DNA from: Pseudoclavibacter sp. AY1F1
GTDB lineage: Bacteria; Actinomycetota; Actinomycetes; Actinomycetales; Microbacteriaceae
Assembly: GCF_002931075.1 (NCBI RefSeq)
Contig: NZ_PSTQ01000001.1
Location: 682,001-746,000 of the forward strand
Direction: 5' to 3'
Length of the DNA: 64,000 nucleotides
Shown here: piece by piece, positions 1-64,000 of the stretch
How positions within the stretch are numbered: the stretch's first letter is position 1
How the letters are laid out: each line of letters starts with the position of its first letter
Position numbers and translations under genes: made by a program
Notes under the pieces: model-generated
Databases searched by the model: none
The model's input: the letters and a program-made list of their open reading frames with translations, nothing else
Told to the model about the DNA's origin: nothing

Positions 1-771
1 ACCTGGCAGCTCCAGCGCACGGTCTTCGAGGAACTGCGAGACGGGGGGTCCGAGGTGCAGAGCATCGTCGTCGGCATGCCCCAGTACCGTGACTCTGGCC
101 TCACTCACGCTTCGCTCCGCGGGGCGATCTACCTCGAGGGCGCGACCATGCGGGAGCGAGTCGACGTGACGCTGGCCGCCCTCGACGAGTATCCGCGTGC
201 ACTCATCTACCTCTACAACGCGGAGCTCGACCAGGCGGGTCACGCTCACGGCTGGGAATCGGACGCCTGGCTGGCTCGCCTCGAGGAACTCGACGCGGCC
301 TTCGACTCACTCAACCGAGGCGTGGATGCGGGGACTGGCATTCTCGTGACGGCAGACCACGGCATGATCGACATCCCTCGGCATCGGCAGATCGACGTCG
401 ACGATGACGACCCGCTGTTCGACGGGGTCGTCGCGATGGCGGGGGAGCCGCGGCTTCGGCATCTGTACCTCGAGGCGGACGCGGGGGACCAGGCCGCGGA
501 GGAGCTGCGGGACCGGTGGCTGGAGTCGCAGGGAGCCCGCGCGAGCGTCCTCACGCGCGCTGAAGCCGTCTCGAATGGCTGGTACGGGCCGAACGTCGCG
601 CTCGCCGCGGCAGAGCGCATCGGCGATGTCATCGTGGCCGCGACGAAGGGCGTCACGTACTACGCCTCGTCCATGCAGTCCGGAGCTCGACTTGTTGTCG
701 GCCAGCATGGTTCGATCACGCCGGAGGAGACCATCGTCCCGCTCATTCGCGCGGGCGCGTTCACGCACTGA
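1..771 (+). CDS. Alkaline-phosphatase-superfamily nucleotide pyrophosphatase/phosphodiesterase (5' truncated)
   Basis: The frame is open from base 1, so the N-terminal half lies outside the window; the 257 codons seen are the C-terminal part. Two metal-site motifs of the type I phosphodiesterase/nucleotide pyrophosphatase family are visible: ELDQAGHAHG (Asp and His ligands) and TADHGM (Asp-His pair). The family hydrolyses phosphodiester or phosphoanhydride bonds with two zinc ions. The substrate cannot be told from this part. The gene is convergent with sepH. In many actinobacteria a gene of this family lies next to sepH, which fits. Confidence 0.85.
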   Translation, partial: TWQLQRTVFEELRDGGSEVQSIVVGMPQYRDSGLTHASLRGAIYLEGATMRERVDVTLAALDEYPRALIYLYNAELDQAGHAHGWESDAWLARLEELDAAFDSLNRGVDAGTGILVTADHGMIDIPRHRQIDVDDDDPLFDGVVAMAGEPRLRHLYLEADAGDQAAEELRDRWLESQGARASVLTRAEAVSNGWYGPNVALAAAERIGDVIVAATKGVTYYASSMQSGARLVVGQHGSITPEETIVPLIRAGAFTH

Positions 772-810
772 GGCACGCGGGACGCTCCCCGACGTCGCCG
801 GGTGTCGTTC

Positions 811-860
811 GTCGACGCTATTCGACGCTATTCGACGCTATTCGTCGCTATTCGTCGCTA
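811..860. repeat. Five tandem copies of a 10-bp unit
   Basis: The unit TTCGACGCTA or TTCGTCGCTA is repeated five times head to tail. It covers the sepH stop codon (848-850) and the intergenic space before the upstream convergent gene. Each copy carries a TAG on the minus strand in a shifted frame, so copy-number change would alter only the last few SepH residues. Confidence 0.9.
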
Positions 861-1951
861 CGAGTGCCGAAGACGATCTCGTCCCAGCTCGGCATCGCGG
901 CGCGACCAGATCGCTTCGGCGAGTTCTTCGACTGGGAAGGCTCGTCGGCTTCGCGCTTCGGCTCGTCGAGTCCGTCGAGGGGCACGTCAACTGCTCGGAC
1001 TCCGCCTGTCCCCAAGTCGCTCGGCTCGATCGTCTCGGTCTCGAAGCGATCCTCGTCGCGGGTGCGCGGCGTGAAGAGCTTGACGGGTGAGGGCTCGACC
1101 TCTGATGCTCTGGACTCGTCTTCAGCATCCGCCGAAGCGTCTTCGCTCCCCTCACCGTCGCCGTCCTCCTCGAAGGACTGCGGAACTCGCTCGCCGCGGC
1201 GCCGGCGCAGCGCCTCAAGCAGGTCGGCGGTTTCGTGATGCTGCTGCTCGGTCGCACGTTCCAAGCGCGACGCCGCCGCGCCGATCCAGGAGACGGGCTC
1301 CTTCGTGGCCGGCTCGACATGAGTCGCCGCCTGCACGTCCCGCTTGGGTGCCTCGACGACCGCTCGGAGGCGCGGACTGCCGAGTGGCGTCGGTTCTCCC
1401 TGCTGCGAGAGCATCGTCGCCGTCGGGTTTAACGGCGTGAGCGCCTGGGTCTTGGGCTCGAAACCCCAGAGGGCTTCACGAGAGATCTCGTCCACCGCGA
1501 ACGACAGGCCAACGCGCCAGCCCTCTTCCTCGTCCTTCCAAGCGTCCCAGATGACGGCCGTGGCGGCGGAGGCGTCGAGACGGTCGTCGATGACCTCTCC
1601 GAAGCTCGTGCCGTCTTGTCCGAGCGGGTCGGTGTCGGTCTTCAGCCGAACGGTGACGGCACGGGCCTGGCGGACCACATAGTCGCGCTCGGCGCGCACC
1701 GGTCCCTCGAAGCGCACGACGTCCTCGCGCGCGGCACCGGTGAGTTCGATGACTTCGTCGATCGTCTTGCCGGCGCGGATGAGTTGCTGGATGGCGCGCG
1801 GTGGCACCTTCGGTGCTTCCACGCGCGTGGAGATGCGCGGCCGCAGGGCATCGCGGAGCGCTTCGTCGATCGTGACTCGGAAGCGCTGGCCGTCATCTCC
1901 GGACACGACGAGGGCACCTTCATCCAGGTCGATGAATCTGAGCTCTTGCAT
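848..1951 (-). CDS. sepH: SepH-like septation protein (DUF3071)
   Basis: The protein has 367 residues and starts MQELRFIDLDEGALVV, the typical SepH N-terminus. The start ATG at 1951 is chosen because an AAGGAGT ribosome site lies just upstream and because the family begins here; an open frame continues upstream but adds unrelated residues. A DUF3071 domain with a helix-turn-helix-like stretch (IQQLIRAGKTIDEVIELTG) occupies roughly residues 1-160. The C-terminal half is acidic and low in complexity. In Streptomyces, SepH binds FtsZ and promotes assembly of the division ring; a similar cytoplasmic role is inferred. The extreme C-terminus falls in a 10-bp tandem repeat. Confidence 0.85.
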   Translation of the reverse strand: MQELRFIDLDEGALVVSGDDGQRFRVTIDEALRDALRPRISTRVEAPKVPPRAIQQLIRAGKTIDEVIELTGAAREDVVRFEGPVRAERDYVVRQARAVTVRLKTDTDPLGQDGTSFGEVIDDRLDASAATAVIWDAWKDEEEGWRVGLSFAVDEISREALWGFEPKTQALTPLNPTATMLSQQGEPTPLGSPRLRAVVEAPKRDVQAATHVEPATKEPVSWIGAAASRLERATEQQHHETADLLEALRRRRGERVPQSFEEDGDGEGSEDASADAEDESRASEVEPSPVKLFTPRTRDEDRFETETIEPSDLGTGGVRAVDVPLDGLDEPKREADEPSQSKNSPKRSGRAAMPSWDEIVFGTRSDE

Positions 1952-2164
1952 GCTCGTACTCCTTGGCGTTGCCGATTCCTGGGGCACAGCATCACACGCA
2001 GTGGGGGTGGAATCGGGGAGCCCTGGGGCGCGCCGCCCAAGTCTGATCGCCTTTTGATCTCGCTCCGCGCGAACACTGCTCACTTCGGTTTGAGTTTCAC
2101 CCCTGAGTCGTGCACAATTGCCGCGCCTGGGGGAGTTCCCCTCGTTGAAGAGATTTGGATAGGT

Positions 2165-2461
2165 ATGGCGACCGACTACGACGCACCTCGCAAGACCGAC
2201 GATGACGCAGAGTCCATCGAGGCGCTGAAGGAGCGAGTGCCGGATCGTCTCTCCGGCAGTGTTGACGCCGAGGATGCCGACAACCCCGGCAGCTTCGACC
2301 TCTCAGCAGCAGACCTCGCAGACGTTGAGCTTGAGACCGTGGTGATCCCGCCGCAGGCCGACGAGTTCACCTGCGTCGAGTGCTTCCTCGTCAAGCACCG
2401 CTCGCAGCTCGAGAAGACGTCGGCCCTCGGCCCCGTCTGCCACGACTGCGCGACGGCCTGA
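2165..2461 (+). CDS. DUF4193 family small zinc-ribbon protein
   Basis: This 98-residue protein starts MATDYDAPRKTDDD and ends with two Cys pairs (CVEC and CHDC) separated by about 20 residues, a likely zinc ribbon. The whole layout, an acidic N-terminal half followed by the CxxC pair, is that of the actinobacterial DUF4193 family, whose function is unknown. It is divergent from sepH, with about 210 bp between them, and is followed by a strong terminator, so it is probably a single-gene unit. Confidence 0.85.
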   Translation: MATDYDAPRKTDDDAESIEALKERVPDRLSGSVDAEDADNPGSFDLSAADLADVELETVVIPPQADEFTCVECFLVKHRSQLEKTSALGPVCHDCATA

Positions 2462-2476
2462 CCGACAGCATCACCC

Positions 2477-2518
2477 AAGAGCGAAGCCGCATCCGGTTGG
2501 ATGCGGCTTCGCTCTTTT
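2477..2518 (+). terminator. Rho-independent terminator after the DUF4193 gene
   Basis: An 18-bp perfect stem (left arm AAGAGCGAAGCCGCATCC) with a GGTT loop is followed by TTTT. It lies between the DUF4193 gene and the convergent DUF3093 gene and can serve both. Confidence 0.92.
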
Positions 2519-2540
2519 GCTGTGCGCGGTGTCGATCCGC

Positions 2541-3005
2541 TTAGCCAGCCTTGCGCTGGTTGACCGCGCGCGCCTCCGTGATGGCTGCTGCCAGCTCGGT
2601 CGGTCTCCGAGTCGAGACGAGCCAGTACGGCACCGGGTCGGCGTCGTCCGTGATCTCGATCGTGAGCGACGTGGGGATCCAGCCGCGGATGCACAGCCAG
2701 GCGCGCAAATCGAGCTGCGGCCCAGCCGCCTGGCGGGCACGCTCACGGGTCGTGTGCGGCAGGCACTGCCCGGTGAAGCTCAGCGGCACGTGCGCGCCAG
2801 CGACCCGCACCTGCGTCGCGGTGACCTCGATTATGGGGGAGTAGGCCAGGACTAGAGTCAGGAATGCCGCGTAGAGCGTCACCGCGATCGCGGCGCCGAT
2901 CCAGGAGTTGATGGGCGTGAAGACGAGGATGACGGCGGGGACCATGAGGAACCCGACGACGTAGACCCAGGCGGCTGGCCACAGGCGCTCGTGGAAAACT
3001 GGCAT
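2541..3005 (-). CDS. DUF3093 membrane protein
   Basis: The 154-residue protein begins MPVFHERLWPAAWVY and has two transmembrane helices near residues 10-55 (VYVVGFLMVPAVILVF and IGAAIAVTLYAAFLTLVLAY), followed by a soluble domain of about 100 residues ending in TELAAAITEA. This is the actinobacterial DUF3093 architecture; the function is unknown. In this lineage it commonly neighbours DUF4193 and dut, as here. It is divergent from dut with only 75 bp between the starts. Confidence 0.85.
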   Translation of the reverse strand: MPVFHERLWPAAWVYVVGFLMVPAVILVFTPINSWIGAAIAVTLYAAFLTLVLAYSPIIEVTATQVRVAGAHVPLSFTGQCLPHTTRERARQAAGPQLDLRAWLCIRGWIPTSLTIEITDDADPVPYWLVSTRRPTELAAAITEARAVNQRKAG

Positions 3006-3080
3006 GCCGATATTGCATCACGCTTTGGTGGGGTCCGCTGTCAGATCACGATCCGGTCACGCCTCAGCTAGGCTCGTACG

Positions 3081-3542
3081 GTGAGCTTTGTCATAGATGT
3101 GCCCGTCTCGGGCGTCCTCCCCACGTACGCGCAGCCCGGTGACGCTGGGGCCGACCTGGTCGCCACCGAGTCCGTCACTCTGGCCCCCGGTCAGCGCGCC
3201 ATCGTCGGCACCGGTGTCCGCCTCGAACTTCCGCACGGCACCGTCGGCTTCGTCATGCCGCGCTCCGGACTCGCCGCCAAGCACGGGATCACGCTCGTGA
3301 ATGCGCCCGGCACGATCGACTCTGGCTATCGCGGCGAGATCAAGGTGATCTTGCTCAACACCGACTCCACTGAGACCTACGACATCGCGACTGGCGATCG
3401 GATCGGCCAGCTCGTCGTCATGCAGCTGGCTCCCGTGCGCTTCATCCAGACCGAGCAGCTCTCCGCTTCTCAGCGCGGTGAGGGCGGATTCGGCTCCACC
3501 GGCTATTCATCTGACCAGGAGGTCCACGATGGGACTGTTTGA
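3081..3542 (+). CDS. dut: dUTP diphosphatase (trimeric dUTPase)
   Basis: This 153-residue protein contains all five dUTPase motifs in order: AGADL, PRSGLA, TIDSGYRGEIKV, GDRIGQLVV and RGEGGFGSTG near the C-terminus. It hydrolyses dUTP to dUMP, keeping uracil out of DNA and feeding thymidylate synthesis in the cytoplasm. The start is a GTG without a ribosome site. A TAGGCT hexamer at 3069-3074 ends six bases before it, which suggests a leaderless mRNA. The stop overlaps the next gene by 14 bp, so dut, DUF3710 and DUF3159 form an operon. Confidence 0.95.
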   Translation: MSFVIDVPVSGVLPTYAQPGDAGADLVATESVTLAPGQRAIVGTGVRLELPHGTVGFVMPRSGLAAKHGITLVNAPGTIDSGYRGEIKVILLNTDSTETYDIATGDRIGQLVVMQLAPVRFIQTEQLSASQRGEGGFGSTGYSSDQEVHDGTV

Positions 3543-4278
3543 TTTCCTCAAAAAAGAAGAAGAGAAGCCGGAGAAGGCAGTCAAGCTCTCGGTCGACGAT
3601 GAGCAGACTGACGGCGAGGACTTCGAAGACGACCTCGACGATGTGGACGTAGAGGATGCGAAGTCAGCTCCGGAAGACCGAGAGTCACGAGGGCCCTTCG
3701 ACATCAGTGAGGCGAGCCCCGCGAAGCGCTACGTGGATCTCGGTGCGCTGCGCATCCCCGCGCGCGAGGGCCTTGGTCTTCGCCTCGAGGTCGAGGAGAA
3801 GACCAAGCGCCTTGTCGCCGTCGCGCTCGACTACAAGGAGTCCACGATGCAGATCCAGGCGTTCGCGGCTCCGCGATCGACCGGCCTGTGGCACTCGATC
3901 ATGGCGCAGCTTGCCGAGCAGGTCCGCAAGCAGGGCGGGACCGCAGAGGAGGTCGACGGCATCCTCGGCCCTGTGCTCGACACGAAGATTCCCGTGGTCG
4001 TCAAGGGCACGGCTTCCGCCCAGACCAGGTCGGCGCGATTCTTCGGCGTGGACGGCCCGCGGTGGTTCCTCCGTGGAGTCCTGACGGGGAAGGCGCTTCG
4101 TGACGAGGCGACACGCGTCGAGCTCGTCGAGCTCTTCAGGAGCGTCGTCGTCGTTCGCGGTGACGCGCCGCTCCCGCCGCGTGAGCTGCTGACGCTGGTC
4201 GTCCCGAAGGCGATGGCCGACCCCACGTCGAAGACGGCTACGGAAGATGCCGCGTCCGGGGAGGCCGAGAAGGCATGA
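3529..4278 (+). CDS. DUF3710 family protein
   Basis: The protein has 249 residues. The start MGLFDFLKKEEE is preceded by AGGAGG at 3517-3522, inside the end of dut. A charged acidic stretch (residues 8-60) leads into the DUF3710 domain beginning near GPFDISEASPAKRYVDLGALRIP. The family is actinobacterial, soluble and uncharacterised. Its fixed position between dut and DUF3159 is common in the phylum. Its stop overlaps the next start by four bases (ATGA), so it is translationally coupled. Confidence 0.88.
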   Translation: MGLFDFLKKEEEKPEKAVKLSVDDEQTDGEDFEDDLDDVDVEDAKSAPEDRESRGPFDISEASPAKRYVDLGALRIPAREGLGLRLEVEEKTKRLVAVALDYKESTMQIQAFAAPRSTGLWHSIMAQLAEQVRKQGGTAEEVDGILGPVLDTKIPVVVKGTASAQTRSARFFGVDGPRWFLRGVLTGKALRDEATRVELVELFRSVVVVRGDAPLPPRELLTLVVPKAMADPTSKTATEDAASGEAEKA

Positions 4279-5024
4279 CCCTCCCCGCCGGCGAGCAGCC
4301 AGAACCGGGTAGGAGCGCTGCCGATGCTCCCAACATGCGGAAGCTGGAGGACGTCGCGAAGTCCTCCTCACTTGGGCGCCTCACCGAGGGTGGCATCAGC
4401 GGTGCCTCGCTGCTCGCGGCGATGGGCGGCGTGCGAGGACTCGTCGAGACACTGCTCCCTGGCATCGTGTTCCTCGTCTTGTTCACACTTGGCATGGAGC
4501 TCTGGGTCGCCGTTCTTGCGCCTGCGGTACTCGGCCTGATCTTCATCCTGGTCCGTGCGCTCCAGAAGGAGCCGGTCGTTCCCGCCATCTCAGGGCTCGT
4601 TGCGCTTCTCATCTCCGGAGTCCTCGCAATGACGACCGGCAGGGGTGAGAACTTCTACCTCGTCGGGTTCTACACGAATGCCGCGTACGGGGCGGCGCTT
4701 CTCATATCCGTCCTCGTGCGCTGGCCGGTCATCGGTCTCGTGACGGGGCTCATCACGGGTCAGGGTTCGAGCTGGCGTAAGGACCGAGCGATGCTTCGCT
4801 GGATGTCGGTCATCACGCTCGTCTGGGTCGGGTTCTTCGCGCTGCGCCTCGTCGTGCAGCTCCCGCTCTACTTTGCAGGGAACGTCGAGGCCCTCGGCCT
4901 CGCACGCCTCCTCATGGGGACGCCGATGTATGCCGTTGTCCTGGTCGTCACGGTGCTGTTCGTACGCGCGCTCTTGAGTGCGTCGCGGTCGGGCGAGCAG
5001 AGTGAAGCAGGTAAAGTATCTTGA
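4275..5024 (+). CDS. DUF3159 integral membrane protein
   Basis: The protein has 249 residues and about six hydrophobic segments, among them LLPGIVFLVLFTLGMELWVA and TPMYAVVLVVTVLFVRALL, after a soluble N-terminus of about 45 residues. This is the actinobacterial DUF3159 family. The motif RMLRW-like KDRAMLRWMSVITLVWVGFF is typical of it. The function is unknown; a transport or membrane-scaffold role is only a guess. It is the last gene of the dut operon, and its stop codon lies inside the palindrome upstream of aconitase. Confidence 0.85.
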   Translation: MTLPAGEQPEPGRSAADAPNMRKLEDVAKSSSLGRLTEGGISGASLLAAMGGVRGLVETLLPGIVFLVLFTLGMELWVAVLAPAVLGLIFILVRALQKEPVVPAISGLVALLISGVLAMTTGRGENFYLVGFYTNAAYGAALLISVLVRWPVIGLVTGLITGQGSSWRKDRAMLRWMSVITLVWVGFFALRLVVQLPLYFAGNVEALGLARLLMGTPMYAVVLVVTVLFVRALLSASRSGEQSEAGKVS

Positions 5025-5034
5025 TGTCAAGATA
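5017..5034. promoter_or_regulatory. 18-bp palindromic operator candidate upstream of acnA
   Basis: TATCTTGA and TCAAGATA are perfect inverted arms around a TG centre. The palindrome overlaps the DUF3159 stop codon and lies 110 bp before the acnA start. Symmetry and position suggest a dimeric repressor site controlling aconitase. I cannot name the regulator from the sequence. Confidence 0.6.
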
Positions 5035-5143
5035 AAAGCGTCTCGATCAACTTTGGATCACCTTCGAGGCAAGCCACGGCGAGACGCGAGATGATTGCTG
5101 GGCGCGGGCCGCGCACCCAGAGTTGCAAAGAAGGAGCCGAGAC

Positions 5144-7960
<2,817 letters not shown>

Positions 7961-7975
7961 CGAGCAGCGCCATAG

Positions 7976-8015
7976 CGCCGAAGGGCGGAGCCGAAAGGCT
8001 TCGCCCTTCGGCGTT
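7976..8015 (+). terminator. Terminator after acnA
   Basis: A 17-bp stem (left arm CGCCGAAGGGCGGAGCC) closes a GAAA tetraloop and is followed by TTCC. It begins 15 bp after the acnA stop. Confidence 0.85.
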
Positions 8016-8115
8016 CCTACACCCTCGCGGTTCTTCGTCGCTGAGAACGCCCGTTGCTTGCGCCCATGCGCGGTCGCTAGCGTTGGGGCGATTTCCGACT
8101 ACGAAGGAGTTCCCC

Positions 8116-9267
8116 ATGAGCAGTGAGATCCCGATTCGCACAGTGCTGAGCCCTGGCCGATACGTGCAGGGCAAAGGAGCGCTCGCGCGTCTGGGCGAGT
8201 TCGTCGCCCAGATCGGTGAGTCGCCCCTTCTGCTCGCCGACGATTTCGTCTGGGACCTGCTCGGTGAGCGCCTCACGACCTCGTTCACGGGAGGCAAGGT
8301 CGAGGTTCCCCGCGAACGCTTCAACGGCGTCGCCTCGTCGGGTGAGATCGATCGCCTCGTCGAGGTCATCACGAAGAGCGGCAGCGACGTCATCGTCGCA
8401 GTCGGTGGCGGCAGCACGATCGACGCGGCCAAGGCAGCAGGCTTCCTGGCAGGTATTCGTTGGGTGAGCGTGCCGACCGTCGCCTCCACCGACGCCCCGA
8501 CATCTGCGCTCGCCGTCGTCTACACGGAGTCTGGCGAGTTCGAGGAGTACCGTTTTTTCCCCCGCAACCCTGACCTCGTGCTGATCGACTCGCAGCTTGT
8601 CGCGGATGCGCCGTCGCGCTTCCTCGTGGCGGGCTTCGGCGACGCGCTCGCCACGTGGCTCGAGGCCCGCGCGACGAGCCGCTCGAACTCAACCACCATG
8701 GCGGGCGGCCTGCCGACGCAGACCGGGACGGCTCTTGCCAAGCTCAGCTGGGACGTGCTCTGGGAGAACGCGCCGACGGCGCTCGACGCGGTCGAGGACG
8801 GCGTCGTGACGCCCGCCCTCGAGCGCGCCATCGAAGCCAACACGCTGCTCTCTGGCCTTGGCTTCGAGTCAGGTGGGCTCGCTGCCGCCCATGCCATCCA
8901 CAACGGGCTGACCGCCGCACCGCAGACCCACGGCCTCCAGCACGGCGAGAAGGTCAACATCGGGTCGATCGCCCAGCTGATCCTCGAGGGGGCACCGGAG
9001 GAGGAGATCAGGGACTTCATCGTCTTCACCACCAAGCTCGGCCTCCCGACGACGCTCACCGAGATCGGATTGTCGACCCAGGACAAGCATGAGCTCCGTC
9101 TTGTGGCCGAGGCGGCGACTGTTCCAGGGGAGACGATCCACAACATGCCGTTCGCGGTGACCGCCGACGATGTGATTGCGGCGCTCACCTCGCTCGAACG
9201 TCTCTCACGGCGCATTCGCGCGGACGCGGGCCTCCCGGAGCCAGTGAAGTACCACGCTGCGCACTAG
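8116..9267 (+). CDS. gldA: Iron-containing/zinc glycerol dehydrogenase
   Basis: The 383-residue protein matches the GldA family in length and motifs: AVGGGSTIDAAKA binds NAD, VPTVASTDAPTSALAVVY is a family signature, and the metal ligands are the Asp of FGDALATWLEA and the His residues of AAAHAIHNGL and THGLQHGEKV. It oxidises glycerol to dihydroxyacetone with NAD+. The start ATG has GAAGGAG at 8103-8109. It is monocistronic, with terminators on both sides. A related polyol as substrate cannot be ruled out. Confidence 0.9.
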   Translation: MSSEIPIRTVLSPGRYVQGKGALARLGEFVAQIGESPLLLADDFVWDLLGERLTTSFTGGKVEVPRERFNGVASSGEIDRLVEVITKSGSDVIVAVGGGSTIDAAKAAGFLAGIRWVSVPTVASTDAPTSALAVVYTESGEFEEYRFFPRNPDLVLIDSQLVADAPSRFLVAGFGDALATWLEARATSRSNSTTMAGGLPTQTGTALAKLSWDVLWENAPTALDAVEDGVVTPALERAIEANTLLSGLGFESGGLAAAHAIHNGLTAAPQTHGLQHGEKVNIGSIAQLILEGAPEEEIRDFIVFTTKLGLPTTLTEIGLSTQDKHELRLVAEAATVPGETIHNMPFAVTADDVIAALTSLERLSRRIRADAGLPEPVKYHAAH

Positions 9268-9292
9268 CCCGGCAGAGTCGAACTCGTCGCGG

Positions 9293-9345
9293 CCGACGAA
9301 GGCGCCGCCTCTTCCATCGGATGGAAGAGGCGGTGCCTTCGTCGG
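9293..9345. terminator. Bidirectional terminator between gldA and the 3-hydroxyacyl-CoA dehydrogenase gene
   Basis: A hairpin with arms of about 25 bp (arm begins CCGACGAAGGCGCCGCC; one G-U pair) surrounds a CGG loop. It lies exactly between two convergent genes. Confidence 0.92.
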
Positions 9346-9356
9346 TGCTCGTGAGG

Positions 9357-11498
9357 TCAGCGTGCCGACGCCCCGCGGATGGGCGGCGTGTGGAAGGTGC
9401 CCCCGAAAGCCTTCTCCGAGGCCCCGATCCTGTCGAGGTACGGCGTGATGCCTCCTGCCTGGAACGGATAGCCCGCCCCCAGGATGAGGCACAGGTCGAT
9501 GTCCTCGGCTGCCGCGACGACCTTTTCGTCGAGCATCCGCTTGATCTCGTCGGCGAGGCCGACCTCGACTCGCTCCGCGAACGAAGCCGCCGTCATCGGA
9601 GTCTTCCCGCCGGCCACGATCTGCACGGCCTTCTTGTCGAAGCCCTTGGCCCGTCCCTTGCCATCGCGGTCGTAGAGCTTGCCGTAGTCGGCGAGTCTGT
9701 GGAGGTTCTCCGATTCGAAGAACCGGTCGGGGAACGCCTTGTGGTGCGTGTCCAGGACGTGGGCGCCGACCTTGAGGCCAACCAGCTCGAGGAGCTCGAA
9801 CGGGGTCATGGGAAGGCCGATGCGGTCGAGCGCGTGGTCGACCGTCTCGAACGAGGTGCCGGTGTCGACGGCATTCATCGCCTCGCCGAGTACCTTGGCG
9901 AGGACTCGGTTCACGACAAATCCGGGTGCGTCTCTCGTGATGACGGCCGTCTTCTTCAGGTTCTTGGCCGTTGCCATCGCCGTCGCGAGGCTTGCGTCGT
10001 CAGTGCTGTCCGTCTTGACGACCTCGATGAGTGGCATCTGCGCAACAGGATTGAAGAAATGGAAGCCGACAAGACGCTCCGGGTGCTCGAGCTGAGCGCC
10101 GATCTCCGCCACGGACAGCGACGAGGTGTTGGTAGCCAGCACCGTCTCAGGGCTGACGATCTTCTCGAAGTCAGCAAACACCTGCTGCTTGACGCCGAGC
10201 TCTTCGAAGACAGCCTCGATCACCCAGTCGCAGTCAGCGAACTCGCTGCGATCCGTCGTTCCGTGCACGAGCCCGATGAGGCGGCCGTACTCGTCGCTGT
10301 CCATGCGGCCCTTCTCGTGGAGCTTCTCGAGCTCACGGCGGATGGCGGCAACTCCCGTATCGACTCTCGCCTGGTCGAGGTCCGTGATCACGACGGGCAC
10401 CTTGAGTCGCCGGACGAAGAGCGTGGCGAACTGCGTCGCCATGAGCCCGGCACCGATGACACCCACCTTGTTGACTGGGCGCGCGAGCGCCTTGTCAGGG
10501 GCGCCAGCCGGACGCTTGGCTCGCTTCTGCACGAGGTTGAAGGCGTAGATCGAAGCCACGAACTGGTCGCCGGAGATGAGGTCGGCGAGGGCTTCGTCCT
10601 CCGCAGCGAACCCCTTCGCGCGGTCGTCGCCCTTCGCCAGCTTCAACAGTTCGAGGGCGCGGTACGGAGCGAGCGCGACCGTCCCGAGCTTCTCCTCGAG
10701 CGTCTTGCGGGCGATGCCGATCGCCAGGTCCCACTTCGCGAGGCGCTCGAGTCGGCCAGGAGCGTGAGGTCGCTTGACCTCGAGCTCGCCGCCGATGACC
10801 TTGTCGGCCCAGGCCAGCGAGTCCTCGAGGAAGTTCAGGCTCGGGAAGATCGCGTCGGCGATTCCGAGCTCAGCGACTTGCGGCCCCTTGAGCATCCGGT
10901 TCTGCTTGAGCGGGTTCTCGATGATGACCTTGAGCGCGTTCTCGATGCCGATGATGTTCGGCAGGATGCTTGCGCCTCCCCATCCTGGTACGAGACCGAG
11001 GAACGTCTCAGGCAGGGCGAACGCGGGGACCGTCGTATCAACGGTGCGGTAGTCGGAGTTGAGACCGATTTCGACGCCGCCGCCGAGTGCCAGGCCGTTG
11101 TAGAACGTGAAGCTCGGCACCCCGAGCTTGCCGAGGGAGCCGAGTACCTCGTGACCCAGCTTCGCGAGAAGCAGCGCCACGTCACGACTCGGGATGGAGC
11201 CCACGTTGGAGAGATCGGCGCCAGCGGCGAAGTTGAAGCGCTTGCCCGTGATGGCAACCGCGTCGATGTCGTGTGAGGATGCGCGTGCGCGGAGCCCGGA
11301 GAGCACCTCGCCGAGTTCGGCCAGGGTCTCGGGCCCGAGCGTGTTCGGCCTGGTGTAGTCGTGGCCGTTGTCGAGCGTGATGAGGGCCATGGTGCGGCCG
11401 CTCGGGAGCGTGACGTCGCGGACAAGCGAGTGGGTCACGACCTCGTCGGTGCTCATAGCCAGCAGGGGAGCGTAGCGTGCTCGGAGATCGGTTGCCAT
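9357..11498 (-). CDS. fadB: 3-hydroxyacyl-CoA dehydrogenase / enoyl-CoA hydratase multifunctional protein
   Basis: The 713-residue protein is the beta-oxidation alpha subunit. Residues 1-200 form a crotonase domain (NGLALGGGVEIGLNSDYR with the catalytic Glu). The Rossmann domain near residue 340 starts VGVIGAGLMATQFATLF, and the 3HCDH signature LVGFHFFNPVAQMPLIEVV and TRDAPGFVVNRVLA follow. It hydrates enoyl-CoA and oxidises 3-hydroxyacyl-CoA with NAD+. The start MATDLRARYAPL lies five bases after the thiolase stop, so both are co-transcribed. The longer open frame upstream overlaps the thiolase gene and is rejected. Confidence 0.93.
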   Translation of the reverse strand: MATDLRARYAPLLAMSTDEVVTHSLVRDVTLPSGRTMALITLDNGHDYTRPNTLGPETLAELGEVLSGLRARASSHDIDAVAITGKRFNFAAGADLSNVGSIPSRDVALLLAKLGHEVLGSLGKLGVPSFTFYNGLALGGGVEIGLNSDYRTVDTTVPAFALPETFLGLVPGWGGASILPNIIGIENALKVIIENPLKQNRMLKGPQVAELGIADAIFPSLNFLEDSLAWADKVIGGELEVKRPHAPGRLERLAKWDLAIGIARKTLEEKLGTVALAPYRALELLKLAKGDDRAKGFAAEDEALADLISGDQFVASIYAFNLVQKRAKRPAGAPDKALARPVNKVGVIGAGLMATQFATLFVRRLKVPVVITDLDQARVDTGVAAIRRELEKLHEKGRMDSDEYGRLIGLVHGTTDRSEFADCDWVIEAVFEELGVKQQVFADFEKIVSPETVLATNTSSLSVAEIGAQLEHPERLVGFHFFNPVAQMPLIEVVKTDSTDDASLATAMATAKNLKKTAVITRDAPGFVVNRVLAKVLGEAMNAVDTGTSFETVDHALDRIGLPMTPFELLELVGLKVGAHVLDTHHKAFPDRFFESENLHRLADYGKLYDRDGKGRAKGFDKKAVQIVAGGKTPMTAASFAERVEVGLADEIKRMLDEKVVAAAEDIDLCLILGAGYPFQAGGITPYLDRIGASEKAFGGTFHTPPIRGASAR

Positions 11499-11503
11499 GA
11501 TGC

Positions 11504-12733
11504 TCAGCGTCCCTTCTTGCCGATGCCTCGGCGTGCGTGCGACTTGCCGTTCCAGTTCGGGTTCTCCCAGATAACCGTGCCGCCCTGCCCGAGGCCGACG
11601 CACATGGCGGTCAGGCCGAAGCGCACCTCAGGGTGCTCTTCGAATTGCTTCGCAAGCTGGGTCATGAGGCGAACGCCAGACGATGCGAGCGGGTGGCCGA
11701 TCGCGATCGCTCCGCCGTAGGGATTCACGGACGGGTCGTCGTCGTCGTCGATGCCGTAGTGGTCGAGGAACGAGAGCACCTGCACCGCAAACGCCTCGTT
11801 GAGCTCGAAAAGCCCGATGTCATCGATCGTCATGCCCGCCCTGGCGAGTGCCTTCTCCGTCGAGGGGACGGGGCCGAGGCCCATGACCTCAGGCTGTACT
11901 CCGGCGAACGCGAAGGTGACCATGCGCATCTTCGGCGTGAGACCGAATTCTTTGGCCGCGTCGCTCGAAGCGAGGATGGCTGCAGTAGCGCCGTCGTTGA
12001 GGCCGCTGGCGTTTCCGGCCGTCACCCGGCCGTGGGGGCGGAACGGGGTCTTGAGCGTGGAGAGCGTCTCCATGTTCGTCTCGGGACGGAGCGTCTCGTC
12101 GCGGGTTGCGAGACCCCAGCCTGCCTCTGACTCGATCGCGACCGGCACGAGGTCAGGTTGCAATTGGCCCTTGTCGTAGGCGGCCGCGGCCTTCTGCTGA
12201 CTGCGCATCGCGTAGCGGTCGCTGCGCTCCCTCGTGAGCTGCGGGAAGCGGTCGTGCAGACGTTCGGCGGTCTTGCCCATGTTCAGGGCATCGCCGCTGA
12301 CGAGCTGCTCGGCGACGAATCGCGGGTTCGGATCTGCACCGATTCCGAGCGGGTGCCTTCCCATGTGCTCGACCCCGCCTGCGATGGTCAGGTCGTACGC
12401 CCCGAAGCCGATGCCTGAACCCATGGTCGTCACCGCTGTCATCGCGCCGGCGCACATGCGGTCGATGGCCAGTCCCGGGACGGTATTGGGGAGTCCGGCG
12501 AGGATGGCCGTCGACCGACCGAGCGTCAGGCCCTGGTCACCCTGCTGAGTGGTCGCCGCGATGGCGACGTCGTCGTAGCGGTCGTGCGGGATCTGCGGAT
12601 TCCTGTCCAGAAGACCCTTGATCGCCTTGACCGCGAGGTCGTCGGCGCGGGTCTTCCAGTACATGCCCTTCTCGCCCGCGCGTCCGAAGGGGGTCCGAAC
12701 GCCGTCGATGAACAACACTTCTCGATTGGCCAC
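11504..12733 (-). CDS. fadA: Acetyl-CoA C-acyltransferase (thiolase)
   Basis: The protein has 409 residues. The thiolase catalytic set is present: nucleophilic Cys in IDRMCAGAMTAV, His in AIGHPLASSGVR, and the second Cys in MCVGLGQGG. It cleaves 3-ketoacyl-CoA in beta-oxidation, partnering the downstream multifunctional enzyme. A GTG at 12733 is preferred as start because GGAGG lies six bases before it; an in-frame ATG five codons upstream lacks a ribosome site. A TAGGAT hexamer at 12763-12768 (minus strand) may be the promoter -10 box. Confidence 0.94.
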   Translation of the reverse strand: MANREVLFIDGVRTPFGRAGEKGMYWKTRADDLAVKAIKGLLDRNPQIPHDRYDDVAIAATTQQGDQGLTLGRSTAILAGLPNTVPGLAIDRMCAGAMTAVTTMGSGIGFGAYDLTIAGGVEHMGRHPLGIGADPNPRFVAEQLVSGDALNMGKTAERLHDRFPQLTRERSDRYAMRSQQKAAAAYDKGQLQPDLVPVAIESEAGWGLATRDETLRPETNMETLSTLKTPFRPHGRVTAGNASGLNDGATAAILASSDAAKEFGLTPKMRMVTFAFAGVQPEVMGLGPVPSTEKALARAGMTIDDIGLFELNEAFAVQVLSFLDHYGIDDDDDPSVNPYGGAIAIGHPLASSGVRLMTQLAKQFEEHPEVRFGLTAMCVGLGQGGTVIWENPNWNGKSHARRGIGKKGR

Positions 12734-12808
12734 ACTGCCTCCAAGCATCTATTGACTCGGTCATCCTATGGAGGCCCGCCTGGTGAGATGCCAATGCGTC
12801 GTGTGAAG

Positions 12809-14035
12809 CTACGAACCCTCGTCGCTCGGGGCGGAAGTCAATTGGTCAGCTTCTACAAACGCAAGCGCAATTCCCTGTGCGACTTCGCTGGTCTGCCACG
12901 CGCGAGCGCCGAGTTCACGGAGGTGGTCGGCCACCGCCTCCGCTGATACGGGCTGGCGCGGCTTCCACGCTGTGCGTCGCAGATGCTCGGGTGTCAAGAG
13001 GTTCTCGACCGGCATCTGCAGGGACCCTGCGCGCGCGACAAGGAACTCACGAGCAAGCTTGAGGCGTCGATCTGCCTCTGGAGCGCGCTGCTCCCACTGG
13101 CGGTGGTGCGGCATACGGTCTGGGTCCCTCGGTGCCTGCGGCGGCAGCTCCTCAGTCGTGAGCCCGCGCTCGACGGCACCCCACCAGCGGTCAAGCTGCG
13201 TCCGCGAAGCGCGGCCGGTGAACTCCTTGAGACGGGCGAGCTCGCCTCGTGAGCGGGGCATCGCAGTCGCGACTGCCGCAAGGGCGCGGTCCGGGAAGAG
13301 GCGACCAGGCGCAGTATCCGTGCTCCTGGCCGCCTCGTCCCGCGAGAGCCAGAGTTCCCTGGCCACAGCAAGCGCCCTCGGGCTGCGCAACCTGCTGATG
13401 CCGCCGATCCGACGCCATGCGTCTGGTTTCTTGACGCCGAGCTCCCTCGTGAGGATGTCGGCGAACTCCTCCTTGGCTGCTTCGAGCTTTTCGGCTTCGA
13501 GCAGTTCCTGATTGAGCTGATCGCGCACGTCGACAAGCAACTCCACGTCGAGCGCGGCGTAGGCGAGCCAGGTCTCCGGGAGTGGCCGAGTGGACCAGTC
13601 AGCTGCAGAGTGCGCCTTCTCGAGCGCGATCCCGAGCAGGCGCTCGATGACGGCGCCGAGGCCAACACGCTCGTACCCGAGGAGCCGTGCCGCGAGCTCC
13701 GTGTCGAAGATGAGGCTCGGGTCGAGGTCGAGCTCTCGCAGACACGGGAGGTCCTGTGTGGCGGCGTGGAAGATCCATTCCTCACCACCGATCACCTCTT
13801 GCAGCCGCGCAAGCGAGCCCGTCGCGATCGGATCGATGAGGAGCGTGCCGCTCCCACGACGGAACAGTTGCACGAGGTACGCACGCTCCGAGTAGCGGTA
13901 GCCGGAAGCCCGCTCGGCGTCGACAGCCACTGGCCCCGTCCCTGCGGCGAGTCGCTCGAGGGCTTCCTGCAGCTGCGCTTCGGTCTCGATGACCTCCAGT
14001 CCGCCCGCTTTCAGGCGGTCCGCATCAAGCCCCAT
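12809..14035 (-). CDS. RNase D-like 3'-5' exonuclease with HRDC domain
   Basis: The protein has 408 residues. DEDD-type exonuclease motifs are visible: VDAERASGY (DxE), FHAATQDLPCL and the Exo III YAALDVELL (Tyr and Asp). An HRDC-like domain follows around residues 215-300. RNase D enzymes trim structured RNA 3' ends such as tRNA precursors. The start ATG has AGGAAGG upstream and overlaps the DUF3000 gene by 11 bp, so the two are coupled. In many actinobacteria this pair lies beside the beta-oxidation genes as here. Confidence 0.9.
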   Translation of the reverse strand: MGLDADRLKAGGLEVIETEAQLQEALERLAAGTGPVAVDAERASGYRYSERAYLVQLFRRGSGTLLIDPIATGSLARLQEVIGGEEWIFHAATQDLPCLRELDLDPSLIFDTELAARLLGYERVGLGAVIERLLGIALEKAHSAADWSTRPLPETWLAYAALDVELLVDVRDQLNQELLEAEKLEAAKEEFADILTRELGVKKPDAWRRIGGISRLRSPRALAVARELWLSRDEAARSTDTAPGRLFPDRALAAVATAMPRSRGELARLKEFTGRASRTQLDRWWGAVERGLTTEELPPQAPRDPDRMPHHRQWEQRAPEADRRLKLAREFLVARAGSLQMPVENLLTPEHLRRTAWKPRQPVSAEAVADHLRELGARAWQTSEVAQGIALAFVEADQLTSAPSDEGS

Positions 14036-14630
14036 CTTTCGCCTTCCTCAGGTGACGGAGTACCTCGACTCCGTCGTCGGCCTCACTCTCCGGCGGCATG
14101 CCGGCCAGGAGGCAGAGAAGCTCACCCCACGCTTCTGCGTGTGCGGCCAAGTCTGTCTCACGCGGAGTCCAGGATGCGCGGAGCTCGATCTGTGCACCCT
14201 CGCCCTGGTCTTCCAGCTCGCCGAAACCGCGACCATTAATCGTCGTCGCCGTGCCCGAGGGGTGCTCGAACGCTGCGCCTCGCGACTCGAGGGCATCCAT
14301 GAGCCACGACCACGCGACGGGTGCGAGGAAGGGGTCGACCCCGATCTCCGGTTCGAGTGGAGCCTGCGCGAAGCACACGACACGGAACGCGCCGCGCCAG
14401 GCTTCCGGCTCGCTCTCGTCGTGGAGGAGGATGAATCTACCTGTGCCGAGCTCTGAATCGCTGGCGTGGGCAGTTGGTCGCACGTCTCCGGAGAGAGCGA
14501 GCGATTCAGGGGCCAGGTTCGCTGGAGGTCGGATCTCGCTCACCGTGAGGGCAGAGCGGAACTCGGCCGCACGGACCGCCTCTACGGCGGCCTCGAACTC
14601 CGGGGCAGATCGATGCAACGGGACAACCAC
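14025..14630 (-). CDS. DUF3000 family protein
   Basis: This 201-residue soluble protein begins with a GTG (VVPLHRSAPEFEAAVEAVR) and carries the DUF3000 features SEIRPPANLAPESLALSGDV and VAWSWLMDAL. The function is unknown; the family sits upstream of the RNase D-like gene across actinobacteria. A TAGTCT hexamer on the minus strand (14637-14642) ends six bases before the start and no ribosome site is seen, so the mRNA is probably leaderless. Confidence 0.85.
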   Translation of the reverse strand: MVVPLHRSAPEFEAAVEAVRAAEFRSALTVSEIRPPANLAPESLALSGDVRPTAHASDSELGTGRFILLHDESEPEAWRGAFRVVCFAQAPLEPEIGVDPFLAPVAWSWLMDALESRGAAFEHPSGTATTINGRGFGELEDQGEGAQIELRASWTPRETDLAAHAEAWGELLCLLAGMPPESEADDGVEVLRHLRKAKDGA

Positions 14631-14731
14631 GCGACGAGACTAGGCCTGGCTGCAGGCAACGCAGATCAGGCGCGCCGTAGCGGAACACCGCTCGTTCGGC
14701 GTGTTCACGGGCGAGGTGCGGGATCATCTTC

Positions 14732-15916
14732 GTGATGTGTGCCGCCAGACGTGCCTCAGCCGCTCCGAGTTCGCCCGCTGCGAAGATCGTTGCGGCCACC
14801 GTCGGTGCACTCGCAGTCGGCCTCGGGGCGGTGGTTGCCACCGCCGCGACGATGATCGCGCGAGCCGTCGTCACTCCGCCTCGCCGCCGCAGGGACCCCG
14901 TTCGGCTCCTCGGCGTGGACAAGCAGGCTGGCACTGTCACCCTCGCGCGAACGCCTGAGACGACGGCACCCGGCCATTACAGCCTCGTCTTCGCGGCCGA
15001 GACGGGAAGGGCCAACGTCGGCGCGGTCGTGGGGGAGTCCGAGCGCACCGTGACACGGCGCTACTGGGGCGAACAGGGCGCACGGCTCGATCGGGTGAGA
15101 TCCGTGCGGCTTGCGTCAGCGCCTCAGCTCTGGGTTCGAGATCTCGATCTTCCCTGGCGTTGGATCGATGTGCAGACGCCGCTCGGGGCGATGCCGGCGT
15201 GGCTTATCCCCGCCGCGCAGGCAAGCGACTCCTGGGCGATCCACGTGCATGGTCGAGGAGCCGTTATGACCGAGCCACTTCGTGCCGTCCCGCTGTTCCG
15301 CGGACGCGGATGGAACTCGCTTGTTGTCAGCTACCGCAATGACGCGCTCGCGCCGCAGTCGCCGGATGGGAAGTTCGGACTCGGGGCCACCGAGTGGCGA
15401 GATGTCGAGTCAGCCATGGACTGGGCGGCATCCCGAGGGGCCAAGCGCATCATCCTCGTCGGGTGGTCGATGGGCGGTGGAACCGTCATGCAGGCCGCAT
15501 TCAACGCGCGGCACCGAGAACTCGTCGTCGGCATGTTTCTCGAATCACCGGCCCTGAGCTGGCGCGCGATCCTGCGCTACCAGGGAGCGGCGATGAAGCT
15601 TCCGCGCTTCGTGACCGGGCTCGGCATCTGGCTCATCGGCAGCCCGCTCGCGCGCCCGCTCCTCGGTCTTGAGGCGCCCATCCCGCTCGGCGAGCTCGAG
15701 ATCCCGGATCGGCTCACCGAGCTGAAGGTGCCCACCCTCTTATTCCACTCAAGTGGCGACACAGTAGTTCCGGTCGACGCGAGCCGAGAGGTCGCGCGTC
15801 GCCGCCCCGATCTCGTGACCTACAGGGAATTCGAGCGCGCACTGCACACCCGCCTCTGGAACGTGGACAGCGGCCGCTGGGAGCACTCGTTGGACGAGTG
15901 GCTCGCCAAGTTCTAG
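14732..15916 (+). CDS. Alpha/beta hydrolase, membrane-anchored
   Basis: The protein has 394 residues. An N-terminal hydrophobic segment (VAATVGALAVGLGAVVATAA) suggests a membrane anchor or signal. The hydrolase fold shows the nucleophile elbow GWSMGGG, an acid in SGDTVVPVD and a His in RALHTRLW. The substrate is unknown; esterase or peptidase activity is possible. The start could be the GTG at 14732 or the ATG just after it. Its stop shares the sequence CTAG with the stop of the convergent sufE, so the two genes overlap by four bases. Confidence 0.8.
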   Translation: MMCAARRASAAPSSPAAKIVAATVGALAVGLGAVVATAATMIARAVVTPPRRRRDPVRLLGVDKQAGTVTLARTPETTAPGHYSLVFAAETGRANVGAVVGESERTVTRRYWGEQGARLDRVRSVRLASAPQLWVRDLDLPWRWIDVQTPLGAMPAWLIPAAQASDSWAIHVHGRGAVMTEPLRAVPLFRGRGWNSLVVSYRNDALAPQSPDGKFGLGATEWRDVESAMDWAASRGAKRIILVGWSMGGGTVMQAAFNARHRELVVGMFLESPALSWRAILRYQGAAMKLPRFVTGLGIWLIGSPLARPLLGLEAPIPLGELEIPDRLTELKVPTLLFHSSGDTVVPVDASREVARRRPDLVTYREFERALHTRLWNVDSGRWEHSLDEWLAKF

Positions 15917-16374
15917 CGACCGCTGTCTTCCTCGGAGTGTGACGCGGCGGCGATCCGCTCGAGCAGCTGCCGCTTGGCCCGGGCCTGGAGGGCAACCATG
16001 CCGCTGCGTCGGAGCGGCGACACGAGGTCCGCGAGCCCCAGAACGCTCGGGAGGTCCTCTGGAAGCGACAGAAGCGCTTCGGGCTCGAGCCCGTCGACAC
16101 CCTGCACGAGTGCCGCTGCGAAGCCTCGGGTCATGGGCGCACCGGGAGGGACTGAGATGCGCAACCGGATGCGCGCATCCGGTGTGAGGGCAGCCTCGAA
16201 GTAGACGGGTGATTGGCACTCGATCACGCGCTCGAACTCAGCCACATTTTCAAGGTCGACTGCGGGAAGCTCGGCACCGATCTCCGACAGGAGCTCAAGG
16301 CGGTCTCTCGGCGACACCTCGAGGAGTTCCTCGCGAAGGAGTTCGAGCGATGCGGGCAGCGTGACGTCGTGCAT
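15913..16374 (-). CDS. sufE: SufE family sulfur-acceptor protein
   Basis: The 153-residue protein has the SufE pattern: EFERVIECQSPVYFEAAL with the conserved Cys that accepts sulfur from SufS, then GAPMTRGFAAALVQGVDG. It takes part in Fe-S cluster assembly in the cytoplasm. The start ATG at 16374 is used because the family begins there; a TACCGT hexamer (16381-16386, minus strand) lies six bases upstream and no ribosome site is present, which suggests a leaderless mRNA. It is divergent from zapE. Confidence 0.9.
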   Translation of the reverse strand: MHDVTLPASLELLREELLEVSPRDRLELLSEIGAELPAVDLENVAEFERVIECQSPVYFEAALTPDARIRLRISVPPGAPMTRGFAAALVQGVDGLEPEALLSLPEDLPSVLGLADLVSPLRRSGMVALQARAKRQLLERIAAASHSEEDSGR

Positions 16375-16481
16375 GGGACAACGGTACCGGCCGGAATCCT
16401 CGCGACACTCGAGGGAGCGCCTGACGGTAGGATTTGGGAAGCCCGTTCTGGGCATCTGTCACTGGAAAGTACGAGGACTCC

Positions 16482-17528
16482 GTGGGCGAAGGCCGCTTGC
16501 TGCACTTGACCGAACTCTCACCGACCGTCACGGCGGCAGAGATGGTGAAGGACCTCGTGCCTCCTCGGCAGTTCGACGCTGCACAGTTCGCCACCTACCG
16601 ACCAGACCCCGAGTACCCCTCGCAGGCCGCAGCCGTCGAGGCGGGGGAGCGTTTCGCAGGAGTGAAAGCCGCCGCGAATCCAGGCAGCAAAGGCCTGTTC
16701 GGGTTCCGCAAGAAGGCTCCGCCGGTGAAGCCCGGCATCTATCTCGATGGTGGATTCGGAGTCGGCAAGACGCACCTGCTCGCTTCCATCTGGCACGCGC
16801 ATCCGGGGCGGAAGTACTTCGGCACCTTCATCGAGTACACGGCACTTGTCGGTGCTCTCGGCTACGCGGAGGCCGTCCGCTCGCTCAAGGGCACCAGCCT
16901 CATCGCCATCGATGAGTTCGAGCTGGACGATCCGGGCGACACGATGGTCATGTCGCGCCTCCTCGGGGAGCTCGTGGACTCCGGCACGAGCATCGCCGCG
17001 ACGAGCAATACTCCGCCGAACGCGCTTGGCGAGGGGCGCTTCGCGGCGTCCGACTTCCTGCGAGAGATCACGAAACTCGCCGGCGTCTTCGACACTCTCC
17101 GCATCGACGGCACCGATTATCGTCGCCGCGACATGTCCGGTCACGCGGCCGTGACGCCGCAAGAACGTCTCCGTGGGCTTGCGGATGAGGCAGTCGCCGA
17201 CGGCAAGACCGTTGCCGACGACGGCTTCGACGATCTCGTGCAGCACCTCGCGACCGTGCACCCGTCGAAGTACGTGCGGCTCGTCGAGGACGTCGACCTG
17301 CTTGTGCTCCGCGACGTGCACGAGCTCACCGATCAGGCAGAGGCGCTCCGCTTCGTCGCATTCATCGACCGCGTATACGACGCGCAGATCCCGATCGCGG
17401 CGTCAGGGCTCGCGCTCGACCAGATCTTCGGCGGCGGCATGCTCGATGGCGGCTACCGGAAGAAGTACCTGCGCTGCGTCTCGCGCCTGATCGCCTCGAC
17501 GGCGCAGGAGCAGACCGCCTCGGTCTGA
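16482..17528 (+). CDS. zapE: Cell division protein ZapE (AFG1-like ATPase)
   Basis: The 348-residue P-loop ATPase has Walker A in GGFGVGKTHLLAS, Walker B in LIAIDEFELDD, and SIAATSNTPPN (sensor region). This is the AFG1/ZapE family, which acts at the division ring in E. coli. The start GTG at 16482 has GAGGA at 16473-16477; a TAGGAT hexamer at 16428-16433 would place transcription start near 16440, excluding upstream start codons. sufE-zapE divergence is common in actinobacteria. Confidence 0.9.
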   Translation: MGEGRLLHLTELSPTVTAAEMVKDLVPPRQFDAAQFATYRPDPEYPSQAAAVEAGERFAGVKAAANPGSKGLFGFRKKAPPVKPGIYLDGGFGVGKTHLLASIWHAHPGRKYFGTFIEYTALVGALGYAEAVRSLKGTSLIAIDEFELDDPGDTMVMSRLLGELVDSGTSIAATSNTPPNALGEGRFAASDFLREITKLAGVFDTLRIDGTDYRRRDMSGHAAVTPQERLRGLADEAVADGKTVADDGFDDLVQHLATVHPSKYVRLVEDVDLLVLRDVHELTDQAEALRFVAFIDRVYDAQIPIAASGLALDQIFGGGMLDGGYRKKYLRCVSRLIASTAQEQTASV

Positions 17529-17538
17529 GTACCTCGGG

Positions 17539-17566
17539 CTGAGCACCGCCGCCTGAGCACCGCCGC
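17539..17566. repeat. 14-bp tandem duplication after zapE
   Basis: CTGAGCACCGCCGC occurs twice head to tail, 10 bp after the zapE stop. The rest of the 220-bp gap before amt shows no gene. Confidence 0.8.
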
Positions 17567-17748
17567 CGAGCGCGATTCGGCCGTTCCCGACACAGACTCG
17601 TAACACGCCGCGCCACTCCGAAACATGATGGAAACGGCACCGCCCCATCAGCGACACGCGCCCCCAGCAGACTCATTGCATCTCCCCACCTCGTGTCACG
17701 ACGACGCGTCCTCCAGGCCGCAGCACGGGTGGCGAAAGCGAGGATGCA

Positions 17749-18981
17749 ATGGATACCGGTGGAACCGCGTGGCTGATGATCAGCGCAGCGCTTGTGCTCT
17801 TCATGACACCAGGACTCGCCCTCTTCTACGGCGGCATGGTCAAGGAAAAGAGCGTCGTGAGCATGATGATGCTCTCCTTCGGGGCGCTCGGCCTCGTCGC
17901 GGTCCTGTGGATCCTCTACGGCTACAACATGTCCGCCGTCTCCGGCGACTCCTTCTTCCAGTTCGCGGGCGACCCGTTCTCTGACTTCGCGCTGACCAAC
18001 CTCATTCAGGACAGCAACGCGACGGCTAGCGCCGCGTACGGCGGCACGTTCGCCATCATCACGACGGCCCTCATCTCGGGTGCGATCGCCGACCGTGCCA
18101 AGTTCGGTTCTTGGATGCTCTTCGCCGGTATCTTCGCCACCTTCGTGTATTTCCCCGTCGCAGCATGGGTCTGGGGCGGCGGCTGGATCATGCAGCTCGG
18201 CTCGCAGCTCGGCTTCGAGGGCGTCGAGGTCATTGACTACGCCGGTGGCACGGCAGTGCACATCAACGCGGGTGCCGCTGCACTCGCGCTGGCCCTCGTT
18301 CTCGGCAAGCGTGTTGGCTTCGCCAAGGGCATCACGCAGCCCCACAACGTTCCCCTTGTGCTTCTCGGTACCGCGATCCTCTGGTTCGGCTGGTTCGGGT
18401 TCAACGTCGGTGCAGCCTGGGGCGACCTCGGCGGCACGGAGTTCCCCGGTCCCGGTCTGCTCTTCATCAACACGATCGCCGCCCCAGCCGCCGGTATCCT
18501 CGGCTGGATCATCGTCGAGAAGCTGCGCAACGGCAAGGCGACCTCGATCGGCGCGGCTTCCGGTGCGATCGCCGGTCTTGTTGCCATCACTCCCGCTTGC
18601 GCCGTCTTGACGCCAGGCTGGGCGCTGCTCCTCGGCTTCGTCTCCGGTGTGCTCTGTGCCTTCGCCATCGAGCTCAAGTTCAAGCTCGGCTTCGACGACT
18701 CACTCGACGTCGTCGGCCTGCACCTCGTCGGCGGCCTCGTCGGCTCCATCTGGCCCGGGCTCTTCGCCTTCGACACCGGTCTCTTCACCGGTGGCGGATT
18801 CGAGCAGCTCATCGTGCAGCTCATCGCTTCCCTCGGAGTTCTCCTCTACTCGTTCGCCGTGAGCTTCCTCGTGGCTTGGGTCATCCAGAAGACCATCGGT
18901 TTCCGGGTGCGCCACGAGGACGAAGTGGCCGGCGTCGACGTGGTCGTGCACGGCGAGACCGGCTACGCGCTGTCCCGCTGA
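17749..18981 (+). CDS. amt: Ammonium transporter (Amt/MEP/Rh family)
   Basis: The 410-residue protein has about 11 transmembrane helices. Family signatures are MTPGLALFYGGMV near the N-terminus, DYAGGTAVHINAGAAAL (conserved His of the pore) and DVVGLHLVGGLVGSIW (second pore His). It conducts ammonium or ammonia across the membrane. AGGA lies just before the ATG. No glnK or glnD follows, so the gene stands alone and is closed by a hairpin. Confidence 0.95.
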   Translation: MDTGGTAWLMISAALVLFMTPGLALFYGGMVKEKSVVSMMMLSFGALGLVAVLWILYGYNMSAVSGDSFFQFAGDPFSDFALTNLIQDSNATASAAYGGTFAIITTALISGAIADRAKFGSWMLFAGIFATFVYFPVAAWVWGGGWIMQLGSQLGFEGVEVIDYAGGTAVHINAGAAALALALVLGKRVGFAKGITQPHNVPLVLLGTAILWFGWFGFNVGAAWGDLGGTEFPGPGLLFINTIAAPAAGILGWIIVEKLRNGKATSIGAASGAIAGLVAITPACAVLTPGWALLLGFVSGVLCAFAIELKFKLGFDDSLDVVGLHLVGGLVGSIWPGLFAFDTGLFTGGGFEQLIVQLIASLGVLLYSFAVSFLVAWVIQKTIGFRVRHEDEVAGVDVVVHGETGYALSR

Positions 18982-18997
18982 TCACGCGGACGGCCTT

Positions 18998-19040
18998 CGG
19001 GGGCCGTGTATCCACTCCGGTGGATGCACGGCCCCCGTTC
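18998..19040 (+). terminator. Terminator hairpin after amt
   Basis: CGGGGGCCGTG and CACGGCCCCCG form an 11-bp stem extended by an inner ATCCAC/GTGGAT stem. The T-run is weak (TTCTC). Confidence 0.7.
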
Positions 19041-19113
19041 TCGTCTGCCGCTCCCGGCCCTGCTCGGCGGGCCCGCCCAGTCCTGTCGGCCGTCGACCCG
19101 GTACGGTTGAGCC

Positions 19114-19614
19114 ATGAGCGCACCCGTGATCGCAGCCATTGTCGCCGTGGTCCTCGCCATCGTAGGAATCATCGGAATCATCGTCCCGGTACTGCCCGGC
19201 AGCATCACGATCGTCATAGGGTTCCTCGTGTGGGCGATCTTCGCGGGCAGCTGGCCCGTGTGGGTGGCATTCGGGATCGGCGCCGCGCTCCTCATCACCG
19301 GCATGATCATCGGCTGGGTGCTCACGGGACGAGGCCTCCGCAAGAAGCAGGTCCCGAATCGCTCGGTTCTCATCGGGCTCGGTGTCGGAATCGTCGGGCT
19401 CTTCGTGCTTCCGGCGTTCGGGCTTCCGATCGGCTTCGCGGTGGGACTTGTCGCATCCGAGTACTACCGAGTCCGAGAGTTCCGTGCCGCGCTCGACTCG
19501 AGCTGGACGGCGGTCAAGGCCCTGGGTCTCGGCATGGTGATCGAGCTCATGTGCGCGATCGTCGCCACCACGCTCCTCGCTCTCTCCATCTTCGTGCACT
19601 TCGTCTGGCTCTGA
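19114..19614 (+). CDS. DUF456 family membrane protein
   Basis: The 166-residue protein has five or six hydrophobic segments rich in Gly, with the repeated pattern IVGIIGIIVPVLPGSI and VGIVGLFVLPAFGLPIGF that marks the DUF456 family. The function is unknown. No ribosome site is seen; TACGGT at 19102-19107 ends six bases before the ATG, so a leaderless mRNA is likely. Confidence 0.85.
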   Translation: MSAPVIAAIVAVVLAIVGIIGIIVPVLPGSITIVIGFLVWAIFAGSWPVWVAFGIGAALLITGMIIGWVLTGRGLRKKQVPNRSVLIGLGVGIVGLFVLPAFGLPIGFAVGLVASEYYRVREFRAALDSSWTAVKALGLGMVIELMCAIVATTLLALSIFVHFVWL

Positions 19615-19724
19615 GTTTCCTGAGCCCCTGGGCAGTTCTGACTTCGACTTTGGCCAGGATCGTCTTACCCTGGGAAGAGCTGTGCGCTTCAGCGCGTCCC
19701 CGCAGCACGTCTTAGAGGAGCCGG

Positions 19725-20597
19725 ATGTCGAACGGTGAGACCTCGAACGCCATTCTGGCGTTCGTCAAGAAACGCCCTGGTGAGCTCGCCGCCGCGACGA
19801 TGAGCGTCATCGCCGTCGGCGCCGTCGTTGCTGCCCTGACGGTCACCAGCGGCCACGGGGGCGACGTCGCAGCTCCCGTCGAGACTATCGCTGTTCCTGA
19901 GACGACGACCGCGACCGCGACCGCGAGCTCAAGTGACGTCGTCAACCTGCACATGCTCGCCCAGCCGCTCGCGAGCCTGCCGGCCGAGCGCGTCGGAACC
20001 GCGGAGAAGACGGCGCTCGAAAACGCCCTCCGCGAGGTCAAGGACGCACTGAGCGCGACGTCATCCGAGTCGGATGCGCTCCAGACCTCGTACACCGCTC
20101 TGCAGAATGCGGTCGGCGGGATGGCGACGAGCACCCTCTCACTCGGACGCGAGCACCGCCTTCAGGTCACTCTCGCGGCCGCGGACATCCTGACCGCCTA
20201 CGACGCGGCCCTCATCGAGCTGGCCGATGCCGGCGACGACCGAGAGCGCACAGTCGGCATCTCCACGGTGGTGCGTCAGGCGACGGCCGCGCAGAGCTCG
20301 CACACTGCCGCGGTGGACTCGCAGCAAGACGACGACAGCCCCCTGCCCGAGCAGCCGGTCGATAACGCAGGCGATGGTGGGTCGACGCAGGCGCCTGAGC
20401 CATCGACGCCGGTCCCGCCCGCGATGACGGGCCAGCCGGTCCCAGACGGCTCTGGCGGCGCGGCGCCGACGCAGCCTGGTGAGACGTCGCCGCCGACGCA
20501 GCCTCCCGTTCCGGAGCCGACTGACGAGCCGACCGACCCGCAGCCGACGGGGGAGCCGACCCCTTCTGAAGGTTCGGGCAGCGACTCAGGTACCTGA
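19725..20597 (+). CDS. Membrane-anchored extracellular protein of unknown function
   Basis: The 290-residue protein has a short cytoplasmic start, one transmembrane helix (residues 22-43, AATMSVIAVGAVVAALTVTS), a helical extracellular part (residues 65-190) rich in Ala and Glu, and a long Pro/Thr/Glu-rich tail that ends without a sorting signal. AGAGGAG precedes the ATG. I do not recognise the family. A coiled-coil-like cell-envelope protein is possible. A strong terminator follows. Confidence 0.7.
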   Translation: MSNGETSNAILAFVKKRPGELAAATMSVIAVGAVVAALTVTSGHGGDVAAPVETIAVPETTTATATASSSDVVNLHMLAQPLASLPAERVGTAEKTALENALREVKDALSATSSESDALQTSYTALQNAVGGMATSTLSLGREHRLQVTLAAADILTAYDAALIELADAGDDRERTVGISTVVRQATAAQSSHTAAVDSQQDDDSPLPEQPVDNAGDGGSTQAPEPSTPVPPAMTGQPVPDGSGGAAPTQPGETSPPTQPPVPEPTDEPTDPQPTGEPTPSEGSGSDSGT

Positions 20598-20623
20598 CGA
20601 CCGGGCATGGCCCGAACGCAGAT

Positions 20624-20665
20624 GACCAGCCGTGGTGCGCTTGCGCACCACGGCTGGTCTCTATT
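20624..20665 (+). terminator. Terminator, probably bidirectional
   Basis: A 17-bp perfect stem with arm GACCAGCCGTGGTGCGC, a TT turn, and CTATTTAT after it. It lies between two convergent genes. Confidence 0.9.
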
Positions 20666-20749
20666 TATCCGAATTTATCCGAGGCGAGTCGGGTACTCCG
20701 GGCGAGCCTTCTACTCCGGGTGAGTCTGGGCTCGCTCCGCGGGATCAGC

Positions 20750-23635
20750 TCAGACCTGATCCGCACGTCGCTTGAGGAGGAGGGCGAGCGCACCCGCGAG
20801 CAGAAGAGCTCCACCACCGAACGGCAGGAGCACTCCGAGCTCGGCACCCGTGGTCGCGAGCTCTCCGCCATCAGCCCCAGGGGCGCCGGTGGGGGCGCCA
20901 CTTGGCCCGCCCGCGGCCGGCGGGGTTGCGGCCATGGTCGGCGACATTCCGGGCTCAACTCCCTCCGTCGAGGTCGGGGGCGGCTCCGGCGCTGAGGTTT
21001 CCGTCGGGGTCGGTTCGATCGTCGGAGTTGGCGTCGCAGTTGGCGTCTGAGTTGGCGTCTGAGTTGCAGTCGGAGTGGGCTCAGGTTCGCCCGCGAAGTC
21101 AAGACCGATGAGGAAGGGGTTGTGGTCGGAGGATCGGTAGACGTCGTCCGAGTACAACTGCGTCACGTTGGAGTTGTTTCGGCTGTACTCGATACCGACC
21201 TGCTCATACGCGTTGATCGTCCACACATCCGCGCCCGTGACACGGCCGGAGGCCGGTCCGCTGGCCAGGATGTGGTCGAGTGAGCCGACCGCGCCATCGA
21301 AGTTGTACGAGTACTCGGTGCCGGCGGCCCCCGGTTCGCCCGCCGCGCGGTTGCGCGCATCCCCGAGGTTCTCGAAGCCGGCGTCTGCGAGCACTCGCAT
21401 GGGCCCCTCCTGCGAGTAGCTGTTGAAGTCACCCGTCAGGAACACCAGATCAGTGCCGTGCGTCTCGCGCTGCGTCTCGGTGAAGCCGACGAGCGCCTGC
21501 GCCTGGCGCGTCCTGTCGCCGTTCCAGCCTCCGACAGCCCCGGCGGGCCCGACGTCGTCGTCGTTGTCGGCGTTGTCGCCTTCGCCGGATCCGCCCTTGG
21601 ACTTGAAGTGGTTCGCGACGACGATGAACTCTGTACCGGTCGCGGGGTCGGCGAAGGTCTGAGCGAGCGGCGCGCGCCCGTTCACGAACGCGGGGTCGTC
21701 GAGGATGCTCGATGCTCCCACCACTTCCACGTTCGCTTGCTGGTAGATGAAGGCTGTGCGGATGACGTCGTCACCCGCGGCGGGAACCTCGGCGGGGGAT
21801 GGGACGTGGGCCCATCGTTGTGTGCCGGCTGACTCGTTGAGCGCCGCTACGAGGTCGACAAGTGCCGCATCGCGATCCTTGCCGAAGTCGGACGAGTCCT
21901 CGATCTCCTCGAGAGCGACGATGTCGGCGTCGAGCTGGTTGATCGCGGCGACGATCTTCGCCTCCTGGCGCGCGAGGTTCTCTTCATCCCAGGCGCCACG
22001 CGGGAGGCACCCGTTCGCGCTGATGGGGTTTCCGTCCCGATCCGTGTAGTTCTGGGTCGAGCCGCAGTAGTCAACGCCGAGGCTCGTGAAGTAGTTGAGG
22101 ACGTTGAATGTGCCGAGCTGCAGGTCTCCACCGACTTGCTCCGGAGCCGTCTCCCTGGCGTCCGAGAAGCTGACGGGTGCTGCGTCGGCGCCGGTCAGCG
22201 TCGTCGTCGGTTGGAAGCGGTAGCTGTCGAACGAGTAGTGCACGACAACGGGCTCAGTGAAGGTCGCTGTCGCTCCGACCGTGACAGGCGTGGTGATGCT
22301 CAGGTAGGGGAGTGGGATGTCGGCGTTGATCATGCGGCCGCCCTCGCGGCGCAGGAAGTCGGTGGATGCGCCGTCGTCGAGGATCACGCTGTGCGCCTCG
22401 TTGTACTCGGCCTGAGCGACAGCCTCGGCACTCCCTGGTTCACCGACCTCAGTGGGGGTCACAAGCAGACGCTCGCCGACCGAGAGGCCCACCTCCCCAT
22501 ACTGGTTGAGGCCATAGTTCTCCGAGACCCGGTAGGTGCCGGCTGGCGCGAGCAGCATCCCCTCGTAGCGTTCGCGCTCCTCCGCGGTCTCCGGCCACGC
22601 GACCGAAACGGGCTCAACGACGTGCTCGGGACCGCCCACGAGCTGCTCAACGCCGTCCGCGCTGATCTGCGTCGACTCGAATCGCTCACCGACGCGGCCG
22701 GTCACGGCGACTCGGTCACCGATGGTGACGGTGGCTGCGGCCGCAGGTCCGTAGACGAAGACACCGGTCGAGGCCGTGTGGGTGCTCGGTTCGACCGCAC
22801 CAGGTGTCTGGATGTTGAAGCCCCCGAGTCCACCCTCGGCATACACGGCGGTGACGACGCCCTCGGTAATGACGGTCCGGTCCACGAACGGCGATGCAGA
22901 GCCCGTGCCCTGGATTTCCGCGATCGAGACGAACTCGGTCGTCGGAGACACCGTCGGGGACGAAGTTGTTGTTGTTGTCGGCTCCGGTGCTGCGGTCGGT
23001 CCACCTGACGAATTCTCCGGCGTTGGCGCAGCGGCGACGAAGTCTGCAGAGTTCACATCGCTGTCGACCCCGGTGTTGGAACGCTGCGCGCTGAGGGAGT
23101 TGCTGAGCTCGGGAGCAGGAGCAGGGCCTTCGAACGTGCTCGCGCTGCCATAGCCGATGAGGTCCACAAGCCCGTCTGCGGCAGAGACGCCCGCCCCAGG
23201 CAACGTCAGCGTGTCGATTGTGCTCGCGAGGGCAACGATGCCGCCTCGAGCGCCCATGGAGATGTCACCAGTCGCATCCGGTGCCGGGAGCGCACCGGTA
23301 TCGCCACTCCCCGCCGCGAGAGAAACGAGGTAGTGCGTATGCGGTGCAACAGACCCCGCAAGCTCCGCTGTGCCGCCGAGGTTTCCGCTCGCCGAGAAGT
23401 ACTGGACAGACCAGCCGTCGACGCTGATCGCCGCGGAGCTCGGGTTGTAGAGCTCCACGAAGTCGTTCGAGTACAGCGAGCCCGCGTTGCCACCTCCGCC
23501 GTACGCTTCGTTGATGACCAGATCGGTGCCGCTCGGGGCTGCGAAGGTCGGGGGCGCTGCGGCGACCAGCAGGCCGCCTCCGGCGAGCGTCGTCGCGATT
23601 CCCACCGCGAGGAGCTTCTGCCAAGTTCGAGTCAC
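20750..23635 (-). CDS. Secreted LAXTG-anchored nuclease (ExeM/NucH type, lamin-tail domain)
   Basis: The 961-residue protein has an Sec-type signal peptide (residues 1-33), a lamin-tail domain (about 35-205, VINEAYGGGGNAG... FVELYNP), an OB-like domain (about 240-340), and an endonuclease/exonuclease/phosphatase domain (about 505-850) with GTFNVLNYF, VALEEIED, VVANHFKSKGG, LTGDFNSYSQ and SSDHNPFLIG. A Pro/Thr linker leads to the sorting signal LATTG, a hydrophobic helix and KRRADQV. It should degrade extracellular DNA at the cell wall. The GTG start has GGAGGA upstream. Confidence 0.92.
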   Translation of the reverse strand: MTRTWQKLLAVGIATTLAGGGLLVAAAPPTFAAPSGTDLVINEAYGGGGNAGSLYSNDFVELYNPSSAAISVDGWSVQYFSASGNLGGTAELAGSVAPHTHYLVSLAAGSGDTGALPAPDATGDISMGARGGIVALASTIDTLTLPGAGVSAADGLVDLIGYGSASTFEGPAPAPELSNSLSAQRSNTGVDSDVNSADFVAAAPTPENSSGGPTAAPEPTTTTTSSPTVSPTTEFVSIAEIQGTGSASPFVDRTVITEGVVTAVYAEGGLGGFNIQTPGAVEPSTHTASTGVFVYGPAAAATVTIGDRVAVTGRVGERFESTQISADGVEQLVGGPEHVVEPVSVAWPETAEERERYEGMLLAPAGTYRVSENYGLNQYGEVGLSVGERLLVTPTEVGEPGSAEAVAQAEYNEAHSVILDDGASTDFLRREGGRMINADIPLPYLSITTPVTVGATATFTEPVVVHYSFDSYRFQPTTTLTGADAAPVSFSDARETAPEQVGGDLQLGTFNVLNYFTSLGVDYCGSTQNYTDRDGNPISANGCLPRGAWDEENLARQEAKIVAAINQLDADIVALEEIEDSSDFGKDRDAALVDLVAALNESAGTQRWAHVPSPAEVPAAGDDVIRTAFIYQQANVEVVGASSILDDPAFVNGRAPLAQTFADPATGTEFIVVANHFKSKGGSGEGDNADNDDDVGPAGAVGGWNGDRTRQAQALVGFTETQRETHGTDLVFLTGDFNSYSQEGPMRVLADAGFENLGDARNRAAGEPGAAGTEYSYNFDGAVGSLDHILASGPASGRVTGADVWTINAYEQVGIEYSRNNSNVTQLYSDDVYRSSDHNPFLIGLDFAGEPEPTPTATQTPTQTPTATPTPTIEPTPTETSAPEPPPTSTEGVEPGMSPTMAATPPAAGGPSGAPTGAPGADGGELATTGAELGVLLPFGGGALLLAGALALLLKRRADQV

Positions 23636-23717
23636 GTGTGTCCTCCTGGGGCGTGCGTGGCTAACGGGATCGCCGTCACCGTACCGTCCCGGTGTCGCCC
23701 AGGGACTGCCTCCGCGT

Positions 23718-23740
23718 AAACACCCGGTGAACGGGTGAAC
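23718..23740 (-). terminator. Short terminator hairpin after ku
   Basis: On the minus strand CACCCG and CGGGTG close a five-base loop, followed by TTT. It lies just after the ku stop. Confidence 0.55.
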
Positions 23741-23743
23741 CGC

Positions 23744-24715
23744 TCACGCGCTCTTGGCGTTCTTCGCCGCCGATGCCTTCTTGGCTGGGGTCTTCCTCGA
23801 TTTGGCTTTGGTACTGCTCGTCTTCTTCGAGCTGGTCGACTTCGTGCTCGACTTCTGAGCGCTCGACTCCTTAGCGCTGGTCTTCTTCGCGCTCGACTCC
23901 TTGGCGCTGGTCTTCTTCGCACTCGTCCTTTTGCCGCTGTCGATGCTCCGGCGGAGGGCCTCCATGAGGTCGATCACCTCACCACCCGCATCCCCGTCGT
24001 CGTCCGACTCGCCGAACGTCGCCGCCGTATCAAGCGCATCGCCCTCCTGGAGCTTCGCGTCGATGAGCTGCTGCAACTGCTCCTGGTAGTCGTCAGTGAA
24101 CCGCTCAGGTGCGAAGTCCGCTGCGAACGAGTCCACGAGCGACGCCGACATCTTCAGTTCCTTCGCGGAGATCCGCACGCGTTCATCGAGCGCCGGGAAC
24201 GTCGCCTCGCGGACTTCGTCGTCCCACAGGAGTGACTGCAGCATGAGCACGTCACCGCGGGTGCGCAGCGCTCCCAGCCGCGACTTCTGGCGGAGCGAGA
24301 AGTGCACGATCGCAGTCCGATCGGTCTTCTCCAGGGTGCGCCTGAGCAGCACATAAGCCTTCACCGACTTGGAGTCGGGTTCGAGGAAGTAGCTGCGGTC
24401 GAACATGATCGGGTCGAGCTGGTCGCTCGGCACGAACTCCACGACGTCGATCTCTCGGCTGCGCTCCTCTGGCAACGAGCTCAGATCCTCTTCTGTCAGC
24501 ACAACTGTCCTGTCGTCGTCTGCGTAGGCCTTGTCGATGTGCTCGTAGTCGACCACCTTCCCGCAGACCTCGCAGCGACGCTGGTAGCGGATGCGCCCGC
24601 CGTCCTTATCGTGCACCTGGTGCAGCCGCACGTCATGATCCTCGGTGGCGCTGTACAACTTCACCGGCACATTCACGAGCCCGAACGCGATGGAGCCTTT
24701 CCAGATGGATCTCAT
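23744..24715 (-). CDS. ku: Non-homologous end-joining protein Ku
   Basis: The 323-residue protein begins MRSIWKGSIAFGLVNVPVKL, the Ku signature. The core domain (1-260) includes a Cys motif RRCEVCGKVV. The last 65 residues form a lysine- and serine-rich tail with repeated KKTSAKESSA units, which in other bacterial Ku proteins binds DNA and helps sliding. Ku binds double-strand ends as a dimer and recruits LigD. It is divergent from ligD, with 92 bp between them. Confidence 0.95.
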   Translation of the reverse strand: MRSIWKGSIAFGLVNVPVKLYSATEDHDVRLHQVHDKDGGRIRYQRRCEVCGKVVDYEHIDKAYADDDRTVVLTEEDLSSLPEERSREIDVVEFVPSDQLDPIMFDRSYFLEPDSKSVKAYVLLRRTLEKTDRTAIVHFSLRQKSRLGALRTRGDVLMLQSLLWDDEVREATFPALDERVRISAKELKMSASLVDSFAADFAPERFTDDYQEQLQQLIDAKLQEGDALDTAATFGESDDDGDAGGEVIDLMEALRRSIDSGKRTSAKKTSAKESSAKKTSAKESSAQKSSTKSTSSKKTSSTKAKSRKTPAKKASAAKNAKSA

Positions 24716-24807
24716 GCACCAAGTACAGCCGAACTCGGCGCCGCGAAGCCGAGTCGACGCTGAGTGTTCCCGGTCTTCGCCTCAGGCAGGGGGTGCATCC
24801 TGGGCCG

Positions 24808-27210
24808 ATGGCGACCTCGAAGCAGACGGTGACAGTCGATGGTCACCGCGTGACGCTCACCAACCTCGACAAGGTGCTGTACCCCGAAACCGGGACGACG
24901 AAGGCGGATGTACTCGCCTACTATGCGGAGATAGCGCCGTTCCTGATCCCGCACGTGCAGCGGCGCCCCGTGACGCGCAAGCGGTGGGTTGACGGGGTCG
25001 GGACGACCGAGCATCCTGGCACGTTCTTTTTCCAGAAGAACCTCGAGGCAAGCGCACCCGACTGGGTGCCGAGGGAGGGGCTCGAGCACCGCGATCACCG
25101 GAACGAGTATCCGCTTGTGCAGGACGTGGCCACGCTGACGTGGCTTGCCCAGGTCGCCGCGCTCGAGCTGCACGTTCCGCAGTGGCGATTCGGTCCGGAT
25201 GGGGTGCCACGGAACCCGGACCGGCTTGTCCTCGACCTCGACCCTGGCGACGGCATCGGACTCGCTGAATGCGCTGAGGTTGCACGAATCGCCCGAGGCA
25301 TTCTGCGTGGCATGGGGCTCGACCCATTGCCCGTGACGAGTGGGAGCAAAGGCATCCACCTGTACGCCGCCCTCGACGGAACGCACACGTCTGACCAGGT
25401 CTCCCAGGTCGCGCACGAGCTCGCCAGGTCGCTCGAGGCCGACCACCCGGACCTGATCGTGAGCGACATGAAGAAGTCCAAACGAGACGGAAAGGTGCTG
25501 GTCGACTGGAGCCAGAACAACGCTGCGAAGACCACGATCGCCCCGTACTCTCTCCGCGGCCGAGGGCGCCCAACCGTGGCTGTTCCACGAACGTGGCGCG
25601 AGCTCGCCTCGGCCAAGCTCCGGCACCTCGAGTGCAGCGAGGTGCTCACGCGGATGCGCACCCGGCCCGACCCGCTGGCCGCGATCGCAGATGCCGCGCG
25701 AGAGGACAGGCTCGTGCGCTACCGGTCGATGCGCGACGCGACGAAGACGACGGAGCCGGTGCCGGCCGAAGCCCCCTCGTCGTCGTCCGGACGGGCCTTC
25801 GTCATCCAGGAGCACCACGCGCGCCGCCTCCACTACGACTTCCGACTCGAACACGATGGAGTCCTCGTGTCCTGGGCGGTGCCCAAGGGCATCCCGGTAG
25901 ATTCGAAGAAGAACCACCTCGCGGTACAGACTGAGGACCACCCGCTCGAGTACGGCGCCTTCGAGGGCACGATCCCGGAAGGTGAGTACGGGGCAGGGGA
26001 GGTCTTCATCTGGGACTTCGGTTCCTACGAGCTCGAGAAGTGGCGTGAGGGCGAGGAAGTCATCGTCACCCTGCACGGCCAGCCTGCTGGTGGTCTCGGC
26101 AGGACGACGCGGGTCGCGCTCATCCGCACAAGGGGGAGCGGCGACACGAAGAGCAACTGGCTGCTGCACCGCATGGAGCTCGGAATCTCCCCCGCGAAGG
26201 GCTCACGTCCGACCCGGGGCGGCACCGGCCGGACCGAACAAAGGAGGGTCCCCGTCGCGCCCATGCTCGCATCAGCGCGAGTGGTGAGCGACTTCGACGA
26301 CGAGGATGCCTGGGCCTTCGAGATGAAGTGGGACGGCATCCGCATCGTGGCCTCGATCGACCAACACGGCGTGCGCCTGGTCACGAGGAACGGCAACGAC
26401 GTGACGACCGCCTACCCCGAGGTCGAGGATGCGCTGCGTGCGAGCCTGCACGGCCGCGCGGCCGTGCTCGACGGCGAGATCGTCGCGCTGGATCGGAGCG
26501 CGCGGCCAGACTTCGGTCGGCTGCAGGCGAGGATGGGACTGCGCTCGAGCCGCGATATCGAACGCGGCGTCAGGGAAGTGCCAGTGCACTACTTCGTTTT
26601 CGACCTGCTTGAACTGGACGGCACGAGCATGCTCGCGCGCCCGTATGCACAGCGCCGCGCGCTCCTGCTCGAGTCGGTCAGCGAGCACAGCAGCCTCCGA
26701 GTTCCACCGGCTATCGACGGGGATGCAGAACTCGCGCTGAAGACCAGCGCCGATCTCCAGCTCGAGGGCATCGTCGCCAAACGGATCGACAGCGCCTACC
26801 GCCCTGGCCGGCGAACGGAGAGCTGGGTCAAGATCAAACACCACAGGGCCCAGGAGGTGGTCGTCGGCGGCTGGCGTCCGGGACGAGGACGCCGGTCGGG
26901 CAGCATCGGCTCGCTGCTGCTCGGCATCCCTGAAGCTGGTGGGCTCCGCTATGTCGGCCGGGTCGGGACGGGCTTCAGCAGCGGCGACCTCGAACGCGCG
27001 GCGGCCAAACTCGAACCTCTGATCCGCCCATCCTCGCCGTTTCTGGAGGTCGCCGCAGCGGATGCCCGAGGCGCCGTCTGGGTGGAGCCGCTGCTGGTCG
27101 GAGAAGTCGAGTTCGCGGAGTGGACGGCAAGCTCTCGCCTACGTCAGCCGAGCTGGCGAGGGTGGCGACCAGACAAGTCGCCCCAAGAAGTGGCGATCGA
27201 GGGCGCTTGA
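24808..27210 (+). CDS. ligD: Multifunctional non-homologous end-joining DNA ligase LigD
   Basis: The 800-residue protein has the POL-NUC-LIG order seen in Mycobacterium. The polymerase/primase domain (about 5-290) has LDLDPGDGIG and SGSKGIHLYAAL. The phosphoesterase domain (about 325-480) has HHARRLHYDFRLEHDG and EDHPLEYGAFEGTIP. The ligase domain (from about 490) has the active-site Lys in FEMKWDGIR, plus LDGEIVALD and EGIVAKRIDS. It fills, trims and seals broken ends with Ku. The start is uncertain: an ATG at 24808, or a GTG at 24793 five codons upstream. Confidence 0.95.
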   Translation: MATSKQTVTVDGHRVTLTNLDKVLYPETGTTKADVLAYYAEIAPFLIPHVQRRPVTRKRWVDGVGTTEHPGTFFFQKNLEASAPDWVPREGLEHRDHRNEYPLVQDVATLTWLAQVAALELHVPQWRFGPDGVPRNPDRLVLDLDPGDGIGLAECAEVARIARGILRGMGLDPLPVTSGSKGIHLYAALDGTHTSDQVSQVAHELARSLEADHPDLIVSDMKKSKRDGKVLVDWSQNNAAKTTIAPYSLRGRGRPTVAVPRTWRELASAKLRHLECSEVLTRMRTRPDPLAAIADAAREDRLVRYRSMRDATKTTEPVPAEAPSSSSGRAFVIQEHHARRLHYDFRLEHDGVLVSWAVPKGIPVDSKKNHLAVQTEDHPLEYGAFEGTIPEGEYGAGEVFIWDFGSYELEKWREGEEVIVTLHGQPAGGLGRTTRVALIRTRGSGDTKSNWLLHRMELGISPAKGSRPTRGGTGRTEQRRVPVAPMLASARVVSDFDDEDAWAFEMKWDGIRIVASIDQHGVRLVTRNGNDVTTAYPEVEDALRASLHGRAAVLDGEIVALDRSARPDFGRLQARMGLRSSRDIERGVREVPVHYFVFDLLELDGTSMLARPYAQRRALLLESVSEHSSLRVPPAIDGDAELALKTSADLQLEGIVAKRIDSAYRPGRRTESWVKIKHHRAQEVVVGGWRPGRGRRSGSIGSLLLGIPEAGGLRYVGRVGTGFSSGDLERAAAKLEPLIRPSSPFLEVAAADARGAVWVEPLLVGEVEFAEWTASSRLRQPSWRGWRPDKSPQEVAIEGA

Positions 27211-27268
27211 CGGCCAAACCGAGCGGATGTGCTTCGAACCGCGAAGGGCTGCGCGGTTGGCACGGCGA

Positions 27269-27305
27269 AGGCCGGGGTCGACGCGCGACCCCGGCCTCGT
27301 TCTCT
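27269..27305 (+). terminator. Terminator after ligD
   Basis: AGGCCGGGGTCG pairs with CGACCCCGGCCT over 12 bp, followed by CGTTCTCTT. It lies between ligD and a convergent small gene. Confidence 0.8.
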
Positions 27306-27320
27306 TGCTGAGCAGATACC

Positions 27321-27524
27321 TCAGCCGTTGACACCTGCCGGGGGGATCGTGTCGTCGCGGTGCTGTGCCGCGTCGTCGCGAACCTGCGTCGGCGGCTGGT
27401 CAGGTCGCTCCTGGTTCGGCTCGCCGGTGCCGAGGCCCTCAATCGACTCTGCTTCCAGCCGCTTGTTCGTGTCGTCGAGGGTGGCATCGTTCTCGTGGTC
27501 TGGGGTGGCTCGCTGATCTGACAT
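27321..27524 (-). CDS. Small hydrophilic protein of unknown function
   Basis: A 67-residue, very polar and probably disordered protein starting MSDQRATPDHENDATL. I recognise no family. The start is supported by a TACGGT hexamer on the minus strand (27531-27536) exactly six bases upstream, without a ribosome site, as in the other leaderless genes of this window. Confidence 0.6.
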   Translation of the reverse strand: MSDQRATPDHENDATLDDTNKRLEAESIEGLGTGEPNQERPDQPPTQVRDDAAQHRDDTIPPAGVNG

Positions 27525-27665
27525 GCTCCGACCGTACGCAGACCAGCCGAGACAAACTTGAGTGCCGCCTGGTCGGGGCTTGAACAGCAGCGTCACGGTT
27601 CACACGCTGCCCATAAGGTGCTGTTGGAGAATCGGATTCGCCTGACCACAAGGAGACCGCTGTTT

Positions 27666-28229
27666 ATGTCGAGCACCCGGCCCGCGCCGCCCGCCCACGC
27701 AAAGCCGGAGTCGAAGCGACGCCGCCGCCGCTCTGGAGGGAACGTCCTCCTCGGCGTGTTCGGGACGGCATTGATTCTGAGCGGCGCGATTGTGCTCGCG
27801 ATGTCGCTGCTCGCGCCCACGACGGTCGAGCGCGGGTACGGGCAGGTCAAAGCCGCGGTCAACGACGTTGCGGCGGAAGTGCAGTTGCCCGCCGTCCGGC
27901 TCGGCGTCGAGGGCGCTCAGGCTGAGCTCGACGAGTGCGACGGTTCGTTCATCGAGATGACGAGCTACCGCAACACTGTGGGAGTTCCCGCCGTGTATGC
28001 GGCGCACAACAACTGCGGCGGTGACATCGTCCTGAACTGGGAGGTCGGCACGCAGCTCGAGGTTGAGGGACTGCCGGGCACGTACGAGGTGGTCGACGTG
28101 CGGCACACGGCGAAGCATTGGGAGACAACGGAGGCGCTCATCGGACTGCAGGGCGATTTCGCGCTCCAGTCGTGCTTCTACGGTGAGGACCGGATGCAGT
28201 TCGTGGGCATCCGACCCATCACCGGTTGA
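27666..28229 (+). CDS. Sortase-like membrane protein
   Basis: The 187-residue protein has a basic N-terminus, one transmembrane helix (about residues 25-50, NVLLGVFGTALILSGAIVLAMSLL) and an extracellular domain. That domain has a His in VYAAHNNCGGD, a Cys in FALQSCFYGED and an Arg in MQFVGIRPI, in the order His-Cys-Arg that a sortase active site needs. The spacing is not typical of classic class E enzymes, so the call is tentative. AAGGAG at 27648-27653 supports the start. It lies 4 kb from a LATTG-bearing nuclease. Confidence 0.55.
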   Translation: MSSTRPAPPAHAKPESKRRRRRSGGNVLLGVFGTALILSGAIVLAMSLLAPTTVERGYGQVKAAVNDVAAEVQLPAVRLGVEGAQAELDECDGSFIEMTSYRNTVGVPAVYAAHNNCGGDIVLNWEVGTQLEVEGLPGTYEVVDVRHTAKHWETTEALIGLQGDFALQSCFYGEDRMQFVGIRPITG

Positions 28230-28315
28230 GGTGCACTCGACTCGCTCACTACAGCGGCAGAGGCCGAAAATCAAGAGTTGGGGGGACTCGTCATGTCCTC
28301 ACCTATTCTGCAGAG

Positions 28316-28534
28316 ATGATCAACGCACGAGCAAGGGCGCTCCTCGAGTTCGAGGCATCCAACCCAGGGCGAGACCTCCCGAAGCTCGACAAGATCCGCA
28401 GGCTCGGGCTTAGCCCAGAGGGGTACGAGTCTCGGCTCGAGCAGCTTGTCGCCGACGTCGACGTGATGGCCGAGTATCCAGAGCTCGTGTACCGCTACTG
28501 GAATCAGCGACGCGAGAACGCATCGGGGCGCTAG
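28316..28534 (+). CDS. Small protein, possibly DUF3263-like
   Basis: The 72-residue protein MINARARALLEFEASN contains the pattern KIRRLGLSPEGYESRLEQL, which recalls the helix-turn-helix of the actinobacterial DUF3263 family. The match is by eye only. No ribosome site is present; TATTCT at 28304-28309 ends six bases before the ATG, supporting a leaderless start. Confidence 0.6.
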   Translation: MINARARALLEFEASNPGRDLPKLDKIRRLGLSPEGYESRLEQLVADVDVMAEYPELVYRYWNQRRENASGR

Positions 28535-28566
28535 GCGCCGATGCGGCCGGGGGCTTCAGACGCAAC

Positions 28567-29460
28567 TCACTCGCGCGAGTCAGCGGCAGCACCCCAGTTA
28601 CCGAGATCGGCGGCGGCACGGAAGGTGGCCGTCAGGAAGCTGTGGACAAGCCCCTCCGGGTCTGTCGACTGGCGCACGACCTCGTACGGCAGCAGAAACT
28701 CGCCGAGTGCCGGATCCCAGTGAGCACCTTCCGGCATCTGGGCTTCCGAGAACCCGGCTGGGTCCGGGTAGGCGTAGGAGTAGTAGGCCCCCTCGCGGCC
28801 GCCCCCGGGCCAGAATCCCGCGCTTGAGATCTCGTGGGAGTACCCCTCGACCATGACCTCGTTCGGGCAGTTCGGGGCGCCGCCTGGATGCCGAGGTGCG
28901 TCCCGCCCTGAGAAGCGGGTCACCGCGAGGTCCATCGCGCCCCAGAAGAAGTGCACCGGACTCACCTTGCCGGTGAACTCCGACCGGAACCTCGAAAGCG
29001 CCCGGTCGGCGTCCACGAGCTGCCTCCAGAAGGCGTGCGCGGCGGCGGCGTCGTAGCTTGCGTGTGTGAAGTCCTTGGCGAAGGGGATCGCGAGTTCCAC
29101 TTCGTTGGGTGCCCCGTGGATGCGCGGGTGGAGTTCGAGATCGGCGAGGTGCTCGAACAGGCGCGACGTGAACTCGGCGACCGACATCGGCGCGAGCGGG
29201 AGCACGCGCTCGCCACCGTCGCTGTGCCTGATGACGAGCCTGTGGTCGACGAAGTCGAACTCGATGTCGAAGATGGCCTCACCCTGGATCTGGGGCCCGG
29301 TCCCGAGACCCCGCGGCGTGAGGTGCAGGGTCACGTTCCACCAGTGATTCACGTGTGGCGTGCTGACCATTCGGATCTTCCCGACGACCTGCAACCAGCG
29401 GTGCAACGTATCGCGGGTGTCGGTCCAGCTGTCTACGGCGAGGATGGGTCGAGTCGTCAC
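28567..29460 (-). CDS. DUF5996 family protein
   Basis: The 297-residue soluble protein begins with GTG and has the DUF5996 features WTDTRDTLHRWLQVVGKIR, HVNHWWNVTLHLTPRGL, HFFWGAMDLAVTRFSGR and GFWPGGG...AYYSYAYPDP. The function is unknown. TAGTCT on the minus strand (29467-29472) lies six bases before the start, which again suggests a leaderless mRNA. Confidence 0.82.
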   Translation of the reverse strand: MTTRPILAVDSWTDTRDTLHRWLQVVGKIRMVSTPHVNHWWNVTLHLTPRGLGTGPQIQGEAIFDIEFDFVDHRLVIRHSDGGERVLPLAPMSVAEFTSRLFEHLADLELHPRIHGAPNEVELAIPFAKDFTHASYDAAAAHAFWRQLVDADRALSRFRSEFTGKVSPVHFFWGAMDLAVTRFSGRDAPRHPGGAPNCPNEVMVEGYSHEISSAGFWPGGGREGAYYSYAYPDPAGFSEAQMPEGAHWDPALGEFLLPYEVVRQSTDPEGLVHSFLTATFRAAADLGNWGAAADSRE

Positions 29461-29615
29461 GCCACGAGACTAGCCGACCACCAATCCTCGTCGTACCTGA
29501 CGAGTATTCGTAAGCATCATTCACACTTTTTGCGGTGCTCGTACTCGCATACTTGGCATGCCGGAGTGACCTTCACAGAGCAGTGGTGGTCGCGGCGTCA
29601 ATCGAGGAGCATCGA

Positions 29616-31082
29616 ATGAGCGAACGAGACCTGTCCCGGTCCATCATGCGGCGGAAGCCGATCGACGACATGGAGGAGGACAGCAAGGGCAGCGGCCTCT
29701 TCAAATCTCTCGGCCTGTGGCAGCTGACGGCTATCGGCGTCGGCGGCATCATCGGCGTCGGCATCTTCTCCCTCGCCGGGCTCGTGGCGGCGGGGAGCGA
29801 GGGGACGCCAGGAGCAGGACCCGCGGTCCTCATCTCCTTCCTGATCGCAGGGCTCGCGTCAGCCGCCGCTGCACTGTCCTACGCCGAATTCGCCGGCATG
29901 ATCCCTCGAGCCGGCTCGGCGTACACGTACGGGTACGTGGCCCTCGGCGAGGTCATCGGCTGGTTCATCGGCTGGGACCTCCTCCTCGAGTACATCGCGA
30001 TCGTGGCCGTCGTCGCCATCGGAATCTCCGGCTATTTCGACGCCTTCCTCTCCGGAATCGGCGTCCACATGCCCGTCTGGATGACCTCGACGGCCGACGA
30101 AGGCAAGGGCGGCATCGTCAACATCCCCGCCATCGCCGTCTGCCTGCTCGTGACGTGGATTCTGTCCCGTGGCACCAAGGCATTCGGGCGCTTCGAGCTC
30201 GTCGCGGTCGCCATCAAGGTTCTCTTGATTCTCTTCATCATCGGCCTCGGCGTCTTCTACATCGACGCCAACAACTACAACCCGTTCATGCCAAGCGGCT
30301 TCGGCCCCGTGCTCGCCGGTTCCGCCACCGTCTTCTTCGCCGTCTTCGGCTACGACGCCATGAGCACCGCCGCCGAGGAGGCCAAGGACGGCAAGAAGCA
30401 CATGCCGAAGGCCATCATCCTGTCACTGATCATCGCGATGCTGCTCTACGTCGCCGCCACGCTGGTCCTGACCGGAATGCAGAACTGGGAGGAGATCGAC
30501 CCCAAGGCCGGATTCGCCTCCGCGTTCAACAGCGTCGGCCTACCGGTTATCGCAACCATCATCTCCGTCTTCGCAGTGCTCTCAATCCTCACCGTGATGC
30601 TGACCTTCCTCCTCGGCGTGACCCGCGTCTGGTTCTCGATGAGCCGTGATGGGCTCCTCCCCGGCTGGTTCGCCAAGACCGACAAGAGCGGCACCCCGCA
30701 GCGCGTCACCTGGATCGCCGGTGTCGCCTCGGCGCTACTGGCTGGTGTCTTCCCGATCAAGGCCGTCGCGGACCTCACCAACATCGGCATCCTCGCTGCG
30801 TTCGTCGTCGTGTGCCTGTCCGTCATCATCTTCAGGTACAAGCGCCCTGATGCTCCGCGAACGTTCCGCCTGCCCCTTATGCCGTTGGTTCCCGCGTTCG
30901 GCATGCTCGCATCCGGCTTCCTGATGCTGCAGCTGCACTGGGAGACCTGGCTGCGCTTTGGTGGCTGGCTCGTGATCGGCCTGATCATCTACTTCGCCTA
31001 CGGCCGCAAGCACTCGCTCATGAACCCGGACAGCCCGCGGCACGCGGCGCTGCGGGCCGCGAAGGACGCGCAGGACGACTAG
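29616..31082 (+). CDS. Amino acid permease (APC superfamily, cationic amino acid transporter type)
   Basis: The 488-residue protein has about 12-13 transmembrane helices. It starts with the family signature LTAIGVGGIIGVGIFSLAG, followed by ALSYAEFAGMIPRAGSAYTY and FFAVFGYDAMSTAAEEAKD. This resembles the YfnA/CAT subgroup, which imports amino acids by proton symport. The substrate is not clear. GAGGAG at 29604-29609 supports the start. Confidence 0.9.
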   Translation: MSERDLSRSIMRRKPIDDMEEDSKGSGLFKSLGLWQLTAIGVGGIIGVGIFSLAGLVAAGSEGTPGAGPAVLISFLIAGLASAAAALSYAEFAGMIPRAGSAYTYGYVALGEVIGWFIGWDLLLEYIAIVAVVAIGISGYFDAFLSGIGVHMPVWMTSTADEGKGGIVNIPAIAVCLLVTWILSRGTKAFGRFELVAVAIKVLLILFIIGLGVFYIDANNYNPFMPSGFGPVLAGSATVFFAVFGYDAMSTAAEEAKDGKKHMPKAIILSLIIAMLLYVAATLVLTGMQNWEEIDPKAGFASAFNSVGLPVIATIISVFAVLSILTVMLTFLLGVTRVWFSMSRDGLLPGWFAKTDKSGTPQRVTWIAGVASALLAGVFPIKAVADLTNIGILAAFVVVCLSVIIFRYKRPDAPRTFRLPLMPLVPAFGMLASGFLMLQLHWETWLRFGGWLVIGLIIYFAYGRKHSLMNPDSPRHAALRAAKDAQDD

Positions 31083-31122
31083 AACGGCGCCCAGAGGCTT
31101 CAGGACCCCCACCTGCCCGCCT

Positions 31123-31157
31123 CCCGAACTGCCCGTAGGTCACTCGGGCGGTTCGGG
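31123..31157 (+). terminator. Hairpin after the permease gene
   Basis: CCCGAACTGCCCG and CGGGCGGTTCGGG form a 13-bp stem with one G-U pair and a nine-base loop. It overlaps the region just before the next small gene, so it may act as terminator for the permease. Confidence 0.65.
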
Positions 31158-31169
31158 TAGCGTCAGGGG

Positions 31170-31442
31170 ATGGACATTGAGCAGGACGGGACGGCTGCCC
31201 CTGATCCGGCAGAGCCGCCTCGCGTTGAGCCTGGTCTCGCGCTCAACGGGCGGCGAAGCGGACCCTTCGTGGGCGCCGCGCTCGCCACGGTTCTCGGGTG
31301 CATCTTCCTGCTGCCGCTCTTCGACGATTGGTGGCTCAAGGCCGCCGTCTTCTGCGTGTGCCTCCTCCCGGTCGTGATCGCGGGGTGGATCACCCGGCGA
31401 GCTGTGCGCCGCGAGGCGAGCAGGCGGGCCGGGGAGCGCTGA
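31170..31442 (+). CDS. Small two-helix membrane protein
   Basis: A 90-residue protein with a polar N-terminus and two hydrophobic stretches (FVGAALATVLGCIFLLPLF and LKAAVFCVCLLPVVIAGWI), ending in a basic tail. I recognise no family. TAGCGT at 31158-31163 ends six bases before the ATG, which supports this start and a leaderless mRNA. Confidence 0.6.
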   Translation: MDIEQDGTAAPDPAEPPRVEPGLALNGRRSGPFVGAALATVLGCIFLLPLFDDWWLKAAVFCVCLLPVVIAGWITRRAVRREASRRAGER

Positions 31443-31464
31443 GCGGTGTCTGTAGGCGTGGTCG

Positions 31465-32126
31465 TCAACGTCGAGGCAGTCGGAGCGAGGGGAGCAGCAG
31501 TGCTGCCGATCCACGGTCGCGAGCATCCCGCTGGCCAGCCGTGTGAGTGGTCCCTGGAGGGAACGCCTGCGGAGCCCGCCAGGCAGTGTAGGTGAGCGCG
31601 CGCGGGATCTGGACGCTGTAGCTGTCGCGCAGCGCCGCGATGGACATCTCGGCAAGCGCGTGCAAGACGGGACGCTGGTCTCGCTTGCGAGTGGTGCAGG
31701 ACCAGTTCGGCTGATCCGGGTCTGCCGCGTCCAGTCCACGTCCCGGAGTGCGCGCTCGTCGGCTTCTGCGACGACGTCACGCACGGGTGCCAGTGCTTCC
31801 AGCACAGCAGGACCTCCAGCGAACTGCACGTACCTCCACGTGTCGGTGGATGCCGACACGATGACGAGGACGCGATGGCTCAGCTGTTCGAGCGTCGCGG
31901 CGAGCGCGCTGGCGACGTCACGCCACGTCGTGGGAACTCCAGGCTCTATGCGCGCTTGCCCGTTCCGCAGCCAAGGCGCGGCTGATGCCTCTCGCGTCGT
32001 CGCGAACTGCAGCTCGGCGTCAGCCGGTTCCACCGACCGCACATACTCCTGGATCTCGGACCGCTCGAAGCCGAACTGCAGGAACCCGACGTCCAGCGAG
32101 CGTCGGTCGCGAGTCAAGAGCTGCAC
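31465..32126 (-). pseudogene. Frameshifted TY-Chap domain protein
   Basis: The first 130 codons from the GTG at 32126 include WRDVASALAATLEQLS and WRYVQFAGG, typical of TY-Chap-like domains (putative secretion or effector chaperones). The similarity then jumps to another frame, giving DPDQPNWSCTTR and AEMSIAALRDSYSVQIP, the expected second half. One missing base near 31,720 explains the break. It is either a pseudogene or a sequencing error. The N-terminal 50 residues are unfamiliar. Confidence 0.5.
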
Positions 32127-32386
32127 GATGTGCCCGAAACCGGGCCAGACCCGGACAGGAAGCCTCGCTACGCTCGCCCGTGCGAGGGCTCAGGGTGGCA
32201 GGACCTCCCCTGAATGCTCTTCCCACGGGACCGGCTTCCGAATCCTGGTGCTGGCGACCTCCAGCTCCGGCCTGCTCGCGAATCAGACCGACAGGTCACG
32301 GGACCTCGAGCGAAGCGGCTGGAACCCCATGACCCCAACCTACGGAAACGGTGGCGGCGCGGACGCCAGAAAGCTCGCTCCCCGGG
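32127..32386. other. Gap without a supported gene
   Basis: No coding frame in this stretch is convincing. The frame of the broken TY-Chap gene stays open for a short way into it, so its true N-terminus could lie here. Confidence 0.4.
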
Positions 32387-33667
32387 TCACCCGATCGGTG
32401 CGTTCATCCCGGCCGCCCAGTCACGGATCGCCTGTCGCTCGCTGTCGCCGCAGATGTACCCGTAGCCGCTCTCCTGGACACCGTCGCTCAGCGTCCATTC
32501 GTTTAAGTACGTCAGGGCGTAGCAGTCTGCCATGACCTCTTCGCTTCCCTGGAACAGGCCTTGCGCGAGGAGAGATCGGTAACCGCCGTCGTCGTCCGGG
32601 TACCTGACGTCGTCTGCGCGTTGGTACACGTGCGCGAGTTCATGGACGGTGGTGATCGTGCTGTGCCACTCGGTGCGCTCGCCATCGGGGAGGAGGTGCA
32701 CGATCAGTGGGCTGCCGCCCTTGACGCATCCCACGGTCTGGTAGCCCTGGTCCGCGTTCTCGTGGGTGCCGCAGGCTGTCGCCGCGTCGTATTGGACGTC
32801 GATGAACCCGTTCCCGGCGGCGTCGACGATGCTCTCGCTCACGGATCCGCTCGCGTTCGTGCGGCGCGTCTCCGCGTCGATGATGCTCTGCTCGAGGTCC
32901 CCGCGGAAGGTGCTCGCCTGTGCGGCGATGCTCTCCGCCGAGTAGACGGTGAGGTTCGGGTCCGCCATCTTGGCGTCCTGGTCCTCCATCCAGTCGAACA
33001 GGGCCACGAGCGGCTTGACCGGGTTGCCTTCGAGCGCGCTTGAAAGCTCATCGATCTTTGTCCGCTCCTGCTCGTAAAGTGCGATGTGCTCGGTGAGGTC
33101 CGCAGCGCCGGTGTCGACGGGGGCAGTCTCGACGGAAGGGTAGGGGGTCGTGGACTCGTCGCCAAGGCCCAGAATCGCACCGAGGCTGGCGAAGGCGAAC
33201 AGACCCATGAACGCTATGACGACAAGGCAGCCGCAGCCCGCGAACCAGTACCCCGCTTTCCCGTTCCCGCGCGGCGGGAATGGGCCTCGGCCTCGGCCGG
33301 GGGCGTAGGGGGCTGCGGTCAGCCTCGGCCGCAGTGGATGCTGGCTTCGGCCGAGGTTGGTAGGACCCGCGGCCGGCCCTTGGAGCGGCGGGGGAGGCGG
33401 CGAGGGAGGCCCGAGGCCTGGACGTGTCTGCGGCGGCCGAAGACCACGCGGCTGCGGCTGCGGCTGCTGAATGTTGCTTTGCGGTTGCGGATTGACTGAC
33501 CGACTGACACCGTTCATCCAACGGATCAGCTCGGGTGTGGCGCTCGGGTTCGCGGCGATGTACGGACGCAGATCAGGACGGCGCGTGGCGATGTTCGTCA
33601 ACACGTGCGGCGGCGTAGCCGCAGCTCGCGCCGCTGCTCGATCCCGGTCCCATCCCGCGTTTGCCAT
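32387..33667 (-). CDS. LRV-domain, membrane-anchored protein with HELAH zinc-peptidase motif
   Basis: The 426-residue protein starts MANAGWDRDRAAARAAAT, with GAGGAG upstream. Residues 10-50 match the variant leucine-rich repeat type (DLRPYIAANPSATPELIRW). A Pro/Gln-rich linker follows, then a transmembrane helix (about 155-180, GCGCLVVIAFMGLFAFASLG). The outer domain contains TVHELAHVYQ and GSEEVMADCYAL, the HExxH plus distal Glu/Asp layout of a zinc metallopeptidase, and several Cys residues likely paired outside the cell. Enzymatic activity is inferred only. Confidence 0.75.
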   Translation of the reverse strand: MANAGWDRDRAAARAAATPPHVLTNIATRRPDLRPYIAANPSATPELIRWMNGVSRSVNPQPQSNIQQPQPQPRGLRPPQTRPGLGPPSPPPPPLQGPAAGPTNLGRSQHPLRPRLTAAPYAPGRGRGPFPPRGNGKAGYWFAGCGCLVVIAFMGLFAFASLGAILGLGDESTTPYPSVETAPVDTGAADLTEHIALYEQERTKIDELSSALEGNPVKPLVALFDWMEDQDAKMADPNLTVYSAESIAAQASTFRGDLEQSIIDAETRRTNASGSVSESIVDAAGNGFIDVQYDAATACGTHENADQGYQTVGCVKGGSPLIVHLLPDGERTEWHSTITTVHELAHVYQRADDVRYPDDDGGYRSLLAQGLFQGSEEVMADCYALTYLNEWTLSDGVQESGYGYICGDSERQAIRDWAAGMNAPIG

Positions 33668-33826
33668 TGCACTCCTCGTCGTCGGCCCTGCAAGCGAGTG
33701 TAGGTCTGTCCGAACGCCGAACGCCGCGGTGCCGCAGTGGCGCCGTCGAACGCACGCGTCACGCCGCCTTCCACGCGTGCCACAGGCCAGACGACGCTCG
33801 AGCACGCTGCCGCCTAGCATGAGATC

Positions 33827-34351
33827 GTGACCTACCCCAATCATCTTCCTCACGCCACCTTCTCGGGTGCACTCGGAATCGGCGGCAGCTACGTGCCCGC
33901 AAACGCCGAGATCGCTGACAGCTGGATGACCCTGTGGGCACTCGCTCCCGAGGGCTGGGTCGTCGTCTTCCGCGCACCTGCGTCCGAGGTCACGGTGACG
34001 TCGAGGGCGCAGAGCATCCACCTCGCCGTCGGGGGAGTGAAGCACCCGCTGCTCGCCGACCCGGGTGCCGTGAACCGCGCGCTTGGGTACACCACTGCAG
34101 GCACGGTCGCAGCGGTCCTCGATCGTCCTGTGGCCGGTGCCGCAGCGGACGTCGGCGCACTGCGGAACCAGATCTCGGCGGCCTCCGCGTGGAGCGCGGG
34201 CGGCGGACCACAGTTCCTCGACGCTGCACGCCAGTCCGGCGCACGCGTCTCACGCCTCGGCTACGGCGCCATCGCCGCCATCGGCTGCGGCTCGGGTATC
34301 GCCGTGGTGATCGTCGTCACCGTGCTCACGGTCCTCGCGGTCAACCTCTGA
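33827..34351 (+). CDS. Tail-anchored membrane protein of unknown function
   Basis: A 174-residue protein with a soluble N-terminal domain of about 145 residues and one C-terminal transmembrane helix (GYGAIAAIGCGSGIAVVIVVT). I recognise no family. The start is a GTG; TAGCAT at 33815-33820 ends six bases before it, so the mRNA is probably leaderless. It is divergent from the HELAH gene, and the two may share regulatory sequence. The 200 bp after it hold no gene. Confidence 0.65.
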   Translation: MTYPNHLPHATFSGALGIGGSYVPANAEIADSWMTLWALAPEGWVVVFRAPASEVTVTSRAQSIHLAVGGVKHPLLADPGAVNRALGYTTAGTVAAVLDRPVAGAAADVGALRNQISAASAWSAGGGPQFLDAARQSGARVSRLGYGAIAAIGCGSGIAVVIVVTVLTVLAVNL

Positions 34352-34504
34352 CGTCGGCTGGCCGACATCGAACTCCGGCGCTGCGAAGAGAACGGCCGCA
34401 TGGGCCGAGGTTGCCCGCCCCTCCGGTCGCAGATCTCTCAGAACGAGACTCGCACTCGTCGGCTCTCGAACGGGAACCTAGCGAGGCTTCGACGTTCCCG
34501 CACA

Positions 34505-34551
34505 GACGAAAACCCCGGTGAGCGAGACTCGATGTCTCCCAAACCGGGGTT
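34505..34551 (-). terminator. Ancestral terminator of the tRNA-Val gene, now at the left island edge
   Basis: AACCCCGG and CCGGGGTT pair across a 25-base loop; on the minus strand the hairpin is followed by TTTTCG. It lies immediately beyond the left tRNA fragment, where the tRNA terminator would have been before insertion. Confidence 0.6.
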
Positions 34552-34555
34552 CACC

Positions 34556-34585
34556 GCGGTGGGTGATGCGGGACTCGAACCCACG
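34556..34585 (-). repeat. attL: 30-bp direct repeat with a tRNA-Val 3' fragment
   Basis: The sequence begins GCGGTGGGTGATGCGGGACT and ends CGAACCCACG, identical to 50552-50581. It contains the last 25 bases of tRNA-Val(CAC), namely the T-arm and 3' acceptor strand, without the rest of the tRNA. This is the usual left junction of an element inserted in a tRNA 3' end. Confidence 0.9.
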
Positions 34586-35343
34586 CAACTCCACGACCAG
34601 GTGGCCGACGCGGACCAGCTCACCATCGAGCACGTTGGCGTCGATAACTACTTCATCGACGAGGCGCACATGTATCGCCGAGCCAGGCTGCCAACCGTTC
34701 GAAAGGGCTTCAGTGTGAGCTTGGGCTGCTCCAAGCGAGCGTCCGACCTCCCTCGCGAGATGTGGCTGTGGCTGTGGCAGCGATACCGACATCGAAATCT
34801 CCCCGGAATGGTCCAGGCTCCGCCTGCCGAACCAGCCCGTGGGCACGAACAACCTCTCGGGCGTGTGCAGCATGCTGTCCAGCGTCGCGGACCTCATCTC
34901 TTTCAAGCAGCTCGAGCTCGAGCTCCCCGAGAAGGTCCAGCACGCGCACGTCTCGGAACCCAGCGACGAGATAGTCGACACCGACACCGTATTCGTCGAC
35001 CGCGCCGGCGGTATCGGCAAGGGCACTGGCCGTCGCGACGACGACATGCGTGCGATCTACAAGCAGGCCCGCAATGCCGCACTCGACTCGGCAGTCGTCG
35101 GCATCCGCGGGGGAGCGGGTAAGACCGCCGCAGCGGCAGACTCGATCGCGAAGGCGAAAGCCAACAGCGTCCGGTTCAAGGGGAGCGAGCGTCCCGGCAC
35201 CTTCCAGATCGTGCTCTGCGACCTCGGCACGCCAGGACACAGGTGCGCAGAGGTACGGTCGGCTGTGCCGGACGTTGCTGGAGTGGAGCGTGCTTGCCGC
35301 AGACGTGCGCTTCGTCCACGAGATCTCCGACGTCGGAAACTGA
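34586..35343 (+). pseudogene. Remnant of a large SNF2/DEAH-type plasmid or ICE helicase
   Basis: Three frames carry pieces in the right order. The first, beginning inside the att site, reads HVGVDNYFIDEAHMYRR and SKRASDLPREMW, the DEAH region of the huge helicase (often methylase-fused) proteins of plasmids and ICEs. The next frame has DDDMRAIYKQARNAALDS and TFQIVLCDLGTPG. The last, after a shift near 35,235, reads YGRLCRTLLEWSVLAAD then FVHEISDVGN and a stop. The N-terminal part and ATP-binding loop are missing. Codon use is clearly that of a former gene. Confidence 0.6.
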
Positions 35344-35499
35344 ACTCGCCACCGGTGGTGCCGTTGCCGCGGCTCTACTCGCGGCGGACGATCGTGTCTG
35401 CAGACATGGTCATGGTGAGGTTCCTCGGGTTTCTTTGCTCGCACTGTGTGCGGCGGCGCTGGCTCAGTCGAAGCGTGTCGAGACGACCGAGCGCTCCCC

Positions 35500-35700
35500 A
35501 AACGTGGCCGGCGGTAGACGGGGATGCCGAGGCCCGGCATTGCGTTGCCGACACGAGTCGGCGCCTTCCCGATCGTGTGGGCACGGATTGCGAGGGCAGC
35601 GGTGATCGCGGCCGCAAGTTGCGCTTGACCGGGACGAGCGGTTGCACCAGCGCCGACGGCTTCTGCGACGCAGGTGTCGAGGAACTCGAGCTCGGTGTGG
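35500..35700 (-). pseudogene. Possible DinG-like helicase fragment
   Basis: On the minus strand the frame reads FLDTCVAEAVGAGATARPGQ, then QLAAAITAALAIRAHTIGKA and PTRVGNAMPG. This resembles the start of a DinG-type helicase, where EAPTGVGKS would be expected; the P-loop is destroyed. The fragment has no start codon and no downstream domain. The similarity is by eye and uncertain. The remaining bases between 35,344 and 35,805 show nothing else. Confidence 0.35.
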
Positions 35701-35805
35701 GGCTGGTGCTCCGCGGACTCGATGGATGGGCGAGCCTGGCGGTCGTGACAGAGCTCGCAGGAAGAGCAGCTGGCAAGGTCTCTTTATGTGGGCGCCGCCA
35801 TCGGA

Positions 35806-36708
35806 TCAAAGTCCCGGAGGCGGTGTGAGCGACTCCAGGGCCTGTGCTGAGAGTGCGCGCTGAAGGGATCGGGCGGATGAGAAACCCGATTGGTCCGCGA
35901 TGAGCTCGAGCTCAAGTGTGTTCGCGTGTCCTCCGATGAGAAGCTCCTGAGCGATGTGCAATCGTTCCGACCGCAGAAGCCGTCCGGGGGTCGAGCCTGA
36001 CGGTTTGAACAGTCGGTGGAGATGTGCGGTTGAGACGTCGAGGTCATGGGCCAGACGAGCCACGCTGTAGGCCCGATCGTGCGCCTTGCGCTTGATGCGC
36101 TCGATCGCAGCGGCTGCGCCTGCTGGCGGTTGTTTTCCGGAAGCTTGGCTGACTGCCGATTGCAGAACGGCTAGCGCGAGCTGTTGTAAGCCCGAGGCTG
36201 CAAGCCCGAATCCTGGAGATTCAAGAGGAGCATCAGCACTGAGGACCGCCATGACAGCACTCAGGAGAGTTTCCCGGTACACGGCGGCCCCTGAGAGCGG
36301 GCGGGCTTGGGTGCCTTGTGGCAGCCAGGGGTCGACACGTGAACTGGGTAGTCCCAAGAACAAGAGAGCCCCAGAGTCAGCGGCGTGAAGCTCAAACGGA
36401 GTAGCTACAGGATGCACAAACAAGCTTGGCGCTTCCAAGGCGTGAGTGGTGCCCTCGATGGAGAGGGAGCGTTTGCCCGTAAGGGGCAGAGAGACGTACG
36501 AGAGCTCTTGCTCGGTCCGGATCGGAACAATCTGGAGGCTCATGGGGGTGCTCCACACACGCCCTAGGACAAGGGAGGGAGTTGTGATGCGCTCGCAGAC
36601 CACCCGGATCAATACCGATTGGTCGACGTGCGTGACATGCCAGCCCTGTTCGCGCATCCAGTCGACGGCAGCAGTTCCGTTCATGTCAATTCGGTCGCGA
36701 GGGTGCAA
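35806..36708 (-). CDS. AraC-type transcriptional regulator (island copy 1)
   Basis: The 300-residue protein has an N-terminal sensing domain (about 1-185) and a C-terminal AraC helix-turn-helix domain (SVARLAHDLDVSTAHLHRLF and a second helix near ELELIADQSGFSSARSLQRAL). It is a clear paralogue of the regulator at 46,654: compare GTAAVDWMREQGWHVTHVD with GTAALNWMKTQGWHTTYAD. A TTG start at 36708 aligns exactly with the start of that paralogue; an ATG lies eight codons further in. It is divergent from a glycine-rich exported protein, which it probably controls. Confidence 0.82.
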   Translation of the reverse strand: MHPRDRIDMNGTAAVDWMREQGWHVTHVDQSVLIRVVCERITTPSLVLGRVWSTPMSLQIVPIRTEQELSYVSLPLTGKRSLSIEGTTHALEAPSLFVHPVATPFELHAADSGALLFLGLPSSRVDPWLPQGTQARPLSGAAVYRETLLSAVMAVLSADAPLESPGFGLAASGLQQLALAVLQSAVSQASGKQPPAGAAAAIERIKRKAHDRAYSVARLAHDLDVSTAHLHRLFKPSGSTPGRLLRSERLHIAQELLIGGHANTLELELIADQSGFSSARSLQRALSAQALESLTPPPGL

Positions 36709-37020
36709 AGGTGCTCTTTCCGTCGAGTCGAAAGGACTCCCAGATTCGCGTTCGGGGGATCCGCAGAGTGGCATGTGCGTCAGGTGGCAACTTTGCGTGG
36801 GCGGTGAAACTTGGACGGCGATCGGTGGGTGTCCGACTTCACGAACTACAGCACAGATTCACTAATTTGTCTCACGAAGGTACCAGAATCTCTCCTGTCC
36901 AGTCGCGGCGGACTGCCGACGATCATGCTGAATCCGATACCGCAAGCTTGGAAACTTCCCGTGGTGCCTGATTCCCGACACACTCATGCCCCCGACAACC
37001 GCGTAGACGAAAGAAGCCCC

Positions 37021-37974
37021 GTGAACGACAGCACCCCCGACTCCAAAGTCAACCGAAGGTCACTCGTGCAGGGGGCCGCTTGGAGCATCCCCGTCCTCGC
37101 CGCTGCCGCTGCTGTGCCCGGAGCCGCCGCTAGCCCGTGCAGTACCCCTGGATCTGCGACACAGACCGCACGCGGGACTTACACGGTGATCGTGCCCGGA
37201 TGCGCAACGACCATTACGTTCTCGATCGACGGAGGTGCCGGCGGAGGGTCCGGGACCGCGGGTGGTTCTGGTGCCCGCATCGCGGGCACGCTGTCACTTC
37301 CCTTCTCAACCACGGCGCGCACATTCACTGTGTACGTAGGAGGAGGCGGTCAACCTCGCGGAACCACGACGGCGTTTACAAGCACCGGTTACGGGGCTGG
37401 CGGCACTGGAGGATTCAGAGGAACTGCACGGGATGGTGGCGACGGCGGTGGCGGCAGCGCGATCTTGCTCGGCACCACAGCCATTGTCGTTGCCGGAGGT
37501 GGCGGTGGCGGCGCAAACGCGCAGTCGAATGGCACCGTCAACCCTGTTACATCTGGGATCGGCGGGTCCGCTGGCCCGACGCCGCAGAATGGCGGCGGAG
37601 GTACGACGGGTACCACGACCACGCAAGGTGGGTTCGCGGCGAATGGAGCAGCAGCTGGTCCAGGCGGTGGCGTTCAGGGTGCGAATTACAGTGCAGGTGC
37701 TGCGGGCACCGCAGCGCCCGGTGGAACGGGTGGCGCCGGCGGATCGATCCCGAACAGCGGCGTCAATGGCGGTGGCGGTGGCGGTGGCTACGCCGGCGGT
37801 GGCGGTGGAGGGGCCCGAATGGTGTCGGCGCCGAACGGCGCAGGCGCTGGGGGCGGTGCAGGTTCGAACTACGTGGGCGGCGGGGCGAGCATCACAGTCG
37901 CTTCTACGACTGTAAGCGCCGGGAACGGCGGGGGCTCGACCGGCGGCAGCGGACGTTTCTCGATGAGCTGGTAG
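37021..37974 (+). CDS. Tat-exported glycine-rich protein 1
   Basis: The 317-residue protein starts with a GTG. Its N-terminus has a twin-arginine leader, NRRSLVQGAAWSIPVLAAAA, with a likely cut after AAAS near residue 39. The mature part has a short Cys-containing section (CSTPGSATQ and VPGCATTITFSID) and then a long region dominated by glycine, with GGGGGGGYAGGGGGGA and GGGAGSNYVGGG near the end. This layout resembles the glycine-rich domain found in ALK-type receptors and some bacterial proteins. No cell-wall sorting signal or C-terminal helix is present. The role is unknown. Confidence 0.75.
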   Translation: MNDSTPDSKVNRRSLVQGAAWSIPVLAAAAAVPGAAASPCSTPGSATQTARGTYTVIVPGCATTITFSIDGGAGGGSGTAGGSGARIAGTLSLPFSTTARTFTVYVGGGGQPRGTTTAFTSTGYGAGGTGGFRGTARDGGDGGGGSAILLGTTAIVVAGGGGGGANAQSNGTVNPVTSGIGGSAGPTPQNGGGGTTGTTTTQGGFAANGAAAGPGGGVQGANYSAGAAGTAAPGGTGGAGGSIPNSGVNGGGGGGGYAGGGGGGARMVSAPNGAGAGGGAGSNYVGGGASITVASTTVSAGNGGGSTGGSGRFSMSW

Positions 37975-38044
37975 GTCATGCCCACGCAGCGTTGAAACCG
38001 ACCGCGTCGTAGGCGAAACGTTGATCGATTTCATTCGAAACTTT

Positions 38045-38072
38045 GGAGCGCCCCTTTCCGGAGGGGCGCTCC
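38045..38072 (+). terminator. Hairpin downstream of glycine-rich gene 1
   Basis: GGAGCGCCCCT and AGGGGCGCTCC form an 11-bp perfect stem with a six-base loop, 70 bp after the stop. There is no T-run, so its role as terminator is uncertain. The 390 bp from here to the IS relic show no gene. Confidence 0.55.
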
Positions 38073-38460
38073 TCGCCGAAGTTGCTGGGACATTGTTCGC
38101 ACCTCGTCGGTATCTCGTTCATACACCGGGCTCGCTGCCTCAGCGAGGCGATCTGGAGCCACGATCCACGGGCGAGCACGCCTCGCGGTGCGACACCAAG
38201 ATCCTGAAGAGTCCCTATCCCCTTCGACATTCGCAGCAGTGAGAGACCTGACTTCGGGCGCACGAGGACCAGATCAGCGCACGAGACACGCACCAACTCA
38301 GCCTTCATCGCTCTCGCACGACGTCACTTCCGCGTCCTTCACGCCATGTTCCGAGAAGCGCTATCTACAAGCCACTCGTATTTGCCGCCTGACGAAGGTG
38401 GAGTTAACCTCCGGTCGTGCACAGCGATTGAAGCAGGCAGTGAGGCCCGCTGGACTGGGT

Positions 38461-39353
38461 GTCCTGAAGAGTTCCAGGAAAAAGTACACGCCGGAGTGCC
38501 GGATCGATGCCGCGAGGTTGGTGACCGCGACGGGTCGTCCGGTCGCGCATATGGCTGCCAAGCTGGGCGTCGGCGGCGCATGGAAATCGAATTCTTGGGA
38601 GATGCAGCAGCCTACTTCGCGTCGAAGCCACCACGCAGGAACGGTTCGAGCTTACTGACGCGGTGAAGGCAAACGACGGAATCGGTCAAATGGCCCGGCT
38701 CTTGAACGTTTGGAGAACGCAGTGTTGCGCCTGGCGGTCCCGCCCGGCAGCGCCCGCAGCGCAGCAACAAGCAGCCCTGGATTGCCTTGGTCAGGACACG
38801 CACCACTCCTCAGGAGGCCTGTATGGGCCGCCGTGAGTCCGCGGAACTCGCCGCTCACGGCGTTCAGCCGACGTGAGAGTGGTCGCGATATCAATGCCCC
38901 TGCACGGGCTCTAGCACGTCGCGCACGTTCCGCCTCGTGAGCACGATTCCGGGTATTCTCACGCACGCCATCCCGGACCTTGTCGAGGGCCGCTGGGACC
39001 AGGGAGCGCTCAACCCGGTTTGGATCTCGGACATCACCAACACATCCGACTCAGCCCACGACGCCTGCGAGCAGCTCGGGCTGCGCCGCTCCGCGGGCGG
39101 GCCAGACCAGGATTTGGTGGGACAACGTGACGGCAGAGTCGTTTCGGTCAACCCTCAAGACCGAGTTCTACGACCGCCGTTCGTGGCCCACTCGAGCCGA
39201 AGCGAAGCTCGCCGTCGCCGCCAGGATCGCGACGTTCCAACAACCACCCACCACGCCACTCAGCGCTCAACTACGCGAGCCCTGTCGATTACGAACGAGG
39301 CCTCGCCGCCACAGGCCACGACCACAAGCAGCTCACGCTCGCTGCCCAACTAA
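38461..39353 (+). pseudogene. IS3-family transposase relic
   Basis: Pieces of OrfA appear first (RKKYTPECRIDAARLVTATG and MEIEFLGDAAAYFASKPPRR in another frame). OrfB pieces follow: NDGIGQMARLLNVWRT, PDLVEGRWDQGALNPVWISD, DNVTAESFRSTLKTEFYDRR and HSALNYASPVDYERGLAA. Several frameshifts and the loss of the middle part with most of the DDE core show that the element is dead. I could not see intact terminal inverted repeats. Confidence 0.75.
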
Positions 39354-40152
39354 CTGTTCACGACCTGGGGAGAATCCCAGATCGCCTGACTTCATCCATC
39401 GATCCACGCCAACCAAACAAAACGCACGCTTCGTGCCATCGGTGACGTTCCGCACCTCCCAGTACTGACCAGGATTGGCGGGCAATCCATTTCTTCAAGT
39501 ATGCATCGTCCATCACCGAACGGACTGGCCTCGTGTCGGTACTAAGCGCGGCGGATGGCCAGGACTCCGCGAGCTGCAGACGTTCGATTGCAAATCTCTT
39601 GAGTCTCAACATCTCTGGACACACAACGCCGCGCGATCGATACCAAAGTCGAATGGTTCCTCTTAGATGAACGGAGCGACGACTGTCCCACGTGCCTGTT
39701 GCCCGAAGCCGACCAAAGCCCGAAGGGACTCAAGAGCTGGCAACATCAGGAGGTCCTGCACGAGGACACGACCGACGAGCCCCTGATCCGTAATCTCTGC
39801 GCCGAGCTCGCGCAGTGTTCAACGCGCGAACTCGACGAATTCAATTGGCCACAGGCCGCTATGGTCGAGCTTTCGCGCGTTTTTCGCACTGCGGGGGAAA
39901 GGGCAAACAGTGCACGTTGCCAGCGATCACAAGGCGCCCCCACCCTCCGGAAAGCATATACGAGGGAGTGCGGATCAGCGAATAGCCAAGGAGAAACCGC
40001 ATCCACCAGCACGGATACTGCCTGGACGTGTCCCCCCAGGCGGCACCCCAACGGATTGTTCCCGATGTCGAACCGAAAAGTACCCTTTGCTTGGCCATTT
40101 GCTCTCTACCTGACAGTTTCACGAATGAATAGTTCACAACCAGGAGGCCGTC
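39354..40152. other. Gap of 0.8 kb without a convincing gene
   Basis: Short open frames exist on both strands, for example one reading LCAELAQCSTRELDEFNWPQ near 39,800, but none has a good start or codon pattern over its length. The last 80 bases, with AGGAGG at 40141-40146, are the leader of the next gene. Confidence 0.5.
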
Positions 40153-41262
40153 ATGACGCAGAATTTCGGGAACAAAGACAAACCAACTCGTAGGACGATC
40201 GTTCAAGGAGCGGCATGGACACTCCCCGTGCTTGTTACTGCCGTGGGCGCGCCATTAGCAGCAGCGTCGTGCGGTGATCCTGGCGAGTTCACCCTGACGG
40301 CGGGCGCCCCCGGTACTGCGGGAGCTTCCAGCACTTGGATCGTCCCTCCGTGCGTCACGCAGATCACGGTCACGATGGTGGGCGGTGGCGGTGGCAACGG
40401 AAGACGAATCCCGACCGAGCCTTCCTTCTCCAATGGCTTTGGAGCCGCGGGAGCCCGGGTAACCTCGACCATCACCGTCACACCAGGACAGATCTTCAAT
40501 CTCATAGCTGGAACGGGCGGCCGGTCGGGACCATCGGCGGGGGACGCGGCCGCTGCTGGCGGAAAAGGCTACGGGAACGGGGGCGACTCACAGGATCCGA
40601 CTGGTCCCTCGGCCAACTCCACCACGGGCGGGGCCGGTGGTGCCGGAACCGCGCTGTTCCTCGGAACTACACTCCTTGTCGTTGCTGGTGGTGGTGGTGG
40701 TGGTGGTTCCTTCGACGGCAACGGCCAGTCAAGCGTCGTCACTGTGAATGGTGGAAACGGTGGAACCGGTGCAAGTCCTGGCACCGCCATTGCGGGTAGC
40801 TCCCGATCTGCCATCGATTCCAACTTCGCGACGCAGTTGGGTGGGGCGTCAGCCACCGGCGCTTCAGGGGGCGCGGCTGGCCTGATCGGCACGGGAAATG
40901 CCGCAAACGTCAATCGCGCGTTCGGGGCCAACGGTGGCGGCAACGGAACCGGGCAAGCAGGCGGAGGCAATGGCGGCACCGGTGCCTCGATCTACGGGGC
41001 TCAAGGCGCTCCGAATGGTAGTTCTTCAGGCGGTGGCGGCGGCGGGTACGCAGGCGGTGGCGGCGGTAGCGCTGTGCGCGTCTGGGCTACAACCCCTGGC
41101 ATAGGTGGTTCGTCGAGCGGAAGTGGTGGGGGCGCAGGCAGCAACTTCGTAGCGGTCGCCCCCATCATCGTTGCCAGTACCCCAGGGGTCGCCGGGAATG
41201 GTGGCAGCGTCGCTCCTTCCAGCAGTGGAGGCCCTGGCTCGATTGTCATCACCTGGGGTTAG
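40153..41262 (+). CDS. Tat-exported glycine-rich protein 2
   Basis: The 369-residue protein has the leader TRRTIVQGAAWTLPVLVTAV, cut probably after AAAS near residue 38. The mature protein begins CGDPGEFTL, then has CVTQITVTMVGGGGG and GFGAAGARVTSTITVTPGQI, followed by a glycine-rich body with GGGGGGGYAGGGGGSAVRVW and GGGAGSNFVA. It is homologous to the protein at 37,021 in order and motifs. A strong AGGAGG and a terminator frame the gene. A surface or matrix role is inferred from export and composition only. Confidence 0.78.
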   Translation: MTQNFGNKDKPTRRTIVQGAAWTLPVLVTAVGAPLAAASCGDPGEFTLTAGAPGTAGASSTWIVPPCVTQITVTMVGGGGGNGRRIPTEPSFSNGFGAAGARVTSTITVTPGQIFNLIAGTGGRSGPSAGDAAAAGGKGYGNGGDSQDPTGPSANSTTGGAGGAGTALFLGTTLLVVAGGGGGGGSFDGNGQSSVVTVNGGNGGTGASPGTAIAGSSRSAIDSNFATQLGGASATGASGGAAGLIGTGNAANVNRAFGANGGGNGTGQAGGGNGGTGASIYGAQGAPNGSSSGGGGGGYAGGGGGSAVRVWATTPGIGGSSSGSGGGAGSNFVAVAPIIVASTPGVAGNGGSVAPSSSGGPGSIVITWG

Positions 41263-41265
41263 CTG

Positions 41266-41307
41266 AAGGAAGAGGCCGGCCTGGGCATGCCCCGGCCGGT
41301 TTCCTTT
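41266..41307 (+). terminator. Terminator after glycine-rich gene 2
   Basis: AAGGAA/TTCCTT and GGCCGG/CCGGCC form a two-part stem that begins four bases after the stop codon and ends in TTCCTTT. Confidence 0.75.
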
Positions 41308-41615
41308 GGCTGCACCAGCAGCACTGTTCGTCGAATTTTGCCCATCGAAGTAGATTGTCGGCGTGACTGTGTTCCCTGGAACAACGACTGTCTGGCAGTC
41401 TCGTATTTTCGCGTGAACGATTCCGGCCTACTGCGCGGGCCCGAAAAGGCTACCTCTTCCGGATTGCGCGCTTCCGACCGATCTCCAGTTCCGACTCGGG
41501 AGCCCCTGGGGTCCGGAGCACGGGGGACTAACAGACGTCGCCCATTGCTGCCTAGTGCACGTAACATCAGGATCGGTCCTCAGCCATCATTTCGTTGGTG
41601 AGAACTGAGAGCGCG

Positions 41616-42625
41616 CGTGGAGCGCGGGCGCTCCACGGGAGTGAATATCTTCCGCCAACCTTCGGTCCAGTTTTCGAGACGTGGCGTATTCGCGGAACAC
41701 GCCTCGACCCTTAGACCCGCACACACGTGACGACGGAAGTCGTGCGTCGGCCGAATAGATGTCGAGGATGACTAGCGCGCTCCACTGTCTCTGGCGGGGA
41801 ACCAGCCCGCACAGTGTCACAAGTGAGATGTCTGTCGACGAGAACCTGTTGTCGGTCAGCAGCGAGGAGCGGACGTCCGTGACAGTGCTTCGACGCTGAA
41901 TCGTGCGTGCGGTTTACGCACCCCAGCATGCGTGCGTGAAGCCGGCGCCTACGTTCTGGCTCATCACTCCACGGGGCTCTCCAAGACGCCGCCCATACAC
42001 AACTATATTGCCGACAAGGTTTAAACGAAGCAAGGGATCCCGGTCCGTCTTTCCCCAGAAACAAGACGGACCGGGATTGAATGACGACGGACTTCCGTCA
42101 TCCTTCACGTTTCGGGTCGTTCCCCAACGGAACCCGAAACGAGTCAAGTGGTCTCACTCCACGAGATCCAGCGTGGTTCACCCAACCGGCGGCCCGAAGG
42201 AAGACACGGGTACGACGGGCTGCGGTGCTGTTTCTGCCTCGCCGCTCGATCTCCAAGCACGAACAACCGCCAGTGAGGACGTGCTGCTGGTATTCTCCGA
42301 TTCCTGCAGAGGAGGGCCTGACCCGGGTGCCTGCGGGGGGCAGACGCCCGGGTCAGGTCGAGTGTCGACAAGGAGTCCCAGTTCCCTGCCGACGGCTAAT
42401 AATCCGACGCACTGCCCCAACCTTGGGGAGCGAATCAGCATGAAGATGAATATACGCAACGGACCTCCGACAGCTGTCCGCGGCCTTTTCGGGAAATTGC
42501 GACGCTAACGAAGCGTGCTTGGTCCGCATTGCGAAAGATCCATTGACGTTTACAGCCACATTCGTCGAAATAGTGGAAGAAGGGGGAGCCGGGTTCTCGC
42601 ATGTCCCCAACATGCGACAACCCGG
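41616..42625. other. Hairpin-rich non-coding segment
   Basis: Six strong stem-loops lie between two convergent genes with no credible coding frame: 41616-41637 (arm CGTGGAGCG), 42037-42077 (ATCCCGGTCCGTCTT, 15 bp), 42086-42099 (GACGGA), 42108-42141 (CGTTTCGGGT with an inner CGTT stem), 42317-42357 (CCTGACCCGGG) and 42589-42625 (CCGGGTT and TCGCATGT with one mismatch). None is followed by a clear T-run. The arms are not copies of one another. They may be structured RNA, recombination sites or old termini. Confidence 0.6.
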
Positions 42626-42829
42626 ACGAAGAAGGCACTGCTGCGCCGTTGCCCCCGGTTGTGCGTTATGCCCCGCTCGGAATTCGATTGCCCTCTATAG
42701 ACGGGGTGGAGAGGCTATCGTGCTTCAAGCGATGGATTCCCCCTTGTGCGTGCGCCGAGGAGCAATAGGAGGCAAATCGATCCATAGTTGACCCAGCGAA
42801 GGTGCGGGCAAATCCCGGACGTCCAGTAC

Positions 42830-43669
42830 CTAGCAGACGGTGACGTCGAACTTGATCTGCGAGATCGAGATGAACTGCCACCCCTGGGTACCGCCGACCT
42901 GCGTGTAGTTCATCGTCGAACCCGACGGGAACGAAGCGAAGGAGAAGGTATCGGCGAAGTCCAGCGTTCCCGGGGTCGCCTCGTCCGCAGTAGCGCGGTG
43001 GTAGGGATCGGCGAGGGTACCGCTACCTGCACCCGGAAGGGCGGAACCACCGTTCGTGATCGACGTTGGCGGCGTGCTGAACCCGACCGCGTCGCGGTAA
43101 CTCCCACGCCACCCAGTGAGGCCTGGGGCGGGGTTCAACACGTTGCCAGAAGAGATGTCGAAGACGGTGATCTCGAAATTGGTCGGGTTGAAAGTCGCTC
43201 CCGAGGGATCCTGGAACGTGAAAGTGAGCGTCTGAAGCGGTACGGCGCCGGACGCTGGAGCTGACGAACCCTTGACACGCTGGTTGAGGGTCAGCGCGCC
43301 GTTCTCGCCGAAGCCGCTGAACGGGAAGTCCTGGCTCCCATCATCAGCGTAGCCGCCGTTCCACCCGGAACCGCTGACTCCCATATTGAAATCAAACGGG
43401 CCGCCGTATTTTGCGTTTGCCTGGGACGTCTCCGTTCCGCTGTCAACAACCGTCGACACGAGGAGCTTGTACGATCCAGTGCCTCCTGCCGGCGTGAAAC
43501 TGTACTGAGCGGGGTCGCCTTGGACTGCGACGGTTTGTGTCACCGTCTCGACACAACCCGAAGCCGCGGACAGGGGTGCACTTGTGGTAAGCGCTATAAC
43601 GGGGACAGTCCAGGCTGCTCCCTGGACGATCGTTCTGCGCGTCAGTCCGCGATCAATATCTTCGGTCAT
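42830..43669 (-). CDS. Tat-exported protein 3 (not glycine-rich type)
   Basis: The 279-residue protein has the leader TRRTIVQGAAWTVPVIALTT, nearly the same as in the two glycine-rich proteins, with a cut probably after SAAS near residue 37. The mature part starts with a Cys (GCVETVTQTV) and ends with one (FDVTVC), so a disulfide between the ends is possible. The body looks beta-rich (QTLTFTFQDPSGATFNPTNF). I do not recognise the fold. AAGGAG precedes the ATG. It is divergent from the LuxR-type gene. Confidence 0.75.
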   Translation of the reverse strand: MTEDIDRGLTRRTIVQGAAWTVPVIALTTSAPLSAASGCVETVTQTVAVQGDPAQYSFTPAGGTGSYKLLVSTVVDSGTETSQANAKYGGPFDFNMGVSGSGWNGGYADDGSQDFPFSGFGENGALTLNQRVKGSSAPASGAVPLQTLTFTFQDPSGATFNPTNFEITVFDISSGNVLNPAPGLTGWRGSYRDAVGFSTPPTSITNGGSALPGAGSGTLADPYHRATADEATPGTLDFADTFSFASFPSGSTMNYTQVGGTQGWQFISISQIKFDVTVC

Positions 43670-43741
43670 GTGGATTCTCCTTCTGTGGATCCGATTGCTG
43701 GCATCACCTGCCGTTGCTCATCGTGTTGAGACTGAGAGGGC

Positions 43742-43791
43742 ACCTCTTGCCTTCCCGGAGCGTTGTCTAGCCGCCTAGGAAGGCAAGAGGT
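43742..43791. promoter_or_regulatory. 14-bp inverted repeat between exported protein 3 and the LuxR-type gene
   Basis: ACCTCTTGCCTTCC and GGAAGGCAAGAGGT are perfect inverted arms, 22 bases apart. They lie in the 365-bp divergent intergenic region, 73 bp upstream of the exported protein start, where an operator for the neighbouring regulator would be expected. Confidence 0.55.
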
Positions 43792-44034
43792 CCCGCGTGG
43801 GGCCCTGCAAGGGCCGACTGCCAGAGTGGGTGTCGTAGCTCGCGTTCGGAGATCCCCCTCGACGTGGTCTCTCTGCCGAACATCACTATTGACTGGTTTT
43901 CGTCTCTCGCACAGCGATTCTTCAGAACCTCACCCGACATCTACACCTCCACCACCTCGGCATCTCTCACTAGAGCGTGCACACTTCATGGAGAGGTCAG
44001 ATTCAGCCTCGGATCTCGATGCAGAGGAGTTGAA

Positions 44035-46281
44035 GTGCCGGAAGAGACACCTCACAACGATCACTCGCTGACGCCCAGAGAGATTGCCGCGAAGCTGATT
44101 GAAATCGGAATGCCTGAGGGCGAGTCCAGAGTTCGAAGCCAACAGCTTTTCCGGGCCACCCTGGGGCACCGGGGGGTCATCGACGCCTTCTGTTGTCGTC
44201 AAGACGCGCTGGCGGCGAGTCCCAGACAGCTTCAAACAGTCAATGATTTCGTTCTCGAATGGTGGCGGCACAGTGACGAGATTTCGCGACTCGTGGACGC
44301 CTTCTCCACCTCACTCGAAGTGGACCACGCCGACGGCTTCCACTCACTGACCGTGCTACTCGCGGCACCGATCCTGACTGCAGATCTTTGCGAGCAGCTC
44401 ATTCGGACAAGTTTGCTGCCCGACCGGAGCCCAGACCAAGTTATGAGCGCGGCCGTCGGTCTGGGACTTGTAATTGACGACGCAGCCGGGAGACGACTGT
44501 CAAGCCCCGCCTTGCACCGGATGGCCACAGGAGTCTCCAAAGCAGTTCTGGGCGAAGACGCCGACCGGCTATGGACAGTGCTCGCGGATTTCAGCGAGCG
44601 TGCGGGCGACTTCGACGCTGCTTTTGAGTTCAGGTGTGCTGCGGGTGATTTCGTTTGGCTCGAGAGCCGCCTCGAGGCGGACCCGAGTCTGTGCGTCAGT
44701 TCCGCTGCAACGATGGCGGCGCAGAGCCTATACAGCCGAGACCTGAGCGCCGTTCGGAGATCCCCGCTCTTGCTGGCGCTGCTTGCTTGCGAGAGTCTGG
44801 AGGGGGCCGTGACTGCGTCTCACGCGTTGCGGCGACTCCAGAGCTTGCGCGAGCAACACCACGCCCCACTTCCGACCTCGAATAGCGCGCAGCTCGCTGC
44901 CGTCGTCCTGCTGGATTCACTGCTCGGCCCAGGAGCGGATTCAGGTGAAGCGTTGCAAGAGCGCCGCAACAGACTACTCGCCGCGTTGCGCTCCGAAAGC
45001 ATCCGATCTGACAAGCAAGCGACATTTGCTGCCCTATCCGTTGCTCACAGCGCACTCCTCGACAGCGACTTCGCCCTCGCCTTCAACACCGCGGAGCTGG
45101 GGCGCGTCCGCTCGCTCAAGGCGCAGATTGGCTCGAGCAGCACACTCAGGCGGGCGCTCACCGCGACTTCAGCGTACGCCGCAATGAGGCTCGGTGAAGT
45201 CTACCGAGCAACCCAGATCCTCGAGCTCGGCATCGACGAAGGACATGCTGTGTCCGCGGTCGATTACTGGGGCAACTTCTCTCGCCTGACCACTGCACTC
45301 ATCGCCACGGAGCGCAACGTCGCGGAGGAAGCCCTCGAGACCATCGACCTCGTGGCGCCGTCGCTCAGCAATTCACCTGCCTGGCCACACCTCGTGCATG
45401 CGCGAATCCGTATCGCCCGGAGGTTCACGGCACTCGTCCCGGATCAAATACTCGCGGCTACTGAGCTCATCAACTCCGGATGGCAGTACCAGTCTGTACT
45501 CGAAAGCCAGTGGCAGGTGACTGAGCCGATGGACGACGAGACCTCTCACGACTATTCCTACCGTCAGCTCATGCAGCCGGGGGTTCTCCCGCCGAAGACT
45601 GCAGCCCAGTTCACGCTCGACGTCACAACCTCGATGCTCATCGCTCGCTTCCTTAAGTACGCCCACCGGGCGGTGGTGCGCAACAAGACGCGACACCAGA
45701 ACGCACGCGAGCTCGCGCGTGGCTGGCACGCACTGCACACCAGTAAGAACGAGACCGCGCTGAGATGCGCGAGCCAAGTCGACCGAGAGTCATTGGTGTC
45801 CCCGTATCACCGAGTCGAAGCATTCGCGCTCGAAGCGGCTGGCTATTGGGAGGTCGGAGATCAACTCAGAGCACTCGTTGCCTTTCGAGGAGCACTCGGA
45901 CTTATCAAAACCTCAGGACCGCACGCAACCGCATTCGCGCTCGTTCCACACGAAACGCTGGTCGCTCTGCGAGCCTCGTTCGTCCAAGCCCCCGACACCA
46001 GCGAATCTCTCGCCGTGACCTTCGATGGGCTCGAAATTGCTGGCCTGGAAAACTTCTGGCGCAAGACGGTGCGGTTGACGCGCCGCGAGCAGGAGACGCT
46101 GACGCTCGCGGCAGCTGGACACAGCACACAGGAAATCGGCGACCGGATGTTCATCAGTTACAACACCGCCAAGAGACACCTCTCCACCATCTACCAGAAA
46201 CTTGGCGTTACGTCGCGCAGGGACGCCATTAACATCGGTCTCGAATACGGGTTCATCGCCCACGATGAGGTGAACGATTGA
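44035..46281 (+). CDS. Large LuxR-type transcriptional regulator
   Basis: The 748-residue protein ends in a LuxR helix-turn-helix (VRLTRREQETLTLAAAGHST, then GDRMFISYNTAKRHLSTIYQ). The long N-terminal part is alpha-helical, with repeat-like helices resembling the TPR region of MalT-like regulators, but no ATP-binding loop is visible. The GTG start at 44035 has AGAGGAG at 44023-44029; the frame is open further upstream without a ribosome site. It is divergent from exported protein 3, which it may control. Confidence 0.8.
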   Translation: MPEETPHNDHSLTPREIAAKLIEIGMPEGESRVRSQQLFRATLGHRGVIDAFCCRQDALAASPRQLQTVNDFVLEWWRHSDEISRLVDAFSTSLEVDHADGFHSLTVLLAAPILTADLCEQLIRTSLLPDRSPDQVMSAAVGLGLVIDDAAGRRLSSPALHRMATGVSKAVLGEDADRLWTVLADFSERAGDFDAAFEFRCAAGDFVWLESRLEADPSLCVSSAATMAAQSLYSRDLSAVRRSPLLLALLACESLEGAVTASHALRRLQSLREQHHAPLPTSNSAQLAAVVLLDSLLGPGADSGEALQERRNRLLAALRSESIRSDKQATFAALSVAHSALLDSDFALAFNTAELGRVRSLKAQIGSSSTLRRALTATSAYAAMRLGEVYRATQILELGIDEGHAVSAVDYWGNFSRLTTALIATERNVAEEALETIDLVAPSLSNSPAWPHLVHARIRIARRFTALVPDQILAATELINSGWQYQSVLESQWQVTEPMDDETSHDYSYRQLMQPGVLPPKTAAQFTLDVTTSMLIARFLKYAHRAVVRNKTRHQNARELARGWHALHTSKNETALRCASQVDRESLVSPYHRVEAFALEAAGYWEVGDQLRALVAFRGALGLIKTSGPHATAFALVPHETLVALRASFVQAPDTSESLAVTFDGLEIAGLENFWRKTVRLTRREQETLTLAAAGHSTQEIGDRMFISYNTAKRHLSTIYQKLGVTSRRDAINIGLEYGFIAHDEVND

Positions 46282-46653
46282 AGCCGTGATGCGAGAAGTC
46301 ATGGCCATCTGACGCTCAGCAGTCCGTTCCTCATTCGCCGGCGTGACAGGCAATCGTCCGGAGTCTCCAACGATTCAGGCTTCCGTACAAGAGTGCGGCA
46401 GCACATTTCTGCTCAACAGGTCACGATAAGAGTGACATCTCGTAAGGCTTCTCCGACAGCAAGCTTGATACATCACGCTCGGGTGAAAGCGAGTTCCCAC
46501 CCAATTACACGCCCCACGACTGGCTCGAACCAGCGAACAGGATACTTCCTTCGCTCGGAGGAAGGTACAGGGTTCATTCCTGTCTGTCTGGGGCGACCGT
46601 AGACCGATACTGCAGCTCCCACAACGAACACGCGACCTGACCATGAGGCACAG
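46282..46653. other. Gap between the LuxR- and AraC-type genes
   Basis: No coding frame is convincing in these 370 bases. A small inverted repeat (CTTCCTTC and GGAGGAAG near 46,550) is the only structure seen. Confidence 0.45.
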
Positions 46654-47619
46654 ATGCTTACACGTGACCGAAGAGATCTGGTGGGCACCGCCGCCCTTAA
46701 CTGGATGAAGACGCAAGGCTGGCACACCACCTACGCAGATCCGACCCAGGAGATACGCGTAGTTAGCGAACGCCTGTGCACAGGAACGTTCGCGATGGGG
46801 AGAATCTGGCACACGCCCATGACAGTGGAAGTACAGCCACGGCCCGTCGACGATGGACACGCACTCATTACGCTGCCGCTTACCGGGTCACGCCGAATCA
46901 CGCTGAACGACAGGGAGCACAAGCTCGAAGCTCCGGACATACTCGTGCATCCCGGGCAGACCACTTTCGAGCTGCATACCGATAGTCCCGGAGCCCATGC
47001 CTTCTTCGAGGTCCCGAAAATTCTCTTGCAGCCTTGGCTTTCGCAGGCATGGGACGTGCGCCCCATTGTGGGCGCGCCCGGCTACCGAGACACGATCGTG
47101 AGCGCTTCCATGGCAGCTCTCAACAGCACCTTCACCGCGGATTCGGCCGCCTCTGCCAGTTGGGCGGCAGGTATGCAACATCTCGGACTGGCAATGGTGC
47201 AAAGTTCGCTTGACATGTCCCCGGCCCAATATCAGCCCGACCTCGTCGGCAAGGCGCGCAGCCTCATCAGAGCGAAAGCACACGATCCGAACTACAGCAT
47301 CGCTAAGCTCGCTGCTGACCTCAACATTTCGACGACGCATCTCCACCGCATCATGAAGTCTGGCGGCAGATCTGCAGGACAACTCCTAAGGTCGCAACGA
47401 ATTTCACTAGCACGCGGCCTACTTCGCGAAGCGGACCCCAGCGCCGCGGAGTACCAAAGAGTCGCAGAAGTCGTTGGGTTCACCTCCGCGCGCGTGCTCA
47501 GGCGATCGCTCGCACGAGAAGACTTAGACGCGAGATTACCTTCGGACTTCCTGACACCCTCAGAGTCTTATACACAGAGCCATTCGCCTCAATCTAACCG
47601 GACGAATAATGATAATTGA
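46654..47619 (+). CDS. AraC-type transcriptional regulator (island copy 2)
   Basis: The 321-residue protein is the paralogue of the regulator ending at 35,806, with the same length of sensing domain and the same HTH layout (SIAKLAADLNISTTHLHRIM and AEVVGFTSARVLRRSL). Shared motifs include GRIWHTPM versus GRVWSTPM and TLPLTGSR versus SLPLTGKR. GAGG lies eight bases before the ATG. A polar tail of about 30 residues is specific to this copy. No exported protein gene follows directly; an IS481 relic does. Confidence 0.82.
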   Translation: MLTRDRRDLVGTAALNWMKTQGWHTTYADPTQEIRVVSERLCTGTFAMGRIWHTPMTVEVQPRPVDDGHALITLPLTGSRRITLNDREHKLEAPDILVHPGQTTFELHTDSPGAHAFFEVPKILLQPWLSQAWDVRPIVGAPGYRDTIVSASMAALNSTFTADSAASASWAAGMQHLGLAMVQSSLDMSPAQYQPDLVGKARSLIRAKAHDPNYSIAKLAADLNISTTHLHRIMKSGGRSAGQLLRSQRISLARGLLREADPSAAEYQRVAEVVGFTSARVLRRSLAREDLDARLPSDFLTPSESYTQSHSPQSNRTNNDN

Positions 47620-47944
47620 GTCCGTCAAATATAACAAAGCTATGATGAGTCTGCGGGTCGCTGCTTCAGCCCGCCGCTACGCCCCTCACCGACCCTTTTT
47701 ACGACCCCAGGCCCACGACATCTCGTCGGGTAGAGAAGGGCGAGGTATCGAGGCAATCGCTGTGCGATGGTGGCAACGGTTTGCGCCCAAAGCTACTCGG
47801 TCTGCGATCTTTGCTGAGATTCCCGATACGACTCAGGGACCAGGTGGACTCCGCCGTGACGTCGGTGACACGTCGGATCTATTCACGTGACGAGGTCTCC
47901 TGGCTTAGCGGAGATGCCTGGTCCCGCCATCCCCAGGAGGCCCT
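47620..47944. other. Gap before the IS481 relic
   Basis: The stretch begins A+T-rich and shows no gene. Its right part probably belongs to the end of the IS481-like element. Confidence 0.4.
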
Positions 47945-48752
47945 ATGTCCTTCGCCAATGCCCGTCTCATGGTTCACGGTCGGCGGTTGCTGGTCGAACG
48001 AATCCTCTTCGACCGTCGCCCATCGTCTCATGTCGCGCGCGAGCTCGGGTGTCGAGGCACTGCGCGCATCGCTGGGTCGCTGGTTTCCGAGCGGAGGGCC
48101 TGCTGGGTCTGGTCGATCAATCGAGCCGCCCACACCGATCACCCTCGAAGACTCCGGTCGAAGCGCGCGCTGGTAGCGCGAGAGCGGCTGCGGTTGGGCC
48201 CGGCCCGGGTCGCGCGTACTGAAGCCTCACGGGGCTGCGCCGCTGGCGTCGTTGGGCCCGGTGACCGGGGCCTCGATCCGCGCGCATCGATCCACCACGA
48301 AACGCTACGAGCACTCCGATCCCCGGTGCTTGATCCACATCGAAGTGGAGAAACTCGGGCGAATCGCGGAAGGCTGGTGCGCGCACGGCGGTTTGCTCTC
48401 GAACCACCGCTCACGCCTCGACCGGGCGCTAGTCGCGTTCGGCTGCGTGTACGCCGCGGTCGCTGACCAATCCCGGCCGGCCCACGCGGAGATCTACCCG
48501 GACGAGCAAGGCGCCACAGCCGCCGGGTTCCTCACCCGGGCGGCGCCCTACTTCGCCGACCACGGAAAGTCGAACGCTTTATCCGTACCCTCGCGAACGA
48601 ATGGGCGTATCGCCAACCATTCGTGAGCACCACGGCCAGACACGATGCTCTTGCGTCTGGAACGAGGGCTGCAACACTGGACGCTTCCACTCAGACAACG
48701 GACTCACGCCCGCCGTCCGAGTGTCACCAACCACATGACTCAGTACATCTAG
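47945..48752 (+). pseudogene. IS481-family transposase relic
   Basis: The start MSFANARLMVHGRRLLVERI matches the IS481 transposase N-terminus. Later pieces lie in other frames: PVTGASIRAHRSTTKRYEHS, LIHIEVEKLGRIAEGWCAHG, YAAVADQSRPAHAEIYPDEQ, ERFIRTLANEWAYRQPFVS and the terminal VTNHMTQYI followed by a stop. Multiple frameshifts make it non-functional. Confidence 0.75.
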
Positions 48753-48759
48753 GGCGTGG

Positions 48760-49004
48760 AAGTACCGGCCGAGCGCGTGCGGACGAGACGCCTCAAGCTC
48801 ACTCAGCGCAACCGGCGAACCGAGGGTCAGGAGTGCTGGGCTCAAGATGTGATTCTGATGCGTCACGTCGGCGAGAGAGTGGAAGACCTTCGCGACACGC
48901 TGTGCGGGCACGCCCGGCACCTGCTGGAGGACGCGGTCGGCGGGGTGCGCGATCGAGACGCACGCACCCATCCGTGGTGGGCTGCGGGCGAATGCGGACC
49001 GCAA
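48760..49004 (-). pseudogene. Unidentified coding remnant
   Basis: A minus-strand frame reads ADRVLQQVPGVPAQRVAKVF and VALSELEASRPHALGRYFHA with host-like codon use. It has no good start and ends against the IS481 relic. I do not recognise it. It may be the truncated tail of a gene that followed the exonuclease remnant. Confidence 0.3.
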
Positions 49005-49097
49005 CGTACCTCGGCTGCGACGCTGGTAGGAGAGCCGGAGCAGGGGGAGCGGAGGAGCTTTGACCCGTAGCCTCGCTCGGCCGGGTGTCGCTCCGGG

Positions 49098-49395
49098 TCA
49101 TGAGCGGTCCAACGCTGCGAGCACCGCCTGGATGCTGTCGCTAACGCTCCGACCAGTCGCCTGGCACGCGCCGAGGTCATCCATCGCCCGGTGGCCAGCC
49201 ACGGGCAGAGCCCGGTCGATATCGCGGCCCGAGTCCGCCGATGAAGGGTTCGACGCTGCGCGGTGCGACGTTGAGCGAGATCACGTCGTCGACGGGGGCG
49301 GCAACCTCGAGGAGGAGGCCGGACTCATCGTCGAAACCGGTGGTCTCCGCATCAGTACAGGCGAGGAGGGAAGGGTGCGGGTTGTGAGTGCTCAT
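49098..49395 (-). pseudogene. Remnant of a DEDD exonuclease (oligoribonuclease/DnaQ type)
   Basis: The frame from 49,395 reads LLACTDAETTGFDDESG and LLLEVAAPVDD, close to the first motif (DxETTG) and following strand of DEDD exonucleases. A second frame reads HRAMDDLGACQATGRSVSDS and ends at 49,098, like the last motif (H...D). The middle is deleted and the frame is broken. Confidence 0.55.
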
Positions 49396-49441
49396 GCCCG
49401 TCTAGGCGGGACGTCTTCCTTCGACTGCTCACCCAGCAGAG

Positions 49442-50480
49442 CTACCCCTTCGCGAGGAGTTCGTGCCCGGCGGCCGAGAGCTGGACGCGAGCACGCGGCT
49501 CTACCGGCGTGACGACGTCGCTGTGGACACGCTCGACTGACGCACGGTGCGCGGTGACTCGCTCGAGTGCAATTTGGTCACTGGCGCCGCCGAGGTGGTG
49601 ACTGTAGATGTTCATGGTCCTGTGGCGTTGCTGTGCCCGAGCCAGCTGGAGACTGTTGCGACATCGATCCCCGCTGACAGCCGGTGGGGTGTGGCGGAGA
49701 TCGTGGATACGGAAGCCGATGCCGAGTGCCTTCCGGTCGAGGAAGCGTTAGATATTGGTGCCGTTGAGTCGCCCGGCGACACAGCATGTGGAGAGCAGAG
49801 CGTCGGATGTCTTGCTGCTGATGTGACGCTCGATCATGTCTCGTAACCTGGGTGATCGAGGTACTCGACCCGTCTGACAGCTTTTCGTGGACTTCGGCTC
49901 GTAGCCATCTGAGTCGCTCAGGACACTGTGATGTATGGCTTGGGGATTGCTCGTCGCGCGAAACTCGGAGGTCCGCCAGGCCACCCAGTGCAGGCCCGTC
50001 TCGAGGAAGAAATCGGGGATTTCCGCCCACGGTCCACGCGTCTTTGCGGCACTAGCCAACACGGACGCGCTCTGCTCGTACGTCATGGCCCTGATCGGTT
50101 CCTGGTATGTCGTGACGGCGGTGGGCACTGACGTTTTCGAGATCGGATCGGCACCGACGAGTTCCTGCGAGATCGCCCAGGTGAACGCCGATTTGACTGT
50201 GGTTGCCCACCGAACGACGCTGGAACGGTGGTAGCCAGCAGCGAGGAGCTCGTCGTGCAGCTGGGCGATGATGGGGCGGTGGTGCGGCCGATCGGCAGTT
50301 TGGCCAACTGCTCTGGGATGAGGTCTCCGTCACGAAACGGATCGCGTCGAGCAACTGTAGGTTCATGACGCCATCCTCGGCCTCGACGAAAGCGGCGGCG
50401 AAGCGACACCGTTCCGTTGCGAACCGTTGCCTGTGCTTGCCGATCCCACCACAAGCTCCGGCCACGGTGCCTTCACCCGC
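49442..50480 (-). pseudogene. int: Tyrosine recombinase (integrase) of the island, decayed
   Basis: Successive frames give AQLHDELLAAGYHRSSVV and SAFTWAISQELVGADP (core-binding domain), then MTYEQSASVLASAAKTRGPW and FFLETGLHWVAW, where the first catalytic Arg (TGLR) has become His. The box-II region HDLRHT, the stretch IDVATVSSWLGHSNAT and the Tyr region TMNIYSHHLGG follow, split by frameshifts. The end reads ELLAKG and a stop. It lies next to the intact tRNA-Val, as expected for the integrase of this island. Confidence 0.75.
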
Positions 50481-50499
50481 ATTCGGGGCCATCTGGGCA

Positions 50500-50548
50500 A
50501 CAAAAACCCCCGGACCTGAAAGAGCAAATGCCTTCCCGACCGGGGGTT
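50500..50548 (-). terminator. Terminator downstream of tRNA-Val(CAC)
   Basis: AACCCCCGG and CCGGGGGTT pair across a loop of 26 bases; on the minus strand TTTTTG follows. It replaces the ancestral tRNA terminator, which is now found at 34505-34551. Confidence 0.7.
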
Positions 50549-50551
50549 CGC

Positions 50552-50581
50552 GCGGTGGGTGATGCGGGACTCGAACCCACG
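50552..50581 (-). repeat. attR: 30-bp direct repeat inside tRNA-Val
   Basis: Identical to 34556-34585. It spans the last 25 bases of the tRNA and five bases beyond its 3' end. Confidence 0.9.
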
Positions 50582-50628
50582 ACCTCTTCCGTGTGAAGGA
50601 AGCGCGCTACCAACTGCGCCAATCACCC
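50557..50628 (-). tRNA. tRNA-Val (CAC)
   Basis: The 72-base gene folds with acceptor GGGTGAT/ATCACCC, an anticodon stem CTTCC/GGAAG around TTCACAC (anticodon CAC) and a T-loop GGGTTCGAGTCCC. CCA is not encoded. Its 3' end is the integration site of the island, which leaves the tRNA intact. Confidence 0.95.
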
Positions 50629-50865
50629 GCGACGAAAAGTAATCATGCCATAGATCCAGGCGCTCCATGAGCACCGCTGTATGCGAGACGCGGTCGTGTC
50701 GGTCAGTCGAGGTGCCGAACTCGACTGCCCGGGATCCGGAAGCCAAACGCGGGCGGGGTGAGCGCGTCTGCGTCGGTCCGGTAGGCCGAGATGCGGGGAT
50801 GGGCTTGAGTGCCCCTCGGCGACTTGCCGCCCCGACCAGGACTTTCGTCGAATTACACCGGTGGA

Positions 50866-50894
50866 TTTTGTATCGCGGCCCGAGTTCCTATAGA
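50866..50894 (+). promoter_or_regulatory. Candidate promoter of the tRNA cluster
   Basis: TTTTGT at 50866-50871 and TATAGA at 50889-50894 are spaced 17 bp apart, about 50 bp before tRNA-Gly. No gene is seen in the 318 bp between the divergent tRNAs. Confidence 0.4.
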
Positions 50895-50946
50895 GTCATT
50901 CTCGCGCTGGTCAAGCCGGAACGGAAGTTCCCGAGACAAGCGCAAT

Positions 50947-51017
50947 GCGGATGTGGCGCAGTGGTAGCGCATCACCTTGCCAAGGTGAGGGTCGCGAGTT
51001 CGAATCTCGTCATCCGC
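50947..51017 (+). tRNA. tRNA-Gly (GCC)
   Basis: Acceptor GCGGATG/CATCCGC; anticodon loop TTGCCAA gives GCC; T-arm GCGAGTTCGAATCTCGT. CCA is not encoded. Confidence 0.95.
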
Positions 51018-51082
51018 TCGAGTGTGACTCAGTCTGGTGGTAAACACCAAACAGAGTTTGCACGGGTTTCAACCCACAACAC

Positions 51083-51153
51083 GGTGACGTGGCCGAGAGG
51101 CGAGGCAGCGGCCTGCAAAGCCGTCCACACGGGTTCGAATCCCGTCGTCACCT
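51083..51153 (+). tRNA. tRNA-Cys (GCA)
   Basis: Acceptor GGTGACG/CGTCACC with discriminator T, the base required by cysteinyl-tRNA synthetase; anticodon loop CTGCAAA gives GCA; T-arm ACGGGTTCGAATCCCGT. Confidence 0.95.
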
Positions 51154-51159
51154 CGCAAT

Positions 51160-51234
51160 GGGCGATTGGCGCAGCGGTAGCGCGCTTCCCTGACACGGAA
51201 GAGGTCACTGGTTCGATCCCAGTATCGCCCACCA
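51160..51234 (+). tRNA. tRNA-Val (GAC)
   Basis: Acceptor GGGCGAT/ATCGCCC; anticodon loop CTGACAC gives GAC; the 3' ACCA is encoded, unlike in the neighbouring tRNAs. It lies six bases after tRNA-Cys, so they are co-transcribed. Confidence 0.95.
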
Positions 51235-51239
51235 TTGAG

Positions 51240-51272
51240 AAGAAGGCCCCTGAAATTTCAGGGGCCTTCTTT
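51240..51272 (+). terminator. Terminator of the tRNA cluster
   Basis: AGAAGGCCCCTGA and TCAGGGGCCTTCT form a 13-bp stem around AATT, followed by TTG. Confidence 0.9.
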
Positions 51273-51312
51273 GTATCCCCACCAGGTGTCGGAACAATCG
51301 AAGGGCCTCGTC

Positions 51313-52218
51313 ATGAAGTCAGTGGCCGACACGTCAATCTCTCCCGCGGCTAGGTCTTCGCGCCGTGGGCTTGAGGAGCGCTACTTCCAGCGAATGGCGG
51401 CGGCAGTCGAGGAGAAGACCCAGCTCACCGACTGGGTGCGCGGCGGACGCATCCTCGACATCGGGGCTGGCGGGGGAGAGCTGGCTGCAAGAATTGCGGA
51501 GCTTCCCGACGTCAAGGATGTCATCGCGCTCGACGACTCCGACGATGCCGTCGCTCATCTCAACGAGATCGACGGCATCACGGTTCGGTCTGGGACCGCG
51601 GACCAGCTCGCCGAGCTCGGCCTGCACGATCTGGACGGCATCGTAATGAGCTCGGTCTTGCACGAGATCGCCTCCTACAACCCGCGCGGCCCCGAGAACG
51701 GCCGAGAAGCGGCGCTGGCGAACCTGGCCGTCATCGGGGGAGCGCTTGCCCCTGGTGGCGTGTTGATCATCCGAGACTTCGTCACGCCGGCCGATGCAGA
51801 CCGAACGCTGACCCTCATCTCACCTGGAGAGGCCGGGGACGCGCTGATCGGCGCGTACCTGGAGCAAGTCCCGGTGCCGGAGCTGGCGGCCCTAACCGCG
51901 AGCGGGCCTCACAGCTTCACAGGGTCAGCCCGGGCCGTCTCGGAGGCCCTGCTGACGGTCAACTGGGGCCTTGAGTCGCTCCCGAGGGAGGCACAAGAGC
52001 AGTACTGCCAGTTCGAGCTCGACGAGCTGGTCCAGGAAGTTCTGGGCCTGGGCCTGGGGTTGTCTGTTGTGCACCGGGAGGCGTGGGTCCAGCCCGGGTA
52101 CCGGCAGCACCTCTCGGGATGGACCGTGCTCGAAGCGGACGGCACGCCCTGGTTCCCGGACACGAAGGCGATCTGGGTCTTCGAGAAGGCTGCGGCGAAC
52201 GCTCCCGGCAGCGACTGA
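51313..52218 (+). CDS. Class I SAM-dependent methyltransferase
   Basis: The 301-residue protein has motif I in GRILDIGAGGGELAARI, an acidic residue closing strand 2 (VIALDDSD) and a post-I region DLDGIVMSSVLHEIASYNP. Motif post-III is LAPGGVLIIRDFV. A C-terminal extension of about 120 residues is family-specific. The substrate is unknown. The ATG at 51313 is chosen because upstream frames run into the tRNA terminator; a ribosome site is weak. Confidence 0.82.
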   Translation: MKSVADTSISPAARSSRRGLEERYFQRMAAAVEEKTQLTDWVRGGRILDIGAGGGELAARIAELPDVKDVIALDDSDDAVAHLNEIDGITVRSGTADQLAELGLHDLDGIVMSSVLHEIASYNPRGPENGREAALANLAVIGGALAPGGVLIIRDFVTPADADRTLTLISPGEAGDALIGAYLEQVPVPELAALTASGPHSFTGSARAVSEALLTVNWGLESLPREAQEQYCQFELDELVQEVLGLGLGLSVVHREAWVQPGYRQHLSGWTVLEADGTPWFPDTKAIWVFEKAAANAPGSD

Positions 52219-52224
52219 AACACC

Positions 52225-52815
52225 TCAGGTCGTGAGGTCTCGTCCGAGGCGGAGCACTCCGAGCTCCTCGTCAACCGTGAAATCCCCGTCCTCGAGGCAG
52301 CGAGCCAGTCTCGTCAAGAGTGCCCCGTAGGATGCGGCGATCGGAGTCGGCGTCGGCCCGTCGATCGGCAGCCAGATGACCTGCCCGCGTTCGCCCGCCG
52401 ATAGCGGATCAAGGTCGATGGCGTGACCCGTCCCATCCGAATCGGTGAATCGGAGCCAGCCGCGGCTGTTCGGGATCGTTCGCACTCGATCCGGAGTCAT
52501 CCAGGAGTACTCATCTGAGTCCAGATCGTCGCCGAGCGCTTCGCCCCGCACTCGGTGGTCGTCGAGCATCGCCTCGGCGCTCAGAAAGGTCAGATAGTCG
52601 AAGAGATCAAGAAGCCGGGTTGGGTTGTCCTGCCCGTCGTGGATGCGCAGACTTGCCACCAGCTCGTCAGGCAACTCACCCACGGCTCTAGTGAGCTCAG
52701 CCAACGCAGCATCGTCGACGCCCGGACGGAGCGTATCGGCGACCGCGGGGACACTCTCGCGCAGGACACGCTCGATCGTTTTCCAGGCCTCTGCGATGTG
52801 CGGCATCTCGACCAT
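52225..52815 (-). CDS. SMI1/KNR4 family protein
   Basis: The 196-residue protein matches the SMI1/KNR4 (SUKH) layout: AEAWKTIERVLRESVPAV, then PDELVASLRIHDGQDN, and a later WLPIDGPTPTPIAASYGAL. In bacteria such proteins are often immunity proteins to contact-dependent toxins, but isolated copies also exist and no toxin gene lies nearby. The ATG at 52815 is preferred because GGATGGGG lies before it; another ATG three codons upstream is possible. Confidence 0.75.
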   Translation of the reverse strand: MVEMPHIAEAWKTIERVLRESVPAVADTLRPGVDDAALAELTRAVGELPDELVASLRIHDGQDNPTRLLDLFDYLTFLSAEAMLDDHRVRGEALGDDLDSDEYSWMTPDRVRTIPNSRGWLRFTDSDGTGHAIDLDPLSAGERGQVIWLPIDGPTPTPIAASYGALLTRLARCLEDGDFTVDEELGVLRLGRDLTT

Positions 52816-52895
52816 GTACCCCATCCTTTCGTGACTTCCAGACTCCCCTCACTCGAGGAGCCGCTTTGTCGGCTGTCGCCAGTATGGTGCAGGGC

Positions 52896-53828
52896 ATGAC
52901 GCAACACGAGAGCATCTCAGAACGGCTCGAGGCAGCCGCGACTGCATCCGACAGCTCTGTAACACGCACGGCGCTTGCGAGGGCGGCCAAGAAGTTCGCC
53001 TCGTACGCGCGTGCCCCAGGAAACCGCAAAGATGCGGACAGGGTGGCGGGTGTACTGACACCCGAAGTTGTCGCCGTGGTGGGCGACGCGCTAGTACAGA
53101 CTCGCACCACCGAGATCGGTGGACTCGCCGCTGGGGCGTTCTCACCCGAGTTCCGCGAGTCCGACTACGCGCTGGCAGCCCTGCTCATTGCTTCTGGGGA
53201 CTCCGAGCTGTCGAATTCGGCAGAGGAGCCAATCTCGCGGCTGGCGGCGCTTGTGGAGCAGATGGACCCGAACCAGGCTGAGCACGTGCAGTTCGTGGCC
53301 GGCTTGTACCCGGAACTCGCTTGCTCCACAGCACTGCGCACGGCTGCACGTGCCCGCCTGGGTCTGGAGCCCGAGACGCTCGCGGCCAGCTGGGCCTCCG
53401 GACTCGGTCTCAACCTTCCTGCCGAGTACTGGGCAGTCAACCTCGCGATCCCTAGCGAGCTCGCTGAGGGGCGAGCGGATGCGGGCGTCTACGTCGACAT
53501 CGAGCATCGGCCGGGGACCCCCAGCCGCTGGTCTCTCCGCCTGGGTGCCATCAATCGAGATGTCCTCGGGGCAGACCGCTGGCGGCCGCCGAAGAGCAGC
53601 CCTCTTGCAGCCTACGACCGGGGGCACGGCGTCGCCGGTGAGGTGCCCCCTGCAGGCAGTCCGAACGATCTTCCGCGCATATTGCGGGACCTAGAAGCTG
53701 CGCATCCCGGGCTCTCCTTCGAGCGGGAGGCGCTCAAGGCGAGTGGCTCTCCGGGGCGGCTCCTGTCACCGACGAAGAAGAAGCTCATCATCGCGTGGCT
53801 CTCGTCGACGTCCGAGGTCGACTCGTAG
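52896..53828 (+). CDS. Protein of unknown function
   Basis: The 310-residue protein is soluble, with a helical Ala-rich N-terminal half and a C-terminal half containing WSLRLGAINRDVLGADRW and FEREALKASGSPGRLL. I recognise no family. The start ATG at 52896 is preferred because TATGGT at 52883-52888 lies seven bases upstream, in the leaderless arrangement; ATG codons further upstream overlap that hexamer. Confidence 0.6.
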   Translation: MTQHESISERLEAAATASDSSVTRTALARAAKKFASYARAPGNRKDADRVAGVLTPEVVAVVGDALVQTRTTEIGGLAAGAFSPEFRESDYALAALLIASGDSELSNSAEEPISRLAALVEQMDPNQAEHVQFVAGLYPELACSTALRTAARARLGLEPETLAASWASGLGLNLPAEYWAVNLAIPSELAEGRADAGVYVDIEHRPGTPSRWSLRLGAINRDVLGADRWRPPKSSPLAAYDRGHGVAGEVPPAGSPNDLPRILRDLEAAHPGLSFEREALKASGSPGRLLSPTKKKLIIAWLSSTSEVDS

Positions 53829-53876
53829 CTCGCCGGCACGCTCGCACCGCGAGCGGGGAGCCTCGAAAAGACGCGT

Positions 53877-53912
53877 GCTCCGATGGCGCAGCCTGTGCTG
53901 CGCCATCGGAGC
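53877..53912. terminator. Bidirectional terminator
   Basis: GCTCCGATGGCGCAG and its complement form a 15-bp perfect stem with a CCTGTG loop between two convergent genes. Confidence 0.88.
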
Positions 53913-53934
53913 GCCCCGGACGCTCGCCCTGAGG

Positions 53935-54408
53935 TCAGCTGGTGCAGAGGGTGTTGAGCTCGTTGCCAGACGTCTGCATGTCGGTGGTTGCCGTGCTCAG
54001 CTCGCCAGCGACCGACGTGTCCTGATCAATGAGGACCTTCTGCATGAGGTCCCGCACGGTCACGAAGTCCTCGTGGACTGCCGTCGTCGCGGTCTTTACC
54101 TCTTCGTTCGACACTGACTCGGCGGCATCGCCGATCCCATCAACGGTCTCACTGAAGGCGTCGATAGTGGTCTGAGGGTCGGACGTGGTCGCAGTAATGT
54201 CGATCTCCGACAGTGCCGTCGAAGCCTCCTGCAGCTTCGTCTGCACAACGGCGCATGCGTCCGCCACTGACTGGTCACTCGCTGGCGCCTCAGCGGCCGA
54301 GCCGGAGTCTGCGGTGCTTCCCGAGTCCGCGGAGGGCGATCCCGAGCAGGCACTGAGGCCGAGCATGGCTGCGGCCGCGATGGTCAATACTGCAATACGA
54401 CGGTTCAT
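53935..54408 (-). CDS. Small lipoprotein
   Basis: The 157-residue protein has a lipoprotein signal with the lipobox LSAC at residues 18-21, a Ser/Ala/Asp-rich linker, and a helical domain (ACAVVQTKLQEASTALSEID) ending in NTLCTS. Two Cys residues in the mature part may pair. It should be anchored to the outer face of the membrane. AAGGA precedes the ATG. The function is unknown. Confidence 0.8.
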   Translation of the reverse strand: MNRRIAVLTIAAAAMLGLSACSGSPSADSGSTADSGSAAEAPASDQSVADACAVVQTKLQEASTALSEIDITATTSDPQTTIDAFSETVDGIGDAAESVSNEEVKTATTAVHEDFVTVRDLMQKVLIDQDTSVAGELSTATTDMQTSGNELNTLCTS

Positions 54409-54549
54409 GTGGGGTCCTTTCGACAGCCATTAACCGAGCCCTCTGCCCGTCCGGCTTGTGCCAGCCTAGGAGCCCGGCAGGGCGGGACTGGGCTCCGGGT
54501 CAGGGGACTTCTCCCCATCCGCGCGTCGTTGGGGGCTTCCCTCGTCGCG

Positions 54550-55179
54550 TCAGTCGTTCCATTCCCAGACGGTTGTGCGGCCCCGCAGCTTGACCCCCGT
54601 CGTATCCGTCGTGACCCGAACGGCCCCCGTTCCCTCGAGCCAGCGGCGGAAGTTCGGTCGGTCGAACGGCTCAGCCTGCAGTGCCGCTCCAAGCGCAATG
54701 GCGGTCCCCGACGTGAACTTCTCGCCGAGGAGTGCTCTCGTGACATCCCAGTCCCGCCAGACGATCTCACCGAGACGAACGCGCGCCGATCGGACGATGA
54801 CGGTGTGGTCGAACGGCAGCGGGGGCACAGCATCGAGCGGATGCCAGCGCAGCTTGCCATCGCGAGCGTCCGCCTCCAGGAGCACGAGGCTCGCCAGCGA
54901 GATGGTCGCACTGCGCGGGTCACGCATCGTGCCGTCGAACCAGCCGAGCTGGCGAGTCAGCCGCACCTCGACTTCCGGGATGCCGGCCTTTGTGCGCAGA
55001 GCCCGCAGCACGGGGGCTGTACCGTGCTCGCCGGCGAGGAGGAGCACTCCGGGAAGGGCCTCCACCCTCTCGTGCGGGGAATACTCGCGGGGAGCCAGGC
55101 CGAACTCCAGCCGCTCGTCGCGGTAACGCACCGGCAGTGCATCCATCGCGACGAGCGGCTGGTCGTAGGCCTCGCTCAA
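54550..55179 (-). CDS. NrtR-like Nudix-fold regulator of NAD metabolism
   Basis: The 209-residue protein has an N-terminal Nudix-like domain (MDALPVRYRDERLEFGL) and a C-terminal winged-helix-like part (RPNFRRWLEGTGAVRV and KLRGRTTVWEWND). The Nudix box is degenerate: where RExxEExG is expected the sequence reads LRALRTKAGI, so hydrolysis is unlikely. This is the pattern of NrtR repressors, which bind ADP-ribose or related compounds. A TTG start at 55179 overlaps the nadV stop by four bases. It probably represses its own prs-nadV operon. Confidence 0.75.
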   Translation of the reverse strand: MSEAYDQPLVAMDALPVRYRDERLEFGLAPREYSPHERVEALPGVLLLAGEHGTAPVLRALRTKAGIPEVEVRLTRQLGWFDGTMRDPRSATISLASLVLLEADARDGKLRWHPLDAVPPLPFDHTVIVRSARVRLGEIVWRDWDVTRALLGEKFTSGTAIALGAALQAEPFDRPNFRRWLEGTGAVRVTTDTTGVKLRGRTTVWEWND

Positions 55180-56654
55180 CGCAGCACCGTCTGCTGGGAG
55201 AGCACCGCACGGATATCCGGGAAGCTCTGGCGTCGAAGGAACACTCCGTCTTCCCAGACGGGCTGGAGTAGTGAATCCGCTTCCTCCGCAGGCGTCGCGC
55301 GCTCGATCAGACGCATCTGGCCCTCGGGATCGCGCACGACAGCAAGTCGACCTGTGGCGCTCTTCTTCGTTCCGCTGTCGGTCACTGGGTCCTTTCGGAT
55401 GTCGACACCACGACCGTCGACCCGAATCCATGTCGCCTTGATCGCGGACATGAACGTGTCCCTGGTCTGGTACTGGTACCCGAAGCTTCCCATGCCGAAG
55501 ACGACGTTTCCAGAGGCGAAGCCCTTCGAGGCAAGCCGTTCGGTGATGCGAACCGCACGCTCTCGGGTGATGGAATCGCCGTAGATGGCACCGATGTGCG
55601 TGTCCAGCTCCTTGTACCCAGCCGTGTTCACCGTGCCGCCGAAGGTGTCCCACAAGAGCTCGATGACGCCCTTGCGTTCAGCCGGCTTGGCGTCGGGCTT
55701 GCCTTCGACCCCGCAGAGGATGTCGACGGGATCCCCGGAATCGGGCCGGATGACGAGCTTGCCATCGCGGGCGAGCACTTCTCTCTTGAGCGCCGGAAGG
55801 TACTCGGTGAGCACGCGCCACAGGTCGAACGTGTCGGAAACGACAGAGACGATTCCACTGGGGTAGAGGCCGAGCAGCCGCTCGAAGAGTTCACGCTCAC
55901 CGACCGTCGCGATTCCCGCGCACATGACCGAGTGCTCCGTGGCCGGCACGCTCCCCGCGATGAATTCCCCTCCGTAGTGACGCTCGATCCAGTCGATGGC
56001 GACGAGAGAGTCGGTTCCGGTGAAGCTGAGCAAGTGCGCAGCCCCGCTCATCGCGGCCGTCTCGTTGGAGGACATCCCCCGGTACGAGAAGTCGTGCCCC
56101 TGCCAGTCAACGGCGGCCGCAGGAGTGCCCGTTCGCTCCGCCGCTCCCTCGAGCGTCTCTCGCATGGCCCTGGCCACCGTCGCGGTTGTCGAGGCCTGCC
56201 AGATCTGGGCGCTCAGCACCGTCTCGATGTAGTTCGTCAGCCAGAAGAAGTCGGGGTGGGTGTTCTCGATCGTGAAGCTCGGGATGCGCAGCGGCACGGC
56301 CGTTCCCTCCGGCACCGCGCAGAACCGCAACGGCAGGAACCCGAGACGGTGCAGGGCTCGGATATGCGCGCTCCCGATCGTGTTTTGGCCGAGGATGCCG
56401 GTCAGCCTGGCCTCGTAGGCCGCGCAGACCTGGTCCTCGTCGGCGTCGAAGAACACCGTGAAGGAGTCAGCGTAGGTGTCCAGGAACGCCTGCAGACCGA
56501 AGTGGATTACGGCGCCGATGTCCGGGATGCGGGATCCGCGGTTCGTGTAGTTGGAGTACACGCCCGTGACCTCACCGGCAAGTCCGTACTGCTGAAGGTG
56601 GCCGAGCTTGTAGGCGTCGGTCTGGAAGAGCGGGGCAACTGGCGCGAAATCCAT
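55176..56654 (-). CDS. nadV: Nicotinamide phosphoribosyltransferase
   Basis: The 492-residue protein is of the NadV/NAMPT type: DAYKLGHLQQYG near the N-terminus, NYIETVLSAQIWQAST, FSYRGMSSNETAAMSGAAHL and VIRPDSGDPVDILCG, which lines the active site. It makes nicotinamide mononucleotide from nicotinamide and PRPP, the first salvage step to NAD. The start MDFAPVAPLFQTDAY has AAAGGC upstream. It lies 92 bp after the PRPP synthetase-like gene in one operon. Confidence 0.93.
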   Translation of the reverse strand: MDFAPVAPLFQTDAYKLGHLQQYGLAGEVTGVYSNYTNRGSRIPDIGAVIHFGLQAFLDTYADSFTVFFDADEDQVCAAYEARLTGILGQNTIGSAHIRALHRLGFLPLRFCAVPEGTAVPLRIPSFTIENTHPDFFWLTNYIETVLSAQIWQASTTATVARAMRETLEGAAERTGTPAAAVDWQGHDFSYRGMSSNETAAMSGAAHLLSFTGTDSLVAIDWIERHYGGEFIAGSVPATEHSVMCAGIATVGERELFERLLGLYPSGIVSVVSDTFDLWRVLTEYLPALKREVLARDGKLVIRPDSGDPVDILCGVEGKPDAKPAERKGVIELLWDTFGGTVNTAGYKELDTHIGAIYGDSITRERAVRITERLASKGFASGNVVFGMGSFGYQYQTRDTFMSAIKATWIRVDGRGVDIRKDPVTDSGTKKSATGRLAVVRDPEGQMRLIERATPAEEADSLLQPVWEDGVFLRRQSFPDIRAVLSQQTVLR

Positions 56655-56746
56655 GGTCTTGCCTTTCTGATTTGGCTGTCTGAACGATGTGGTCTGGCCG
56701 TCTGAACGATGTGGTCGTCTGGAAGAGACGAGCCGCACCGGGAGGG

Positions 56747-57589
56747 CTAGGCCTCGACGAAGGGCGCGAGGATGTTGCGAATCGAGAGCACCTTGGTGGC
56801 AACCCCTTCGCGCGCGGCGCCAGGGTGCGAATCGGTGGTGATGATCTCTCCGAAGTGCTGTCGCAGGGAGGGCGCATCGCCCGAGAAGACCCCGTGGCTG
56901 ACGAAGAGGGCAAGGCGCTCCCTCGGTAGGCCGGTCGCCTCCGCCAGGCCCCTGAAGGTGCCGCCTCCGTCGCAGATGTCATCGACGACCAAGAGGCGAC
57001 CGGTTGCGGGGAGCGACTCGCAGCTGAAGCCAGAGAGGCGACCGGTTGCGAAGTCGCGGTGCTTCTCTGCCAGGTAAAGGGGCAGGTGGAGCGCCGTGGC
57101 CGCTGCTTGGGCGCGACGCACAGCCCCGGCGTCCGGTGCGATGACGCCGACGAGGTCGTGATCGTCGCCCACGCGACCGATGGCAGCTCGACGGACGTAC
57201 GGCGCGGAGCCAATGACCTTGACGTTCTTGATCAGTGCCGGCGCGACCTCGGAGTGCGGGTCGAACACGATCACCTGGTCAAGCGCGAACCCGTTGATGA
57301 GCTCGGCATAGACCTTGGCGCCGAACGGCACGCCGCGGTCGGCGCGCGCAGCTGGCAGGTAGGGCAGGAGTGCGACCGCGCGGTGCCCCACCTGGTGGAC
57401 GTAGTCGGCCCAGAGTCCGAGGGCGAGGTAGTCAACCGGGTCGGCCCCGGTGACGGTTGCGTACGCCGGCTTCTCGTCGAGTGCTTCTGGGATGACGAGG
57501 GAGACCTCGCCGCCTGGGAAGCGCATTGTGCGGATGGCGCTGGTGGCCTTCCACCCGGAAGGCATCTGTGCTTGGAAGTGGATGCTCAT
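56747..57589 (-). CDS. prs: Ribose-phosphate pyrophosphokinase-like protein (NAD-salvage associated)
   Basis: The 280-residue protein has the PRPP-binding loop LLVVDDICDGGGTF and QVIVFDPHSEVAPAL, which recalls the active site of PRPP synthetase. It is shorter than housekeeping Prs (about 315 residues). Genes of this type accompany nadV in bacteria and phages, where they supply PRPP for nicotinamide salvage. The ATG at 57589 is the first in-frame start; the operator palindrome lies 15 bp upstream. Confidence 0.82.
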   Translation of the reverse strand: MSIHFQAQMPSGWKATSAIRTMRFPGGEVSLVIPEALDEKPAYATVTGADPVDYLALGLWADYVHQVGHRAVALLPYLPAARADRGVPFGAKVYAELINGFALDQVIVFDPHSEVAPALIKNVKVIGSAPYVRRAAIGRVGDDHDLVGVIAPDAGAVRRAQAAATALHLPLYLAEKHRDFATGRLSGFSCESLPATGRLLVVDDICDGGGTFRGLAEATGLPRERLALFVSHGVFSGDAPSLRQHFGEIITTDSHPGAAREGVATKVLSIRNILAPFVEA

Positions 57590-57604
57590 GCCACGAGCAT
57601 ATCA

Positions 57605-57626
57605 CTATTCGTAGATTTACGAATAG
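57605..57626. promoter_or_regulatory. Palindromic operator of the NAD-salvage operon
   Basis: CTATTCGTA and TACGAATAG are perfect 9-bp arms around GATT, 15 bp before the prs start. The distance and symmetry fit a repressor site that blocks transcription, most simply that of the NrtR-like protein encoded at the end of the operon. Confidence 0.7.
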
Positions 57627-57653
57627 CTGGAGAGCGGGGTCGTCACGGAAACG

Positions 57654-57685
57654 AAAAAGCCCACCCGGTGCTCCGGATGGGCTTT
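57654..57685 (-). terminator. Terminator after the desaturase gene
   Basis: On the minus strand AAAGCCCATCCGG pairs with CCGGGTGGGCTTT around a short loop (with one G-U pair), followed by TT. It separates the desaturase from the NAD operon control region. Confidence 0.85.
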
Positions 57686-57701
57686 CTCTGCGTGTCTGAG
57701 A

Positions 57702-58925
57702 TCAGACGCGGCGGAACTGATTCACGAGCGGGCAGTCGAACGGGTCGCGGGCCTGCAGGCCAACCCTGTTCAGGTACTCGATCACGATTCCGTAGGACTT
57801 GATGAGCGTCGTCTCGGTGTACGGGACCTCAAGGTTCTGGCAGTGCTCGCGAATAATCTCGCGGGCTCGTGCAAGGTGCGGACGAGGCATGCTCGGGAAG
57901 AGGTGGTGCTCGACCTGGTAGTTGAGGCCACCCATGAGCGCGCTGGCCCACCAGCCACCGCTGACGTTGCGCGACGTGAGGACCTGCTTGCTGAAGAAGT
58001 CCATCTTCACGTCAGCCGGGATGATCGGCATGCCCTTGTGGTTCGGGGCGAAAGAGGCGCCCATGTAGACCCCGAAGACAGCCATCTGCACGGCGACGAA
58101 CGCGAACGCCATACCGAGAGGGAGCAGCCAGAAGATGGCACCGAAGTAGATCGCGAAGCGGACGGCTATCATGGTGAACTCAATCCAGCGGCCCTTGATG
58201 GGCTGACGCGTGAAGAGCGACTTGATGGAGCGGAAGTGGAGGTTGTACCCCTCGAACGTGAGCAACGGGAAGAACAGGTAGCCCTGCTTGCGCGTGATGA
58301 GCGCGAGCAGACCGGTCTGCTTACGAGCATCCTCTTCCGTGAAGGAGATTGTGTCGAAGTCGATGTCAGGGTCCTTGCCCATCTTGTTCGGGTTCACGTG
58401 GTGCTTCGTGTGCTTCGTCATCCACCAGCTGTAGCTCATACCCACAACGCCGGCCGCGAGGAAGCGCCCCAGGCGGTCATTGCCAGGGCCGGACTCAAGC
58501 ACCTGGCGGTGCGAGGCCTCGTGGGCGATGAACGCGAACTGCGTGAAGATGATTCCGAGCGCGGCGGCGATCAGGAGCTGGAACCAGCTGTCGCCGAGAA
58601 GGATGAACCCCGTGATAGCGCCGCCGAGGGCAACGATCAGGCCGGCCGCCAGCATCCCGTAGAACCAGCGTGTGCGCTTGAGTAGGCCCATCTCGCGGAT
58701 GACCTTCGACACGGCGCTGTAGCTCTGGGTGACGGACTTGGCCCCGGGGGTGCGAGGCTTTGTTGTCCGGATGCGACCGATGCCCTGCATAGGGCCGGAC
58801 GCTTGGGGGAGCGGAGAAGATGAAGTCGAAATGTGAGGATCCCCTCGTTCGGCAACCTTTGGTTGTTCGTTCGCCAAAGGCAGTGTGCCGATCGCTGACT
58901 TCAGGCTAGTGGGAGACGAGGACAT
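57702..58925 (-). CDS. Membrane fatty acid desaturase
   Basis: The 407-residue protein has the three histidine boxes of di-iron acyl desaturases: AHEASHRQ, HTKHHVNPN and QVEHHLFPSMPR, with four to six membrane helices between them. The QxxHH third box is typical of front-end-type desaturases. It introduces a double bond into acyl chains at the membrane. The ATG at 58925 is used; an in-frame GTG at 58967 would overlap the upstream palindrome. Confidence 0.92.
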   Translation of the reverse strand: MSSSPTSLKSAIGTLPLANEQPKVAERGDPHISTSSSPLPQASGPMQGIGRIRTTKPRTPGAKSVTQSYSAVSKVIREMGLLKRTRWFYGMLAAGLIVALGGAITGFILLGDSWFQLLIAAALGIIFTQFAFIAHEASHRQVLESGPGNDRLGRFLAAGVVGMSYSWWMTKHTKHHVNPNKMGKDPDIDFDTISFTEEDARKQTGLLALITRKQGYLFFPLLTFEGYNLHFRSIKSLFTRQPIKGRWIEFTMIAVRFAIYFGAIFWLLPLGMAFAFVAVQMAVFGVYMGASFAPNHKGMPIIPADVKMDFFSKQVLTSRNVSGGWWASALMGGLNYQVEHHLFPSMPRPHLARAREIIREHCQNLEVPYTETTLIKSYGIVIEYLNRVGLQARDPFDCPLVNQFRRV

Positions 58926-58968
58926 ATTGGCTGTGTATCTGGCCAAATCGTCACCCAGCGTCTTCACA

Positions 58969-58982
58969 CGCGATGTATCGCG
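58969..58982. promoter_or_regulatory. 14-bp palindrome upstream of the desaturase gene
   Basis: CGCGAT and ATCGCG flank GT, in the 114-bp divergent region between the desaturase and the next gene. A regulator site is plausible but unproven. Confidence 0.4.
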
Positions 58983-59039
58983 ATTACGCGTATCTTGATG
59001 CCATCACGGATCGCGCCGCCCGGCGCACTTGGAGGAACG

Positions 59040-59468
59040 ATGACTTCGACTGGCAGCGGCAGCAGCGGCAACACCGGTGGGAAAACCGGTGCGCCCAATG
59101 GTGAGCGCATGCGGGAATCTGCCGACTCCGGCGCGCGCGTGCAGGCCGTGCACACGGGGCTGAAGAAGGTCGTGACCGGGCGTGAGAGCGTCATCAAGGA
59201 CCAGGCGGTGAAGCTTGCCGAGAAGCTGGACGTAAAGACGGCCGGCCGCCACCACCAGAAGATTCGCCTCGCCCTCCTCGCGCTGAACAGCCTCGTCGAC
59301 ACCCTCGGCAAGGACGGGAAGACCGAGTCGGAGGCCAAGGGTTCGCCCCGTCCGGACGGGGCGAAGCCCGCCGGAGCCTCAGGGCGATCGGCTCCCTCTG
59401 CTTCGGCGCACGACGAGCCAGAGGACATCGGCACGTTCACGCCCAAGGCCGACGGACGCTCGAAGTAG
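59040..59468 (+). CDS. Small hydrophilic protein of unknown function
   Basis: The 142-residue protein has a Gly/Ser-rich start, a central helical part (residues 30-90, [20 protein letters not shown] and [20 protein letters not shown]) and a Pro/Ser/Ala-rich acidic tail. I recognise no family. GGAGGA at 59031-59036 supports the start. Confidence 0.65.
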
Positions 59469-59560
59469 TCGCCTGCCCGACTCCCCCTGTTCGGTGCGCT
59501 GGGAGCGGGTCGTCCCGCGATAAAGTGGTCGCTTGTTCATGCCTAACGACAAGGAGCATC

Positions 59561-61588
59561 GTGACCAGCGATCCCGTTGACCTCGAGACCGAACCCCGCC
59601 AGGACAACACGTCCGGCGCGACGACCACCGGATTCGAGCTCTTCACAGACCGCTCCGTCGTCGCGATGAAGCTCGACGGCGAGCTCGTCGACCTCGCCAC
59701 GGCCGTGCCAGAGGGTGCCGTCGCGGAGCCCGTGACAATCGACAGCGCCGAGGGACTCAGCATCCTGCGCCACTCGGCCGCTCACGTCATCGCCCAGGCA
59801 GTGCAGAAGATCAACCCGGACGCCAGGCTTGGCATCGGCCCGCCCATCACGGACGGGTTCTACTACGACTTCGACGTCGAGACGCCGTTCACCCCCGAGG
59901 ACCTCAAGGCGATTGAGAAGGAGGCCCAGCGCATCCAGCGCCAGGGTCAGCGTTTCGTGCGCCGTGTCGTCACTGACGATGAGGCCAGGGCGGAGCTGGC
60001 GAGCGAGCCCTACAAGCTCGAACTCATCGGCCTCAAGGGCAGCGGAGCCAACGCGGACAATGAGTCGGTCGAAGTCGGGGCCGGCGAGCTCACAATGTAC
60101 GACAACGTCGACCCCAAGACCGGCGAGGTCTATTGGAAGGACCTCTGCCGAGGCCCGCACGTCCCGTCGACCCGCATGCTCAGCAACGGATTCGCCATCC
60201 TCCGCTCGGCTGCCGCCTACTGGCGCGGCTCGGAGAAGAACCCGCAGCTCCAGCGCATCTACGGAACCGCCTGGCCGACCAAGGACGAGCTGCGCGCCTA
60301 CAAGGAGCGCATCGAGGAGGCCATGAAGCGCGACCACCGCCGCCTCGGTCGCGAGCTCGACCTGTTCAGCTTCCCGGACGAGCTCGGCTCCGGGCTTCCG
60401 GTGTTCCACCCCAAGGGCGGAATCATCAAGCTCGAGATGGAGGAGCATTCCCGCAAGCGCCACGTGCAGGAGGGCTACAGCTTCGTCTCCACGCCCCACA
60501 TCACCAAGGGACGTCTCTACGAGATCTCCGGACATCTCGACTGGTATCGCGACGGCATGTACCCGCCGATGCGCATCGACGAGGAAGTGGATGAGGCGGG
60601 CAACGTCACGAAGCAGGGCCAGGACTACTACCTGAAGCCCATGAACTGCCCGATGCACAACTTGATCTACAACCAGGGGGCGCATTCGTACCGCGAACTC
60701 CCGCTGCGGATGTTCGAGTTCGGCACGGTCTACCGCATGGAGAAGTCCGGGGTTGTGCACGGCTTGACTCGTGCGCGCGGCTTCACCCAAGACGACGCGC
60801 ACATCTACTGCACGCGCGACCAGATGCGCGACGAACTGACTCGCACGCTCAAGTTCGTGCTCTCGCTGCTCAAGGACTACGGACTCGACGACTTCTACCT
60901 TGAGCTGTCGACCAAGAACCCGGAGAAGTTCGTGGGCGACGACGCGACCTGGGAGGAGGCGACTCGCACCCTCGAGGAGGTTGCCACCGCGTCCGGTCTC
61001 GACCTGGTGCCGGATCCGGGCGGGGCCGCCTTCTACGGGCCGAAGATCTCCGTGCAGGCCCGCGACGCCATCGGACGCACCTGGCAGATGTCGACCATCC
61101 AGCTCGACTTCAACCTCCCAGAGCTGTTCGACATGGAGTATGCGGCACCGGATGGCACGCGTCAGCGTCCCGTCATGATCCACCGCGCGCTCTTCGGGTC
61201 CATCGAACGGTTCTTCGGCGTGCTCGTCGAGCATTACGCGGGTGCCTTCCCTGTCTGGCTGTCGCCGGTCCAACTCGTCGCGATCCCCGTCGCCGAGCAG
61301 TACGGCGAGTACCTGCAGGGCATTGTCGACGAACTGCGCTCGCACGGTGTGCGCGCAGAGCTCGACGCATCCGACGATCGCATGCCCAAGAAGATCCGGA
61401 ATCACACGAAGGCCAAGGTGCCGTTCCAGCTCATCGCGGGCGAAGATGACCGTGCCGCGAAGACGGTCTCCTTCCGCTTCCGTGATGGAACGCAGCGCAA
61501 CGGCGTTCCGATCGAGGACGCGATCCGGCTTGTGCGGGGAGCGGTCGACGAGCACCTGCTCGTCAACACGGCAGAAGACCTGGCATGA
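59561..61588 (+). CDS. thrS: Threonyl-tRNA synthetase
   Basis: The 675-residue protein has the class II synthetase set. An N-terminal TGS domain (about 15-75) is followed by the editing domain with its zinc-binding HSAAHV and the [10 protein letters not shown] motif. The catalytic core has [13 protein letters not shown] (zinc Cys), [12 protein letters not shown] (motif 2) and [19 protein letters not shown] (motif 3), and an anticodon-binding domain ends the chain. It charges tRNA-Thr. The GTG start has AAGGAG at 59551-59556. No T-box leader is seen. Confidence 0.97.
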
Positions 61589-62157
61589 GCGCTCTCGGGT
61601 TCCCCGAAGGAGAACTGGACGGCCTCGAGATCGAGCGCTCCGCCGACTTCGCCGGGGTGCCCGATTCCTTCCAGCGGCTCTGGACGCCCCATCGGATGGC
61701 GTACATCCAGGACGGCCAGGACCCCGCCGAAGATGCCTGCCCATTTTGCGTCGGGCCCACGATGGATGACACCAAGTCGCTCATCGTGGCCCGCGGGGAG
61801 CACGCGTTTGTCGTCATGAACCTGTACCCGTACAACTCGGGGCACCTGCTCGTGTGCCCGTATCGGCACGTGGCCATGTACGACGAGGCATCGGAAGACG
61901 AGGTGCTGGAGATCGCGCATCTCACGCAGACCGCGATGCGGGTGCTGCGGGAGGTCTCGAACGTTGACGGCTTCAACATCGGGATGAACCAGGGACGGCT
62001 CGCGGGCGCTGGCATCGCGGGGCACCTGCACCAGCACATCGTCCCGCGCTGGCAGTTCGACGCCAACTTCTTCCCGATCATCGCGAAGACGAAAGCGTTT
62101 CCGTCGCTGCTGGGGGAGACACGACAAGCGCTCGCCGAAGCCTGGCCGACCGCCTGA
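61585..62157 (+). CDS. HIT family nucleotide-binding protein
   Basis: The 190-residue protein has the HIT motif in [12 protein letters not shown], a zinc-like Cys pair in CPFCVGP and [16 protein letters not shown]. Similar actinobacterial proteins hydrolyse AppppA or related dinucleotides, or adenosine 5'-phosphosulfate. It overlaps thrS by four bases (ATGA), an arrangement conserved in actinobacteria. Confidence 0.92.
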
Positions 62158-62276
62158 ACTCCGGCGTTTTCATTGGGCAGTCGCCCAACCATCCGCCGGT
62201 GCACGCCCGTCTAGACTTGAGCACTATTCACACCCGAACCGCCTTGCACTGACTGCACGCGGAAAGTAAGGACATC

Positions 62277-63194
62277 ATGAGCGAAAGCACTGCCCCTCTC
62301 GTCGGCGCCGACGGGACCGTAGGCTCCAACCGAGTCAAGCGCGGCCTGGCCGAGATGCTCAAGGGCGGCGTGATCATGGACGTCGTCACGGCCGAGCAGG
62401 CCCGCATCGCGGAAGATGCCGGCGCCGTCGCCGTCATGGCCCTCGAGCGCGTACCCGCCGACATCCGCGCGCAGGGAGGCGTCGCGCGCATGAGCGACCC
62501 AGACCTCATCGAGAGCATCATCGCCGAGGTTTCCATCCCCGTCATGGCGAAGGCCCGCATCGGCCACTTCGTCGAGGCGCAGGTGCTCCAGGCCCTCGAC
62601 GTCGACTACATCGACGAGTCGGAGGTGCTGAGCCCGGCCGACTACGTGAACCACATCGACAAGTGGCAGTTCACGACGCCATTCGTCTGCGGCGCCACCA
62701 ACCTCGGTGAGGCGCTGCGCCGCATCAACGAGGGTGCAGCCATGATTCGCTCGAAGGGTGAGGCAGGTACGGGCGACGTGTCCGAGGCGACCAAGCACAT
62801 CCGCAAGATCCGCGGCGAAGTTGCGGCCCTCACCTCGATGACGCGCGACGAGCTGTATGTCGCCGCCAAGGAACTCCAGGCGCCGTACGAGCTGGTCCGC
62901 GAGATCGCCGAGACCGGCAAGCTGCCTGTTGTGCTCTTCACTGCGGGCGGCGTTGCGACGCCAGCCGATGCCGCCATGATGATGCAACTCGGCGCCGACG
63001 GCGTCTTCGTCGGCTCAGGCATCTTCAAGTCGGGCAACCCGGCGCAGCGCGCCGCGGCGATCGTCAAGGCAACCACGGCGTTCGACGATCCGGCTGTGAT
63101 CGCCGCAGCTTCGCGCGGACTGGGTGAAGCGATGGTCGGCATCAACGTCTCCGACCTCGCGGCCCCGCACCGCCTCGCAGAGCGCGGCTGGTAG
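62277..63194 (+). CDS. pdxS: Pyridoxal 5'-phosphate synthase subunit PdxS
   Basis: The 305-residue TIM-barrel protein is highly conserved. [20 protein letters not shown] and [14 protein letters not shown] carry early active-site residues, [14 protein letters not shown] contains the catalytic Lys, and [14 protein letters not shown] binds phosphate. With PdxT it makes PLP from ribose 5-phosphate, glyceraldehyde 3-phosphate and ammonia. TAAGGA precedes the ATG. TAGACT at 62212-62217 may be its -10 box. Confidence 0.97.
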
Positions 63195-63201
63195 CGAGGC
63201 T

Positions 63202-63801
63202 TTGGCACTACCTCCCGCAGTCGGCGTCCTCGCACTGCAGGGCGACGTCCGTGAGCACCAGCAGGTGCTCACGGACCTCGGTGCAGAAGTGGTGCAGGTC
63301 CGCACGCCCGCCCAGCTCGATGCCGTCTCCGGCCTTATCATCCCGGGGGGCGAGTCGAGCGTCATCGACAAGCTGTCGCGCATCTTCGAGATCGCTGGGC
63401 CCATCAAGGCCCGCATCGCGGCAGGCATGCCGGTGTTCGGCACCTGCGCGGGCCTCATCATGCTCGCCGACACCGTACTTGACTCGATCAACGGACAGCA
63501 GAGCTTCGGCGGACTCGACGTCACCGTGCGGCGCAACGCCTTCGGCTCACAGAACCAGTCCTTCGAGACGCAGCTTGCCGTGCCGGAGCTCGGCGAACCC
63601 GCCGTGCATGCCACGTTCATCCGCGGACCGGTGGTTGAGTCCGTCGGGCCGCAGGCGCGGGCCATGGCTTCGCTCCCGGACGGGCGAGTGGTCGCCGTCG
63701 CGCAGGGCAACCTGCTTGGGACTTCCTTCCACCCGGAGATGAACGGCGAGGCGCGCTTCCACCGCTACTTCCTGGACCTGGTCGCAGAGCACTCCGCCTG
63801 A
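63202..63801 (+). CDS. pdxT: Pyridoxal 5'-phosphate synthase glutaminase subunit PdxT
   Basis: The 199-residue class I glutaminase has GVLALQGDVREH, PGGESSVIDKL, the nucleophilic Cys in FGTCAGLIML and the His/Glu pair in TSFHPEMN. It releases ammonia from glutamine for PdxS. The start is uncertain: a TTG at 63202 is the only in-frame start codon close to the conserved N-terminus, seven bases after the pdxS stop; GAGG lies very close before it. Confidence 0.93.
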   Translation: MALPPAVGVLALQGDVREHQQVLTDLGAEVVQVRTPAQLDAVSGLIIPGGESSVIDKLSRIFEIAGPIKARIAAGMPVFGTCAGLIMLADTVLDSINGQQSFGGLDVTVRRNAFGSQNQSFETQLAVPELGEPAVHATFIRGPVVESVGPQARAMASLPDGRVVAVAQGNLLGTSFHPEMNGEARFHRYFLDLVAEHSA

Positions 63802-63848
63802 CCAGAGCCAGCACACCAGTCGAATCGATAGAGAGCCAGGAGCAGAAA

Positions 63849-64000
63849 ATGGCGAGACGCCGGCCGAGCAAGGCAGCCAGAAGCAAGCAGGTGAGCGATT
63901 CGCTCGCCGCGTTCATCCGCGATTCGCCGTCGTCCTTCCACGCGGCGGCCGAGGTTGCCAGACGACTCGAGGACGCCGGCTTCACGGCGCTCGACGAGCG
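63849..64000 (+). CDS. M18 family aminopeptidase (3' truncated)
   Basis: Only the first 50 codons are in the window. After a basic start (MARRRPSKAARSKQV) the sequence DSLAAFIRDSPSSFHAAAEV and RRLEDAGFTALDE matches the N-terminus of M18 aspartyl aminopeptidases. AGGAG lies eight bases before the ATG. The metal-binding residues lie beyond the edge. Confidence 0.8.
   Translation, partial: MARRRPSKAARSKQVSDSLAAFIRDSPSSFHAAAEVARRLEDAGFTALDE

Follow-up and report, generated by a model that had tools for sequence, protein, structure and literature searches.

The consensus of Tat signal peptides consists of a twin arginine, one further residue and two hydrophobic residues, with an AxA end, and in the Bacillus tapA-sipW-tasA matrix operon a signal peptidase is linked to matrix protein genes, with polysaccharide genes as partners. 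Exopolysaccharide-associated protein sorting has been described for the PEP-CTERM/exosortase (EpsH) system, in a source that names actinomycetes among the lineages without an example (PMC1569441). As presented there, a short tag is carried by many diverse proteins of little homology, at few to tens per genome and in environmental bacteria, with linkage to exopolysaccharide genes and regulators of the system's own (PMC1569441), all of which resembles the tagged repertoire reported here. The two differ in that the PEP tag is C-terminal and its regulators are PrsK/PrsR (PMC1569441), whereas here the leader is N-terminal and Tat-like, the regulators are local AraC or LuxR proteins, and the linked enzyme is a signal peptidase I. 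Our best reading is that the leader system may work like PEP-CTERM/exosortase without being a member of it.

The locus lies within a 64,000-nucleotide stretch of Pseudoclavibacter sp. AY1F1 DNA, analysed as a whole and referred to as the window, and comprises the following features:

35806..36774, (-) strand: P0001, AraC-family regulator, HTH_18 above cut-off, divergent from the first leader gene
36775..37020, no strand: divergent intergenic stretch, read in sequence and presumed to be the promoter region of P0001 and P0002
37021..37974, (+) strand: P0002, Gly-rich, leader-bearing, presumably exported protein; leader RRSLVQGAAWSIPV...AAAS; cargo cluster 1; the frame is open from 36811, and GTG at 37021 is the likely start, picked by eye
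38188..39465, (+) strand: transposase remnants (HTH_Tnp_1 piece at 38188-38655, rve_3 piece at 38941-39465)
40153..41262, (+) strand: P0003, Gly-rich, leader-bearing, presumably exported protein; AGGAGG 5' of the ATG; cargo cluster 1
42830..43669, (-) strand: P0004, leader-bearing, presumably exported protein; cargo cluster 0, the largest cargo cluster
43864..46281, (+) strand: P0005, long LuxR-type regulator with a GerE match, divergent from P0004; start codon uncertain
46654..47619, (+) strand: P0006, second AraC-family regulator, HTH_18 just below cut-off and AraC_binding_2 below cut-off

As the original prediction had it, three open reading frames with one leader are accompanied by two AraC paralogues (41% identity between P0001 and P0006) and a LuxR regulator, and frames, leaders and strands are as it claimed. 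The GerE helix-turn-helix of P0005 covers residues 738-789 (E 4.4e-15, 55.5 bits vs a cut-off of 23.5), and P0003 matches Gly_rich_2 of Pfam below cut-off. Peptidase, Tat and polysaccharide genes of the kinds seen at leader clusters were not found in the window, whose locus represents a single outlying module within a tagged repertoire that spans the genome, and not the whole system. In our main reading, to which we assign a probability of roughly 0.57, the locus would be one satellite of an export-and-matrix system dispersed over the genome. The regulated surface or secreted structure proposed earlier agrees with the cargo and neighbourhood described below, but only as part of a larger whole, the locus being a single module of a repertoire whose probable export and exopolysaccharide partners are on another contig.

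The leader is a 27-residue N-terminal tag of the form RR-x-V/L/I-V/L/I-x-G/A-A-A-W-S/T/A-x-P-V-I-A-x-A-x-A-x-P-x-A-A/S-A-S. Its spacing is near-fixed, with an AxA-S end and with the twin arginine nine residues before the tryptophan in 128/138 leader proteins (RR or RK belonged to the search pattern), a set from which eight leader matches were dropped as off-pattern, along with duplicates and very short ones. Twin arginine, hydrophobic stretch and AxA site follow one another as in generic Tat signal peptides, including the RR-x-two-hydrophobics start; the leader departs from these in its near-fixed spacing, conserved tryptophan and two prolines, and standard Tat models are absent among the Pfam/NCBIfam matches listed, those of the 134 leader proteins having been obtained with sequences that began at the RR. 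TatC is present once in the own genome and in all 12 leader-positive members of a set of 60 genomes, of which the 2 that lack it also lack the leader. Far from being rare, as had been supposed, the leader is common, with 43 matches at E<=0.01 in the own genome and, in an order-wide sample at E<=1e-4, occurrence in 86/396 genomes and in 26/110 genera, about a quarter of those sampled. Recent duplication as the source of the shared leader is rejected because four-fold third bases among 39 own leaders agree no more than expected (identity 0.300 vs 0.301), and the leader is conserved at the peptide level only. The literature searched holds no mention of any of six leader core peptides, and no description of the leader or of a tagged-protein system was recognised among the literature matches listed, judged by their titles.

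The strongest rival to the matrix reading, which we nevertheless regard as unlikely, is a set of ordinary Tat-secreted proteins that expanded in the lineage, mixed in function and in many cases accompanied by a local regulator. They would have neither a matrix role in common nor a special peptidase, and the polysaccharide neighbourhood would be a shared hotspot. The near-fixed spacing and a peptide-level conservation that reaches beyond the twin arginine argue against this rival, while the diversity of the cargo is in its favour, 36/138 leader proteins being singletons on clustering. Pfam, run on 134 leader proteins, matched 8 families with at most 12 member matches, and to judge from sequence the tagged proteins appear mostly to lie outside described families. 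Within the window, P0002 and P0003 share one cluster and P0004 belongs to another, in keeping with the claim that one mature part is unrelated to the other two. All 16 matches to a profile of the P0004 mature part follow a leader, and an AraC or LuxR gene stands alongside in 14/16; this profile retrieved nothing at E<=1 from PDB sequences, P0004 has no relative among viral contigs, and its structure prediction, folded alone, is unusable (mean pLDDT 31). C-terminal anchoring of the cargo was considered and is disfavoured, an LPXTG motif near the C-terminus occurring in 0/138 leader proteins and a TM-like stretch in only 12/138. Neither a TasA-type family (134 of 138 leader proteins) nor PEP-CTERM models (134 proteins, family models only) are among the Pfam/NCBIfam matches.

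Returning to the matrix reading, regulator genes are linked to leaders well beyond chance. An AraC gene and a leader stand no more than 4 kb apart in 11/22 cases in the own genome (G000) and 16/25 in the congener G007, a LuxR gene and a leader in 5/22 and 7/25, respectively, against 5-6% expected by chance for either class; the counts take in sub-cut-off matches (HTH_18, two in G000 and one in G007; GerE, one in G007). Because the G007 loci were partly picked by AraC matches its per-locus regulator counts are too high, the genome-wide 4-kb counts being unaffected. Outside the genus, 12/53 AraC-profile matches are leader-linked (chance about 1.4%), every one of them belonging to the 23 that reach E<=1e-15, in 22 genomes picked for holding leaders and with this split set after viewing the list. 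The co-occurrence of exported proteins with these regulators in other genomes, which the original prediction had set as its test, was thus found in the own genome, in the congener and, for AraC, across another six genera drawn from four families. P0006 has 9 own-genome matches, itself among them, none more than about 3 kb from a leader, and among P0005 relatives aligned from residue 666 or earlier 9/12 are beside a leader, the other 3 all belonging to G020. In pairs within 300 bp the regulator is 5' of the leader in 17/25 for AraC, with 8/25 on the 3' side, and in 9/14 for LuxR, where some open reading frames may be shadow frames. Neither regulator type is found within 3 kb of 17/39 own leaders (local profiles, which missed one LuxR), and 0/23 leaders sampled in nine other genomes have one within that distance.

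The window AraC proteins resemble AraC/XylS regulators of the FeaR or AraC_binding_2 type in their C-terminal double helix-turn-helix, with weak similarity to FeaR and AraC_binding_2, below cut-offs, and the AraC profile has 14 PDB matches, by name DNA-binding AraC-type proteins. They differ in that the window subfamily is linked to leader genes and its N-terminal model is unreliable: when P0006 was modelled with P0001 the helix-turn-helix block was predicted fairly confidently (pLDDT 64-88 over residues 201-290), the N-terminal domain not. Third-position GC is low (0.55-0.75) in the AraC genes of leader loci, which counts in favour of the ordinary Tat-secreted set.

Leader loci in 8/20 sampled genomes carry a signal peptidase I subfamily; the 8 represent four genera or more, and in 7/8 the peptidase is about 2.5 kb or less from a leader gene, part of the loci having been added after the first peptidases had been found. 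Such recurrence speaks against the ordinary Tat-secreted set; in its favour, no such peptidase was seen among the loci sampled (10-49 kb each) from the other 12/20 genomes, G153 and G400 included. The 34 kb around the G007 peptidase hold no leader, the nearest being 25 kb away. In G020, signal peptidase I is followed by TatA, TatC and a leader gene, the whole set between leader genes; this is the one genome in which a Tat pair was seen beside leaders. The general bacterial profile TIGR02227 recognises the linked peptidase, and signal peptidases 31-38% identical to it are found on plasmid records of other actinobacteria. The linked signal peptidase I and polysaccharide partner genes recall tapA-sipW-tasA; the system differs from that operon in its twin-arginine Tat-type leader, TIGR02227-type peptidase and many diverse cargo proteins, and in having no TasA-type family among the Pfam/NCBIfam matches.

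Exopolysaccharide-type genes adjoin leader clusters in several genomes, the families f1 and f10 both being represented, and in G153 and G400 their order is operon-like, which again weighs against ordinary Tat secretion; many leader genes are remote from the polysaccharide hub and contig C28, possibly a hotspot, is densely populated with leaders, as that rival would have it. Adjoining genes are of BY-kinase/Wzz, PqqD-domain P-loop and nucleotidyltransferase-like types, BY-kinase-type genes occurring in the sampled leader regions of 8/20 genomes and the PqqD-domain gene of G020 in a later-added locus, not in first-round loci. Matches to the HPr-rel-A system (TIGR04352/4353) missed the cut-off (best 31.8 bits vs 200, and 21.1 vs 35), and those to HprK_rel_A and PqqD_rel_X are far below theirs.

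Taken as a matrix system, diverse and often unrelated tagged proteins would be exported by Tat, signal peptidase I encoded in or near leader clusters would cut after AxA, and the freed, mostly unanchored proteins would become part of a polysaccharide layer outside the cell. Outlying cargo genes may be under the control of an adjacent AraC or long LuxR activator, which lies 5' of them more often than 3', and since each would be switched by its own neighbour, coat composition could be changed module by module. The fixed tag, the adjacent switches and the peptidase, Tat and slime-gene linkage elsewhere suggest an uncharacterised actinobacterial route to a protein coat or biofilm matrix. Tentatively, and at a little short of even odds, we extend this to exopolysaccharide-coupled N-terminal sorting parallel to PEP-CTERM, where an RR-AAW-P-P-AAS tag would be read by Tat and a dedicated peptidase (in one lineage with a private TatA-TatC pair) on dozens of matrix proteins, the dosage of each set individually by captive AraC/LuxR switches. 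If the tag marks an extracellular matrix route, unannotated proteins, as many as dozens in one genome, become one functional class, a candidate peptidase and Tat partner are gained, and the local regulators become handles on coat or biofilm composition.

We consider it improbable that the tagged proteins serve in cell-cell or phage-host recognition as a diversifying repertoire, with variable surface proteins, private regulators, horizontal spread and one or few expressed at once. Leader copy numbers that differ strongly between congeners (43, 36, 26, 16, 11, and 0 in five) would suit such a repertoire, as would the transposase pieces, the atypical codon use and a window module for which no orthologue was found. 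Because the window genes thus offered no orthologue, selection was measured on orthologous modules elsewhere, where dN/dS is 0.075-0.583 in 12 pairs and below 0.34 in 11/12; these modules outside the window are under purifying selection, contrary to what diversification would predict.

The idea that the locus sits in a decayed island was supported in part. In base composition, GC is 58.5-63.9% in the 2-kb bins of 36001-48000 and 63.4-68.3% in the remaining bins of the window, and third-position GC is 0.62-0.73 in the six locus genes (two of them Gly-rich) vs 0.83-0.89 in four control genes. As for decay, two transposase pieces are present but weak, scoring below the Pfam cut-off (E 7.2e-4 for HTH_Tnp_1, 1.3e-3 for rve_3). 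The locus genes may be the only intact ones in the island, as had been claimed, Pfam scans having covered some of its pieces. Since most window genes of the locus were missed by a gene caller based on codon usage, neighbours were analysed on open reading frames and profiles. That the locus is itself a decaying remnant without present function, as the surrounding transposase pieces and low third-position GC might suggest, is very improbable given that all six frames are intact and that P0003 and P0004 have plausible ribosome-binding sites.

The original observation of three proteins with one leader, alongside two AraC regulators and a LuxR regulator, is borne out. The six genes at 35806-47619 of the window are all intact and stand in the following order.

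35806-47619: AraC regulator (-), glycine-rich leader protein (+), glycine-rich leader protein (+), leader protein P0004 (-), long LuxR regulator (+), AraC regulator (+)

The three leaders read RRSLVQGAAWSIPV, RRTIVQGAAWTLPV and RRTIVQGAAWTVPV, each with AAS at its end. As had also been noticed, one mature part is unrelated to the others: in a clustering of 138 leader proteins, the glycine-rich P0002 and P0003 form part of one cluster and P0004 falls into a separate one. GC at the third codon position is 0.62-0.73 in the six island genes vs 0.83-0.89 in four control genes, and weak transposase pieces lie at 38188-39465.

The leader, described beforehand as rare, proves instead to be common. A profile built from 18 leaders (E<=0.01 in a search of 60 genomes) finds 43 matches in the own genome, 36, 26, 16 and 11 in four congeners and zero in five further congeners at this cut-off, with 12 of the 60 genomes leader-positive; in a sample of 396 genomes across the order, 86 carry matches, spread over 26 of the 110 genera, and positive genomes other than the own one have 1-12 each (at most 19 candidates scored per genome). 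In the 138 leader proteins, which were gathered by pattern, RR stands nine residues upstream of W in 128, and of these all have P at +12, 90% have A at +16 and 99% have S at +17, frequencies that are partly built in because the collecting pattern fixed or limited those residues (RR or RK, W and P at +3 required; several residues permitted near +12 and at the end). Core identity among the own leaders averages 0.545 (n=39), and despite this the third bases of their shared four-fold codons agree at 0.300 vs 0.301 expected; the leader is a precise object, kept as peptide rather than as DNA.

Scans of 134 of the 138 proteins matched eight Pfam families, including RCC1 repeats (five members), Ig-like, TIG and glycine-rich domains, and in NCBIfam choice-of-anchor G and choice-of-anchor C, with two members apiece; LPXTG occurs in 0 of 138 and a transmembrane-like stretch in 12. 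The largest cargo cluster (n=27) includes P0004 and the second (n=18) P0002 and P0003, and both include a protein of the leader-dense stretch on contig C28 of the own genome. A profile of mature P0004 and its relatives yields 16 matches, confined to four of the 60 genomes and to the own genus, every one with a leader in front by position and 14 with an AraC or LuxR gene alongside (the others being G007:C1:503730 and G001:C1:1327350). For AraC, LuxR and cargo genes from three orthologous modules, dN/dS computed on stop-to-stop frames is 0.075-0.583 over 12 pairs and below 0.34 in 11. A further cluster (loci L098, L105, L071, L047, L096 and L101) is a small leader-protein family with about 130 residues behind the tag, possibly an ancestral module; six of its nine members, in six genomes from five genera, have an AraC gene no more than 3 kb away.

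In the own genome, 11 of 22 HTH_18 matches have a leader within 4 kb vs 6.0% by coverage (p 1.4e-8), and in genome G007 16 of 25 vs 5.4% (p 6e-15), with GerE matches at 5 of 22 (p 0.009) and 7 of 25 (p 3e-4), respectively; these counts take in a few matches under Pfam cut-offs, and the p-values assume independent genes, yet leaders cluster. All nine own-genome matches of the AraC regulator P0006, one of them P0006 itself, have a leader within about 3 kb, and HTH_18 (8) and GerE (4) are the most frequent Pfam families in 61 ORFs adjoining own leaders. Outside the genus, 22 leader-bearing genomes from 13 genera gave 53 AraC-profile matches, of which 12 have a leader within 4 kb; all 12 are among the 23 matches at E<=1e-15, against 0 of the 30 with weaker scores, with the threshold set post hoc. 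The joint occurrence of exported proteins and regulators in other genomes, proposed as a check, is accordingly found in G007 and, through these 12 matches, in six further genera of four families. Regulators within 300 bp of the nearest leader stand on its 5' side in 17 of 25 AraC and 9 of 14 LuxR cases. By local profiles, 17 of 39 own leaders and all 23 leaders sampled in nine other genomes have neither AraC nor LuxR within 3 kb; the G007 loci were selected partly via AraC matches.

The own genome has TatC, as do all 12 leader-positive genomes of the 60, and G020 carries three TatC genes, one of which, at C10:86166, belongs to the G020 row below. Leader loci feature the following gene rows.

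G020, contig C10, locus L094, 4245-7606: leader gene (-), signal peptidase I (+), TatA (+), TatC (+), leader gene (+)
Own genome (G000), contig C28, 100-117 kb, minus strand: leader, PqqD-domain gene, peptidase, leader
G153, locus L112, 1010-10127, one strand: nucleotidyltransferase, BY-kinase, PqqD-domain protein, then six leader genes
G400 (same genus as G153, g37), locus L111, 966-13515, minus strand: BY-kinase, PqqD-domain protein, then six leader genes

The TatA and TatC of the G020 row have no relatives in any other sampled locus. Related signal peptidases stand at leader loci of G000, G005, G007, G020 and G133, and further loci fetched add G001, G002 and G288, making 8 of 20 sampled genomes in a survey of loci of leader-bearing genomes; no relatives occur in the sampled loci of the remaining 12 (10-49 kb each). 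The standard signal peptidase I profile recognises these peptidases, which share extra cysteines where aligned and have a leader gene within about 2.5 kb in seven of the eight genomes; around that of G007 no leader lies within C3:14001-48000, and a subfamily AraC gene is about 6 kb off. A second, shorter copy in the own genome (C28, L046 3332-3967) lies about 7 kb away from its complete counterpart and shows no alignment across the catalytic serine region.

The own-genus peptidases have polysaccharide-type neighbours that recur in most or all of five species: a BY-kinase-like ATPase, a glycosyltransferase, a P-loop/PqqD-domain protein, a phosphatase-like protein and a relative of the G020 NTP_transf_5 protein. 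Relatives are present in the sampled loci of 8 (BY-kinase), 10 (PqqD-domain) and 8 (nucleotidyltransferase) of the 20 genomes. First-round loci (18 genomes) contained the peptidase and the BY-kinase in 5 genomes each, the PqqD-domain gene in 8 and the nucleotidyltransferase in 7; for 5 of 18 the chance is P 4e-6 to 0.006, and for the PqqD-domain and nucleotidyltransferase counts P 2e-11 to 6e-5, with 1-5 copies per genome assumed rather than counted. The six-leader arrays of G153 and G400 have an operon-like order and belong to a family of the order other than the own. Within the window, neither export nor polysaccharide genes of these linked kinds occur, and its assignment to the system is therefore based on its leaders and on the families of its cargo and regulators.

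These sequence data most likely reflect a joint model (probability about 0.57) where tagged proteins would be exported via Tat, as proposed from the RR in the leader and the G020 gene row, and where the linked signal peptidase, by virtue of its gene linkage, is predicted to cleave behind AxA. The cleaved products are predicted to enter a polysaccharide coat, a location suggested by the neighbourhood and by surface-type domains, and gene position suggests that the adjacent AraC or LuxR regulators, as putative activators, would set the level of outlying modules. The nearest known system is PEP-CTERM/EpsH, for which the published account describes a tag on diverse proteins that correlates with exopolysaccharide genes and places actinomycetes among lineages without an example (PMC1569441). 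The leader tag sits at the opposite protein end and its linked enzyme differs, so that the leader system resembles PEP-CTERM/EpsH in working and is not classed as a member. Bacillus SipW-TasA is a parallel to the leader system. That actinobacteria have their own N-terminal exopolysaccharide-coupled protein-sorting system, parallel to PEP-CTERM, is a tentative proposal to which we give somewhat less than even odds; the absence of the peptidase from 12 of the 20 sampled sets of loci slightly lowers this estimate and that for the joint model.

Adjoining the island, 32390-34042 (-) encodes a protein with an LRV_2 domain and, by eye, a HELAH motif, possibly a metalloprotease part. Four clustered tRNA genes (Val, Gly, Cys, Val) at 50554-51234, some 3 kb away from the atypical stretch, mark a possible integration neighbourhood.
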